Shown here in pieces: positions 1 through 45,780 of a stretch of 45,780 nt of DNA. Under the pieces are notes generated by a model. That model saw only the letters and a program-made list of their open reading frames with translations. It did no database searches and had not been told where the DNA came from. The stretch covers positions 1-45,780 of the forward strand of contig SOJN01000087.1 of assembly GCA_004376575.1 (NCBI GenBank), given 5' to 3'. Made by a program: the position numbers and the translations under genes. Within the stretch, counting starts at the first letter, position 1. The number at the start of each line of letters is the position of its first letter. Source of the stretch: a candidate division TA06 bacterium (lineage in GTDB: Bacteria > Hydrothermota > DG-26 > E44-bin18).

Positions 1-72
1 ACTTTCGCCTGTGTCCGACATGACTAAACAGGCCACATTCTTGAGTAATATGCCCGCAATGACACCCGCTCC

Positions 73-198
73 TGTCATTGCGATGAGCCCGTTAGGGCGA
101 AGAAGCAATCTAAATGTGATGTGAACGGACAGGCACTTTAGAGACTTGTTCTGTGACCATTGAGATTGCTTCGCGCCCTTTGGCCGCTCGCAATGACA
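73..198 (+). repeat. Internally deleted GIY-YIG element (MITE-like)
   Basis: The left end TGTCATTGCGATGAGCC leads into GAAGCAATCTAAATGTGAT. The right end is TGAGATTGCTTCGC running to GCTCGCAATGACA. The two ends are inverted repeats of each other and match those of the intact elements at 266-637 and 45326-45736. Only about 50 unrelated bases lie between them, so no nuclease is encoded. A further right-end fragment (CCCGCAATGACACCC) lies just upstream at 51-67. Confidence 0.75.
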
Positions 199-265
199 CC
201 CTTTCTCTGTTTCACAGTAAGTGTTGAAGGAAAGTCTGCTTGTAGCGATGTACAAAGAACATAGT

Positions 266-637
266 TGTCATTGCGAGGAGCGTGAGCGACGAAGCAATCT
301 CAATGGAGTGCCAAATGAACAAACAGTATTTTGTGTATATAATGACAAACAGACATAACACCGTCCTCTATACTGGAATAACTAGCGATCTGAAGAAAAG
401 AGTATGGGAGCACAAGAAGGGATTAGTGTTGGGTTTTACGAGGAGATACAATATCACCAAATTGGTCTACTACGAAGTATTTGGAAATGTGCTAGACGGC
501 ATTACAAGAGAAAAGCGGATCAAGGGTGGTTCCAGGAAGAGGAAGATTCTCTTGATTAAAAGCATGAACAGAGAGTGGCGAGATTTGTATTACGACCTGT
601 GAGATTGCTTCGCGCCCTTTGGCCGCCCGCAATGACA
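266..637 (+). mobile_element. Intact GIY-YIG nuclease element with inverted-repeat ends
   Basis: The left end reads TGTCATTGCGAGGAGCG...GACGAAGCAATCTC. The right end reads GAGATTGCTTCGCGCCC...GCCCGCAATGACA and is an imperfect inverted repeat of it. Only the GIY-YIG gene at 315-602 lies between. The left repeat stops about 14 bases before the start codon, and the stop codon TGA is the first triplet of the right repeat. No target-site duplication is evident. Mobility is inferred from the second copy at 45326-45736 and from deletion derivatives elsewhere in the window. Confidence 0.7.
315..602 (+). CDS. GIY-YIG superfamily nuclease, repeat-associated (copy 1)
   Basis: A 95-residue single-domain GIY-YIG endonuclease of the short UPF0213/COG2827 type. 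The motifs are VYI (residues 7-9), YTG (19-21), Arg29 in LKKRVWEHK and the metal-binding Glu66 in ITREKRIKG; this is the expected active-site set, so the enzyme should be active. The reading frame is open back to 282, but homology with copy 2 (45414-45701, 80 of 95 residues identical) begins at the ATG at 315, which is therefore preferred. No strong ribosome binding site is visible. The gene fills the space between two inverted-repeat ends and ends inside the right repeat. Family members are usually annotated as putative endonucleases of unknown role; here the packaging suggests a role in copying or maintaining the surrounding repeat. Confidence 0.9.
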   Translation: MNKQYFVYIMTNRHNTVLYTGITSDLKKRVWEHKKGLVLGFTRRYNITKLVYYEVFGNVLDGITREKRIKGGSRKRKILLIKSMNREWRDLYYDL

Positions 638-645
638 CCCGCTCC

Positions 646-740
646 TGTCATTGCACCTCGACTTCGCTCGGCATAAACTCGGAGCCCGTCAGGGCGACCG
701 CGTGTATCTCGCTTCGCGAGAAACGGGGCAGGCGAAAGCC
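646..740 (+). repeat. Degenerate left end of the GIY-YIG repeat family
   Basis: It begins TGTCATTGCACCTCGAC eight bases after the right end of the intact element, so the two ends form a hairpin pair (GCAATGACA, 8 nt, TGTCATTGC). It contains the inner hairpin TCTCGCTTCGCGAGA also seen near 38464 and 45364, and fades out at GGCAGGCGAAAGCC. Confidence 0.6.
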
Positions 741-851
741 TTCGTTTGGATTTTCGATTTTCCGGTGGGTCTGGGTATGGTGGTAGAGAATTTCGGGTGC
801 GGTGGGGAGGATGGGATGGGAGTTTCGTGATTTGGTGGTGATGGGGGAGGG
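741..851. repeat. G-rich ATTTCG repeat, short copy
   Basis: A purine-rich stretch with CGATTTTCCGGTGGGTCTG followed by GAATTTCGGGTG and a GTTTCGTG unit. It is closely similar to the start of the longer array at 25144-25580. No convincing coding sequence is present. Confidence 0.55.
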
Positions 852-885
852 GCAAAAGAAGCCCCCCGTCTCTGGAACGGGGGGC
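852..885 (-). terminator. Rho-independent terminator of the 907-4068 gene
   Basis: Read on the minus strand, CCCCCCG, a 9-nt loop and CGGGGGG are followed by CTTCTTTTG. It lies 22 bases past the stop codon. The same hairpin, with one base change in the loop, terminates the gene at 12630-15995. Confidence 0.9.
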
Positions 886-906
886 CTTGAATGGTCGTAA
901 GAGTGT

Positions 907-3900
907 TTACCTCAAGACAACTAGCTTGCGGGACTGATTGAAGTCTCCAGCAGTGAGTCTGTAGAAGTAGACACCACTGGCGACCTTGTTTCCGGCGTCG
1001 TTGGTGCCGTTCCAGACCGCTGAGTGATAGCCGGCTGGCACTGACTCATTCACCAGAGTTTTCACAACAGAACCCGTAACATCGTAGACCTTGAGGGAAA
1101 CTTCAGATTCGTTCGTGATGGTGTAGCGAATCACCGTCTCCGAATTCATCGGGTTGGGAACGCCCGGCATAAGGCTGACTGAAGTCGGCCTTCGCGTAAT
1201 AGCAGCAGTCATCGGACCAAAGACCGTCTCTTTCCCGTTCTCGTCGATGACGCCAAACTTATACGCATACGTTCCACCCTCAACAATGTTCTCGTCGAGA
1301 TAGCTTGAGCTTCCAGGCATAGGATTCCTGTTCAGCAAGACGTACTCACCAGGTTCATTCTCACGATAGAGATTGAACGATTTTCCGAAGCTGTACTCGC
1401 CCCATGCCAGGAGCAAGCCTCTCTCATCCAATTCCCCGACGAACGTGTTGGGCAGAACCGTTCCGGCCTGACCTTTGACGATATTCACGTTCAGGGTGAA
1501 GTCGTCTTCGTCTTCGCAGTCAGCTGTAACCGTAACTGTTCCTCTGTAGACCCACTGTTCCTCATCGTGTCTCATCCTGTGCAGCTTATCAGGAAGCGTG
1601 GCTGTGAGGACAACCCTCATCGCTTCGCCGCTGGCAAGAGCACCCGGATCAGGCGTGAATGTTACGGCACTGCCTGGGATCTCTCTCCTGTTATCAAAGT
1701 AGGTGGAGAGATCCGTAGAGGAACACGTGAACGAGAAGCCAACGTTGCCCGGGCCGTCATCCATGTCGACATTGGTGAACTTGTCGTTCGTACTGAGCAC
1801 GACGAACTCGCCCATGGTTACGCTGATTACGCTCTTCTTGCTCTCCACAGCGACGAGCGTCATCTTGTTGGCTGTCAGGTTCGCGTAGTCGTCGTCAACG
1901 TCCAGATCGCAGCATTCTTCCACGTGAATAGTAACGGGAAGTTCATCGCTAACAGGTCCAGGAGCAGCTATGCCCTCAACAATGAGCTCACCCTCATAAT
2001 CTCCTGCAGGCTGAGCAATAGCAATGGAGACAGTGACGGCTATTGTCCGCACGTCGCCAGGCTCCAATGAAGCGAAGGCAGCCGGATCGAAGGAGACCGC
2101 GGTCCTGGGGATCTTGTCTCCAGACGCATTCACCAGGTCCGTGGACCTGAAGTCGATGTCCGAGACATCCCCGTTGCACATGACGTCTGTGTCGAACGCA
2201 ACCTCTCCACCAGCTCCAACCACATCGCAGCCCACATCCGCTTCGAGCGTATCATCCATCCACTCTATCGGTGGAGGAGTCTCTATGCAGGCCCAGATAT
2301 ACCAGTCTCCGATGCTTGAGGTGTATTGATACCAGAAACCAGTACTCGTCCTGTAGAACCTGTTACCTGAGCAATTGAAGACCGCGTCACAATAGACGCC
2401 CGTTAGCTCGACCGGGTAGTTGGGAAGAGTCATGGCGGCCACAATAGCCCCACTAGTGATCTCGAGTGGAGGGGATACGATTCCATAAACCTCCCCGAAT
2501 GGTGCGAGACCATCGTCCACAACGATCATCTGCCGAACTGGAGTAGGATCCGGAGTAGCCGTGGGTTTAAGGAATACCGCCAGCTCGAACGGATCCAGAT
2601 TGGCGTTCGGCCATGGCCAGAAAGGTCCACCTGGAGAACACACCTTGGCGCCAATATACTTAATCTTTGCAGGATAGCCCGCTGGCGTGTATGCGTTACC
2701 CCAGTAATACCCACCAATCCAGTACTGAGCGTTGGTTATGGAACTTCTATCATCGCAGCGGTACACATCGCACTCTTCCACTGCCATGATAGTCTTGGAC
2801 TTGCAGTCGTTGCCCGGCTGTTCATCGCCAGCCAGCTCCGTGCAGATCTCGAGATCATAGGCCACTTCCGCCGCTGCAATGGTGAAGTCAGGGAACGTAA
2901 CATCAATGGTCGCACCTGATGCGAGGGAAGCGACTGTTACTACCTCGTTATAGACTTCAGTTGCGCCGTCCATGATTATCGCACGCACGTCGAAGTCGCT
3001 CTGGGGCTGCGTACCACGGTTGCCCACCCTTGCCTCGATTTCAACATCGTCGCCTGCGCTAAAGAGGAACCCATCGCTGGGCTTGAGAATACCATCGACA
3101 GCGACGTCATTATCTGGAGGCGGCTGGTACACGCGAACACGGTCAGGGCTTTCCTGACTCATGTAGATGATAGCAGGTGCACCTGTGCCTTCCCAGTCAT
3201 CAACGAAGTCGATCCCGCCAGCAGTTCCAGGAAGAGACTGGTAGCCAATGGTGCTGCCGTTCCTCTTCAGGGCATGCAAGCGGTTTCCACCGGTTCCTGA
3301 CTGATAGGAGACCCAGAGAACCCAGGACTCACCGAAAGTCCCGGTTCTGTCAATGGCAATACCATACTGAGCACCACCAGGGTTGTTTATCAGATACCCC
3401 TGCCAGGTCATGGTGCAGGATGGGCGGCTGATCGAGTAAGCGCCCCAGTTGGTGTACCAGTAATGGGACCATATAGTGTCGGGACTGGAGCCGCCATCGT
3501 GATGGGCGCTGCCGTACTGGTAAGAGAACTGTGTGAGATAATTATTGCACTGACTACGACAGTTGTCCAGAATTATCAGACGTCTTCTGTACGCGTTAGC
3601 AGCGCCGTGGATTTCACTTCTGGATTCGTCCCAGGCCAGGTCTCTCATACCCCAACCACTGGAGCTCGGTTGCGTGCAGGTACGGGTTTGGGAACCCGCG
3701 CTGCTGTAAAACCGGATATACTGATCAGGCGAAATGCCTGTAGACACCTGGTAACGCTCATCCGAAGAAGCGTCTTTGTTGTAAGCCACACCGACAGCGT
3801 AAGGGCTCTCGTTGATGGGGAAGGTGAAAACTTGCACCCAGGCGATATACTGGGGAGACATAAGAGCCTGGCCTTCTCCTGGCTCCTGATAGAGGAAATC

Positions 3901-4068
3901 CTCAACCGTGGCACCAGGGAAGACATCGGCGTACTTAAGCACTTTCTCCCAGTAAGCCCTCTGAGCATCTGCTCCGTCGGTCGCAGACACAACCCCGGCA
4001 GTCTCAGCGAAAGCACCCACAGCAAACAGAAGACAAACTGCGAGTGTCAAAAAGCTTAGCCGTTTCAT
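907..4068 (-). CDS. Large secreted protein: propeller-like region, CARDB domain, FlgD-like C-terminal module
   Basis: A 1053-residue exported protein of unknown function. The start at 4068 (MKRLSFLTL) is chosen because GAGGTAGGA lies just upstream and a signal peptide ending near AFA-ET follows; the frame is open five codons further. Residues about 75-320 have Trp/Gly-rich repeats resembling an irregular beta-propeller, and about 325-435 form a CARDB-type Ig domain. A middle section of choice-of-anchor or Ig character follows. The last 85 or so residues are a FlgD-like module (SLKVYDVTGSVVKTLVNE, then GVYFYRL) ending RKLVVLR, of the type used for T9SS-like sorting or surface anchoring. Residues from about 700 to the end are homologous to the end of the 12630-15995 protein. 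A sigma-54 promoter lies upstream at 4255-4268. No catalytic motif is recognised. Confidence 0.88.
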   Translation of the reverse strand: MKRLSFLTLAVCLLFAVGAFAETAGVVSATDGADAQRAYWEKVLKYADVFPGATVEDFLYQEPGEGQALMSPQYIAWVQVFTFPINESPYAVGVAYNKDASSDERYQVSTGISPDQYIRFYSSAGSQTRTCTQPSSSGWGMRDLAWDESRSEIHGAANAYRRRLIILDNCRSQCNNYLTQFSYQYGSAHHDGGSSPDTIWSHYWYTNWGAYSISRPSCTMTWQGYLINNPGGAQYGIAIDRTGTFGESWVLWVSYQSGTGGNRLHALKRNGSTIGYQSLPGTAGGIDFVDDWEGTGAPAIIYMSQESPDRVRVYQPPPDNDVAVDGILKPSDGFLFSAGDDVEIEARVGNRGTQPQSDFDVRAIIMDGATEVYNEVVTVASLASGATIDVTFPDFTIAAAEVAYDLEICTELAGDEQPGNDCKSKTIMAVEECDVYRCDDRSSITNAQYWIGGYYWGNAYTPAGYPAKIKYIGAKVCSPGGPFWPWPNANLDPFELAVFLKPTATPDPTPVRQMIVVDDGLAPFGEVYGIVSPPLEITSGAIVAAMTLPNYPVELTGVYCDAVFNCSGNRFYRTSTGFWYQYTSSIGDWYIWACIETPPPIEWMDDTLEADVGCDVVGAGGEVAFDTDVMCNGDVSDIDFRSTDLVNASGDKIPRTAVSFDPAAFASLEPGDVRTIAVTVSIAIAQPAGDYEGELIVEGIAAPGPVSDELPVTIHVEECCDLDVDDDYANLTANKMTLVAVESKKSVISVTMGEFVVLSTNDKFTNVDMDDGPGNVGFSFTCSSTDLSTYFDNRREIPGSAVTFTPDPGALASGEAMRVVLTATLPDKLHRMRHDEEQWVYRGTVTVTADCEDEDDFTLNVNIVKGQAGTVLPNTFVGELDERGLLLAWGEYSFGKSFNLYRENEPGEYVLLNRNPMPGSSSYLDENIVEGGTYAYKFGVIDENGKETVFGPMTAAITRRPTSVSLMPGVPNPMNSETVIRYTITNESEVSLKVYDVTGSVVKTLVNESVPAGYHSAVWNGTNDAGNKVASGVYFYRLTAGDFNQSRKLVVLR

Positions 4069-4083
4069 TGTCCTACCTCGCAA

Positions 4084-4243
4084 CTTCCGCCTTCAAAATC
4101 AAGACGGAAACTGTTAAAGATTTTCCTCCCCACGGAAAAACCGCGGAAAGGCACGGACACTACCTGCATCACCTCCTTCACTGTTGGGATATGACGGCAA
4201 CATTCACCTCCTTTCACGCAAAGGTCAATTCGCCTGTTGGCAT
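4084..4243 (-). promoter_or_regulatory. Leader with two perfect anti-SD matches and possible short uORFs
   Basis: Between the predicted sigma-54 start and the gene at 4068, the leader contains GAAAGGAGGTGA (complement of 4204-4215) and AAGGAGGTGAT (complement of 4169-4178), both far upstream of the real start codon. The first is followed by an ATG at 4203 opening a 29-codon frame that ends at 4114. The second abuts an ATG at 4169 opening a 34-codon frame whose TGA overlaps the ATG of the main gene. The SD-to-ATG spacings are short (2-3 nt), so translation of these uORFs is uncertain. Confidence 0.3.
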
Positions 4244-4252
4244 AAAATGATA

Positions 4253-4270
4253 AAGCAAAATTTGTGCCAC
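4253..4270 (-). promoter_or_regulatory. Sigma-54 (-24/-12) promoter for the 907-4068 gene
   Basis: On the minus strand the sequence is TGGCACAAATTTTGCT: -24 GG at 4268-4267, exactly 10 bases, -12 GC at 4256-4255. This matches the consensus TGGCACR-N4-TTGCW very closely. The predicted transcript starts near 4243. Confidence 0.8.
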
Positions 4271-4289
4271 CCAGTCATATCACGACTGG
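4271..4289. promoter_or_regulatory. Inverted repeat just upstream of the -24 box
   Basis: CCAGTC, 7 nt, GACTGG: a perfect 6-bp dyad directly upstream of the sigma-54 promoter at 4255-4268. It could bind a regulator, but it sits closer to the promoter than enhancer-binding proteins usually do. Apart from this dyad and the anti-SD leader, the gene-free stretch 4290-4738 shows nothing recognisable. Confidence 0.3.
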
Positions 4290-4738
4290 AACATACTAAA
4301 GCTAAAGCATACAAAGACTTAGGTGGTTCCGCCGGATGCACGACAGGAAAGGCGATGGGGAAATACTCCCCGATAGTTCGTGAAACGTGTCATCTTTCCC
4401 CAAGCAGTAGGCTGAACCAAGGGTTTCTGAGATGCAGATTTGGTGTCTATTTAGATATACTTATACATTACTTAAGCTGAAACAACATACGGCCCTCAGT
4501 CGGATGTCCTCAGGAGGCGGCTGGCAAGTCACATAGAGCCAGATGTCCAGTGCCTGTAAGCCCGTAATTCGCAAGGACTTAAGTAAACTGAATCATTCCA
4601 GCACCATAACAATGGTTAATTCTGCCCCACAGAAAATGCTCTATGAACCACTGTATAGTGATGCAGACGAGGCTACTGCGAACCTGGAGAATCTCTCTGG
4701 TCGCCGATCAGGTGCTGGCTAAACTTGTTGTGCGACGT

Positions 4739-4862
4739 GTGAGATTGCTTCGCGGCCTTTGGCCGTGAGTTCATGCCGCTTGTCCTGAGGGTATCCGAAG
4801 GGAGAGAATCGAGGTGCAATGACACCACCTCCTGTCATCCCAGGCGTAGCGAGGAACCTCCG
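4739..4862 (+). repeat. Right end of GIY-YIG repeat family (variant with TATCCGAAGG insert)
   Basis: It begins TGAGATTGCTTCGCGGCC and ends GCAATGACACC, with an inserted segment GTCCTGAGGGTATCCGAAGG that also occurs in the copy at 24963-25047. A degenerate left end (CTGTCATCCCAGGCGTAGCG) follows. No nuclease gene is present. Confidence 0.6.
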
Positions 4863-4892
4863 GCATTCTGCATTTTGATATGGTTCTTTCTT

Positions 4893-4948
4893 TGTAGGGG
4901 CGCGGTTTCCGCGCCCGTCTTTCTGGGCAGGGAAACCCTGCCCCTACA
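4893..4948. repeat. GTAGGGGCG palindromic repeat (two hairpins)
   Basis: TGTAGGGGCGCGG...CCGCGCCC is followed by GGGCAGGGAAACCCTGCCC and CTACA: two adjacent hairpins, with the outer ends TGTAGGGG and CCCCTACA also inverted. The same arrangement occurs on the other strand at 25383-25434, and single-hairpin relatives lie at 32131-32155 and 38304-38327. Confidence 0.65.
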
Positions 4949-4956
4949 AAACTAGA

Positions 4957-4988
4957 AAGAGGGGTGCCTGATTAAGCGCACCCCTCTC
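4957..4988 (-). terminator. Rho-independent terminator of the 5010-7349 gene
   Basis: On the minus strand AGAGGGGTGC, a 10-nt loop and GCACCCCTCT are followed by TTCT. The stem is a perfect 10 bp and begins 22 bases after the stop codon. Confidence 0.85.
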
Positions 4989-5009
4989 TGTTGACTGTGA
5001 GTATGTTAC

Positions 5010-7349
5010 TTATTTCAGCATCACTATTTTTCGGACAGAGTTGAATGTTCCAGCGTCCATCCTCAGGAAGTAGACACCGGTTGCAATCGCGCCGCCCCGA
5101 GCATCTTTGCCGTCCCAGGATATGCTGTGGAATCCAGGCTCGATGAGATTGTTCACAAGAGTTCGAACCTCATTCCCTGCGACGTCGAAAACCTTGATGC
5201 TCACAGAACTTCTCCTGGGAAGGGCGTAAGCAATCGTCGTGCTGCGGGAGAACGGATTGGGTCTATTCTGCGAGAGCCCGAAGGTCCTGGGTAGATGAGG
5301 TCCTGTCAGTTTTTCCTCAATTCCTACAGTGCATTCGTAGATTGTCTTGGAAAGGGCATTATTGCCTGTCAATGTGTCTTGAGTAGCAGTAATGGTGACG
5401 GTCATGGTGAATGAGTCAGGAGAGACAGAGGGCCCCACCCACGGTATGAAATTCATCAGGGAGTTCTGGCCAGGCGCCAGATTCGAAACTATCGCGTTGC
5501 CAGTATATGCGTTGCCACCGATGCTGTCAATAGTACAGACGGCAAAGATAGAATCGATGGTCATATTGCCGACATTCCTCACCGTGGCCTGCACATCATG
5601 TAAAGAGTCGGTCCAGAAACAAGACGGAGCGTCCAGGGAGACAACACCAGCATCGTAGATACTCGCGGGGCACCCCAGGATTACCTTCCCCATTTTGCCC
5701 GGGGCGCAAGCCCAGCCAGCCGGATCTTCTGCACTGGTCGGCCACCAGCCTATCCATGTCGGAACTGGACTCTGATTCAGGACAGCAAGCCAGAGCCCCA
5801 TTGTATCACAGGCTGAGGCTTGAATTCCAGCATAACCCCAACAGAAAGTGTCCGGAACGACAGCTAGAGATAAAGTGAATTCATACTGCATGTTGCCTGA
5901 GGTTATGTTGGCATACTGGCCTCTGGCAACGTCACAGACTGGCCACCAGTTGCACGAATCGCTATTCAAGGCATTGAGACTGACACTGTCGTTGGCGCCG
6001 ATGTTCGAGATGGCGAATTCTCCCTCAGTGGGGACGGGCCACCTGGGCCACGCCCCGTCGTCGTTATCATCCATGAAAGTCCACAAAACGTCGTATCTCT
6101 CCTCCGATACGTCAGCAACGGCATCTATGGCGATGTAGAGATTGTCGTTGTCGTTCTTAACGTAGAAATAGACAGCCCCTGGACTGATACTATTGAAAAT
6201 GTTACTCACGTCCCGGCGAGTGGCATCAATCCACTCTCCGGGAGCCATGAAGCCATTTGCGGTGGGGGGGTCAAACGTGTACTGTGAAACGATCACCGAG
6301 GTAGTGTCGAAAACACAGGACGTAGTCACAAGGGTGTCATTGGCAGGTGTTTGGTCTCCGGAGAGGTCAGTGTAAACAGTGACGCCGTAGCAGTTGCCAA
6401 TTCCATCAGGGGTCCAGCTGGCGAAATTTATCAGCTGTGTACTACCGCTATCCAGGTTCGCGACGCTCTGAATGTCTGTGTAAAGGGTATCTCCAAGTGA
6501 ATCAATCACGCAGGTTACATCGAAATTGGCGGTGTCGGACCCCAGGTTCTTCACCGTGGCCTGGGGAGTTACAGGAGTATTGGGGGCAATCCAACTCCCA
6601 GGGCTGTTTATGGAGGTGACTGCCACGTTCAGGGTATGTATCGTCGGTACACAACCGAAAAACGACATGATCGAATCAGCAAGGTCCACCTTGGTGCTCG
6701 GGGAAGAACCGTCCTCTAGACCGCCAAACTCGAAAGAGACTCCCACCGTCTTATAGAAGCCTCCTCCATCGTCATAGGCGATTCCGGACCCATAGGAAGG
6801 GGTCTGGTTCTCGAAGATGGTGTAGGCGCCGGCGCCAGTGTCCGGAAGAAGTCGGTCGATATACCGGTTGTCTGCTGTGGGCGAATAGTTAAAGGTCATC
6901 CCTTCAGTGAAGGTTGCCGCCATACCGATCAGGGTTCCAAGATCATCATACCCATCCTTGGCACCTATGATATTGAAGTAAGCTTGGAGAGCTGTGGGGA
7001 TGTCGTAGGCCCACGTGTCTCCTCCCTCCAAGTAGACTTTCCCATTGTTGTCCAGGTAGGCGGTAAGTGCGTTCACAATGGCCCCAGGAGCCAGGATGTA
7101 AGTCTGGTCGTAGATGCCCAGGCAAATGAAGACGGCGCAGTAGTCCGTAAGGTTTCCAAGATAAGGGTTGATGTCTGTGGTGTAGTCGCCCTCGTATCCA
7201 GCGCCAAAGAGAGCACTTCTGATGGCCGGGCCGCTGTTTGTGTTGCCATCAGCATCCCATATCAGAAAGTCAGTCTGGGCGTTGGCGACCCCGGAACCCA
7301 GGGCAAACGCCAAAATCAAGAATAACAGAGACGGCCTAAAACTCTTCAT
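5010..7349 (-). CDS. Secreted protein: ThuA/GATase-like N-domain, CARDB repeats, CBM9-like domain, FlgD-like C-terminus
   Basis: A 779-residue exported protein. The start at 7349 (MKSFRPSLL) is set by GGAGG seven bases upstream; the signal peptide ends near ANA-QT. Residues about 25-235 form an alpha/beta-looking domain (FLIWDAD, YLDNNGKVYLEGGDTWAYD) resembling ThuA/GATase-like folds without a visible catalytic triad. A CARDB-type domain follows (about 240-345). Next is a CBM9-like domain with the typical GEWIDATRRDVSN entry and acidic DDNDDGAWPRWP stretch (about 355-550), then a second CARDB domain and the FlgD-like module ending RKIVMLK. It is a tandem paralogue of the 7523-10213 protein. 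A sigma-70-type promoter lies at 7413-7441. Likely a surface protein that may bind glycans; no enzyme activity can be claimed. Confidence 0.88.
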   Translation of the reverse strand: MKSFRPSLLFLILAFALGSGVANAQTDFLIWDADGNTNSGPAIRSALFGAGYEGDYTTDINPYLGNLTDYCAVFICLGIYDQTYILAPGAIVNALTAYLDNNGKVYLEGGDTWAYDIPTALQAYFNIIGAKDGYDDLGTLIGMAATFTEGMTFNYSPTADNRYIDRLLPDTGAGAYTIFENQTPSYGSGIAYDDGGGFYKTVGVSFEFGGLEDGSSPSTKVDLADSIMSFFGCVPTIHTLNVAVTSINSPGSWIAPNTPVTPQATVKNLGSDTANFDVTCVIDSLGDTLYTDIQSVANLDSGSTQLINFASWTPDGIGNCYGVTVYTDLSGDQTPANDTLVTTSCVFDTTSVIVSQYTFDPPTANGFMAPGEWIDATRRDVSNIFNSISPGAVYFYVKNDNDNLYIAIDAVADVSEERYDVLWTFMDDNDDGAWPRWPVPTEGEFAISNIGANDSVSLNALNSDSCNWWPVCDVARGQYANITSGNMQYEFTLSLAVVPDTFCWGYAGIQASACDTMGLWLAVLNQSPVPTWIGWWPTSAEDPAGWACAPGKMGKVILGCPASIYDAGVVSLDAPSCFWTDSLHDVQATVRNVGNMTIDSIFAVCTIDSIGGNAYTGNAIVSNLAPGQNSLMNFIPWVGPSVSPDSFTMTVTITATQDTLTGNNALSKTIYECTVGIEEKLTGPHLPRTFGLSQNRPNPFSRSTTIAYALPRRSSVSIKVFDVAGNEVRTLVNNLIEPGFHSISWDGKDARGGAIATGVYFLRMDAGTFNSVRKIVMLK

Positions 7350-7412
7350 CACCTTACCTCCAATTTTGGAAAGGTTTCGGATTCGTAAGGGCTAACAACG
7401 AATACAATACTA

Positions 7413-7441
7413 AATTTAGAGTAAACCAGAAGAATTGTCAA
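7413..7441 (-). promoter_or_regulatory. Sigma-70-type promoter for the 5010-7349 gene
   Basis: Minus strand: TTGACA (7441-7436), 17-bp spacer, TAAATT (7418-7413), about 65 bases before the start codon. The -35 is perfect and the -10 matches 4 of 6. Confidence 0.65.
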
Positions 7442-7449
7442 GGGTTTTT

Positions 7450-7495
7450 GGAAAAAGTCTCTCCGTCCCGGATTCCCGTTGACGGAGAGACTTTT
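7450..7495 (-). terminator. Rho-independent terminator of the 7523-10213 gene
   Basis: Minus strand: AAAGTCTCTCCGTC, 13-nt loop, GACGGAGAGACTTT, then TTCC. A perfect 14-bp stem starting 28 bases past the stop codon. Confidence 0.9.
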
Positions 7496-7522
7496 GAGTA
7501 AACTGGCTCGAGTCAAGAGTCC

Positions 7523-10213
7523 TTACTTTTTCATCACGACCAGTTTCCGTGTCGCGGTAAATTCTTCTTTTCCTGAACCAGCCCAGGCCTTCAGGCAATA
7601 GAAATACACTCCAGAGGAGAGTTCCTCTCCTCCATCATCCCTTCCGTCCCAGACCGCCGTGTAGTAACCCGCTCCCTTTTCCCGATCAACAAGAGTGCGC
7701 ACCCGCTTACCGACGATGTCGTACACTCTTAAAGTGACGTGTCTTGGAGTAGGAATCTGGTAGCGGATCGCAGTCGTCCGATCGAACGGGTTCGGATTGC
7801 TCTGCCCCAGGGCGAAGATGGTTGGGATGGCAGCCACTCTCCATCCTTCCTCGACTCCGGGTATTGTCGTCGTGTCCGTCCAGGCGAAGATCGAATCCAT
7901 GAGGCAGTCATTGGCGCTGTTGTTGTCATCTGTCACTTGAGTGCAGGCGCTCCAGGCGTACCAGAAGCTGTCAGGTGTAGTGGGGACCGTCCAGTTGGCG
8001 AACGAAACAGACGTGGTGGCGCCGGCGCCCAGATTGAATACGGATTCGGTTTCTGCGTAGATAGCAGCAGGTATGTTGAAGTCTACGGTGAAAGTCTCGG
8101 AAACGTTCCCGAAGTTCACCACCATCACCTCCACCTGGTACGTAGAGTCGGTCATGACAGTATCCGGCGGGAACTGTTTGGAAATCACTGCGCCATCGTG
8201 CACGGCCGGTATGCATGAGTCAGCGTAAACCGACTTGGAGGCGCAGTCGTTGGCTGAGTTATTGTCGTCCGTAACCTCAGTACAGATGGTCACAGTATAT
8301 GAGGTATCGGCAAAGGACGGCACCGTCCAGTAGTTGGCGAAGCAGATTTCGACAGAACTCCCAGGGGCAAGATCAACGACTTGAACGGTATCTGTCCATC
8401 CGTTGATGGTAGCCACCGCATCGAAGGTCTCGGAAAAGGCCCCGAAGTTTTCAACCATGGCGCACACCTGGTACGAAGAATCTATACACACGGTGTCCGG
8501 CGGGGCAGTGACAGAGGTCGCACCACCGTCATGTATTGCTCCGCACGACAGGATCAATTGGCCCATTCTGGGAGGATCCAGCATGCCCGGGTAGTCAGCA
8601 GTGGGAGGCCACCAGGCTGGATAGGAAGTGGGAGAAGTCCCCAGGTCAATGGCGGTGAGCCAGAACCCCACGGTATCGCAAGGGCCACACTGCAAAGAAA
8701 CGTAATCCCCGCAGAAGGTATCCGGAATGGCAAGAAGAGGCAGAGCAATCTCATACTGCACGCGTCCGGAACCGAAGCCTACAGCTCCCTGGAGGGCACC
8801 AGCATCGCAGAAAGTCTGCACGCCAGAATCGCTGTTCCAAGCGAAGAACTTAATGCTGTCGCCGGCCGCGTGCTGCTCAACATAGAGCTGGCCCTCTAGG
8901 GGGAACGGCCACACTGGCCAGGCTCCATCGTTGTTGTCGTCGAAAAACGAAATAAAGGCGTCCCACTCATCCAGGGTATTGTCTATGATAATATCCAGGC
9001 CGAAGTAAACGTTGTTGCTGTCGTTCTTAACATAGAGGTATGCGGACCCGGGATTGCTCATTGTATTGTCGAGGATGTTACTCACATCACGCTGCGCGGC
9101 GTCGGCCCATTCAGCCCCGCCAATGTTCCCGTCCATGGTTGGCGGGTTGGTGGTCAGGGGCGAAACGATGGTCCACGAGGTGTCGAAGGCACACGTGTTT
9201 CCAAACGCCGTATCGTTCTCGGGTTGGCAGTCATCGACCAGTTGCGTGTATACGGTAACGTCGTAGCAAGTCCCCACCCCACCAGGAGTCCAATTCGCGA
9301 AGTTAACGGCCTGCGAGTTGCCGCTAGGCAGGTCAACAACGCTCTGGGTGTTGGTGTAGACGGGGCTTCCTGCTGTGTCGATTACACATGTGACATCGAA
9401 GCTAACAGTCATCAGGCCGATGTTTTGCACTGTAGCCTGGGGTGCTGTCGGCGAATTCGGTGCAACCCACGTTCCCGGATTATTGATGCTAACAACCGAG
9501 ACATTTGAGTCACATAGTGTAGGTGCGCATCCAAAGAATGACATGATGGAGTCAGCCAGGTCAGCCTTCGTGCTAGGTGGCGTGGCGTCATCCAGACCGC
9601 TGAACTCGAAGGACGCGCCAACCGTCTTATAGGAGCCACCGCCATCGTCGTAAGCGATTCCGTTATTGTAGGCGGGTGTCTGATTTGCGAAGACGACAAC
9701 GGCAGTTGCTATCGGATCCAGACGATCTATGTACTCGTTGTCCCCGGAATAGTTAAAGGACATGCCCGCAGTGAAGGTCCCTCCCTGCCCCAGGACCGTT
9801 CCCACATCACCGAATCCATCCTCAAGACCATTGATGTTGAAGTAGGCGTGGAGGGCGGTGGGTGTATCATAGGCCCACGTGTCTCCTCCCTCCATGTAGA
9901 TCTTTCCGTTGTTGTCCAGGTAGCTTGTAAGTGCGGTTACAATGGCTCCTGGCGACAGGGCATAGTTCAAGTCGTAGACGCCAAGGCAAATGAAGATGGC
10001 GCAGTAGTCCGTAAGGCTTCCAAGGTAAGGGTTGATGTCCGTGGTATAGATACCCTGAAATCCCTTGCTGGTTAAGGCGGTCTCAATGGCTGGGCCGCTG
10101 TTGGCATTAAGATCGGCATCCCAGATCAAGAAGTCGGTCTGAGCCGAAGCGATCCCGGAACCCAGCAGAACCGCTAAAACCAAAAGTACCAGCGACGACT
10201 TAGACATACTCAT
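7523..10213 (-). CDS. Secreted protein: paralogue of the 5010 gene with an extra CARDB repeat
   Basis: An 896-residue exported protein. The start at 10213 (MSMSKSSLVLL) has AGGAGG about eight bases upstream; an in-frame ATG two codons later (10207) is also possible, and the upstream frame extension lacks signal-peptide character. The N-terminal domain is strongly similar to the neighbour (QTDFLIWDAD, TTDINPYLG, GGDTWAYD). After it come a CARDB domain, a CBM9-like domain (GGAEWADAAQRDVSN, FDDNNDGAWPVWP), two CARDB repeats (both with SANDC near the end) and the FlgD-like module ending RKLVVMKK. The neighbour has one CARDB repeat after the CBM9-like domain, so repeat number has changed since duplication. 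It has its own promoter and terminator, so the pair is not a simple operon. Confidence 0.88.
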   Translation of the reverse strand: MSMSKSSLVLLVLAVLLGSGIASAQTDFLIWDADLNANSGPAIETALTSKGFQGIYTTDINPYLGSLTDYCAIFICLGVYDLNYALSPGAIVTALTSYLDNNGKIYMEGGDTWAYDTPTALHAYFNINGLEDGFGDVGTVLGQGGTFTAGMSFNYSGDNEYIDRLDPIATAVVVFANQTPAYNNGIAYDDGGGSYKTVGASFEFSGLDDATPPSTKADLADSIMSFFGCAPTLCDSNVSVVSINNPGTWVAPNSPTAPQATVQNIGLMTVSFDVTCVIDTAGSPVYTNTQSVVDLPSGNSQAVNFANWTPGGVGTCYDVTVYTQLVDDCQPENDTAFGNTCAFDTSWTIVSPLTTNPPTMDGNIGGAEWADAAQRDVSNILDNTMSNPGSAYLYVKNDSNNVYFGLDIIIDNTLDEWDAFISFFDDNNDGAWPVWPFPLEGQLYVEQHAAGDSIKFFAWNSDSGVQTFCDAGALQGAVGFGSGRVQYEIALPLLAIPDTFCGDYVSLQCGPCDTVGFWLTAIDLGTSPTSYPAWWPPTADYPGMLDPPRMGQLILSCGAIHDGGATSVTAPPDTVCIDSSYQVCAMVENFGAFSETFDAVATINGWTDTVQVVDLAPGSSVEICFANYWTVPSFADTSYTVTICTEVTDDNNSANDCASKSVYADSCIPAVHDGAVISKQFPPDTVMTDSTYQVEVMVVNFGNVSETFTVDFNIPAAIYAETESVFNLGAGATTSVSFANWTVPTTPDSFWYAWSACTQVTDDNNSANDCLMDSIFAWTDTTTIPGVEEGWRVAAIPTIFALGQSNPNPFDRTTAIRYQIPTPRHVTLRVYDIVGKRVRTLVDREKGAGYYTAVWDGRDDGGEELSSGVYFYCLKAWAGSGKEEFTATRKLVVMKK

Positions 10214-10293
10214 TCCTCTACCTCCTCTTATCGTTGCGATCGTTCGCGACGATCCTTTGTGAAATGTACCCAAAGTCCTGTCGGACTTGTGGA

Positions 10294-10322
10294 AGTCTAG
10301 TGGAACGCACACGTCTGGTCAA
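10294..10322 (-). promoter_or_regulatory. Sigma-70-type promoter for the 7523-10213 gene
   Basis: Minus strand: TTGACC (10322-10317), 17-bp spacer, TAGACT (10299-10294). A small hairpin (AAGTCC, 4 nt, GGACTT) lies in the leader at 10273-10288. Confidence 0.6.
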
Positions 10323-10375
10323 GTCTTTTCTGCAGATGCTATCTGGCACTCTCGATCACCTTTGCGAAGTGTTAA

Positions 10376-11017
10376 CTAGTGAAGCGCGTGGTCGATCAGC
10401 CGAATCTTGTAATCACGCGAGGATGACCTCATGACAGACTTGACACGTCCCACGCCTGGAGCATACCAATCATAAGTTGACATCAGTGTCGCATCCGGTG
10501 CCTTCTCGTGGGATTCTACCTTGAAGCATTTCTCATAGGTCTTGTCGGAAACGGTGACAGTGTCCGCGAATGTGACTGTGAAGGTTTTTGTTATGTTGAG
10601 AGGTTCCTTTTCCGGATCCTTCACCATCCTACCTGTTACTTTCGACCAGGTCTTCCCATCTGATAGCGGGAGTTTGAGAAACACGTCTGGATTTGGATCT
10701 GTCTTACTCAAATAAAGCACCGCTTCGTTCGCCCTCTTCTCAATGTAGAAAAAATCCACTCCAGATTGTCCTAACCGCTTCCAGTTGCGCCTGATTTTCC
10801 AGGCAGGGTTCCCCGTGGAAAGCGTCTCCATCTCCGCGACTTCAAAGGTGATCGTGTCAGCGAGGCTGTCAGCGGACCCTCCCACATAGACCCAACGGTT
10901 ACCCTCAGCCAAGGGGAAATAATCAGCTTTCACCTCCTCTCCCTGGATTGGGGATTTCTCTCTGCAGCCGACTAGTACGAACAGAATAGAAAGGACAAGA
11001 AATGCAGCTCTAACCAA
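10376..11017 (-). CDS. Small outer-surface lipoprotein (paralogue A)
   Basis: A 213-residue lipoprotein of unknown function. It starts at a TTG (11017) with GGAG seven bases upstream; no in-frame ATG fits. The signal peptide ends in the lipobox LVGC, giving Cys18 as the lipidation site. The mature part begins YFPLAEGNRWVY, has alternating beta-strand pattern, and near the end carries DWYAPGVGRVKSV. These two signatures (FPLxxGNxWVY and WYAPGVG) recur in many hypothetical secreted proteins. It is a paralogue of the next lipoprotein (11446-12036), sharing TDPNPDVFLKLPL-like and KxFKVES-like segments. It has both a sigma-54 (11140-11153) and a sigma-70-type (11073-11102) promoter candidate. Confidence 0.85.
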   Translation of the reverse strand: MVRAAFLVLSILFVLVGCREKSPIQGEEVKADYFPLAEGNRWVYVGGSADSLADTITFEVAEMETLSTGNPAWKIRRNWKRLGQSGVDFFYIEKRANEAVLYLSKTDPNPDVFLKLPLSDGKTWSKVTGRMVKDPEKEPLNITKTFTVTFADTVTVSDKTYEKCFKVESHEKAPDATLMSTYDWYAPGVGRVKSVMRSSSRDYKIRLIDHALH

Positions 11018-11072
11018 GCTGAAGCTCCATTAATGAAAGGCAAATGTGCTGAGGGGCGATTTCATTTCGTCT

Positions 11073-11102
11073 AAGGTATCCCATCCTTCCCCGTGTTGTC
11101 AA
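11073..11102 (-). promoter_or_regulatory. Possible sigma-70-type promoter for lipoprotein A
   Basis: Minus strand: TTGACA (11102-11097), 18-bp spacer, TACCTT (11078-11073). Perfect -35, poor -10. It lies downstream of the sigma-54 promoter at 11140, so the gene may have tandem promoters. Confidence 0.4.
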
Positions 11103-11138
11103 GCATTTTTTTCGGCGGCAAACCCCATAATCGAATAG

Positions 11139-11155
11139 CGCAAGTATCATGCCAG
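11139..11155 (-). promoter_or_regulatory. Sigma-54 (-24/-12) promoter for lipoprotein A
   Basis: Minus strand: TGGCATGATACTTGCG, with GG at 11153-11152, 10 bases, and GC at 11141-11140. The flanking sequence resembles that around the sigma-54 promoter at 22140. Predicted start near 11128, 110 bases before the TTG. Confidence 0.7.
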
Positions 11156-11159
11156 TTGG

Positions 11160-11400
11160 AAGTTGGTGTTCGGGGCCTTGTGGTGCGCCTTTCTCTTCTC
11201 ATATACCAAGGGTAGTGCATCTCTAGCACCCATCTAACGCAAAACCTGCACGCCCGCCTGGCCCGGAGGGTTCACCTGGAAAGGTCCGCAAACAAGCAAT
11301 AACTTCTGGCCCGATGGAACAATCAGACCAATACGCTTTGGCATCACCAGGCACAAGAGGGGAGGGCAAGCTCTCTTGACAAAGGCATGGGCTATGCTTG
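11160..11400 (-). other. Conserved non-coding block upstream of a sigma-54 promoter (copy A)
   Basis: This block and the one at 22160-22360 share several segments in the same order. On the plus strand these are TGCATCTCT(A/G)GCAC, CGCAAAACCTGCAC, CAATCAGACCAA and GCATCACCAGG. Both copies sit immediately upstream of a TGGCAYG-N4-TTGC promoter. Reading frames across them are interrupted in both copies, so a regulatory or RNA role, or an old duplicated gene remnant, is more likely than an intact gene. Confidence 0.5.
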
Positions 11401-11445
11401 AAAACTGAGGGGCTGGGCTACTGAAGGAAGCTATTCATTGACACA

Positions 11446-12036
11446 TCAGTGGACGGTGTAGTCGACCAGTTTCGTCTCGCGGACATGGGATTTCTTGCGG
11501 ATAATGGTCATAACATTTCCCACACCGGGCGCATACCACTCTGAGCCAGATACCACTACTGAGTCCTGCTCGCTCCTGCTCGATTCCAGCTTGAAACACC
11601 TTTTAAAGGTCTTCCCGGAGACGTTCACCGCCTCCAGGGCCGTTACAGTGACACTTATGGTATACTTGTCCCGGCTTGACACCACCCAGTTTTTTCCCAC
11701 TTCCAGGGGAAACCTGAGGAGTACGTCCGGCGTCGTGTCTCTTAGAGAACTGTACGCCACCACTTCATTTTCCCTCTTGACGATGTAAATGGAATCGACC
11801 ATGAGGAGTGACTTGCTCGGCAGGTCCCAATTGCGCACCATCCTCCAGGCGTTTTCACCGTTCGACATCCTTACACTCGCGTCCACCTCATAGGTGAGTC
11901 TATCTGAGTGATCTCCAGTCGCATAGACCCACCTGTTCCCCTTGGCCATCGGGTAATAATCCTGCGGCTGCTCGTCTCTTTTACATCCTCCCATCGCAAG
12001 AACGACGCACAGTATAGAAAAGAAGGCTCTAAACAT
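11446..12036 (-). CDS. Small outer-surface lipoprotein (paralogue B)
   Basis: A 196-residue lipoprotein. The ATG at 12036 is chosen over the TTG two codons upstream because AGGAG sits eight bases before it. The signal peptide ends in the lipobox MGGC, Cys18. The mature protein begins DYYPMAKGNRWVY and carries SEWYAPGVGNV near its end, matching paralogue A in order and spacing. It is transcribed from its own sigma-70-type promoter at 12089-12117. The function is unknown. Strand pattern and absence of catalytic motifs suggest a beta-rich surface or periplasmic protein. Confidence 0.85.
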   Translation of the reverse strand: MFRAFFSILCVVLAMGGCKRDEQPQDYYPMAKGNRWVYATGDHSDRLTYEVDASVRMSNGENAWRMVRNWDLPSKSLLMVDSIYIVKRENEVVAYSSLRDTTPDVLLRFPLEVGKNWVVSSRDKYTISVTVTALEAVNVSGKTFKRCFKLESSRSEQDSVVVSGSEWYAPGVGNVMTIIRKKSHVRETKLVDYTVH

Positions 12037-12088
12037 ACCCAAGTCTCCTGAGTGAGATATCTACCATCGATTTTTCTGAGGCTTTCCC

Positions 12089-12117
12089 AAGATACTGTCT
12101 CCCTCTTTCTGAGTCAA
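12089..12117 (-). promoter_or_regulatory. Sigma-70-type promoter for lipoprotein B
   Basis: Minus strand: TTGACT (12117-12112), 17-bp spacer, TATCTT (12094-12089); the start would lie about 45 bases before the ATG. Confidence 0.65.
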
Positions 12118-12308
12118 GGGAAAATGCCACTGTTATTCGAAGTCTGAAATGCGTCAAAGTTTAAGGTTTCGGAGTAGCGCCACCTGCCCGGGCCGTTTCA
12201 CGGTCTCCTGAGTTCAGGCGAAGGAGATAAATGGGAGGGTGAGAATATCGAAGGACGAGGGACGAAATCCTGAGAGTGTCGAAGGACGAATAGGACTCAT
12301 CTGACGTC

Positions 12309-12552
12309 TGAATTGCTTCGCCCGCCTTCGCTCTTCTTAGCTACGTCGGGCTCGCAATGACACCACCTCCTGTCATTGCGAGCTGGATAGGTCCGATCCA
12401 TCGTAAGATGGAGCGAGACATATTCAGTCCTTCGTCGGCGTGAGCCGATGGAGGAGAGGCATAACCGACCCTTCGACAAGCTCCCCGTGTATCTCACTCC
12501 GTGAGAAACGGGGCAGGCAGGGGGAGACGTAGCAATCCAAGTGTGATGTGGG
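12309..12552 (+). repeat. GIY-YIG repeat family, right-end remnant plus long left end
   Basis: A right end (ATTGCTTCGCCCGCC...CTCGCAATGACACC) is followed nine bases later by a left end (CTGTCATTGCGAGC) that carries the optional hairpins CTTCGTCGGCGTGAGCCGA and TCTCACTCCGTGAGA and closes with GTAGCAATCCAAGTGTGATG. Between 12118 and 12308 nothing else is recognised. Confidence 0.6.
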
Positions 12553-12574
12553 ATGAGCAGTAGATGGGGGAGGG

Positions 12575-12608
12575 GCAAAAGAAGCCCCCCGCCTCTGGAA
12601 CGGGGGGC
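12575..12608 (-). terminator. Rho-independent terminator of the 12630-15995 gene
   Basis: Minus strand: CCCCCCG, 9-nt loop, CGGGGGG, then CTTCTTTTG. Nearly identical to the terminator at 852-885, including flanking sequence on both sides. Confidence 0.9.
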
Positions 12609-12629
12609 CTTGAATGGTCGTAAGAGTGT

Positions 12630-15600
12630 TTACCTCAAGACAACTAGCTTGCGTGACTGGTTGAAGTCTCCTGTGGTGAGTCTGTAGAAGTAGACACCGT
12701 TGGCGACCTCATTTCCGGTCTCATTGGTGCCGTCCCAGAGAAGAGAGTGATAACCTGCCTCAACGGACTCATTCACCAGAGTCTTCACAAGGGCACCGGT
12801 CACGTCGTAGACCTTGAGGGAAACCTCAGCATTGTCAGGAAGCGTGTATTTGATAGTCGTTTCCGTTCTCATCGGGTTCGGCGCGGTCGGCATAAGGCTG
12901 ATAAGTGTCGGGGTCCTTGGAATGGGCACAGCCGTCATAGGTCCGAAGATAACCTCTTGTCCATCGGCGATGATGCCAAACTTGTACTGATACGTCCCGG
13001 TCTCGACGACATTTCCGTCGGTGTAGCTCGTGTTTCCGGGTAGAGGTGCATCGTTCAGTTTGACAAACTCACCGTCTTCATTCGCACGGTAGAGGTTGAA
13101 GGACTCCGCGAAGTCGAATGCCCCCCAAGAGAGGATGAAGCCCTTGTCGCCCCATTCGCCGACAAACGAATTAGGCAGAACCTTTCCTGGCTTTCCTATT
13201 GTGACGACGAGCTTCAAGGTGAACTGGTCAGAATCGGGGAAGTCTACTCCGGGGAACCAGATCGGGTCACAGCAAACACCTGTTGCCTCAACCGTTCCTC
13301 TGTAGACACGCATCTCGTTCTTAGCCTTCTCAGTTTCAACACTGTCAGGGATCACTATCTCAACGACCACCGCTCTAGCATCACCTTGAGCGAGAGGGTC
13401 TCCAGGTAGAGGATTCCCTGGGTTCTGAGGACACTGCAGCATGCTGATGCTCGCTGCCAGAATCGACTTCTGCTCTTCGTAGTTTTCGAGATCGCTTGCC
13501 ACGTAGTCGATCCTGCAAAAGTCGCAGTTACCCGGACCATCCCAGTAGTCGACATTGCCGTGGCCAGCCGCGTCCTCCTTCGGGTTCACAAGGACGAAGT
13601 AGCCGTAGGTTCTGCTTATCACATTCTTCTTCGACCTTGATCCGACAAGTTCCATGTTGTTTCGGTCAACGTTGGCGTAGTCGTCGTCAATGTCGAGGTC
13701 AGGGTCTGCTGGTGCAGGCGTTGCACACGCTTTCAGGGCCAGGTCGTAGGCAATACCTGCCGGAGCCCACGCGTCCTGCACACGCCAGAAGTTCACCCCT
13801 GGTGTCTGGGGTAGGCCTACGATAATTCCTTCACCGTCAGGGTTAGGATCCAGCGAGACCATCCCGAAGTAGTAGGGCCCATTACCCAATACAAGGTCAC
13901 CTGGAGTCGCGACGTAGTAGACCCAGGCAGGTGGAACACCGTCATGTGCCACGGTGACCTCCCCGACTGCAGGCTCAACAGGGTTGCCGACGTCATCCGA
14001 TTGCCATACGCCCAGCTTTATGTCGTCGATGTCACCACCATCTGGCCAGTGACCATAGATGAGCCACAGCGGGCTGTCCTCGTAAAAGAGATATACGCCG
14101 CCGTAACTGAAGACCGAACCCCAGGGTCCGGCTGACGGACACTTGATGGCCCACACGGGATCCAGGGCACCCCACGCAACGGAATTGAACACGTATGCGT
14201 TATCGTGAGAGCCATTCCAGTACTGTATCTTGGCGCATGTCTCTGTTGCCATCACCTTGTCCGAACAGATCGGTCCGTTATTGCCAGGAGACGGATCGTC
14301 CTCGACCTCAACCTCCACGCAGACCTCGTGAGGCGCGTATTCCGGGGTAGGCGCGTAATTCCAGCTGACTATATCGATGTCGCCGGGATCAAGCGGAGCA
14401 GTCTGAATTCTTGCTGCCTCTGTGCCGTCGAGATAGAAAACGACGTCGAAGATATCGCCGGTGATCTCTCCTATGTTGGCCACGATTGCCATAATCTCGA
14501 TGGACTCACCGCCTGGCACGACCTCTTCGGGAAGATAGTTGACGTAGCGCAGCTCAGCATCATGGCTGGGCGGTGCAGGCTCAAGATCATTCCCACAGAC
14601 GTCGTCAATGTAAAGACCCGGATAGGTGATGGAGAAATCGCTACTCAGAGTCCACCTGACTTTCACCGTCTGTCCTGTCGTCAGATTGGGGTTGCCCAGA
14701 CTTCCGTTCAGGGGTAGGGTGACTTCCTGCCAACCTCCGGAGTTGCCGCTGAAAGAAAGCCCGGAGATACACGCCGAATAGGAGTAGGTGTGGTTGTAAT
14801 ATGGGGTCGTGGCAACAACAGTCCACGGGCCGCCGTCAACAGAAACCTCGACGTTATAGGCATCCCAGGTGCCCTCGATACTATACCAGTGCTGGTATAG
14901 CATTATGGGTCCATCTGCTATTGCCTGAAGCTTTATGGAAGTGAGCCTATCACATGCATTGTTACCGTAATTTCCAGACAGGTTAGTGCCCCAGCAGTAG
15001 GGAGGGGAATAGGCACCAGGAGGACCATAAGTTGGTACACCCCATTGCCATGAACCCGTTCCCACGTACATGCCGTTATTGACGTTGAAGTCCTCTTCGT
15101 AGGGGCCGTCGCATCCAATTTCCACTTCCTCGACGAGCTCGACGTCATCTATCTCCCAATACCACATCCAACCGTTGTTGTCGTTGTACAAGAAACGGAT
15201 CATGATCGTCATGCCGTCATATGCAGAAATATCTACATTCTGCGGGCCCGAGTGGTCGCCGGTGTAATGAGCGACATTATTCCAGGTTGAGCCTCCATCT
15301 GTTGAGACATCGACGTCGGCATAGTCGTTGGAAAGGTAATTATAAAAGCTGTTGAAATGGAGGTGGACGTCAGAATACCCGGACATGTTGATCGATGGGG
15401 TGATCAACTCCTCGATCATATGAACGCCTGAACCGTCGCAGTCCGAGTCGACAATCATGAAATCTCCGCTTCCTCCGGTCATGTTGGAGCGAGAGCAGTT
15501 CATCGTCGTCGAATGCTGCCACGTGTTGCCGTCATTAAGATAGTCAATAATTGTCCAACCCGATGGTAAACCGCCCTGGAAATCCTCTGGTCCCCAGAAT

Positions 15601-15995
15601 GTCTGGGCCATGGGGTTCCGTGGTTTACCAGGAGAGGCATCAGGCCCCTCAGGTCGCAGAGAATGCGCTACTTCGTTCAACTCCCTCAGGGCTTCCCTCA
15701 ATTCGGTTTTGCTGACCTTTCCTTCTATGAAGAGAGACTCCATGCGCTCATATCTTTCCTGCGCCTCCAGAAACCTCTCTTTGCCGGGATACGGACGTGT
15801 TTCGATCTTCTCTGCCTCGGGAGCAGCCTCCTCGGTCACCAACTGGTCCGGGGGCGCAGTCACCTCGAGTTCTGGAGAAGCTTCCCTAACGCTGTTCGCG
15901 AACTCCGAGGTGAAACTGCTGTGGACACCAAGACCAAGCAGACCGACCAGGACAAGCGCTAGTCCGGCAAGCCACTTAGGTTCCAGTTTTTTCAT
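12630..15995 (-). CDS. Very large surface protein: two choice-of-anchor-J-like domains, CARDB, FlgD-like C-terminus
   Basis: 1121 residues from the ATG at 15995, chosen because AAGGAAGG lies five bases upstream and the hydrophobic segment WLAGLALVLVGLLGLG follows at once. An in-frame ATG at 16076 behind a perfect AAGGAGGTG would add 27 basic residues. A charged, probably helical stretch (about 60-120) precedes two Trp/Gly-rich domains of the choice-of-anchor J/MAM kind (about 130-290 and 295-470, each ending in a (E/Y)IDDV strand). Then come a CARDB-type domain (about 480-590), a region homologous to the end of the 907-4068 protein (DDDYAN, SKKNVIS, VLPNSFVGE) and the FlgD-like module ending RKLVVLR. 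A sigma-54 promoter lies upstream. No enzyme motif is seen; an adhesive or structural surface role is inferred. Confidence 0.88.
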   Translation of the reverse strand: MKKLEPKWLAGLALVLVGLLGLGVHSSFTSEFANSVREASPELEVTAPPDQLVTEEAAPEAEKIETRPYPGKERFLEAQERYERMESLFIEGKVSKTELREALRELNEVAHSLRPEGPDASPGKPRNPMAQTFWGPEDFQGGLPSGWTIIDYLNDGNTWQHSTTMNCSRSNMTGGSGDFMIVDSDCDGSGVHMIEELITPSINMSGYSDVHLHFNSFYNYLSNDYADVDVSTDGGSTWNNVAHYTGDHSGPQNVDISAYDGMTIMIRFLYNDNNGWMWYWEIDDVELVEEVEIGCDGPYEEDFNVNNGMYVGTGSWQWGVPTYGPPGAYSPPYCWGTNLSGNYGNNACDRLTSIKLQAIADGPIMLYQHWYSIEGTWDAYNVEVSVDGGPWTVVATTPYYNHTYSYSACISGLSFSGNSGGWQEVTLPLNGSLGNPNLTTGQTVKVRWTLSSDFSITYPGLYIDDVCGNDLEPAPPSHDAELRYVNYLPEEVVPGGESIEIMAIVANIGEITGDIFDVVFYLDGTEAARIQTAPLDPGDIDIVSWNYAPTPEYAPHEVCVEVEVEDDPSPGNNGPICSDKVMATETCAKIQYWNGSHDNAYVFNSVAWGALDPVWAIKCPSAGPWGSVFSYGGVYLFYEDSPLWLIYGHWPDGGDIDDIKLGVWQSDDVGNPVEPAVGEVTVAHDGVPPAWVYYVATPGDLVLGNGPYYFGMVSLDPNPDGEGIIVGLPQTPGVNFWRVQDAWAPAGIAYDLALKACATPAPADPDLDIDDDYANVDRNNMELVGSRSKKNVISRTYGYFVLVNPKEDAAGHGNVDYWDGPGNCDFCRIDYVASDLENYEEQKSILAASISMLQCPQNPGNPLPGDPLAQGDARAVVVEIVIPDSVETEKAKNEMRVYRGTVEATGVCCDPIWFPGVDFPDSDQFTLKLVVTIGKPGKVLPNSFVGEWGDKGFILSWGAFDFAESFNLYRANEDGEFVKLNDAPLPGNTSYTDGNVVETGTYQYKFGIIADGQEVIFGPMTAVPIPRTPTLISLMPTAPNPMRTETTIKYTLPDNAEVSLKVYDVTGALVKTLVNESVEAGYHSLLWDGTNETGNEVANGVYFYRLTTGDFNQSRKLVVLR

Positions 15996-16158
15996 TTTTT
16001 CCTTCCTTAGCCACAAGTAGGTCAAAATCCTTTCTTTCCTTGAAAGGAAAGGACTATCAATCAAGGCTCGTTCCATCACCTCCTTCTTGTAGAGAGATCT
16101 GGGACTTATTAGTCGAACCACCCCCTTTCTCACACTGTGGTGTGTCACGAAATGATAC

Positions 16159-16175
16159 GGCAAAAAACATGCCAT
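16159..16175 (-). promoter_or_regulatory. Sigma-54 (-24/-12) promoter for the 12630-15995 gene
   Basis: Minus strand: TGGCATGTTTTTTGCC, GG at 16173-16172, 10 bases, GC at 16161-16160. Predicted start near 16148, leaving a leader of about 150 bases that contains another perfect anti-SD match (complement of 16076-16085). Confidence 0.75.
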
Positions 16176-16217
16176 GAGAAGAAGAGAGGATAATCGCACC
16201 ATAACTCTTTAGCCTCA

Positions 16218-16307
16218 AGTGACTTAAGTCACTGAAGGAGGGAAGAGGCTGTCTGGTCAGAGTGGGCAAATCTGCCGCACATCGGGCCATTTTAGGGCAA
16301 TTTGCCC
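16218..16307. promoter_or_regulatory. Palindromes upstream of the sigma-54 promoter (candidate activator sites)
   Basis: AGTGACTTAAGTCACT at 16218-16233 is a perfect 16-bp palindrome starting 45 bases upstream of the -24 box. Further up, GGGCAAATCTGCC (16264-16276) and GGGCAATTTGCCC (16295-16307) are similar dyads spaced 31 bp apart, about three helical turns. This is the geometry expected of enhancer-binding-protein sites. From 16308 to 16556 I see only AT-rich sequence. Confidence 0.45.
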
Positions 16308-16556
16308 CATTAGCTGGCTTTCTATCTCTTTATATAGAAAGCAGAAATAAGCTATAAGAATCGTTATATATAGACAAACCGATTCTGCTGGTTCGGCCGG
16401 TCTGAATGTGTGGGAGGATTCTGGAATAACTCCAGGGTCGTAGCCGGCACTGTATGAAACAAATAAGTTCTTATTTTCCTGCATCTTACAGAGATGCCTC
16501 AAGAGGGGCCAGTAGGGGCGGAGGGATGGACTGCACCGAATTACCCCACCACTGGA

Positions 16557-16585
16557 AAGGGGCGGACATCAGTAGTCCGCCCCCG
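16557..16585 (-). terminator. Probable terminator of the 16610-19279 gene
   Basis: Minus strand: GGGGCGGAC, 7-nt loop, GTCCGCCCC, then TTTCC. The stem is a strong 9 bp; the T tract is short, so efficiency is uncertain. Confidence 0.6.
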
Positions 16586-16609
16586 GAAAGCATTCTACGT
16601 ATTCTTGAG

Positions 16610-19279
16610 CTATCGAATAATGGCCATCTTCCTCGCGACGTTGAAGCCTGCAACAGTCAACTTGTAGAAGTAGATGCCCGAAGGTAGAACATTACCATTG
16701 TCGTCTCTTGTGTCCCAGGTAACTGCGTGGACCCCAGAGTCCTTCTGTTTGTTCACCAGTCTCTTCACAACCCTTCCCGTGATGTCATAGACAAGAAGTT
16801 TTACGCGGCCGTCCCGGGGAATATGGTAGACGATCTCCGTTCTGTCAACAACTGGGTTGGGGTGGTTCTGGTCAAGCATGAAGAAGGTAGGAGAGAGAGT
16901 CGCCGCAACCCTTTCTTCTATCCCGACCCCGCAGTCCTCAGCATAGATGTCGGCAGACAATGTGTCGTTCGAGGGATCTTGATCGCCCGGTAGTACGACC
17001 TCAATGCTAAAACCATAGGTGGTGTCAGGAGAAGAGGGAACGGTCCAGTCGCTGAAGCAGACCACCCTCGTACTGTCTGGAAGGAGATTATCCACACGAA
17101 GGGTTTCGGAAGATGAATCGATAAAGAGAATTGCGTCGAAGGAGCTGGTTACGTTCCCTGAGTTCTCCACAATTGCGCAAACGGGATAGGTTGTGTCGGT
17201 GCATACAGTGTCTCCCGGTGAAATAAGAGAGACCACACCGGCATCGAACACATCGCAGTCCTCTGCATAAACATCTCTGCGCACGCGATCGTTCGTGGGG
17301 TCCACGTCACCTGGCAGTTCAACCTGGACAACGACAACGTAGAAGGTGTCAGGAGAAGAGGGAACTATCCAGTCCGAAAAGCAAACCGTTGTATCCTCTC
17401 CCGGCAAAAGATCGTTGACCCGAAGAGTCTCGGAGAACAAGTCGATGAACAGGACCACAGGGAAAGATGTGTTCATATTCCCATAGTTCTGAACAACTGC
17501 GCATACTGAAACTGTGTCTTTGGCGCACACGGTGTCAGGCGGGGAGAGAAGAGAGTCCGTGCCGGCGTCGAGTACGGCGCAGAGATGAGCAAAAAGGGAC
17601 TCCTCAGCACAATCATTGGTCGCGTTCGTGTCTCCTGAGACCTCGGTACAAACAGTCATCACATACGTAGTGTCGGGAGTAGTAGGAACTGTCCAGTCAA
17701 TGAAACAGACCTGCGTCGAGGTATTCGGGAGCAGGTCTATCACTTGAAGGGTTTCAGCGTAGGAATCGAGGGTCAAGATCGCACTGAATGTTTCGGTTCG
17801 GTTGCCATAGTTTTGGACTGTAGCGCAGGGCTCATAGGTTGCCTCGAAGCAAACAGTATCCAGAGGAGAATCAATGGAGACAACACCGCCGTCATGGATC
17901 GGTACACATTCACCCCAGGCAAAAACTCTCATCATGATACAGTCATTGGTATCATTCATGTCACCGGTCAACTCGGTGCAAACCGTTATTCTATAGGAGG
18001 TGTCAGGAACTGAGGGGACTGTCCAGTCGGAGAAGCAGACAAGTGACTCAGCTCCAGGCGCAAGATCGAATACCTGAAGGGTCTCAGCATATAAGTCTAT
18101 GTTCATGACTATATCAAAGGTGTCGACCACGTTTCCGAAGTTCTTCACGTTGACACACACCGGGTAGATTGAGTCCGGGCAAACGGTGTCTGGCGGAGAA
18201 TCAAAGGAGACAACGCCCACATCGGGAAAGAGCGAGTAAGCATACTTCAGGTCGTGGGTCCAGTTGTCATAGTAACTCATCTGTCCAATGGTCATGGAAG
18301 TATACAGGCCTGCATCAATAGCATCCTCGACGACCTCGATGTTCCAGCCCCCGGCATCCTTATAGGCATATTTCGGATCACCATTTGTCCTGTCGTAGTA
18401 GCTGATGTGGGGGTATCCACCCCCGTCCAGAGCTATGGAGGTGAACTCGCCGACCGCACCCGCGTCCTCGACCGTCTCCATATGCCAGCCCCCGGCGTCT
18501 TTGTAACCATATTTCAGGCCAGAATTCGTCTCGTCGTAGTAACTGACGTGGGGGTAGTCACTCCCATCGAGAGTCAGGGACGTGTAGCTGCCCACATTTC
18601 CATTATTATCGCCGGTCTCAATATTCCAACCCCCGGCATCCTTATAGGCATACTTCAAATTTGAGTTGGTCACGTCAAGATACGTGATGTGCGGGTACCC
18701 ACTCCCATCCAGCTCCAGAGAGGTATGCTGCCCAACACTTCCTGCCGCCTCAACTGTGTCGATGTGCCACCCACCAGCATCTTGATAGGCATACTTCAGA
18801 TCAAGGTCGCCCATACCAACGGTCGCAGAATAGCTTATGTGGGCGTATCCACTGTCGTCTAGAACCAGAGATGTGAATGGCCCGGCTGACCCGGGCTCGT
18901 CCACTCTTTCTCTATGCCACCCCGCGCCGTCCTTGTAAGCATACTTCAGGTCCCATAAAGTGATAGTGTTGTCGTAATAACTTATGTGGGGGTAGTTGCT
19001 GTCGTCCACGGCGATGGAAGTGTATTGCCCGACATCTCCCGCCGCGTCTGCTGTTTCAATGTTCCACCCGCCGGCGTCCTTGTAGGCATACTTCAGTTCC
19101 GTATTGTCCAGCCCGTAGTAGCTAATGTGGAGATAGCCACTGCCGTCCACGGCAAATGAACTGTATTGTCCCACATCTCCCGTAGTGTCCACTATCTCGA
19201 CAGCCCACTGGCCCGCAGCCGGCATCGAGAAAAATGTAGAGACCACAACGGCAAAAACCAGCAAACCAAACCTTTTCAT
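16610..19279 (-). CDS. Secreted seven-unit propeller-like protein with four CARDB repeats and FlgD-like C-terminus
   Basis: 889 residues; the ATG at 19279 has GGAG eight bases upstream and opens a signal peptide ending near AAG-QW. Residues about 25-345 are seven tandem units of about 45 residues following the pattern W-x-E-T-V-(x)n-G-x-V-G-x-Y-T-S-L-x-L-D-x-x-G-Y-P-H-I-S-Y-Y-D-x-x-x-x-x-L-K-Y-A-Y-K-D-A-G-G, which should form a seven-bladed beta-propeller. The seventh unit lacks the DGxGYPH segment. Four CARDB repeats follow (about 350-800), each with SPPDTVC-like starts and CFSDWTVP, then the FlgD-like module ending RKMAIIR. It is a paralogue of the gene immediately upstream (19453-21840) and, with 173 bases between and no terminator seen, may be co-transcribed with it. 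Function unknown; probably a surface binding protein. Confidence 0.88.
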   Translation of the reverse strand: MKRFGLLVFAVVVSTFFSMPAAGQWAVEIVDTTGDVGQYSSFAVDGSGYLHISYYGLDNTELKYAYKDAGGWNIETADAAGDVGQYTSIAVDDSNYPHISYYDNTITLWDLKYAYKDGAGWHRERVDEPGSAGPFTSLVLDDSGYAHISYSATVGMGDLDLKYAYQDAGGWHIDTVEAAGSVGQHTSLELDGSGYPHITYLDVTNSNLKYAYKDAGGWNIETGDNNGNVGSYTSLTLDGSDYPHVSYYDETNSGLKYGYKDAGGWHMETVEDAGAVGEFTSIALDGGGYPHISYYDRTNGDPKYAYKDAGGWNIEVVEDAIDAGLYTSMTIGQMSYYDNWTHDLKYAYSLFPDVGVVSFDSPPDTVCPDSIYPVCVNVKNFGNVVDTFDIVMNIDLYAETLQVFDLAPGAESLVCFSDWTVPSVPDTSYRITVCTELTGDMNDTNDCIMMRVFAWGECVPIHDGGVVSIDSPLDTVCFEATYEPCATVQNYGNRTETFSAILTLDSYAETLQVIDLLPNTSTQVCFIDWTVPTTPDTTYVMTVCTEVSGDTNATNDCAEESLFAHLCAVLDAGTDSLLSPPDTVCAKDTVSVCAVVQNYGNMNTSFPVVLFIDLFSETLRVNDLLPGEDTTVCFSDWIVPSSPDTFYVVVVQVELPGDVDPTNDRVRRDVYAEDCDVFDAGVVSLISPGDTVCTDTTYPVCAIVENSGNVTSSFDAILFIDSSSETLRVDNLLPDSTRVVCFSDWTVPSSPDTTYGFSIEVVLPGDQDPSNDTLSADIYAEDCGVGIEERVAATLSPTFFMLDQNHPNPVVDRTEIVYHIPRDGRVKLLVYDITGRVVKRLVNKQKDSGVHAVTWDTRDDNGNVLPSGIYFYKLTVAGFNVARKMAIIR

Positions 19280-19452
19280 CTCCACCTCTCCTTTTGAATT
19301 TCTCTCCTACCCCTAAACAGAGATATAATCTTCTTGGGTCTGCAGTTGGCACTGTGCTTACGAGGGCCAGAGAAAAACAGACCGATCTTCAGATTTGTTT
19401 CTCCGCAACATGTTCGGAATGGGATTCTTTTCCGCCAACCCACACCGAAAAC

Positions 19453-21840
19453 CTACCGGAGTAGTACTACCTTACGGGTAGCACCATAGGGCTCAGTTCC
19501 AGAGCCCGGATCTGCCATGAGCTTATAGAAATAGACGCCCGGAGGCAAATCCTCTTTTGCATCATTCATTCCATCCCAGATAACTGAATGGATTCCCGCC
19601 TCTAACGGTTCATTGACTAGCCTTCTAATCGTCCTTCCTGTGATATCGTAAACCACCAGGTTTACACGGCTGTCCTGAGGAATATGGTAGAGAATCTCCG
19701 TCTGCCCAACAGCCGGATTGGGGCGATTCTGGTGTAGCATGAAGAAGCTGGGGGAGAGAACCCCCGTGCCTTTTTCTTCAATGCCGACGCAGAGGACTGT
19801 ATGTATGTACCTGTTCAAGCGGTTGTCCTGCGGATATTCATCACCTGGGAGGTCAATTTGAAAGAGAACCTCATGAGTGGTATCAGGAGAAGGGGGAACA
19901 GTCCAATCGGAAAAACAGACCGTTGTATCTTCCCCTGGCATAAGACTATCTACCTGAAGTGTCTCGGAAGATGCCTCGAGAAACAAGAACACCGGAAAGG
20001 AACTGATTACGTTTCCGAAGTTCTCGATAGTCGCGCACACAGGATAGGTGGAGTCTGTGCATACTGTATCCGGCGGAGACTGAGAGGAGGTTATGGCGCA
20101 GTTGATAAACGGGCAGTCATATGCGAACAGGGACTCCACAGCACAACCATTGGCGAGGTTCGTGTCAGCCGGAACCTCCGCGCAAAAAGTCATCATATAG
20201 GTAGTGTCGGAAATAAAGGGGACCGTCCAGTCAGAAAAGCAGATCATCGTATCGTCTCCCGCGACGAGGTCCGGCACCTCAAGAGTTTCAGCGTAGGAAT
20301 CCAGGGTCAAGACTACGTCAAAGGTTTCGGTCCGGTTCCCGTAGTTTTCTACTAAGGCACAAGGTATGTAAGTTGCGCCGAAACATACGGTGTCCTGAGG
20401 AGAATAAATGGTGGACACACCAACGTCATGGTATTCATCACACTCGCCCCAGGCAAAAACATTTTTCAGGATACAGTCATTACCGGCTCTTTCATCATCA
20501 ATCATCTCAGTGCAGACTATTATCCTATAGTTCGTGTCAAGAGCTGATGGGACTGTCCAGTCAGAAAAGCAGATTGCCAAATCAGTCCCAGGGGGGAGAT
20601 CAACGACACTTAATGTCTCTGCAAAAAGCTCTAGGGTTAAGATTGCATCGAAAGAACTGGTAACGTTCCCGAAGTTCGTAACGGTGACGCACACTGGATA
20701 AGTGGAATCAGGGCACACGGTATCCGGTGGTGAATCAAGGGAAAGCACTCCAACATCAGAAACGATCTTGTAGGCATACCTGAGATCCTTACGAAAATTG
20801 TCATAGTAACAGATGTGGGGAACTCGCCCATTCTGGAGAGCCAGAGAAGAGTATTGACCGACATCAAGCGGAAGAGGCCCACTCTCAACAGTATCCGTGT
20901 GCCATCCCGCGGAGTCAAGGTGTGCGTACTTCAAGCCGCCGTTTCCCCGGTCATAGTAGCTGATATGGGGATATCCTTCAAAATCGAGAGCCAGAGAGGT
21001 GAACTCGCCTACGTCACCTACATCGTCCACTGTCTCGATGTTCCACCCCCCGGCATCCTTGTAGGCATATTTCAGGTTCGTACCCCCTTCATCGTGGTAA
21101 CTAATATGAGGGTACCCATTCTCATCCAGAACAAGGGAAGTATAGCTGCCGGCGCTTCCCGGCGAATCCACTGTTTCTAAGGACCAGGTCAAGCCTGTCC
21201 ATCTCGCATACTTAAGATCCGAGTCGTTCAATTCATAATAACTGATATGAGGAAACCCGTCGCTGTCCAGTGCCAGGGATGTGTGCTGTCCGGCAGTTCC
21301 GGTAGCATCCACCGTCTCGGTCTGCCATCCACCGGCATCTTTTTTGGCGAACCTCAAGTCAGTGTCGCCCATGCCCACGAGTTTATCGTAACTTATGTGG
21401 GGAAATCCAGCCTTGTCCAGGGCCAGTGAAGTGAATTTGCCAGCCGATCCGGGCTGATCTACTCTTTCTCTGTGCCACCCACTACTATCCTTATACACAT
21501 ATTTGAGATCCCAGAGCGTGACCGTATTATCGTAGTAACTGATATGAGGGTATCCGCTGTCGTCTAGGACTAGAGAGGTGTACTGCCCAACATCACCGGC
21601 GGCATCAGGCTCCTCAATGTTCCAGCCTCCGGCGTCCTTGTAGGCATACTTGAGGCTGGTGGTGCTGTAAGTATAATAGCTGATATGGGGGTACCCTGCA
21701 CCATCCACAGCCAGAGAGGCATGCTCACCCACGGTGCCCGTACTGTCCACCAACTCAATAATCCACTGTGCCTGAACAGACGCCGGGATCACCGCAAGCA
21801 AAGCGAACAAGACACAAAACCAAAACAAGTATCTTCGCAT
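19453..21840 (-). CDS. Secreted seven-bladed propeller-like protein with three CARDB repeats and FlgD-like C-terminus
   Basis: 795 residues; AGGAG five bases before the ATG fixes the start, and the signal peptide ends near VQA-QW. Seven complete 45-residue units (about 25-345) with conserved GYPHISYY and LKYAYKD precede three CARDB repeats and the FlgD-like module ending RKVVLLR. Compared with the next gene it has one CARDB repeat fewer and an intact seventh blade. Unit three in both proteins carries the same unusual insertion (VGMGD), so the propellers were duplicated as whole units. Two promoter candidates lie upstream: sigma-54 at 22140-22153 and sigma-70-type at 22000-22029. Function unknown; surface display is inferred from the signal peptide and C-terminal module. 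Confidence 0.9.
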   Translation of the reverse strand: MRRYLFWFCVLFALLAVIPASVQAQWIIELVDSTGTVGEHASLAVDGAGYPHISYYTYSTTSLKYAYKDAGGWNIEEPDAAGDVGQYTSLVLDDSGYPHISYYDNTVTLWDLKYVYKDSSGWHRERVDQPGSAGKFTSLALDKAGFPHISYDKLVGMGDTDLRFAKKDAGGWQTETVDATGTAGQHTSLALDSDGFPHISYYELNDSDLKYARWTGLTWSLETVDSPGSAGSYTSLVLDENGYPHISYHDEGGTNLKYAYKDAGGWNIETVDDVGDVGEFTSLALDFEGYPHISYYDRGNGGLKYAHLDSAGWHTDTVESGPLPLDVGQYSSLALQNGRVPHICYYDNFRKDLRYAYKIVSDVGVLSLDSPPDTVCPDSTYPVCVTVTNFGNVTSSFDAILTLELFAETLSVVDLPPGTDLAICFSDWTVPSALDTNYRIIVCTEMIDDERAGNDCILKNVFAWGECDEYHDVGVSTIYSPQDTVCFGATYIPCALVENYGNRTETFDVVLTLDSYAETLEVPDLVAGDDTMICFSDWTVPFISDTTYMMTFCAEVPADTNLANGCAVESLFAYDCPFINCAITSSQSPPDTVCTDSTYPVCATIENFGNVISSFPVFLFLEASSETLQVDSLMPGEDTTVCFSDWTVPPSPDTTHEVLFQIDLPGDEYPQDNRLNRYIHTVLCVGIEEKGTGVLSPSFFMLHQNRPNPAVGQTEILYHIPQDSRVNLVVYDITGRTIRRLVNEPLEAGIHSVIWDGMNDAKEDLPPGVYFYKLMADPGSGTEPYGATRKVVLLR

Positions 21841-21895
21841 TTAGTCTCCTGCTTTATATAGTCAGATTCTTGTACATCGTGAAAACTCCGGACGC

Positions 21896-21907
21896 TCACC
21901 TCCTTTC
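21896..21907 (-). promoter_or_regulatory. Isolated perfect anti-SD match in the leader of the 19453-21840 gene
   Basis: Minus strand GAAAGGAGGTGA lies 56 bases upstream of the true start codon, which has its own SD. A GTG overlaps it but no well-spaced start follows. Similar isolated matches occur in the leaders of the 907-4068 and 12630-15995 genes. Confidence 0.3.
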
Positions 21908-21999
21908 TTCCGATGCGGGGGTGAACCTCCAGAGCCATGCTCCGGCCTTCCCCCTCGGAGGAATTCCAGAATGCGTCAAAGCATGACCAATCTCTCGAC

Positions 22000-22029
22000 A
22001 GCGTAGCAGATTCTTCTCAGAAGAGTCAA
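22000..22029 (-). promoter_or_regulatory. Possible sigma-70-type promoter for the 19453-21840 gene
   Basis: Minus strand: TTGACT (22029-22024), 18-bp spacer, TACGCT (22005-22000). The -10 is weak. It lies between the sigma-54 promoter and the gene. Confidence 0.35.
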
Positions 22030-22138
22030 GGAGAAATTTGAACACACGCGTGCACTCTCAAAATGATAGCGTACGTTGCTCAATGTGTGGTCCTGCCCGT
22101 CGCTTCCCTTAGGAAATCAAGCCCTAACATGACGAGGC

Positions 22139-22155
22139 AGCAAGTTCCGTGCCAG
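22139..22155 (-). promoter_or_regulatory. Sigma-54 (-24/-12) promoter upstream of the propeller genes
   Basis: Minus strand: CTGGCACGGAACTTGCT, with GG at 22153-22152, 10 bases, GC at 22141-22140: an almost perfect consensus. The predicted start is near 22128, giving a leader of about 290 bases. Confidence 0.8.
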
Positions 22156-22159
22156 CAAG

Positions 22160-22360
22160 AATCTAGGGCACAAAGCCATTTGAAGCCCCCTCTTATCCAG
22201 TCTCCAGGGTAACAATGCATCTCTGGCACGTGTCCCGCGCAAAACCTGCACCTTTGATTCACTCCGGTTTTGGTGAAATGAAAGCTTTCAAGGCAATGAG
22301 AAACTCTGGTTTGATGTGCCAATCAGACCAAGACAGGTTGTTAGCATCACCAGGGCGCAA
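22160..22360 (-). other. Conserved non-coding block upstream of a sigma-54 promoter (copy B)
   Basis: Homologous to 11160-11400: the shared segments CGCAAAACCTGCAC, TGCATCTCTGGCAC, CAATCAGACCAA and GCATCACCAGG occur in the same order and at similar distances upstream of the -24 box. It also contains the palindrome GGCACGTG(T/C)C. Frames are not open in common with copy A. Confidence 0.5.
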
Positions 22361-22393
22361 AACGAGAAGGCTACTTAACAGGTAGCCCTCTCG
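22360..22393 (-). terminator. Rho-independent terminator of the 22433-24787 gene
   Basis: Minus strand: GAGAGGGCTAC, 7-nt loop, GTAGCCTTCTC, then GTTTTG. The 11-bp stem has one mismatch and starts about 40 bases past the stop codon. Confidence 0.8.
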
Positions 22394-22432
22394 AGTGAAA
22401 CATCAGTTGTGCGCTCAACATTCAGATGAAAG

Positions 22433-24787
22433 TCACCGAAGCATGATCAGTTTTCGCGTCGACAGGAATTCCCCGGCTTTCAGACGATACAGGTAGATTC
22501 CGGAAGGGACCTCGAACTCGTTCTGATCTTTCCCATCCCAGGTGATTGTGTAGTAACCAGGCTCCTGGGTTTCGTCTCTCAGCGTTTTCACCAATCGGCC
22601 GCTAGGGTCATACACCTTTAAACTCACTTCTGCCCTTACGGGAATCTGATAGCGGATGTCCGTCCTATGGTTGAATGGATTCGGACTACTCTGCCCCAGG
22701 GCAAACGCCCTGGGAACGGCGAGCACTTTCCATCCTTCCTCAATTCCAACCTCACACATATAGGCGAAAACGGAATCGGTCTTGCAGTCGTTGGCACTAC
22801 CGGTATCACCAGGAACCAGAACGCAGGATGTCATTGTGTACCAGTTGCTGTCAGGTGCAGAGGGAACAGTCCAGTCAGGGAAGCAGACCTGAGTCGTTTC
22901 GCTGGGTGCCAAATCGGTTACCGTGGTGGTTTCGTCGTAGACAGGGGGGATGGAGAAATGTGCATCGAATGTTTCAGTTACATTCCCGAAGTTCACCACT
23001 GTGACACATAGGGTGTAGGTGGAATCGGTGCAGAGCGTATCCGGCAGGGAGTCAATGGAAATCATTGCTCCGTCGTGGATGATAGGCGCTGGTTCCAGGA
23101 TGATGTCGCCGTATTCAGAAGGGGTGTACCAGCCGGTGGTGGGGTCGGTGTCATAAGGCCACCAGCCGTACGTTGAAAAGTCAAAGCCGTTCATCGCAAG
23201 AATGAAGAATCCCACCGTGTCCCCGGCCGACGCATTCAGTTCCTGAGCAAGAATTCCCAGAGGGATCTGAAGTTCGAACTGTTGATGTCCGGAGGTGATG
23301 CCAATGGCTCCGGGGTATCCAACCAAGTATTCATTACCAAAAACTCCGCCCGCCTGAATCCATCGGTGGGAGAGAGAGTCAGCTCCGGTTATCTTCCACA
23401 GCCAGTAGTTCCCTTCACTCGTGTCAGGAGCAGAGGGAAAAGCATGGTCGTTGTTGTCGTCAAAATACGGTGCAATCTGATCGAAATCGTCCACGGTTGG
23501 ATCAGCTGCCGCGTCTACGGCCATGTAGAGGTTGGCCGCATCGTTCATCACGTAGATGGCTGCAGAACCAAAGGCGTCGGCAGCGTCCGGTGTTCCGAGG
23601 AGGTCGCTCACGTCGCGCGTCGTGGCAGCAGACCATTCTCCTGGAGTAAGAAAGCCATCAATGGTTGGAGGACTCGTTGTGTAAGGTGACTGGATGACTT
23701 TGCTGGGATCGTAAGTGACAGTCGTGCTCATCAGTGTATCGTTTCCAGGGTTCTCATCCCCGACCAACGTCGTATAAACGATCTCCTGATAGTTGATCCC
23801 GGGAGCATTTGCGGCGTTCCACATTGCTGAAAAGATAATAGATGTGTCTGTAAGACTGGACAATCCCGTTATATTCACGGTATCACTGTAGACCAGGATC
23901 AGGGAGGAATCAATGTCGCAGATAACATCGAACGTGGCTGTGTTAGTTCCCAGATTCCGAACCACGATTTCCGGGTTGAGAGATGTGCCTTGAGGAATTA
24001 CCGGACCAGGGCTGGTTACCGAAATGGGCCCAACGTCGTCGGAAACAGGAACAGGTTCGACGATGCCGTGAATCAGGAAATCCCCGTCAAACCAGGGGTC
24101 CAGTAGCCACTCTACGCCATCATACCAGTAGTTGCAACTATCCAGGACGGCATCAAGGCCGTTCACGTAGTAAGGGACGCTGTTTTCATCAAGCCAACCG
24201 ATATAGATGTCGTCCCCGAAGGGGATGAAGATCGGACTGCCGAGGTCGACCCGGAACCACTGGTCGTAATCCGGATTGTTCTCAGTGCCGGTATCCAATA
24301 ATGTTGATGGAAGACCCCCTGGACCGTCGTCATCCCACACTCCCCAGGTGAGACCAGGCGCTTCGGTATCGGGGTCAGAAGGCCAGAACAGAAGCGCGAT
24401 AAGCGAGCAGGCACCTGAAGGGGTGAGCCGCACCGCTTCATTCCACTCATCCACCCCATTGTAATCCACGTCCCAAACTACGCCATCATCGCAGGCCAGG
24501 GTTTCCAGCTGAGGGAAGAAGAGATGAGGCGAAGGTTCATCCGGATTTCTTTTCTGATGTCTTTCCACGGGCACGACTCCCGCTGGCATCCTTCCAGGCG
24601 ACCTTTCTGAGGTCCAAGCTCTCTTGCCCAGAAGTTTTACAGAGGGAGAACCCAGATCGACTCCTCTTGGGCTCGGTTTCAAGATCATCTGTTTGCTGGA
24701 CCTTTGTGATGAAGGATTTGCTGCGGCCCAGGCGAGAAAACCGAAGGCTGTAATTAACAATACAACCCAAATGAGGTACTTTTTCAC
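22433..24787 (-). CDS. Secreted protein with CARDB repeats, CBM9-like domain and FlgD-like C-terminus
   Basis: 784 residues from a GTG at 24787, chosen because AGGAGGG lies four bases upstream and the hydrophobic stretch YLIWVVLLITAFGFLAW begins four residues in; the frame continues 23 codons upstream to an ATG at 24856 that lacks an SD. After a basic linker, residues about 100-240 form a beta-rich domain of the kind seen before CARDB repeats (WDVDYNGVDEW, TWGVWDDDGPGG). A CARDB domain, a CBM9-like domain (GFLTPGEWSAATTRDVSD, YFDDNNDHAFP), a second CARDB domain and the FlgD-like module ending RKLIMLR complete it. It is related to the 5010 and 7523 proteins in its middle but has a different N-terminal domain. 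A sigma-70-type promoter lies at 24872-24900. Confidence 0.87.
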   Translation of the reverse strand: MKKYLIWVVLLITAFGFLAWAAANPSSQRSSKQMILKPSPRGVDLGSPSVKLLGKRAWTSERSPGRMPAGVVPVERHQKRNPDEPSPHLFFPQLETLACDDGVVWDVDYNGVDEWNEAVRLTPSGACSLIALLFWPSDPDTEAPGLTWGVWDDDGPGGLPSTLLDTGTENNPDYDQWFRVDLGSPIFIPFGDDIYIGWLDENSVPYYVNGLDAVLDSCNYWYDGVEWLLDPWFDGDFLIHGIVEPVPVSDDVGPISVTSPGPVIPQGTSLNPEIVVRNLGTNTATFDVICDIDSSLILVYSDTVNITGLSSLTDTSIIFSAMWNAANAPGINYQEIVYTTLVGDENPGNDTLMSTTVTYDPSKVIQSPYTTSPPTIDGFLTPGEWSAATTRDVSDLLGTPDAADAFGSAAIYVMNDAANLYMAVDAAADPTVDDFDQIAPYFDDNNDHAFPSAPDTSEGNYWLWKITGADSLSHRWIQAGGVFGNEYLVGYPGAIGITSGHQQFELQIPLGILAQELNASAGDTVGFFILAMNGFDFSTYGWWPYDTDPTTGWYTPSEYGDIILEPAPIIHDGAMISIDSLPDTLCTDSTYTLCVTVVNFGNVTETFDAHFSIPPVYDETTTVTDLAPSETTQVCFPDWTVPSAPDSNWYTMTSCVLVPGDTGSANDCKTDSVFAYMCEVGIEEGWKVLAVPRAFALGQSSPNPFNHRTDIRYQIPVRAEVSLKVYDPSGRLVKTLRDETQEPGYYTITWDGKDQNEFEVPSGIYLYRLKAGEFLSTRKLIMLR

Positions 24788-24871
24788 TACTCCCTCCTTG
24801 CTCAAAGGTTTGTCTTGGAAAGCCCCAAAACGTACAGAGAACAGCGACCTATCCATTTTGTATCATGTTGA

Positions 24872-24900
24872 GTTATACATACAAAGGCCTGAATTGTCAA
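24872..24900 (-). promoter_or_regulatory. Strong sigma-70-type promoter for the 22433-24787 gene
   Basis: Minus strand: TTGACA (24900-24895), 17-bp spacer, TATAAC (24877-24872). The predicted start near 24865 gives a leader of about 78 bases to the GTG. Confidence 0.8.
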
Positions 24901-24962
24901 CAGAAAATTGGGTTGGAGATGTGTGCCAGACAAAGGACTCGGGAAAGTTGTTCTACGACCTT

Positions 24963-25047
24963 TGAGATTGCTTCGCGACCTTTGGTCGTGAGTTTATGCC
25001 GCCTGTCCTGAGGGTATCCGAAGGGAGAGAATCGAGGTGCAATGACG
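24963..25047 (+). repeat. Right end of GIY-YIG repeat family (variant with TATCCGAAGG insert)
   Basis: It starts TTGAGATTGCTTCGCGACC, contains GTCCTGAGGGTATCCGAAGG and ends GCAATGACG. The same variant as at 4739. The preceding CTACGACC resembles the last codons of the nuclease gene, so this is a remnant of an element. Confidence 0.6.
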
Positions 25048-25143
25048 GATTTGCTTTGGTTGTATTGGGGCCAGGCATGGACTTTTGGACCAAACTACGA
25101 ACCACAGACTGTCAATTGCGAAGTACTTTGTGCGAGGAAAGTT

Positions 25144-25580
25144 TTGGTTTCCGTTTTCGATCTTCGATTTTCCGGGGGGTCTGGGAATGGTGGTGGGGAA
25201 TTTCGGGTGTGGTGTGGAGGACGGGATGGGAATTTCGAAGGTGTTGGAGGCTGGTGGGTGGAATTTCGAAGGTTCGGTGAGGGGAAGATGGGCATTTCGA
25301 GGGTCACGAGAAGGGGCTTGGGCGGAATTTCGAAGGCTGGGGGAACAGGTGCGGGGAATTTCGCAATTTCCGGAGGTGGGGTGGGCAGGGTTTCCCTGGC
25401 TGGAAACACGGGCGCGGCAACCGCGCCCCTACAAAACCAAATCACTACTCCGCAATTTCGAAGGTTCGGTGAGGGGAAGATGGCAATTTCGAGGGTCACG
25501 AGAAGGGGCTTGGGCGGAATTTCGAAGGCTGGGGGAACAGGTGCGGGGAATTTCGCAATTTCCGGAGGCGGGATGGGCCG
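25144..25580. repeat. G-rich ATTTCG array with an internal 120-bp direct duplication
   Basis: Units of the form GGAATTTCGAAGG recur roughly every 25-35 bases on a purine-rich plus strand. A block of about 120 bp (25262-25380) is repeated almost exactly at 25454-25573, offset 192 bp. A palindromic GTAGGGGCG-type repeat (25383-25434) sits between the copies. Frames are open across the array on both strands only because of its base composition; I do not call a gene here. Confidence 0.7.
25383..25434. repeat. GTAGGGGCG palindromic repeat (two hairpins), inverted copy
   Basis: GGGCAGGGTTTCCCTGGC is followed by GGGCGCGGCAACCGCGCCCC and TACA. It matches the element at 4893-4948 in the opposite orientation and interrupts the ATTTCG array. 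Confidence 0.65.
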
Positions 25581-25594
25581 GGCATGGTAATGGG

Positions 25595-25623
25595 TTGACA
25601 CTCGCGAACGGGGCTGGTATTCT
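25595..25623 (+). promoter_or_regulatory. Sigma-70-type promoter for the pepA operon
   Basis: TTGACA (25595-25600), 17-bp spacer, TATTCT (25618-25623). The start would be near 25630, with GGAGG at 25644-25648 ahead of the pepA ATG. Confidence 0.75.
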
Positions 25624-25653
25624 TTTGCTCCGTGTAACTGTTCGGAGGTGATC

Positions 25654-27144
25654 ATGAAAGTATCATTGCTTAAGGACTCAATTGCTGACGTAAGCGAGGA
25701 CTGCATCGCGGTTTCGGTTTTCCAGGATGAAAAAACACTTTCGGGAGCGGCTGCCAAAGTTGACGGATCGCTTGGAGGCACCATTGCGAGTCTGATCAAA
25801 CAGGGCGAAATCAAAGGAAAGCTGGGTGAGACTACTGTAGTTCATACCATGGGAAAATTGCTCTCGGATAGGGTGATTGTTGTTGGTCTGGGAGAGAGGA
25901 GCAAGTTCAATGTAGAAGCAGCAAGATTTGCCGCAGGAAGTCTGGTGAGCAAGGCTAGAGCTCTTGGTGTAAAAGGTGTGGCCTCTGCGCTTCTTGGAGT
26001 GGGTGTGAAAGGAGTAACAGCCGAACTGTGTGCCCAAGCGATGACAGAAGGAGCAATTCTGGGCGCTTACAGTTTTGACAAATACAAGAAACCAGAAGAA
26101 ACTGCGATTGAATCGTTCAGTCTCGTGGAAGATAGAAAGGCAGCGGTCTCACAGGTTGAAAAGGGTCTGAAAAAAGGGGAAATACTGGCTCACGCCCAGA
26201 ATCTGGCAAGAGACCTGGCCAATGAGCCGAGCAACAATATGACACCGACAATACTGGCAGAGAGGGCCAAGGAAATCGCGAAGAAGTTCGGCATGAAAAT
26301 AGACATTCTCAGCGAGAAAGACGCGGAAAAGGAAGGCATGGGAGCATTCCTTGGGGTCGCCCGTGGCACAGACGAGCCAGCAAAGTTCATAGTCATGAGA
26401 TACAGGCCGTCTGATAAGAACGTCCTGGCGCTGGTGGGGAAAGGCATAACTTTTGACTCTGGCGGAATATCCATAAAGAGTTCCCAGGGCATGGGTGCTA
26501 TGAAGGCAGATATGTCCGGTGCAGCGGCAGTTCTGGGAGCAATGCGGGCAATTGCACAGCTCAAGCCAAAGATTGGGGTGATCGGAGTGATGCCCGCGAC
26601 TGAGAACATGCCCAGTGGACACGCACTGAAGCCGGGCGATGTTGTAAAGTCGCTGAGCGGAAAGACCATAGAAATAATAAGCACAGATGCGGAGGGGAGG
26701 CTGGCGCTTGCTGATGCCATATCCTATGCAAAGAAACTTGGGGCAAAGAGGATAGTTGATATTGCAACCCTTACTGGCGCGTGCTTTGTTGCCCTGGGAG
26801 AAATAACGAGTGGACTCATTTCTAACGACGATCGTCTTGCAGATCTTCTTTTGGATGTCTCAGAAAAGACCGGCGAGAAGATGTGGAGGCTTCCCACCTT
26901 TGATGAGTACGACGAACAGATAAAGAGCGATATCGCGGACATGAAAAACTCCGGCGGCCGGGCTGCCGGAACAATCACTGCGGGGATGTTCTTGAAGAGG
27001 TTCGTCGGAGATACATCCTGGGCACACATTGATATAGCGGGCAAGGAGTATTCAGAAAAGGCGAAGGGCTACCAGCAGAAAGGTACAACTGGCGTAGGCG
27101 CAAGATCGCTGGCTGAACTGGCTCTGAGGCTTTCCAGAAGATGA
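25654..27144 (+). CDS. pepA: Leucyl aminopeptidase (M17 family)
   Basis: A 496-residue cytosolic di-metal aminopeptidase that removes N-terminal residues from peptides. The catalytic C-terminal half is complete: Lys263 and Asp268 in VGKGITFDSGG, Lys275, Asp286 in MKADMSG, and Asp345, Glu347 and Arg349 in STDAEGRL. Each is seven positions below the E. coli PepA residue. Residues 185-200 carry the family signature LANEPSNNMTP. The start is the ATG at 25654 with GGAGG five bases upstream; a GTG two codons earlier lies within the SD. It is the first gene of a run of tightly packed plus-strand genes, and its stop codon overlaps the next start (ATGA), implying translational coupling with cutA. Confidence 0.97.
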   Translation: MKVSLLKDSIADVSEDCIAVSVFQDEKTLSGAAAKVDGSLGGTIASLIKQGEIKGKLGETTVVHTMGKLLSDRVIVVGLGERSKFNVEAARFAAGSLVSKARALGVKGVASALLGVGVKGVTAELCAQAMTEGAILGAYSFDKYKKPEETAIESFSLVEDRKAAVSQVEKGLKKGEILAHAQNLARDLANEPSNNMTPTILAERAKEIAKKFGMKIDILSEKDAEKEGMGAFLGVARGTDEPAKFIVMRYRPSDKNVLALVGKGITFDSGGISIKSSQGMGAMKADMSGAAAVLGAMRAIAQLKPKIGVIGVMPATENMPSGHALKPGDVVKSLSGKTIEIISTDAEGRLALADAISYAKKLGAKRIVDIATLTGACFVALGEITSGLISNDDRLADLLLDVSEKTGEKMWRLPTFDEYDEQIKSDIADMKNSGGRAAGTITAGMFLKRFVGDTSWAHIDIAGKEYSEKAKGYQQKGTTGVGARSLAELALRLSRR

Positions 27145-27452
27145 ACTACTTTGCAGTAATAACCACTTGCGGCAGTGAGGATGAGGCTCTCAGGATCGCC
27201 AATCACCTGCTCAATGAAAAGTTGATAGCATGTGCCAACTGGTGGCAGGTCAACTCTGCCTACTGGTGGGAAGGCAACTGTGAGCGGGCAGAAGAGTATA
27301 TGGTTTTCATGAAAACTGTGAAAAAGAACCTGAAGGCTGTTGAATCTGCCGTCGTCACCATGCACAGCTACGAGAACCCAGAAGTGATCCAGATTCCCAT
27401 TAGCGGCGGCTCGGAGAAGTACTTGGACTGGGTGAAGGAAAGCGTCAAATGA
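27141..27452 (+). CDS. cutA: CutA-like divalent ion tolerance protein
   Basis: A 103-residue protein of the CutA family, small trimeric cytosolic proteins linked to copper and other divalent metal tolerance. It shows the family pattern from the N-terminus (VITTCGSEDEALRIANHLL), through LIACAN and WWEGN to the C-terminal YENPEVIQIPISGG, where the Pro-Glu-Val-Ile segment is typical. The length is standard. Its ATG overlaps the pepA stop by four bases. The biochemical role of CutA outside metal tolerance is unsettled in the family itself. Confidence 0.93.
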   Translation: MNYFAVITTCGSEDEALRIANHLLNEKLIACANWWQVNSAYWWEGNCERAEEYMVFMKTVKKNLKAVESAVVTMHSYENPEVIQIPISGGSEKYLDWVKESVK

Positions 27453-27531
27453 ACCACTGCCCTATTAGATTTTGCGGGGACGGATTACTTTTGCATGTCG
27501 ATTGCTGTGCTTTGTCAGGAGGAAGAGAATA

Positions 27532-27915
27532 ATGTCAGCCGGCAGAGTGGTGGGCATAGTCGTAGCGGGTATACTCCTGCTATTTGGGGTACTGTGGCTG
27601 CTGGCCGCGACTTCAAGCTCCGCTGAGAACGCATCGCCAGGCGGGAGATTCGTCGTAGGAATCATTCTATTGGTTATGGGTGGTCTACTCCTGTTCGCTG
27701 CTGTGAAAAAGCCAGCCAAAATAGAAGAAGAAAAGGAACTGACGATAGTGCAAAAAATAGAGCTCCCGGGTGATTTGAGACTGGAAGAGATGAAGTGTTC
27801 TTCCTGCGGCGCGAAACTGGACAAGGATTCGATCACCGTCAAAGCAGGGGCCGTGATGGTGTCTTGCGGGTACTGTGGTTCTCAATACAAAGTGGAAGAG
27901 GAGCCAAAATGGTGA
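27532..27915 (+). CDS. Small membrane protein with C-terminal zinc ribbon
   Basis: 127 residues. The start at 27532 has AGGAGG nine bases upstream; the frame is open another 20 codons without an SD. Two hydrophobic segments (about 5-27 and 38-57) form a hairpin in the membrane, joined by a short Ser/Gly loop. A charged linker follows, then a probable zinc-binding ribbon with CSSCG at about 93-97 and CGYCG at about 116-120, likely cytoplasmic. The last codons overlap the start of the DUF2207-type gene by seven bases, so the two are probably translated together. I do not recognise a named family; it may assist the membrane protein that follows. Confidence 0.85.
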   Translation: MSAGRVVGIVVAGILLLFGVLWLLAATSSSAENASPGGRFVVGIILLVMGGLLLFAAVKKPAKIEEEKELTIVQKIELPGDLRLEEMKCSSCGAKLDKDSITVKAGAVMVSCGYCGSQYKVEEEPKW

Positions 27916-29540
27916 ATTGGAGTAGCACCATGAAGATCAGAAACGCGGTGGTCGTACTTATGCTCCTGGGAACGGCTGTGGCCTTATTCCCAAATGGGGC
28001 CTCAGCGGATTATGATTTCTCTGTAAGGAAGAATCATGTTGACGTTTACATAGAACGTTCAGGCACGATAGGCATTTACTACGAATTGACATTCTTTTGT
28101 AGCCCTTCTGGAAAAGCTATCGACATAGTAGACATAGGAGTTCCGAACAAACACTATATCCTTTCTTCTGCTGCAGCGGACCTGGATGGCGTGAAACTCA
28201 AGAAGATACGGCGATCAGAATACGTGCACCCGGGCATTGAGATTCATCTTGGTGGAAAGAAAATTACTCCAGGAACTTCTGGTACTCTCCACTTCTATGT
28301 CGAATGCAAGCGCGTCCTCTACCAGGATACCGAGGATAAGACCTACACATCCTTTCGTTTTTCGCCCACATGGTTCAGCCCGAAGTTTGCCAGAGGAAAA
28401 ACAGACCTTCAGGTCTCCTTCCATTTTCCAGCGGGAGTCACACCTGACGAGACAAAGTGGCATCAAAAAGAGTTCGATGCACATTCATTAGATGATGAAA
28501 AAAGGATAGTCTTCACGTGGATAAACGCTTCTGCCTCACCCTCAAAACAGTATACCTATGGAATCTCCTTCCCGAAAAAGTATGTTGAACCCGGAGCAAT
28601 CGTGACAAAGAAAGCTGTCAGGCGGAGAAGTGTGTTCAAAACGATTGAAAACATCTTTCCGCTTCTTTTCGGGTTTTTTATGGTGTTCTTTGTTGCGATG
28701 ATAGGGGTAGTCGCTTCACTAACTCAGAAACGAAGGCTGATGAAGTACATGCCCCCGTCGCTTGCTATTGAGGGTGTCGGGATAAAGAGAGGTCTGACCG
28801 CTGTTGAAGCCGCGATACTTCTGGAAAAGCCCCTTGACAGGGTATGCACCATGATCCTTTTTGGGCTGCTGAAGAAGGATGCCCTAAGAGTAGTCAAGGC
28901 CAAACCTCTGAGATTGGAGGTTCTGGAAAAAAATAAGGAGAAGCTCCGAGAGTATGAATCATTGTTCCTGGTTGCCGTGGACAAAAAGGGTAGGGTTCCT
29001 GAGACAAAACTGAGAAAGGTGATTACCAGCCTCATCAAGGGGACCAATGAAAAGATGAAGGGCTTTTCCAGACGTGACACCAGAGAATACTATCGATCCA
29101 TTGTGAATAAGGCATGGGAGCAGGTTGCTTCCAGCGAGACAGAGGAGGTTGCGTCAGAAGTCCTGGACAGAGAAATGGAATGGTTGATTGCGGATGAGAG
29201 ATACGAGCAGAGGATGAAAGAGGCACTGGGGGATAGGGTGGTCATCGTCCCTGTGTGGTATCCAGGATACAGAACTGGTGCTGCTGCTGGAGCTCCGGGT
29301 CCGGGAATCTCCGTTCCTTCATTGCCCGGTTCAGAATTTGCCAATTCGGTCGTTCGGTCTGTTGAGGGTTTTGCTCATGGGCTCGTTAGCAAGGTTGAGT
29401 CCTTTACCGGAGGCATAACGAAAGTGACAAACCCTCCTCCCGCAAAGTCAGGGTCTTCCTGGTCATCCGGGGGGTCCGGGTGCGCTTGTGCATGTGCGTG
29501 CGCTGGGTGTGCCTGCGCGTGTGCAGGAGGTGGACGGTGA
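27909..29540 (+). CDS. DUF2207-type membrane protein with Cys-Ala repeat tail
   Basis: 543 residues from the ATG at 27909, with GAGGAG upstream; an ATG seven codons later at 27930 also has a good SD (GGAG, 7 nt). The signal peptide ends near ASA-DY. Residues about 33-235 are the extracytoplasmic DUF2207-like domain (YDFSVRKNHVDVYIERSG). One strong membrane segment (about 247-270) is followed by KRR, placing the rest inside the cell. The cytoplasmic part has charged helices, then a Pro/Gly/Ser linker and a tail of seven cysteines in CACACACAG and CACACAGGGR. The codons for the Cys and Ala residues vary (TGC/TGT; GCT, GCA, GCG, GCC), so the tail is maintained as protein rather than as a DNA repeat. 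A radical SAM gene follows 52 bases later. Confidence 0.87.
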   Translation: MVNWSSTMKIRNAVVVLMLLGTAVALFPNGASADYDFSVRKNHVDVYIERSGTIGIYYELTFFCSPSGKAIDIVDIGVPNKHYILSSAAADLDGVKLKKIRRSEYVHPGIEIHLGGKKITPGTSGTLHFYVECKRVLYQDTEDKTYTSFRFSPTWFSPKFARGKTDLQVSFHFPAGVTPDETKWHQKEFDAHSLDDEKRIVFTWINASASPSKQYTYGISFPKKYVEPGAIVTKKAVRRRSVFKTIENIFPLLFGFFMVFFVAMIGVVASLTQKRRLMKYMPPSLAIEGVGIKRGLTAVEAAILLEKPLDRVCTMILFGLLKKDALRVVKAKPLRLEVLEKNKEKLREYESLFLVAVDKKGRVPETKLRKVITSLIKGTNEKMKGFSRRDTREYYRSIVNKAWEQVASSETEEVASEVLDREMEWLIADERYEQRMKEALGDRVVIVPVWYPGYRTGAAAGAPGPGISVPSLPGSEFANSVVRSVEGFAHGLVSKVESFTGGITKVTNPPPAKSGSSWSSGGSGCACACACAGCACACAGGGR

Positions 29541-29592
29541 GCTTCAGTCGACAGAACAACCCGAAATCTGTTCTTCTTTCAAGGAGGAGAAG

Positions 29593-30945
29593 TTGCCACT
29601 GAAAGTGAAGAAGTGGTTTGAACGACCAAAGCCCTTGTCAAAGGGGATGTATCATCTGAGGGCTGAAGGTGAGTTTGGCGGCTACAGGCTTCATCTGAGA
29701 ATAGAAAATGATGGGAGAGGTATTCTGCTTGTCGATGCGTCAAAGGTTCTCCATCTGAATCAGACCGCGGCTGAGCTTGCCATGCACATCATAGAAGCAA
29801 CTCCTGTAGAAGATATGATTTCCCAGATGAGGAAGAGGTACAAGGTCGATGCTGAGGCGCTCCGCAAGGATTACGAAAAGATGAAACAGACCATATCTGA
29901 CCTTGCAAGGACAGATGATGTTTGCCCTATCACGTATCTTGATGTGGAAAGGATAGAGCCCTTTAACACGCCTGTCAGTGCCCCCTATAGAATGGATTTG
30001 GCGCTCACATACAAGTGTGAAAACGATTGCAAGCACTGCTATGTGGCCAGGGACAAGAACATGCCCTCTCTTTCTGTGGAAGATTGGAAAAGGGTGCTCA
30101 AGAGGTTGTGGGATGTGGGAATACCTCACGTCTGCTTCACCGGTGGCGAGGCTACGCTTTTCGCTGGTCTATTGGATTTGGTTGACTATGCTGAAGAACT
30201 GGGAATGGTGACTGGCCTTCTCACCAATGGAAGAAGCCTGGGCCAGCTCGATTTCGTGAAAAACCTTGAACAGGCAGGTCTTGATCACATCCAGATTACG
30301 CTCGAATCCCACGATAAGAAGATCCACGACACTATTGTGGGATGTCCGGGCTGGAGGCAGACGGTAAATGGGATAAAGAACGCAATCAGCACACAGGTTT
30401 ATACAATCACCAACACGACCATAACCAGATTGAATGAACCGGCAATAGAAAGGACGATCAAGTTCATCCGAGATCTGGGCGTAAAGACCTTCGCGGCAAA
30501 CGGCTTGATATTCACAGGCAAGGGAGAGTATTCTGGATTGGGATTCACTGAAAAGGAACTTGTCCCGATCGTGACCAGGATAAGGGATACTGCGAGAAAA
30601 CTCGGCATGAGGTTCATATGGTACACTCCAACTCAGTACAAGAATTTCGATCCCGTAGCTCTCGACCTAGGCCCCAAGGCCTGTACTGCGGCCAAATACA
30701 ACATGTGCATCGAACCTGACGGTAGCGTGATACCGTGTCAGAGTTGGTATGAGCCGATTGGAAATATTTTGACTGACAGTTGGGACAATATATGGAACTC
30801 GGAGCTGGCCACTAAGATTAGGAACAAAGAGATGATAATGGATGAGTGCAAAACCTGTGAAGATCTTCCCATATGCGGAGGCGGCTGCCCTCTCTACAAT
30901 AGCGCGAACGAGTACCTTTGCACGGAATCCAAGTCTGCAGGATGA
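29593..30945 (+). CDS. Radical SAM/SPASM maturase with N-terminal PqqD-like domain
   Basis: 450 residues from a TTG at 29593 with GGAGG five bases upstream. The frame is open back to 29488 inside the preceding gene, but no SD supports an earlier start. Residues about 31-105 resemble PqqD/RRE peptide-recognition domains (LVDASKVLHLNQTAAELA). The radical SAM cluster is Cys142, Cys146, Cys149 in CENDCKHCY, and FTGGEATL follows as the SAM-binding GGE motif. The C-terminus has a SPASM-like cysteine set (CTAAKYNMC, VIPC, CKTCEDLPICGGGC, one more C near the end) for auxiliary iron-sulfur clusters. Enzymes of this build modify peptide or protein substrates; the obvious candidate here is the Cys-Ala tail of the gene just upstream. 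From memory, curated family collections include a radical SAM group paired with C-rich tail proteins, which this may match. Confidence 0.93.
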   Translation: MPLKVKKWFERPKPLSKGMYHLRAEGEFGGYRLHLRIENDGRGILLVDASKVLHLNQTAAELAMHIIEATPVEDMISQMRKRYKVDAEALRKDYEKMKQTISDLARTDDVCPITYLDVERIEPFNTPVSAPYRMDLALTYKCENDCKHCYVARDKNMPSLSVEDWKRVLKRLWDVGIPHVCFTGGEATLFAGLLDLVDYAEELGMVTGLLTNGRSLGQLDFVKNLEQAGLDHIQITLESHDKKIHDTIVGCPGWRQTVNGIKNAISTQVYTITNTTITRLNEPAIERTIKFIRDLGVKTFAANGLIFTGKGEYSGLGFTEKELVPIVTRIRDTARKLGMRFIWYTPTQYKNFDPVALDLGPKACTAAKYNMCIEPDGSVIPCQSWYEPIGNILTDSWDNIWNSELATKIRNKEMIMDECKTCEDLPICGGGCPLYNSANEYLCTESKSAG

Positions 30946-31340
30946 AAGGCGAGACAGAGATAAGAGCTCGGTACGCTGATACCGACCAGATGGGTGTCGT
31001 CTATTATTCGAAGTACCTCGAGTACTTCGAAGTTGGGAGGACGGAACTTCTTCGGGGGCTCGGGCTTCCATATACAGAGCTCGAGTCTAAAGGGATTCAC
31101 CTTCCAGTTGTTGAATGCACATGCTGCTATAAGCGTCCGGCGCGGTATGATGATGTGCTCACCATCGTCACCACTATTGGAAACGTGGGGAGAGCTTCTA
31201 TACGCATGGATTACGAGATCTACAGGAAAGGAGACTCAAAGCTGCTTGCATCAGGGTTTACAAGACATGCTTCAGTCAACTCCGATGGCAAGCCCGTGTC
31301 AATGCCTGAGGCAATGAGGGCAAAGCTCAAACAGGAGTAG
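30942..31340 (+). CDS. Acyl-CoA thioesterase, YbgC/4-hydroxybenzoyl-CoA type
   Basis: A 132-residue single hotdog-fold protein. The signature YADTDQMGVVYYSKYLEYFE (about 9-28) contains the catalytic Asp of the DxxGVVYY motif found in YbgC-type thioesterases. The remaining strands (VVECTCCYKRPARYDD, SIRMDYEIYR) fit the fold and the length is standard. The ATG at 30942 overlaps the stop of the radical SAM gene by four bases (ATGA); an upstream open stretch of eight codons has no SD. It hydrolyses a short-chain or aromatic acyl-CoA; the substrate cannot be told from sequence. Overlap with the maturase gene suggests shared transcription, not necessarily shared function. Confidence 0.92.
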   Translation: MKGETEIRARYADTDQMGVVYYSKYLEYFEVGRTELLRGLGLPYTELESKGIHLPVVECTCCYKRPARYDDVLTIVTTIGNVGRASIRMDYEIYRKGDSKLLASGFTRHASVNSDGKPVSMPEAMRAKLKQE

Positions 31341-31395
31341 CTAAGGTTTACGGTACTCTTGTGCAAAGTCTGGCTAGATAGAAAGGAGGTTGATG

Positions 31396-32037
31396 ATGAG
31401 AGGTTGTCAAACGAGGGCTGCAGGACTCCTTTTGGGAGTTCTTTTGACCATCGCGCTTGTCTTTGCTGTGGGGTGTTCGAAATCCCAGGAGATGTCCGCA
31501 AAATCGGAGGGTTTGAGCATGGCAAAGTCTGAGGAGCCGGCGGCAAAACCAGTTGCCACCGACACATCTGCCCGGAAGTTAGACGCGCACGATGTGGTGG
31601 CTGTGATTAACATGGCCAAGGGTGGAGAGATAGTGTTTGAGTTCTATCCTGATGACGCGCCCAAGACAGTGGATAACTTCATCACGCTGACTAACAAAGG
31701 GTTCTACAACGGGCTCACATTTCACAGGGTAGTGGCTGGATTTGTCGTGCAGGGAGGAGACCCGGCCGGAAATGGGTCCGGTGATGCCGGGTATAACCTA
31801 CCCGCAGAGTTCAACAAGCAGAAGCACGTCACAGGAACGGTGGCAATGGCGAGAAGCTCGGACCCAAACTCGGCCTCCTGCCAGTTCTACATCTGCCTGG
31901 CACCCCAGCCTAGCCTTGATGGCAAGTACACGGTGTTCGGGCAGACGATAAAGGGGATGGATATTGTGAAAGGCATCAAGATAGGGGACGTTATGAAAAC
32001 CGTCCGCATCCTCCCCAAATCCGAATACAAGAAATAA
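31396..32037 (+). CDS. Lipoprotein peptidyl-prolyl cis-trans isomerase, cyclophilin type
   Basis: 213 residues. Of three consecutive candidate start codons (TTG 31390, ATG 31393, ATG 31396) the last is best spaced (6 nt) from AGGAGG. A lipoprotein signal peptide ends in AVGC, followed by a 35-residue Ser/Ala/Lys linker. The cyclophilin domain (about 65-210) has the core GLTFHRVVAGFVVQGGDP with the catalytic Arg, GTVAMARSSDPNSASCQFYI, and LDGKYTVFGQTIKGMD. It should assist folding of exported proteins at the membrane surface, which fits a genome encoding many large secreted beta-rich proteins. It is the last gene of the pepA run, 55 bases after the thioesterase. Confidence 0.94.
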   Translation: MRGCQTRAAGLLLGVLLTIALVFAVGCSKSQEMSAKSEGLSMAKSEEPAAKPVATDTSARKLDAHDVVAVINMAKGGEIVFEFYPDDAPKTVDNFITLTNKGFYNGLTFHRVVAGFVVQGGDPAGNGSGDAGYNLPAEFNKQKHVTGTVAMARSSDPNSASCQFYICLAPQPSLDGKYTVFGQTIKGMDIVKGIKIGDVMKTVRILPKSEYKK

Positions 32038-32052
32038 CTAGAAGCTGTCAGC

Positions 32053-32448
32053 CCGGGGTCAGACCTTACCCTCCGACGGAGTTTATGCTTGGCGAAGCCA
32101 AGTGCGAAGGATCTTCGACACTTTGAATAGTAGGGGCGTATTGTGTGCGCCCCTGCTGCTTGGTCCCCAACCTAACTCCAGATTGCCGCGTCCGCCTTCG
32201 CTTGGCTCCCCTCGGTTTCGTCCTTGCATGAACTCTGGACTTCGCTCCCTTCGGCGCCGCCTCAGGACCAATTCTCTCTAAGCTTCGACTCCGTCTCAGC
32301 AAGAGAGACTAAGCAGGATAAACTCCGAGTCTACCTTTGGCACACGGGAAACACGCGAACAGCAGATTCTTCGACCTTTCAGGCCTCAGAGAAACAAAAC
32401 GAGGGAGATGTCCCCGCGCAGGATTCAAGTTTCAAGGTTTGACCCCGG
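32053..32448. mobile_element. Non-coding element with CCGGGGTCAGACCTT terminal inverted repeats
   Basis: The left end CCGGGGTCAGACCTT (32053-32067) and right end AAGGTTTGACCCCGG (32434-32448) are 15-bp inverted repeats with one mismatch. The 366 bases between contain no convincing gene, a GTAGGGGCG-type hairpin at 32131-32155, and TTCGACTCCGTCTCAGC-like inverted fragments. This fits a MITE-like or REP-like insertion. No transposase is present and no flanking duplication is clear. Its right end forms part of the fhs promoter. Confidence 0.6.
32131..32155. repeat. GTAGGGGCG palindromic repeat, single hairpin
   Basis: GGGGCG, 9 nt, CGCCCC (32133-32153), preceded by TA. Related to the elements at 4893, 25383 and 38304. 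Confidence 0.5.
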
Positions 32449-32467
32449 ATACTTGGAGGTTTATAAT
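32439..32467 (+). promoter_or_regulatory. Sigma-70-type promoter for fhs, -35 inside the repeat element
   Basis: TTGACC (32439-32444), 17-bp spacer, TATAAT (32462-32467). The -10 is perfect. The -35 box is part of the right terminal repeat (AAGGTTTGACCCCGG). The transcript would start near 32474, about 20 bases before the fhs start codon. Confidence 0.8.
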
Positions 32468-32493
32468 ATGGGGCTCTGGAAGAGGAGGCCTTT

Positions 32494-34164
32494 GTGAAGA
32501 CCGACATTGAGATTGCGCAGAAAGCGAAGATGCTTCCAATCAATGATATCGGAAGCATGATTGGTCTTAAGCGCGAAGACCTGATGTGCTGTGGTGATTT
32601 CAAGGCGAAGATTGAACTCGACGCTCTGGCCCGGTTCAGCGAAAAGCCGGATGCGCCTCTTGTGCTTGTCACTTCGATAAATCCAACGAGAGCAGGGGAA
32701 GGTAAGACTACGACCTCAGTGGGCCTTGCGCAGGCGTTGAACAAACTGGGCAAGAAAGCGATTGTGACATTGAGGGAACCTTCTCTCGGCCCAGTCTTTG
32801 GCATCAAAGGTGGTGCGGCTGGAGGAGGATACAGCCAGGTTCTCCCAATGGAGGACATCAACCTCCACTTCACAGGAGACATGCATGCAATCACCTCTGC
32901 TCACAACCTTCTTGCCGCGCTTCTCGATAACAAGATCCACAGGAGAAATCCACTGGGAATAGATGTGAATGCGGTGCCTTACCACCGTGTCATGGACATG
33001 AACGACAGAGCTCTGCGCAATATCGTTGTGGGCCTTGGCGGAAGACCTACAGGTGTGCCTAGAGAAGATGCATTCGACATAACCGCTGCAAGCGAAATAA
33101 TGGCGATACTCGCCCTGTCGAAAGACCATGCTGATTTGAAGAAGAGGATTTCCAGGATTGTTGTGGCGTATGATCTGGACCGAAATCCTGTGACTGCGGA
33201 GGACCTGGGTGCCCAGGGGGCGATGTGCGCCCTACTTCGGGATGCTCTGAAGCCGAATCTTGTGCAAACTATCGAGAAGACTCCCGCCATAATCCACGCC
33301 GGTCCTTTTGGGAATATCGCGCACGGCGCAAATTCGATCATCGCCACAAAGGGGGCATTGAAGCTGGGTGACATTGTGGTGACAGAGGCCGGCTTTGGCG
33401 CAGACCTTGGCGCGGAAAAGTTTCTGAACATAGTATCCAGAGTTGGAGATTTCTACCCTCATGTCGCGGTTCTCGTTGTCACTATCAGGGCATTGAAGAG
33501 GCACGGGGGAGTCAGCAGGAGCCGTCTCAAAAGGAAGGATCTGCGGGCGCTGAACGATGGGATGCCCAACGTGGAGAAGCATGCCGAGAACCTGACCAGC
33601 TTTGGACTGCCGCCTATTGTCGCTGTCAACGTTTTCCCATCAGATTCAAAGGAAGAAATTGATTTTGTGAAGGAGCACTGCAAGGATGTGGGGCTTTCGG
33701 TCGCGGCGAGCGAAGTCTTTGAAAAAGGTGGAAAAGGAGGGATTGAGCTGGCAGAGATGGTTCTTGATGGGTGCAAGAAGAAAGCGCCCATACCGAGGCC
33801 ACTCTACGCGAGAGAGGCGCCCTTGAAAGAGAAAATCGAGCTCATCGCGAAGAAGATCTATGGTGCCGATGGCGTAGACTACGAAGGGAAGAGCAGCAGA
33901 CAGATCAGGAAATATGAGGACATGGGGTTCTGTCAATCATTCATCTGCATGGCAAAGACGCAGTATTCCCTCTCCCACGACCCGGACCTGTTGGGCAGGC
34001 CTGCTGGATGGCGTCTTGTGATCAGAGAGGTGAGGCTCAGCGCCGGCGCGGATTTCGTCATTCCTGTAACCGGAAACATTATGACCATGCCCGGGCTGCC
34101 AAGAGTTCCTGCGGCAGAAGGTGTCGATATTGATGAGTCTGGACGGATTGTCGGTCTTTCGTGA
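32494..34164 (+). CDS. fhs: Formate-tetrahydrofolate ligase
   Basis: A 556-residue enzyme that makes 10-formyl-tetrahydrofolate from formate, ATP and THF in one-carbon metabolism or the methyl branch of the Wood-Ljungdahl pathway. It starts at GTG 32494 with GGAGG five bases upstream. The ATP-binding loop TRAGEGKTT is at residues 65-73 (the usual form is TPAGEGKTT). Family blocks follow: REPSLGPVFGIKGGAAGGGY, LHFTGDMHAI and EAGFGADLGAEKF, and near the C-terminus ITGNIMTMPGLP-like VTGNIMTMPGLP. Length is full. A strong promoter lies directly upstream, partly built from a repeat element. Whether the organism is acetogenic cannot be said from one gene. Confidence 0.97.
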   Translation: MKTDIEIAQKAKMLPINDIGSMIGLKREDLMCCGDFKAKIELDALARFSEKPDAPLVLVTSINPTRAGEGKTTTSVGLAQALNKLGKKAIVTLREPSLGPVFGIKGGAAGGGYSQVLPMEDINLHFTGDMHAITSAHNLLAALLDNKIHRRNPLGIDVNAVPYHRVMDMNDRALRNIVVGLGGRPTGVPREDAFDITAASEIMAILALSKDHADLKKRISRIVVAYDLDRNPVTAEDLGAQGAMCALLRDALKPNLVQTIEKTPAIIHAGPFGNIAHGANSIIATKGALKLGDIVVTEAGFGADLGAEKFLNIVSRVGDFYPHVAVLVVTIRALKRHGGVSRSRLKRKDLRALNDGMPNVEKHAENLTSFGLPPIVAVNVFPSDSKEEIDFVKEHCKDVGLSVAASEVFEKGGKGGIELAEMVLDGCKKKAPIPRPLYAREAPLKEKIELIAKKIYGADGVDYEGKSSRQIRKYEDMGFCQSFICMAKTQYSLSHDPDLLGRPAGWRLVIREVRLSAGADFVIPVTGNIMTMPGLPRVPAAEGVDIDESGRIVGLS

Positions 34165-34213
34165 TGGGAATTTTGCGCTCGATTTCGGGTATATCTTATT
34201 GTGAGGCCGCCTG

Positions 34214-34759
34214 ATGGGACCTTACGAAAAAGCCAGCGACGATGAACTGATAAGGCTGGCAAAAAGTGGCGAATCAAAAGCGTTCGACGCGCTCGTAACC
34301 AGGTATCACAGGAAGGTGTATGGCCTTGCACTGAGCATGATGAGGGACCATGACGCGGCCGATGATATATGTCAGGAGACGTTTATTAGAGCGTACAAAG
34401 CTTTTGGGAGGTTCAGAGAAGGTGCCAACTTCTTTACATGGATATACAGGATTGCGGTCAACCTTTCTCTTAACGCGATAAGAAACAAGAAGAGGCTTGT
34501 TCCAATGGATGATGTACCCGAGACAGTAGGTTCAGTCGCTCCCGTGCAGGAAGATTGTGCTGAGCGGAAAGAGCTTCTGGATAAAGTTAACGAAAAACTT
34601 GAACAAATGCATCCTAAGTATCGAACAGCCTTAGTATTACGTGTCAACGAAGGGCTATCGTACGCTGAGATTTCGGCTGTTCTTGGAATACCAAAAGGGA
34701 CTGTCATGTCGAGGATAAGCAGGGCAAGAGAGATGCTCAGGTCTCTTGTAGAAGAATGA
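34214..34759 (+). CDS. ECF-type RNA polymerase sigma factor
   Basis: 181 residues with the two conserved sigma regions of the RpoE/SigW kind. Region 2 has DALVTRYHRKVYGLALSMM, the DAADDICQETFIRAYKAF core and FFTWIYRIAVNLSLNAIR. Region 4 has LSYAEISAVLGIPKGTVMSR and ARE. The start at 34214 has GAGG seven bases upstream. The next gene, 16 bases downstream, encodes a zinc-finger membrane anti-sigma factor, so this sigma factor is probably held at the membrane until an envelope signal releases it. It may direct transcription of this operon and of the VIT/vWA gene that follows, but I find no clear ECF -35/-10 pair ahead of them. Confidence 0.95.
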   Translation: MGPYEKASDDELIRLAKSGESKAFDALVTRYHRKVYGLALSMMRDHDAADDICQETFIRAYKAFGRFREGANFFTWIYRIAVNLSLNAIRNKKRLVPMDDVPETVGSVAPVQEDCAERKELLDKVNEKLEQMHPKYRTALVLRVNEGLSYAEISAVLGIPKGTVMSRISRAREMLRSLVEE

Positions 34760-34775
34760 GTGGAGGTGACAGCAA

Positions 34776-35894
34776 TTGGATCACTCACAGGTAAGAAAAC
34801 TCCTTTCAGCCTACATGGATGGCGAGCTGGACCTTTCGTCAACTGAGATGTTACGGGAGCACATCAACCAATGTGAGGCATGTACCAGATATCTTGAGAG
34901 CTTCCACGCGCTCGACAAATCTGTGCGTTCTGCAAAGCCAGAAATGCCTGCAGAGGGTTATTTTGAGTTTTTTCCTCAAAAACTGAGAGCGAGAATCCGC
35001 TCCGAGGGGAAAGCTCCAGTGCGGATCGGCAGGCTTGAGGTCAGATTAGCAAGAATCCGTATTGGCACGACTGCCATCGTCGTTCTTATGGCCTTTGGTA
35101 TCGGGTTTCTCTATGGGCAGAGGGAAATCATAGTACCCATGCCAAAACTGACACCCATACCGGTTGTGTCTGAGCTCGCTCCTGAGGCCCCCTTGCTTGA
35201 AGCGGCCGATGAGGTCACCTCGACAGCAAAACTGACCTCGAGGGCAGAAGAGAAAGTGGCAAATGGGAGTTCAATTGCTGGGGCATTAGAGAAGGAAGAA
35301 CGCGGAGCAGAACCGCCGGCCGCTGGGCTGGTCGGTGTTCGGGCAAAGAGGTTCGAATCCGTGGCGAAGGACCGGGCCGTTGAGGCTCCCGCCGAGACCC
35401 CGGTACGTGCGTACAGGCCGGATGGATTGAGACTTTCACGGAAGGCTGACAAAAAGGGCAGCCCAGAATTGACACCAGCCACAAGGTATGCTCAGGCGAA
35501 CGTTGCCCAACTTGATGGCGATTATTCTTCTGCCATGGATGACTATGCCCGTGTGCTGAAGGATAGCCCCGGCACGGACCTTGCTTCCGCTGCTCAATAC
35601 CAGATGAATATGATAACCGCCGGCCCGGATACCACCGCAAGTATCGAAACTCTAGAAATGGCGGCAAGCATCTGGAAGGATTACATCAGTCAGTATCCCG
35701 AGAGCCGCCTCATCCGCCCTGCCTGCGGCCTGTATACAGAGAACCTCTATCTGATTGCCAGAAGAACGAAGTCCAGGTCTGATGCGACCAAGGCTTTATC
35801 TGCAATCAAAGAATGCTCAGGACTCATCAAAGAAAAGATGCCATCGGATTTCAAGGAGAGGTCAGAAGAGCTGAAATCCTACCTTAAGGGTTAG
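34776..35894 (+). CDS. Zinc-finger anti-sigma factor with C-terminal TPR-like region
   Basis: 372 residues from a TTG at 34776 with GGAGG nine bases upstream. The N-terminal 40 residues are a zf-HC2 anti-sigma domain (SAYMDGELDLSS, then His29, Cys33, Cys36). One membrane segment lies at about 97-113, followed by a long Ala/Glu/Pro-rich extracytoplasmic linker. Residues about 235-372 have a TPR-like helical pattern (YAQANVAQLDGDYSSAMDDY, YISQYPESRL), which could sense or bind an envelope protein. The layout fits an anti-sigma partner of the upstream ECF factor. The TPR-like extension is larger than in minimal anti-sigma factors. Confidence 0.88.
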   Translation: MDHSQVRKLLSAYMDGELDLSSTEMLREHINQCEACTRYLESFHALDKSVRSAKPEMPAEGYFEFFPQKLRARIRSEGKAPVRIGRLEVRLARIRIGTTAIVVLMAFGIGFLYGQREIIVPMPKLTPIPVVSELAPEAPLLEAADEVTSTAKLTSRAEEKVANGSSIAGALEKEERGAEPPAAGLVGVRAKRFESVAKDRAVEAPAETPVRAYRPDGLRLSRKADKKGSPELTPATRYAQANVAQLDGDYSSAMDDYARVLKDSPGTDLASAAQYQMNMITAGPDTTASIETLEMAASIWKDYISQYPESRLIRPACGLYTENLYLIARRTKSRSDATKALSAIKECSGLIKEKMPSDFKERSEELKSYLKG

Positions 35895-35917
35895 CGTTGA
35901 ACCCTTTGACCACAGAT

Positions 35918-36006
35918 TATCACAGATTTCCACAAGATTTCTCATTTCTTGTTTTGTCATAAGATGAATGTTTTTCTGTGTTAATCTCGTGTAATCTCGT
36001 GGTTTC
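35918..36006. repeat. Inverted CACAGATT/AATCTCGTG repeat
   Basis: GACCACAGATTATCACAGAT on the left is mirrored by GTGTTAATCTCGTGTAATCTCGTGGTT on the right, giving an imperfect long hairpin. It looks like an intergenic repeat; only one copy is in this window. It may also act as a terminator after the anti-sigma gene. Confidence 0.45.
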
Positions 36007-36098
36007 AAGTGGTGTACATTGGGGCCAAGTGCGAAGTATGGGAATAAGTACCTCCTCCCGTGTGTATAAGGACTGAATGTCAAAAAAGGAGGTTTCAA

Positions 36099-38273
36099 AT
36101 GTTATCGAAAAAGCTCAGCCCATGTTTGGTTCTTTTTGCGGTTCTTCTGGCTTGCAGTGCCTATGCTGACGGAATAATTATACCTGTTAGGCCGATTAGC
36201 AAGCGGATTCCGCCACCGTTATCGATAAAATACCACCACGTCGACGTTACAATAAACAATCAGGTGGCCCGCACGGAAGTCGACCAGGTGTTCAAGAACA
36301 ACTTCGGCAGCGAACTGGAAGGGATATACATATTTCCAATTCCTCCCGGGGCCGCCATAAATGATTTCTCCATGTACGTTGGGGGCGAGAAGATTGACGC
36401 TCGCCTTCTGGACAAAGAGAGCGCACTCAGGGTATATGAAGATATAGTCAGAAGGCAGAAAGACCCTGCGCTCTTAGAGTATGCAGGCAGGGATATGTTC
36501 AAGGCCAGGGTCTATCCCATTCCCGCCTACGGCGAGAAGAGAGTGGGGCTCGTGTATACTGAACTGATAAGAAAAGACACCAACCTCTGTTCGTATCGAT
36601 ATTCGCTGAACACAGAGAAATTCTCAGCCGACCCCCTTAACGACGTGAGGGTCAAGGTTACGATCACCTCCAGAGTTCCCATACTGAGCATCTATTCACC
36701 GACACACCAGATACAGATTGAGAGGTCAGGCCCGACTAAGGCAGTGGTCACCTACATAGAAAAGAATGTGAAGCCTGATAAGGACTTCGTAATCTACTAT
36801 AGACTGTCAAAGGAGCAGATGGGTGTCAGCCTGTTAAGCTATAAGGAGTGGAGAGGGGACGGTTATTTTCTCCTTCTTGTTTCGCCGAACGACTGGTCCA
36901 TTGACCAGAAGGTCTTGCCCAAGGATGTCGTTTTTGTGTTTGACAGGTCAGGCAGCATGAGCGGCAAAAAGATTGAACAGGCCAGATCGTCACTCGCGTT
37001 TTGCCTGAGCTCCCTCAATGAGAAGGATAGATTTGCTCTCATAACATTCAATGACGTCGTGAAGGAGTTTTCTACAACCCTTCTTCGAGCCTCCAGAAAG
37101 AATGTGGAAAACGCCAAAGAGTTTGTCAAAGGGTTGAGCGCGAGCGGGGGAACCGACATTCACGGCGCGCTCGTGTCTGGGCTCGACATGCTTGAGTCCG
37201 GGTCAAGACCCAAGATGCTTCTGTTTCTCACCGATGGACTTCCCACGGTTGGGATTACGGACGTGAACGAGATTGTGAGAAGAGTCGCTGAACGTAACTC
37301 CAAAGGCGCGAGAGCCTTCACGTTTGGTGTTGGGTATGACGTTAACACAAGACTGCTGGACAGGCTGGCGAACGAAAGCAAAGGTTCTTCCGAATACGTG
37401 AGACCCAACGAAGACATAGAAGTCAAAGTCTCTTCGCTCTACTCAAAGATCATGAATCCGGTCTTGACCGACATCGAAATCCATTATGGCTCAGCGGGTG
37501 TTTCAGATGTGTACCCGCGCAAGATTCCAGATCTGTTCAAGGGGAGCCAGCTTGTTCTGACAGGCCGTTACAGGAACTCGGGCAATGCGAGAATTGTGCT
37601 GGAAGGAAAAATGGAAGGGAAGACAAAGAGGTTTTCATATACCCTTGCGTTTGAACGAAAGGACAAGGAAAACGACTTCATTCCTCTATTGTGGGCGTCG
37701 CGCAGGATCGGGCACCTCATCGAGGAGATAAAAGCACATGGAAAGAGCCAAGAACTCGTTGAAGAGATTGTCAGGTTGAGCAAGAGGTTCGGAATCCTCA
37801 CCGAATACACGTCCTTTCTTGTGGACAAAGATGTGACTGTGGCGCTTCCCTCGCTGCGCGAAGAGGCTGAGAGAAAGCTCGAGGCTGCCGATGAAGCAGT
37901 TGGTGGTTGGGCTGTAAACCAGTCTGTCAACGCAAAGAGAATGAAGAAGTCCGCTCAGGTTCCTGCTAACACTTACTATGATGACCGGGGAGTGGAGCGG
38001 AAATTCGAGAATGTGGTTCAGGTTGGCAATAGAGCTTTCTTCAACCAGAATGGGAAGTGGGTTGAAACAACTGGTGACTCGAAGATGCCTGTAGTCAAAG
38101 TAAAAAGGTTCAGCAAGGCTTACTTCCAACTGCTAAGGAACGACCCTTCCGTTGGATCTTATCTTTCTCTCGGTCAAAATGTGCAGTTCAACATAGGCAA
38201 TCAACAGATTCAAATCGCAGACAGCGGCAAAGAAGAGTTCAGCCAATCAGAGCTGACGGAGCTGTTTGACTAA
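36099..38273 (+). CDS. VIT domain and von Willebrand A domain surface protein
   Basis: 724 residues; AAGGAGG six bases upstream fixes the ATG at 36099 (the frame is open 13 codons further). The signal sequence contains LLAC at 16-19, so it could be a lipoprotein, or be cleaved after AYA. A VIT domain (about 38-165; HHVDVTINNQVARTEVDQVF, GIYIFPIPPGAAI) precedes a vWA domain (about 275-455) with a complete metal site: Asp282, Ser284 and Ser286 in FDRSGSMSG, GGTDIHGAL and LTDGLPTVG. The pairing is that of inter-alpha-trypsin-inhibitor heavy-chain-like bacterial proteins, usually involved in adhesion or envelope stress. It follows the ECF sigma/anti-sigma pair, separated by 204 bases containing a repeat. 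The C-terminal 120 residues carry no recognised domain. Confidence 0.93.
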   Translation: MLSKKLSPCLVLFAVLLACSAYADGIIIPVRPISKRIPPPLSIKYHHVDVTINNQVARTEVDQVFKNNFGSELEGIYIFPIPPGAAINDFSMYVGGEKIDARLLDKESALRVYEDIVRRQKDPALLEYAGRDMFKARVYPIPAYGEKRVGLVYTELIRKDTNLCSYRYSLNTEKFSADPLNDVRVKVTITSRVPILSIYSPTHQIQIERSGPTKAVVTYIEKNVKPDKDFVIYYRLSKEQMGVSLLSYKEWRGDGYFLLLVSPNDWSIDQKVLPKDVVFVFDRSGSMSGKKIEQARSSLAFCLSSLNEKDRFALITFNDVVKEFSTTLLRASRKNVENAKEFVKGLSASGGTDIHGALVSGLDMLESGSRPKMLLFLTDGLPTVGITDVNEIVRRVAERNSKGARAFTFGVGYDVNTRLLDRLANESKGSSEYVRPNEDIEVKVSSLYSKIMNPVLTDIEIHYGSAGVSDVYPRKIPDLFKGSQLVLTGRYRNSGNARIVLEGKMEGKTKRFSYTLAFERKDKENDFIPLLWASRRIGHLIEEIKAHGKSQELVEEIVRLSKRFGILTEYTSFLVDKDVTVALPSLREEAERKLEAADEAVGGWAVNQSVNAKRMKKSAQVPANTYYDDRGVERKFENVVQVGNRAFFNQNGKWVETTGDSKMPVVKVKRFSKAYFQLLRNDPSVGSYLSLGQNVQFNIGNQQIQIADSGKEEFSQSELTELFD

Positions 38274-38303
38274 GTTTGTTCGGCTGGCCAAGACAGTTGT
38301 TTG

Positions 38304-38327
38304 TAGGGGCGGTTCGTGAACCGCCCC
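38304..38327. repeat. GTAGGGGCG palindromic repeat; possible terminator
   Basis: GGGGCGGTTC, 2 nt, GAACCGCCCC (38306-38327) is a perfect palindrome 33 bases after the vWA gene, preceded by TGTA. No T tract follows, so its use as a terminator is uncertain. Confidence 0.55.
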
Positions 38328-38359
38328 GCCTTACTAACACTCGCCGCGACAAAACCTCC

Positions 38360-38588
38360 TGTCATTGCGATTCAAAAAGGCCCGGCTTTTCCAGAGAAAA
38401 GACGAGGTATTTTTGATCCTTCGTCGGCACAGCCGACGGAGGAGTAGCAGGGCGACCCCATGTATCTCGCTTCGCGAGAAACGGGGCGAAGAAGCAATCT
38501 AAATGTGATATGAAATGCACAAAAGGTGATAGGATCTCTACTACGACCTGTGAGATTGCTTCGCGACCTTTGGCCGCTCGCAATGACA
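38360..38588 (+). repeat. Internally deleted GIY-YIG element (MITE-like), copy 2
   Basis: The left end TGTCATTGCG with an inserted pair of hairpins (including TCTCGCTTCGCGAGA) leads to GAAGCAATCTAAATGTGAT. Next comes ATGAAATGCACAAA, identical to the sequence around the start codon of the nuclease at 45414. After a junction it continues with CTCTACTACGACCTGTGAG, which matches the nuclease's last codons and right end, and ends CGCAATGACA. The gene body has been lost. Confidence 0.75.
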
Positions 38589-38596
38589 CCCTCCCT

Positions 38597-38682
38597 TGTC
38601 ATTGCGATGAGGGTGAGCGACCCTTCGACAAGCTCCCGGTGTATCTCACTCCGCGAGAAACGGGGGCAGGCGAAGCAGTCCA
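38597..38682 (+). repeat. Left-end fragment of the GIY-YIG repeat family
   Basis: It starts TTGTCATTGCGATGAGGG nine bases after the right end of the preceding copy and closes CGAAGCAGTCCACC. It contains the hairpin TCTCACTCCGCGAGA. No right end follows before the next copy begins. Confidence 0.6.
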
Positions 38683-38707
38683 CCTATAACGAAGGACACC
38701 CCCCTTC

Positions 38708-38900
38708 TGTCATTGCGATGAGCCCGTTAGGGCGAAGAAGCAATCTAAATGTGATATGAAATGCACAAAAGGTGATAGGATCTCTACTACGACCTGTGAG
38801 ATTGCCTAGGCTCGTTTCGATTGTCCTCCGCCGGCTTGTGCCGACGAAGGACCAAAAATGCCTCGTCTTTTCTCTCGAAAAGCCCGACCTTTTTGGTTCC
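38708..38900 (+). repeat. Internally deleted GIY-YIG element (MITE-like), copy 3, variant right end
   Basis: The left end is TGTCATTGCGATGAGCCC, then GAAGCAATCTAAATGTGAT, ATGAAATGCACAAA and CTCTACTACGACCTGTGAG with the same junction as copy 2. The right end then diverges into TTGCCTAGGCTCGTTTCG and a hairpin-rich segment (CCGCCGGCTTGTGCCGACG, CGTCTTTTCTCTCGAAAAGC), shared with 45165-45277. From 38901 to 39057 nothing else is recognised. Confidence 0.7.
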
Positions 38901-39057
38901 CTGCGTTCAGTTTTCGGATCGTAGGTCCGTCTATCTTGAGACAAGGATTTACTTCTTGGGACTTGGTGCGAGGCAAGCCCCTCATGATTCGAAATTGGTA
39001 ATTCGCAGTTTGTAATTGGTAATTCCGTGGAGAGGAGAAGGTGTGCGGGGAATTTGA

Positions 39058-39086
39058 TTGACAGGGCAAGTCAGGAAGGCTAAGAT
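39058..39086 (+). promoter_or_regulatory. Sigma-70-type promoter for the 39112 operon
   Basis: TTGACA (39058-39063), 17-bp spacer, TAAGAT (39081-39086). The predicted start near 39093 is 19 bases before the ATG of the small gene. Confidence 0.75.
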
Positions 39087-39111
39087 TCACCAGTGAGAGA
39101 AAGGAGGGAAG

Positions 39112-39279
39112 ATGGCGGAACGGGAACCCGGCAGGAAACAGAAGGAAGATAGGAGAAAAGGTCAAAGGAGGAGGTATCTGTCCGAGGAGGAATTCCGCAA
39201 GCTCTTGAAAGAGGGGAAGATCACTCCGGATGACAGGCGGGCCTGGGAGGAGAGAAGAAAACAGGAGAAAAAGGACTAG
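39112..39279 (+). CDS. Small highly charged protein (55 residues)
   Basis: Begins MAEREPGRKQKEDRRKG and ends ERRKQEKKD. AGGAGG lies four bases before the ATG, and a near-consensus promoter lies 26 bases further up, so translation is likely despite the small size. The middle (YLSEEEFRKLLKEGKITPDD) looks like a short amphipathic helix with the KLLKEGKI pattern seen in small regulatory or nucleic-acid-associated proteins; no family is recognised. Two bases separate it from the YlbF-like gene, so both are one transcription unit. Cytosolic, strongly basic. Confidence 0.75.
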   Translation: MAEREPGRKQKEDRRKGQRRRYLSEEEFRKLLKEGKITPDDRRAWEERRKQEKKD

Positions 39280-39281
39280 GC

Positions 39282-39635
39282 GTGGGAGAGATAGAAGAGA
39301 GTGCAAGGACGCTGGGCAGGATGCTGAAGGAGTCACCGGAATACAAGAAATTTGGAAAGGCATCCGATTCCCTGGAGAATGATGAGGAACTGAAGTCGCT
39401 CATCAACTCGGTGGCTGAAAAAGAAAGGTCGTTGAACAAGAAGATGGAGAAGGCGATACCGGTTGAGGTGGAAGAGAAGAGGAACCTGAAGGAGTTAAAG
39501 GACAAAGCCCAGGCCAACGCTGTCTACGCTGAATTTCTCGAGGCCGAGAAGGCGTACTTTGCGCTCATGAAAAGGGTGAACGACGCAATGAATGAAGCGC
39601 TGAAAGATGAGAGTGCGCCCAGTGAGAGTTCTTAG
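39282..39635 (+). CDS. YlbF/YmcA (DUF964)-like protein
   Basis: 117 residues from a GTG at 39282. It is almost entirely helical, with the family-like layout: N-terminal LGRMLKESPEYKKFGKASD, a middle ENDEELKSLINSV segment and a C-terminal helix AYFALMKRVNDAM. YlbF-family proteins in Firmicutes belong to a complex acting on RNase Y; whether that holds here is unknown. The gene is preceded closely by the 55-residue gene and followed by a 185-base gap before the histidine kinase. The assignment rests on length and helix pattern, so moderate confidence in the family. Confidence 0.75.
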   Translation: MGEIEESARTLGRMLKESPEYKKFGKASDSLENDEELKSLINSVAEKERSLNKKMEKAIPVEVEEKRNLKELKDKAQANAVYAEFLEAEKAYFALMKRVNDAMNEALKDESAPSESS

Positions 39636-39820
39636 TTTTCTCGAGTTTACCATTTGTCTCTAAATCGATACTCTGATCCAGCAAGATCTCCGAAAATACA
39701 TAGATGTGAGAAATAGTGTCTGCGGCACCAGGCTCGGTGTCAAGTTCGGCTCTATGATGTTTGACCATCCCAGGCAAATCTTGGTGAGATGAGGAGCTCA
39801 GCACAGAGGTTTCGAATCAC

Positions 39821-41785
39821 ATGAAAAGGCTTGTCAGTCCCAAGCACATCGCGGCAGTCACGGCTGCTCTGGCTCTGCTCATGCTGCTGGGGGCATACTT
39901 CGAGACGAGGCGCACCTCCAGAAACATACTCGAGGTGATGGAAGCAGATGGAGCAGCCCTGGTAGAAAGTCTGATTATGAGTAGCCAGAACAGCCTGAAA
40001 GCTGAGACTGCTATCCTGGGTTTTGTGGCCGACAAACTGCTTGACGATTGCCGTGTGGTTGATAGGTATGCTGACAGAGGCAGAATGACACTTTTTGACA
40101 TAGCCGTAGCCAGAGGTCTCGCCTATGTGGACATTTATGACGGGGGAGGGAATCTGATAGCTTCCAGTGGAGAGCATGAAAATGTTCTCTCTGTTGACAG
40201 CACCACTGTTCCCAGAGGTAAGGAGGTCTTTCTGGGGGAGAGGGGCGGGGAGTACGCATTCGCCATGGCCAGAAGGCATGGCCAGGGAATCATTGTCTGT
40301 GCCGTCGATGCCTCCTACATTGAGTACTTCAAGAAAGACATCAGTATTGGCAGTCTGATAGACAGCCTCAGTGAGAAAGAAGGGCTGGTTTACCTGTTGT
40401 TGCAGGACCCGGGACAGGGGATCATTTTTGCCTCAAAGAACATCGACAGGATGAAAAAGATTGAGCGCGATCCCTTTCTAAAAGAGGCGCTTTTGTCAAC
40501 CACGGCAACAAGCAGGCAATACGACTTTCAAGGAGTCAAAGTTCTGGAGGTCGTGAAGCCTTTCTTCTTTGAAGAAAAACCCTACGGCATATTCAGGGCT
40601 GGACTTTCGCTCGACGGCTACAATGCTGTGATGAGAGGTTCGCGGCGGCAGACAATTGTTGTGAGTGGTGTTCTGTTCCTGATTGGCATTGTCGTTTTCA
40701 CACTCCTCGCATTGAATCAGACTTTTGAGGTGGTCAACAAATCCTACACTGAAATAAGGTCCTTTACCACAGCGGTTCTTGAGAGTATGGAAACCGGGGT
40801 GGTTGCAGTTGACAGCCAGGGAAGAGTGACGGTGCTGAATCGGGCAGCTCACCAGATACTGAAAGTGAACTCGTCTGTCCTGCTCAGACCCTACGATGAG
40901 GTTTTTCCTGATGATCCTCTCCGGCTTAAGGAATTGCTGTCAGGAAAAGAGACTGGAGGTGAGTTCGAGACTGAAATCCTTGGCTCAACAGTTTCAATAA
41001 GCATTTCGCCACTGTATGATAGCGAAGAAAAAGTATCAGGCGGAACGGCACTATTGAGAGACGTTACCGCAATAAGGAAAATGGAACAGGAGATGAAGCA
41101 GAGTGAACGGCTTTCTTTGCTGGGGGACACTGCAGCATCAGTCGCCCACGAGGTGAGGAACCCCTTGAATGCGATATCCATGGCTGCGCAGCGCCTGGAA
41201 GAAGAATATGCTGTAAAGGAAGGGATGGAGAGTGCAAAGAACTTCTCCCGAATACTCAGACAGGAGGTGAAAAGGCTGGACGGGATTGTCAGTCAGTTCC
41301 TGAGTCTGGCGAGACCTTCGGAATTGAACCTCCAGAGATCCGATTTAAACAGACTGGTTACCGAGACCGTGGCCCTGGCAGAAGGGGAGGCCGGCCCTCT
41401 TTCTGTGGAGATAAACGCCTTGCTCGGAGACATACCTGAATTGATGCTTGACCCTGACGAGTTGAAGAAAGCTGTGATAAACATACTGAGGAACGGCATG
41501 GAAGCTGCAGGTAAGGGAGGATCTGTGAGCCTATCCACAAGAGTTGATGGTGACATGGTGGCCCTGCGGATAGAAGACACGGGCAAGGGGATGAGTAAGG
41601 AAAAGATGAGAAAGGTTTTTCAACCGTATTTCACCACAAAAGAGCGCGGTACTGGCCTTGGCCTTTCCATAGCCCAGAGGGTGGTAGCAGACCACGGAGG
41701 TAGAATTGATGTCGACTCCACTCCGGGCAAAGGCACGGTCTTCACCATATGGCTGAATGTCCCGCCCTTTGAGGGAAGCGTGTAG
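39821..41785 (+). CDS. Membrane sensor histidine kinase of the NtrB/AtoS/ZraS type
   Basis: 654 residues; the ATG at 39821 has GAGG 11 bases upstream. Membrane segments at about 8-25 and 277-298 frame an extracytoplasmic sensor region of about 250 residues (YVDIYDGGGNLIASSG is typical of a dCACHE/PAS-like sensor). A cytoplasmic PAS domain (about 315-420) follows directly; I see no separate HAMP domain. The phospho-acceptor is His443 in SVAHEVRNPLNAIS. The ATPase domain has the N-box NILRNGMEAA, DTGKGM, and GTGLGLSIAQRVV. It sits 11 bases upstream of the sigma-54 activator gene and should phosphorylate it in response to an envelope or external signal. The ligand cannot be told from sequence. 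Confidence 0.95.
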   Translation: MKRLVSPKHIAAVTAALALLMLLGAYFETRRTSRNILEVMEADGAALVESLIMSSQNSLKAETAILGFVADKLLDDCRVVDRYADRGRMTLFDIAVARGLAYVDIYDGGGNLIASSGEHENVLSVDSTTVPRGKEVFLGERGGEYAFAMARRHGQGIIVCAVDASYIEYFKKDISIGSLIDSLSEKEGLVYLLLQDPGQGIIFASKNIDRMKKIERDPFLKEALLSTTATSRQYDFQGVKVLEVVKPFFFEEKPYGIFRAGLSLDGYNAVMRGSRRQTIVVSGVLFLIGIVVFTLLALNQTFEVVNKSYTEIRSFTTAVLESMETGVVAVDSQGRVTVLNRAAHQILKVNSSVLLRPYDEVFPDDPLRLKELLSGKETGGEFETEILGSTVSISISPLYDSEEKVSGGTALLRDVTAIRKMEQEMKQSERLSLLGDTAASVAHEVRNPLNAISMAAQRLEEEYAVKEGMESAKNFSRILRQEVKRLDGIVSQFLSLARPSELNLQRSDLNRLVTETVALAEGEAGPLSVEINALLGDIPELMLDPDELKKAVINILRNGMEAAGKGGSVSLSTRVDGDMVALRIEDTGKGMSKEKMRKVFQPYFTTKERGTGLGLSIAQRVVADHGGRIDVDSTPGKGTVFTIWLNVPPFEGSV

Positions 41786-41796
41786 AGGAGGATAAA

Positions 41797-43152
41797 TTGT
41801 CTGGCCCGCGTGTGCTCATAGTAGATGATGAGAAAGTGCAGAGAGACCTTCTTCAGGGTTTTCTTGAAAAAGAAGGGTATGATGTCACCTCAGCAGCATC
41901 AGGCGAGGAGGCTGTGGAACTCGCTTCCTCTCAGGGGTTTGAGATTGCCCTGATTGATTTGAAGATGCCAGGGATGGATGGAGTGGCCACTCTCAGAAGC
42001 CTGCGTGAAAAGAACCCGGAACTTGCGGGAATCATCATGACGGCATTTGCGAGCGTGGATACAGCAGTCTCAGCGATGAAACAAGGGGCACATGAGTACC
42101 TGACCAAGCCGATTGATCTGGCTGAGTTGAAGATAGTTCTTGGGAGGACTGTGGAGAAACAGAGATTGATTGTCGAGAACATCTACCTGAAACAGGAGCT
42201 GGAAGCGAGAGTCGGTTTCGAAAAAGTGATTGCAGAGTCGAACGGAATGAAGGAGGTGCTCAGTACAGTTGCCAGGGTTGCCAGGTCGAAGGCTACTGTG
42301 CTCCTGACCGGCGAGAGCGGAACGGGCAAAGAGGTGGTAGCAAGAGCAATACACTATGCGAGCGACAGGAATAAAGAAAGATTTGTGCCTGTCGCATGCG
42401 CTGCGCTGCCCGAAACCCTTCTTGAGGCGGAACTCTTTGGGGCAGAAAAAGGTGCATACACGGGCCTGGACCGTATGAGACGTGGAAGATTTGAACTGGC
42501 TGATGGTGGAACTCTTTTCCTGGATGAGATAGGAGACATCCCGCCTACTATTCAGGCGAAATTGCTGAGGGTTCTTCAGGAACACGAGATCATGAGATTG
42601 GGAAGTGACAAGACCCTCAAGGTGGATGTGAGAGTGGTGGCAGCCACAAACAGGCCGCTCAAGGAGAAAATATCCGAAGGGGAGTTCAGAGAGGACCTCT
42701 ACTACAGGCTCAATGTAGTTTCTATTGAGATTCCGCCGCTGCGCGACAGGCGTGAAGACATCATGTCGCTTGCCGACCACTTTATCAAACACTTTGCATC
42801 CGAGTCGGGCAAGGAGATAAAGGGGTTTGCGCGAAGTGCCAAGGATTCCCTTTTGATGTATGACTGGCCCGGCAACGTGAGAGAGTTGGAGAACGCGATC
42901 GAAAGAGCGGTTGTCCTATCCAGGGGAGACACGATTGAGAATTTGGATCTCCCTTTTCCTGTGGCAAAGGCCGTGAAGACAGACGATCTATCCATGGAGG
43001 CCGTCGAAAAGGAGCATCTGGAACGAGTCCTGTGTAAGGTCGGGTGGAACATTGGCAAGGCGGCCGAGATTCTCAAGATTCACAGGAATACCCTGGCAGC
43101 AAAACTGAAGAAGTATGGATTAACAAAGGACAGGAGGAAGATGGATAGTTGA
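41797..43152 (+). CDS. Sigma-54-dependent response regulator (NtrC family)
   Basis: 451 residues from a TTG at 41797 with GGAGG five bases upstream. The receiver domain has Asp10/Asp11, the phospho-acceptor Asp54 in [12 protein letters not shown] and Lys104. The AAA+ domain has Walker A GESGTGKE (172-179), Walker [11 protein letters not shown] and an arginine-finger region [11 protein letters not shown]. The sigma-54 contact loop reads GAYTGL (219-224) instead of the usual GAFTGA. A Fis-type helix-turn-helix closes the protein (about 408-445; [20 protein letters not shown]). It activates sigma-54 RNA polymerase bound at -24/-12 promoters, of which four lie in this window ahead of surface-protein genes. 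It overlaps the next gene by four bases (TTGA). Confidence 0.96.
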
Positions 43153-45128
43153 GAGAGAGGGCTGGGCATAAGCCCTCACCGTGCAAGGTATTAGGATTAG
43201 GAGATAAGAAGTTACTTGAGCCCTACCTCAGGGCTATTGCAGCCCTTGGATACAGTCCCTCCACAGATTCTGACGCAGATATCATAGTTGCCATTGATCC
43301 TTCTGACAATGATCTCAGAAGGCTCAGAAAGGACCCGTCAACAAGATTTGTACCAGTCATCGCGGTGATGGAACAGGTAGGAACATGGCCGGATGGAGCA
43401 GACCTGGTAATCAAATCTCCAGCATCTCCGCAATTTGTAGCAGCCCAATTACAAGCCCTCAGAAAGAGAATACTGATTGAAAGGTCAGTTTCACCACTGA
43501 CAGGACTGCCGGGTGCTTCCAGCACAGAGATGGAGATAGAGTCGAGGTTCGATTCAGGGGCTGTATTCTATGTGTCGTACATTGACATAAACAACTTCAA
43601 ACCATTCAATGATGCCTATGGCTTTGAGAAGGGAGATCTGGTCATAAAAGCCCTTTCGTCTGCCATCGTAGATGGTCTTTCCAGGTTTGATACTGAGGAT
43701 TCCTTTTCTGGGCATATAGGTGGCGATGACTTCGTTGTGGTGAGCGGCCGCGAGCCGGGCTCTGTCATGAGGTGGCTGGCGTTGGAATTTGACCGGTTGG
43801 TTCGAGGGTTCTATACAGAGATCGACCGGTCGAGAGGCGGCATCGTCTCCTTTGACAGAGAAGGGAGGAGGAAGAAATTCCCGCTCATGTCCATTTCTAT
43901 TGCCTCTTTACGCTGTGGCAAAGAGGCGAGCACCAGCAGGGAAATGTCTCAGCAACTGACAAGCTTGAAGAGGAAGGCGAAGTACGAGGCGACGTGCACA
44001 GAGGGTTCTGTGTTCCTTAGTTCCGAAGGGAGTGACAAGGGGACCGATACGGAGATCTTATTGGGTAGCCTGATTGTGAATGACTCAATTCCCACATCCT
44101 ACAGAAGAGCAGTCATAGAAGCTGCAGGCGAACTCCACCTAGGCGAAACTGTTGATTGCCTGAAACTGATGCTCAGACAGTCTCCGGATGAGAAGTTGAG
44201 GAAATCAGCAGCATACTCGCTTGGAAGAATAGCGGACAGAGAAAGTACTGGTGAACTCATGGCGGCGTTAAGTGATACTTCAGCCCATGTGAGAATGAGA
44301 GCTGCTGAGGCCCTAGGCGAAATGGGGGATGGGAGTGCGCTTGAACCTCTGTTAAGAGCGGGATCGGATGTTTCAAGGCATGTGAGATGCGCGGCTCTGA
44401 CATCTATCGGACGCCTGGGGATTCACTCGGCCATGCCTCATCTGGCAGAAGCGACCCGGGATCGCTCAGTAGACGTGAGGATATCTGCGGTCAAGGCTCT
44501 GGGTGCATTGGGAGGTTCTGCTGCTTATCCAGAGCTGGTTCGCTGCCTGAAAGAGGGGCCGAGTCCTGTGACCAAAGCGGCGGCGGAGGCTCTCGGCTAC
44601 ATTCCAGATGTCAGGTGCGTGGATGTTTTGTGTCAGGTGCTGGAGAGCCATGATTTAGACTGTGTGTGGCGAGCAGCATACTCCATCTATCTTATTGGCA
44701 AGAGTGGCCTTGTTCAGGTGGACAAGAGTCACGTTGCTGACCTGCTCCTGAACCATTTGGGTAGCAAGAACGGATATGTGCTTAGGACCTGCGCCATGGC
44801 TCTGGGAGCCATTGGACACCTGGAGGCTGTGGGGCCTGTGGTTGGGCTCTTGCGTGATCCCAGAGACTATGTCAGGTCTGCCGCAGCTGTTGCCCTGGGA
44901 AAGATTGGTGACAAAAGGGCTCTGGGGCCGCTCCGTCTTGCGATGAAAGATGGAAGGGCGACCGTGAAGCGCAATGCCGCCTGGGCTCTGGGAGAGCTGG
45001 GAGTTCCTGAAGCTCTGGAGACGCTCCGGGTCTTGCTGAAGGATAGATTTGAGAGTGTGAGAGAGATGGCTGCGATGTCGATATGCAAACTTGTGGAAAA
45101 ACATTCAAGTCAAAATGAAAAACATTAG
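43149..45128 (+). CDS. Pseudo-receiver, GGDEF and HEAT-repeat fusion protein
   Basis: 659 residues from a TTG at 43149 that overlaps the activator's stop. Residues about 12-108 have the outline of a receiver domain but lack the normal acidic pocket. Residues about 115-275 are a GGDEF-type domain with IDINNFKPFNDAYGFEKGD and the signature GGDDF (191-195); an RxxD inhibitory site is not visible at the usual place. From about 305 to 650 there are roughly ten HEAT/PBS-lyase-type repeats (SAAYSLGRIAD, RAAEALGEMGD, SAAAVALGKIGDKRALGPL). It could synthesise or bind c-di-GMP and dock to a partner through the HEAT solenoid. Its coupling to a sigma-54 activator suggests a third component of that signalling route. 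Catalytic competence is plausible but unproven. Confidence 0.88.
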   Translation: MRERAGHKPSPCKVLGLGDKKLLEPYLRAIAALGYSPSTDSDADIIVAIDPSDNDLRRLRKDPSTRFVPVIAVMEQVGTWPDGADLVIKSPASPQFVAAQLQALRKRILIERSVSPLTGLPGASSTEMEIESRFDSGAVFYVSYIDINNFKPFNDAYGFEKGDLVIKALSSAIVDGLSRFDTEDSFSGHIGGDDFVVVSGREPGSVMRWLALEFDRLVRGFYTEIDRSRGGIVSFDREGRRKKFPLMSISIASLRCGKEASTSREMSQQLTSLKRKAKYEATCTEGSVFLSSEGSDKGTDTEILLGSLIVNDSIPTSYRRAVIEAAGELHLGETVDCLKLMLRQSPDEKLRKSAAYSLGRIADRESTGELMAALSDTSAHVRMRAAEALGEMGDGSALEPLLRAGSDVSRHVRCAALTSIGRLGIHSAMPHLAEATRDRSVDVRISAVKALGALGGSAAYPELVRCLKEGPSPVTKAAAEALGYIPDVRCVDVLCQVLESHDLDCVWRAAYSIYLIGKSGLVQVDKSHVADLLLNHLGSKNGYVLRTCAMALGAIGHLEAVGPVVGLLRDPRDYVRSAAAVALGKIGDKRALGPLRLAMKDGRATVKRNAAWALGELGVPEALETLRVLLKDRFESVREMAAMSICKLVEKHSSQNEKH

Positions 45129-45164
45129 GGAGATGAAGCATGGCAAAAGGATTGTCATTGACCT

Positions 45165-45277
45165 GTGAGATTGCTTAGGCTCGTTTCGATTGTCCTCCGC
45201 CGGCTTGTGCCGACGAAGGACCAAAAATGTCTCGTCTTTTCTCTTGAAAAGCCGGACCTTTTTGGCTCGCAATGACA
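45165..45277 (+). repeat. Variant right end of the GIY-YIG repeat family
   Basis: It starts GTGAGATTGCTTAGGCTCG, contains the hairpins CCGCCGGCTTGTGCCGACG and CGTCTTTTCTCTTGAAAAGC, and ends GGCTCGCAATGACA. The same variant right end occurs, truncated, at 38797-38900, and the reverse complement of its core is built into the left end at 38370-38440. Confidence 0.6.
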
Positions 45278-45325
45278 GATTTGCTTTTTGACATACATTT
45301 TGAGATCAAGCATATGAAAGAAGGT

Positions 45326-45736
45326 TGTCATTGCGATGAGCCCGTTAGGGCGACCCCGTGTATCTCGCTTCGCGAGAAACGGGGCAGGCGAAGCAATCTA
45401 AATGTGATATGAAATGCACAAACAGTATTCTGTCTACATAATGACGAACAAGCATCACACCGTGTTTTATACGGGAATAACTAGCGACCTGAAGAAAAGA
45501 GTATGGGAGCACAAACAGGGATTGGTAAAGGGTTTTACGAGGAAATACAACATCATCAAATTGGTCTACAACGAGGTTTTTGGAAATGTGCTTGATGCCA
45601 TTACAAGAGAAAAGCGGATTAAGGGCGGTTCGAGGAAGAGGAAAATCGCCTTGATTGAAAGCGTGAACAAGGAGTGGCGGGATCTGTACTATGACCTGTG
45701 AGATTGCTTCGCGACCTTTGGTCGCTCGCAATGACG
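45326..45736 (+). mobile_element. Second intact GIY-YIG nuclease element
   Basis: The left end TGTCATTGCGATGAGCCC includes the hairpin TCTCGCTTCGCGAGA and closes GCGAAGCAATCTAAATGTGAT. The right end TGAGATTGCTTCGCGACC runs to CGCTCGCAATGACG. The ends are inverted repeats around the nuclease gene at 45414-45701, in the same arrangement as 266-637. As there, the gene's TGA opens the right repeat. Confidence 0.7.
45414..45701 (+). CDS. GIY-YIG superfamily nuclease, repeat-associated (copy 2)
   Basis: 95 residues, 84 % identical to the product of 315-602 over its full length. VYI (7-9), YTG (19-21), Arg29 and Glu66 are all conserved, and the C-terminal WRDLYYDL is identical. The ATG at 45414 follows the left repeat by about 14 bases; no clear SD is present, so expression may be low or depend on the repeat. 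The sequence around its start codon (ATGAAATGCACAAA) is kept exactly in the deletion derivatives at 38360 and 38708, so those derive from a copy like this one. Confidence 0.9.
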   Translation: MHKQYSVYIMTNKHHTVFYTGITSDLKKRVWEHKQGLVKGFTRKYNIIKLVYNEVFGNVLDAITREKRIKGGSRKRKIALIESVNKEWRDLYYDL

Positions 45737-45744
45737 CCCTCCCT

Positions 45745-45780
45745 TGTCATTGCGAGGAGGGAACCGACGAAGCAATCCAC
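45745..45780 (+). repeat. Left end of the GIY-YIG repeat family, cut by the window edge
   Basis: TTGTCATTGCGAGGAGGG...GACGAAGCAATCC begins nine bases after the preceding right end, giving the usual right-end/left-end hairpin pair. It runs off the window. Confidence 0.6.

Follow-up and report, generated by a model that had tools for sequence, protein, structure and literature searches.

The window analysed here is a stretch of 45,780 nucleotides of contig SOJN01000087.1 (assembly GCA_004376575.1) from a candidate division TA06 bacterium, and at positions 27532-30945 it carries three genes, for a zinc-ribbon membrane protein (P0003), a tailed membrane protein (P0001) and a PqqD/radical SAM/SPASM enzyme (P0002), whose positions in the initial annotation were exact (Table 1). 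As had been read there, the zinc-ribbon gene overlaps its downstream neighbour, the end of P0003 sharing 7 bases with the start of P0001. From its N-terminus, P0001 consists of a signal/TM1 segment, a beta ectodomain, a second membrane segment (TM2), a winged-helix-like cytosolic domain, a linker and the cysteine tail.

Table 1. Features of the three-gene locus, in positions of the window.
Feature	Position	Strand	Basis or remark
P0003, two-TM membrane protein with C-terminal zinc ribbon (CSSCG...CGYCG)	27532..27915	+	first gene of CA-type operon
P0001, tailed one-pass membrane protein, 543 aa, remote DUF2207 homologue	27909..29540	+	
P0001 beta-sheet ectodomain, residues ~35-222	28011..28574	+	AlphaFold2, Foldseek
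P0001 second membrane helix, residues 242-278; C-terminal side predicted cytoplasmic	28632..28742	+	AlphaFold2 helix; charge bias in 100 relatives
P0001 winged-helix-like domain, predicted cytosolic, residues ~279-440	28743..29228	+	AlphaFold2
P0001 conserved pre-tail helices, ending FTxxVTxxTNPxP, residues ~474-510	29328..29438	+	
P0001 tail GCACACACAGCACACAGGGR, residues 524-543, seven Cys; putative radical SAM substrate	29478..29537	+	
Shine-Dalgarno AAGGAGGAG serving TTG start at 29593	29581..29589	+	sequence
P0002, PqqD/radical-SAM/SPASM enzyme, 450 aa, putative tail modifier	29593..30945	+	
P0002 PqqD-like (RRE) domain, residues 47-97	29731..29883	+	PF05402, E 8e-7
P0002 CX3CX2C motif for the SAM-cleaving [4Fe-4S] cluster	30016..30039	+	sequence
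P0002 SPASM domain, full seven-Cys pattern	30682..30924	+	PF13186, E 1.3e-11; sequence

The AlphaFold2 model of P0001 (mean pLDDT 88) places two helices before a tail that is predicted to be disordered, and in Foldseek comparisons the modelled ectodomain resembles the N-terminal domains of M1 aminopeptidases and ribophorin I/OST chains, a likeness to M1 aminopeptidases that we take as one of fold, with no claim to enzyme activity. A sequence search of solved structures with the P0001 body gave no match, and no NCBIfam or Pfam family for that body scored over its cut-off. P0001 had been called a DUF2207 protein. The Pfam profile of that name (PF09972) finds no match at E<=0.1 in P0001 or elsewhere in its genome (G000), but when the P0001 family is compared with the DUF2207 proteins of its phylum by hhalign, 318-329 columns covering ectodomain, TM and cytosolic domain align at 98-99% probability (E 7e-15 to 9e-22, as single comparisons). 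From this profile-profile probability over ~320 columns we therefore rate DUF2207 as a remote relative of P0001, not its family. The two share a fold family by that comparison, as well as a Gly/Ser-rich C-terminus, whereas the DUF2207 proteins of the phylum mostly have poly-Gly-Trp ends and no Cys repeat. The use of the positive-inside rule to place the tail in the cytoplasm likewise needs a correction: the rule is ambiguous in P0001 alone, with basic residues on both flanks of the membrane segment, but clear over 100 relatives, in which the mean charge is -0.36 before TM2 and +3.96 after it (a bias seen in 92/100), and the C-terminus and tail are thus predicted to be cytoplasmic.

The tail, read as SGGSGCACACACAGCACACAGGGR, has seven cysteines and is encoded with mixed synonymous codons. 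A first scan yielded 80 loci, distributed over Chloroflexota, Cloacimonadota, Zixibacteria, Coatesbacteria, Edwardsbacteria, Acidobacteria and others; as the tail itself was partly used as the pattern, this set favours tailed proteins. To avoid that bias, core-only queries without the tail were run against 147 genomes of the window's phylum, 251 Chloroflexota genomes and 247 genomes of the phylum of the Acidobacteria locus, the majority of loci coming from metagenome assemblies. Every complete relative of full architecture found in these searches (142 distinct proteins) ends in a Cys-repeat tail, which belongs to the CA class in 110 proteins, to CHSA1 in 29 and to CHSA2 in three. Proteins that lack a tail are either fragments left by a contig cut or a frameshift (L083, L093, L138, L168, L169) or partial-domain paralogs whose genomes also carry a tailed copy (L140, L141). 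Variants of the CA tail have one Cys-Ala unit extra or missing, the CHSA1 tail is a frozen 48 residues ending in ...SGGAH, and the CHSA2 tail is looser; the exact C-termini, GGGR in CA and SGGAH in CHSA1 proteins, are conserved, and a variable Gly/Ser linker lies ahead of the tail. The protein bodies of the CA and CHSA classes share just 17-20% identity and are best conserved in the winged-helix-like domain. The 76 identical 20-residue CA tails derive from 75 different DNA sequences, and the 29 CHSA1 tails from 29. Among the 251 Chloroflexota genomes, the 16 with a CA-tailed protein each hold a single copy of the exact CA motif, and the remaining 235 hold none (a reversed-pattern control gave 0). 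In the window's phylum, 22 of 147 genomes have the CHSA motif, and each of these is core-positive. Neither exact tail motif was found on any other protein of the scanned genomes. The earlier view that the tail is selected as protein is borne out, and because it is frozen across phyla with synonymous sites saturated, and its motif is exclusive to this protein, a chance origin is excluded.

The PqqD domain, CX3CX2C motif and SPASM cysteines previously noted in the next gene are all present in P0002: PF05402, PF04055 and PF13186 exceed their Pfam cut-offs, and in the complete SPASM domain two auxiliary clusters are expected. These domains and motifs are those of an RRE-radical SAM-SPASM RiPP maturase. 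Of the solved structures, that of SkfB, which forms thioethers, is nearest to P0002 (1.5e-19), with PqqE, whose product is a C-C bond, coming next, and the similarity to SkfB leaves the chemistry of P0002 unfixed. Among the NCBIfam radical SAM equivalogs P0002 is under every cut-off (best PqqE, 108.9 bits vs 381) and is assigned at the superfamily level only.

Tail and enzyme are tightly paired. Of the 142 loci, 131 have a PqqD/radical SAM partner next to the tailed gene (103/110 CA, 26/29 CHSA1 and 2/3 CHSA2), and CA-tailed proteins with no radical SAM partner, which the initial annotation had named as the observation that would count against its proposal, were looked for and proved to be explained cases or to have their enzyme elsewhere. 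Where adjacency is lost, the cause is a contig end (L004 and L020, in which the locus stops at the edge), an assembly gap (an N-run interrupting the enzyme gene of L017), an altered gene order (the enzyme upstream in L159 and L038 and 2.4 kb downstream in L059) or an enzyme elsewhere in the genome (L009, L065, L106, L107 and L166, as well as L015, in which that enzyme is active). In the window's phylum the enzyme, called at E<=1e-30, is present in 29/29 tail-positive genomes vs 2/118 tail-negative ones (Fisher p 1e-28, ignoring kinship), and in the two enzyme-only genomes (G079, G082) it sits at a contig edge. Both genes are present in most of family f22 and both are missing from G078, G084, G090 and G091, a joint loss. 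In a quick tree of the enzymes, the partners of CHSA tails and those of CA tails form separate clades (SH-aLRT 97 and 99). The adjacency and the co-occurrence in the phylum support the tail as the substrate of the enzyme, as first proposed, and we consider it very probable that the tail is modified.

The zinc-ribbon gene is found upstream in 100 of the 105 CA loci with room for it vs 0/27 CHSA loci with room, and is a component of the CA class. Other neighbours are conserved in part of Chloroflexota and vary elsewhere; no conserved metal or redox genes, metal transporter or regulator, and no conserved peptidase or exporter, were found near the loci, and a search for further Cys-repeat peptides there returned just other-frame reads of the tails and chance matches. 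Many Chloroflexota loci have a second radical-SAM-like gene (RS2) downstream (52 CA loci). The RS2 paralogs form one clade (support 100) and are catalytically dead: all 46 scored copies have lost both CX3CX2C and the SPASM cysteines, the former being retained in the RS1 enzymes, and the PqqD domain is kept in the one copy examined. Unlinked paralogs lacking the motif are also present in G013 and G014. Such motif-less radical SAM paralogs are probably substrate-binding helpers.

We think it likely that tailed protein and enzyme are the two parts of a modification system. The former, a DUF2207-superfamily protein with one membrane pass, would expose its disordered and frozen Cys-repeat tail to the cytoplasm. 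There a dedicated PqqD/radical SAM/SPASM enzyme would bind the tail, with the enzyme's PqqD (RRE) domain and the conserved pre-tail segment as the probable contacts; within that segment the FTxxVTxxTNPxP region is a candidate recognition element. For the steps beyond the tail as substrate, we infer that the enzyme cleaves SAM and abstracts hydrogens from the tail. C-alpha chemistry is suggested because Cys-repeat cores go with PqqD/SPASM radical SAM enzymes, and thioethers are the leading guess because SkfB is the closest solved relative, Ala is an accepted acceptor and QhpD acts on real proteins. The most likely product would be sactionine links from Cys sulphur to the Ala alpha-carbon, nested in the CA tail as a hairpin around the central Gly (C4-G-C3), although we rate the chances that the product is a thioether as evenly balanced. 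Ala serves as acceptor in RumC1 (Cys5-Ala12) and Trn-beta (Cys9-Ala25) (PMC8172795), and SkfB can use it as well (PMC8326336). Counted against the explanation as a whole are the cysteines in both arms of the tail, the lack of an obvious hairpin in CHSA tails, an enzyme that falls under no characterised equivalog, the lack of conserved metal or redox neighbours, and co-occurrence p values that take no account of kinship. Classical sactipeptides have their cysteines chiefly in one half. The modified tail would stay on the protein as a permanent device at the cytoplasmic face of the membrane, which seems reasonably probable, perhaps for metal or redox chemistry, a role that we regard as possible though rather doubtful.

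Retention of the tail has to be weighed against its being cut off as a small cofactor or peptide, as in PQQ or mycofactocin, with the membrane protein a mere precursor carrier. The resemblance of the PqqD/SPASM enzyme to PqqE, the exact C-termini and the variable linker before the tail would all fit such a product, but the neighbourhood holds no conserved peptidase or exporter, and the 500-residue body (ectodomain, TM and winged-helix-like domain) is conserved together with the tail, so we find cleavage unlikely. The system has the dedicated, genetically linked precursor with a conserved core that is expected of a RiPP; in place of a short precursor with a removable leader and release by a protease it has a 543-aa membrane protein. 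It is still more improbable that the tail, left unmodified, serves as a thiolate site for Zn, Cu, Cd or Fe-S, with the enzyme acting on another target in the same pathway. Although Cys-rich and Cys/His-rich tails fit soft metals, and a zinc-ribbon protein belongs to the CA operon, metal sites allow shifts in spacing whereas these tails are frozen including their Ala, Ser and last residues; the surroundings contain no conserved metal transporter or regulator, and the enzyme clade tracks the tail type. The dead RS2 paralog with its PqqD domain implies that binding without catalysis matters somewhere, and the tail might accordingly be only a docking or activating peptide for an enzyme that really acts on some other molecule or protein; docking has no need of seven to eleven regularly spaced cysteines, however, the tails resemble repeat cores, and the loci contain no other Cys-repeat peptide, which makes this very improbable. 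Plain lineage conservation of a membrane operon and a functionally unlinked radical SAM neighbour, to which the other conserved neighbours in part of Chloroflexota might point, can be given almost no weight, as the pairing survives unlinking of the genes, extends over several phyla with varying neighbours and includes the joint loss in f22.

To the reading of the tail as a modified and retained substrate, the closest precedent is that of the Cys-tailed TIGR04222 membrane proteins with MNIO enzymes (PMC12452194). Those proteins are multi-domain membrane proteins of 70-643 residues with an unstructured Ser/Gly/Cys C-terminus; they adjoin a RiPP-type modifying enzyme, the MNIO, and have been proposed as protein-sized substrates (PMC12452194). 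Their tails, however, are predicted to be periplasmic and are irregular and often Cys-free, and the enzyme is missing in one third of genomes (PMC12452194), whereas the P0001 family has a frozen, predicted cytoplasmic tail paired with a radical SAM enzyme in every case that could be followed. It falls short both in TIGR04222 score (no match to P0001, and 18.1 bits vs a cut-off of 43 for the relative L035) and in having an MNIO in the genome. As an alternative enzyme, MNIO was also sought directly, and PF05114 was detected in 0/147 genomes of the phylum, that of the window included, and in the positive controls.

The sactisynthases SkfB and AlbA share with P0002 the order of RRE, radical SAM and Twitch/SPASM domains and a Cys-containing substrate, and SkfB is its closest solved structure, but their substrates are short leader-core peptides, not tails of membrane proteins. 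ACGX and other repeat-peptide substrates, too, are short stand-alone peptides. In the ACGX-repeat (TIGR04340) and Asp-Cys repeat systems (PMC9062424) a radical SAM/SPASM enzyme lies, as here, beside a substrate with regularly spaced Cys repeats, and the CHSA partner enzyme matches TIGR04340 at 2.2e-37, with 129 bits far under the cut-off of 400. Radical SAM thioethers are made inside a real protein by QhpD on QhpC of quinohemoprotein amine dehydrogenase (PMC8172795); QhpC differs from P0001 in being a soluble secreted subunit, in its links from Cys to the methylene carbons of Asp/Glu, and in having no repeat tail. The curated family linking radical SAM enzymes to C-rich tails that had been suspected to exist is absent from NCBIfam 20.0, and no curated family or paper was found for either tail in NCBIfam, Pfam and the open-licence literature, in which unprinted sequences are beyond a string search; nor did open-licence papers yield any on DUF2207 with radical SAM enzymes.

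It is conceivable, and we put it forward tentatively, that this is a new class of membrane-anchored prosthetic group, built by radical SAM chemistry. The whole tail would then become a fixed, cofactor-like structure in the cytoplasm, held by cross-links and perhaps able to bind metal; a single scaffold would bear three or more tail codes (CA, CHSA1, CHSA2), each served by its own enzyme clade, with a dead paralog assisting in Chloroflexota. Tails of 20 and 48 residues so frozen imply a precise chemical structure, and the tail codes with their matched enzyme clades amount to a natural experiment in substrate specificity. With this system, radical SAM peptide chemistry would reach beyond small secreted peptides to an invariant portion of a large membrane protein, and the DUF2207 superfamily gains a biochemical handle. 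The hosts of the system belong to several phyla, chiefly to uncultured lineages; the cultured hosts among the matches are Bellilinea caldifistulae GOMI-1, Levilinea saccharolytica KIBI-1, Ornatilinea apprima P3M-1 and Leptolinea sp. HRD-7.

Most ordinary DUF2207 proteins (L170-L189) end in a conserved poly-Gly-Trp tail, which the Cys tails appear to have replaced. The second tail class (CHSA1), found at loci L088-L110 and L160-L166, is 48 residues long with 11 Cys, ends in ...VSGGAH and hardly varies between families and phyla; its PqqD-radical SAM partners form a separate clade, and the zinc-ribbon partner is absent from these loci. The third class (L139, L142 and L167) is irregular, being built with CHSAC and VHDAC units, and here too a radical SAM gene adjoins the tail genes. 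At L159 (contig C229 of genome G435) a divergent CA tail has its arms swapped, GCACACAGCACACACAGGGR, and the gene order is changed, with the active PqqD/radical-SAM/SPASM enzyme lying upstream; the locus also has another radical-SAM-like gene.

Two further genes flank the cluster in the window: the YbgC-like thioesterase is not conserved at other loci, and the CutA-like gene was not found among the conserved neighbours there.

Coordinates of flanking genes and of example features at other loci
Feature	Position	Remark
CutA-like gene	window 27141-27452	directly upstream of zinc ribbon gene
YbgC-like thioesterase	window 30942-31340	start overlaps radical SAM stop codon (ATGA)
Second-class tail gene	L110:841-2364	
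Class I SAM methyltransferase	L035:12209-12992	Anaerolineae; ~2.7 kb downstream of tail gene

A pseudo-radical-SAM paralog lies downstream of the active enzyme in Chloroflexota loci (for example L035 and L063) and is unlinked in L224 and L225. It has lost CX3CX2C, and the Chloroflexota copies also have no SPASM Cys, while the PqqD domain is still present in the one copy tested. Anaerolineae loci carry a class I SAM methyltransferase as well, some 2.7 kb beyond the tail gene. It follows the paired radical SAM genes, is conserved in 36 of the 60 long loci and may represent either further tailoring or mere synteny.
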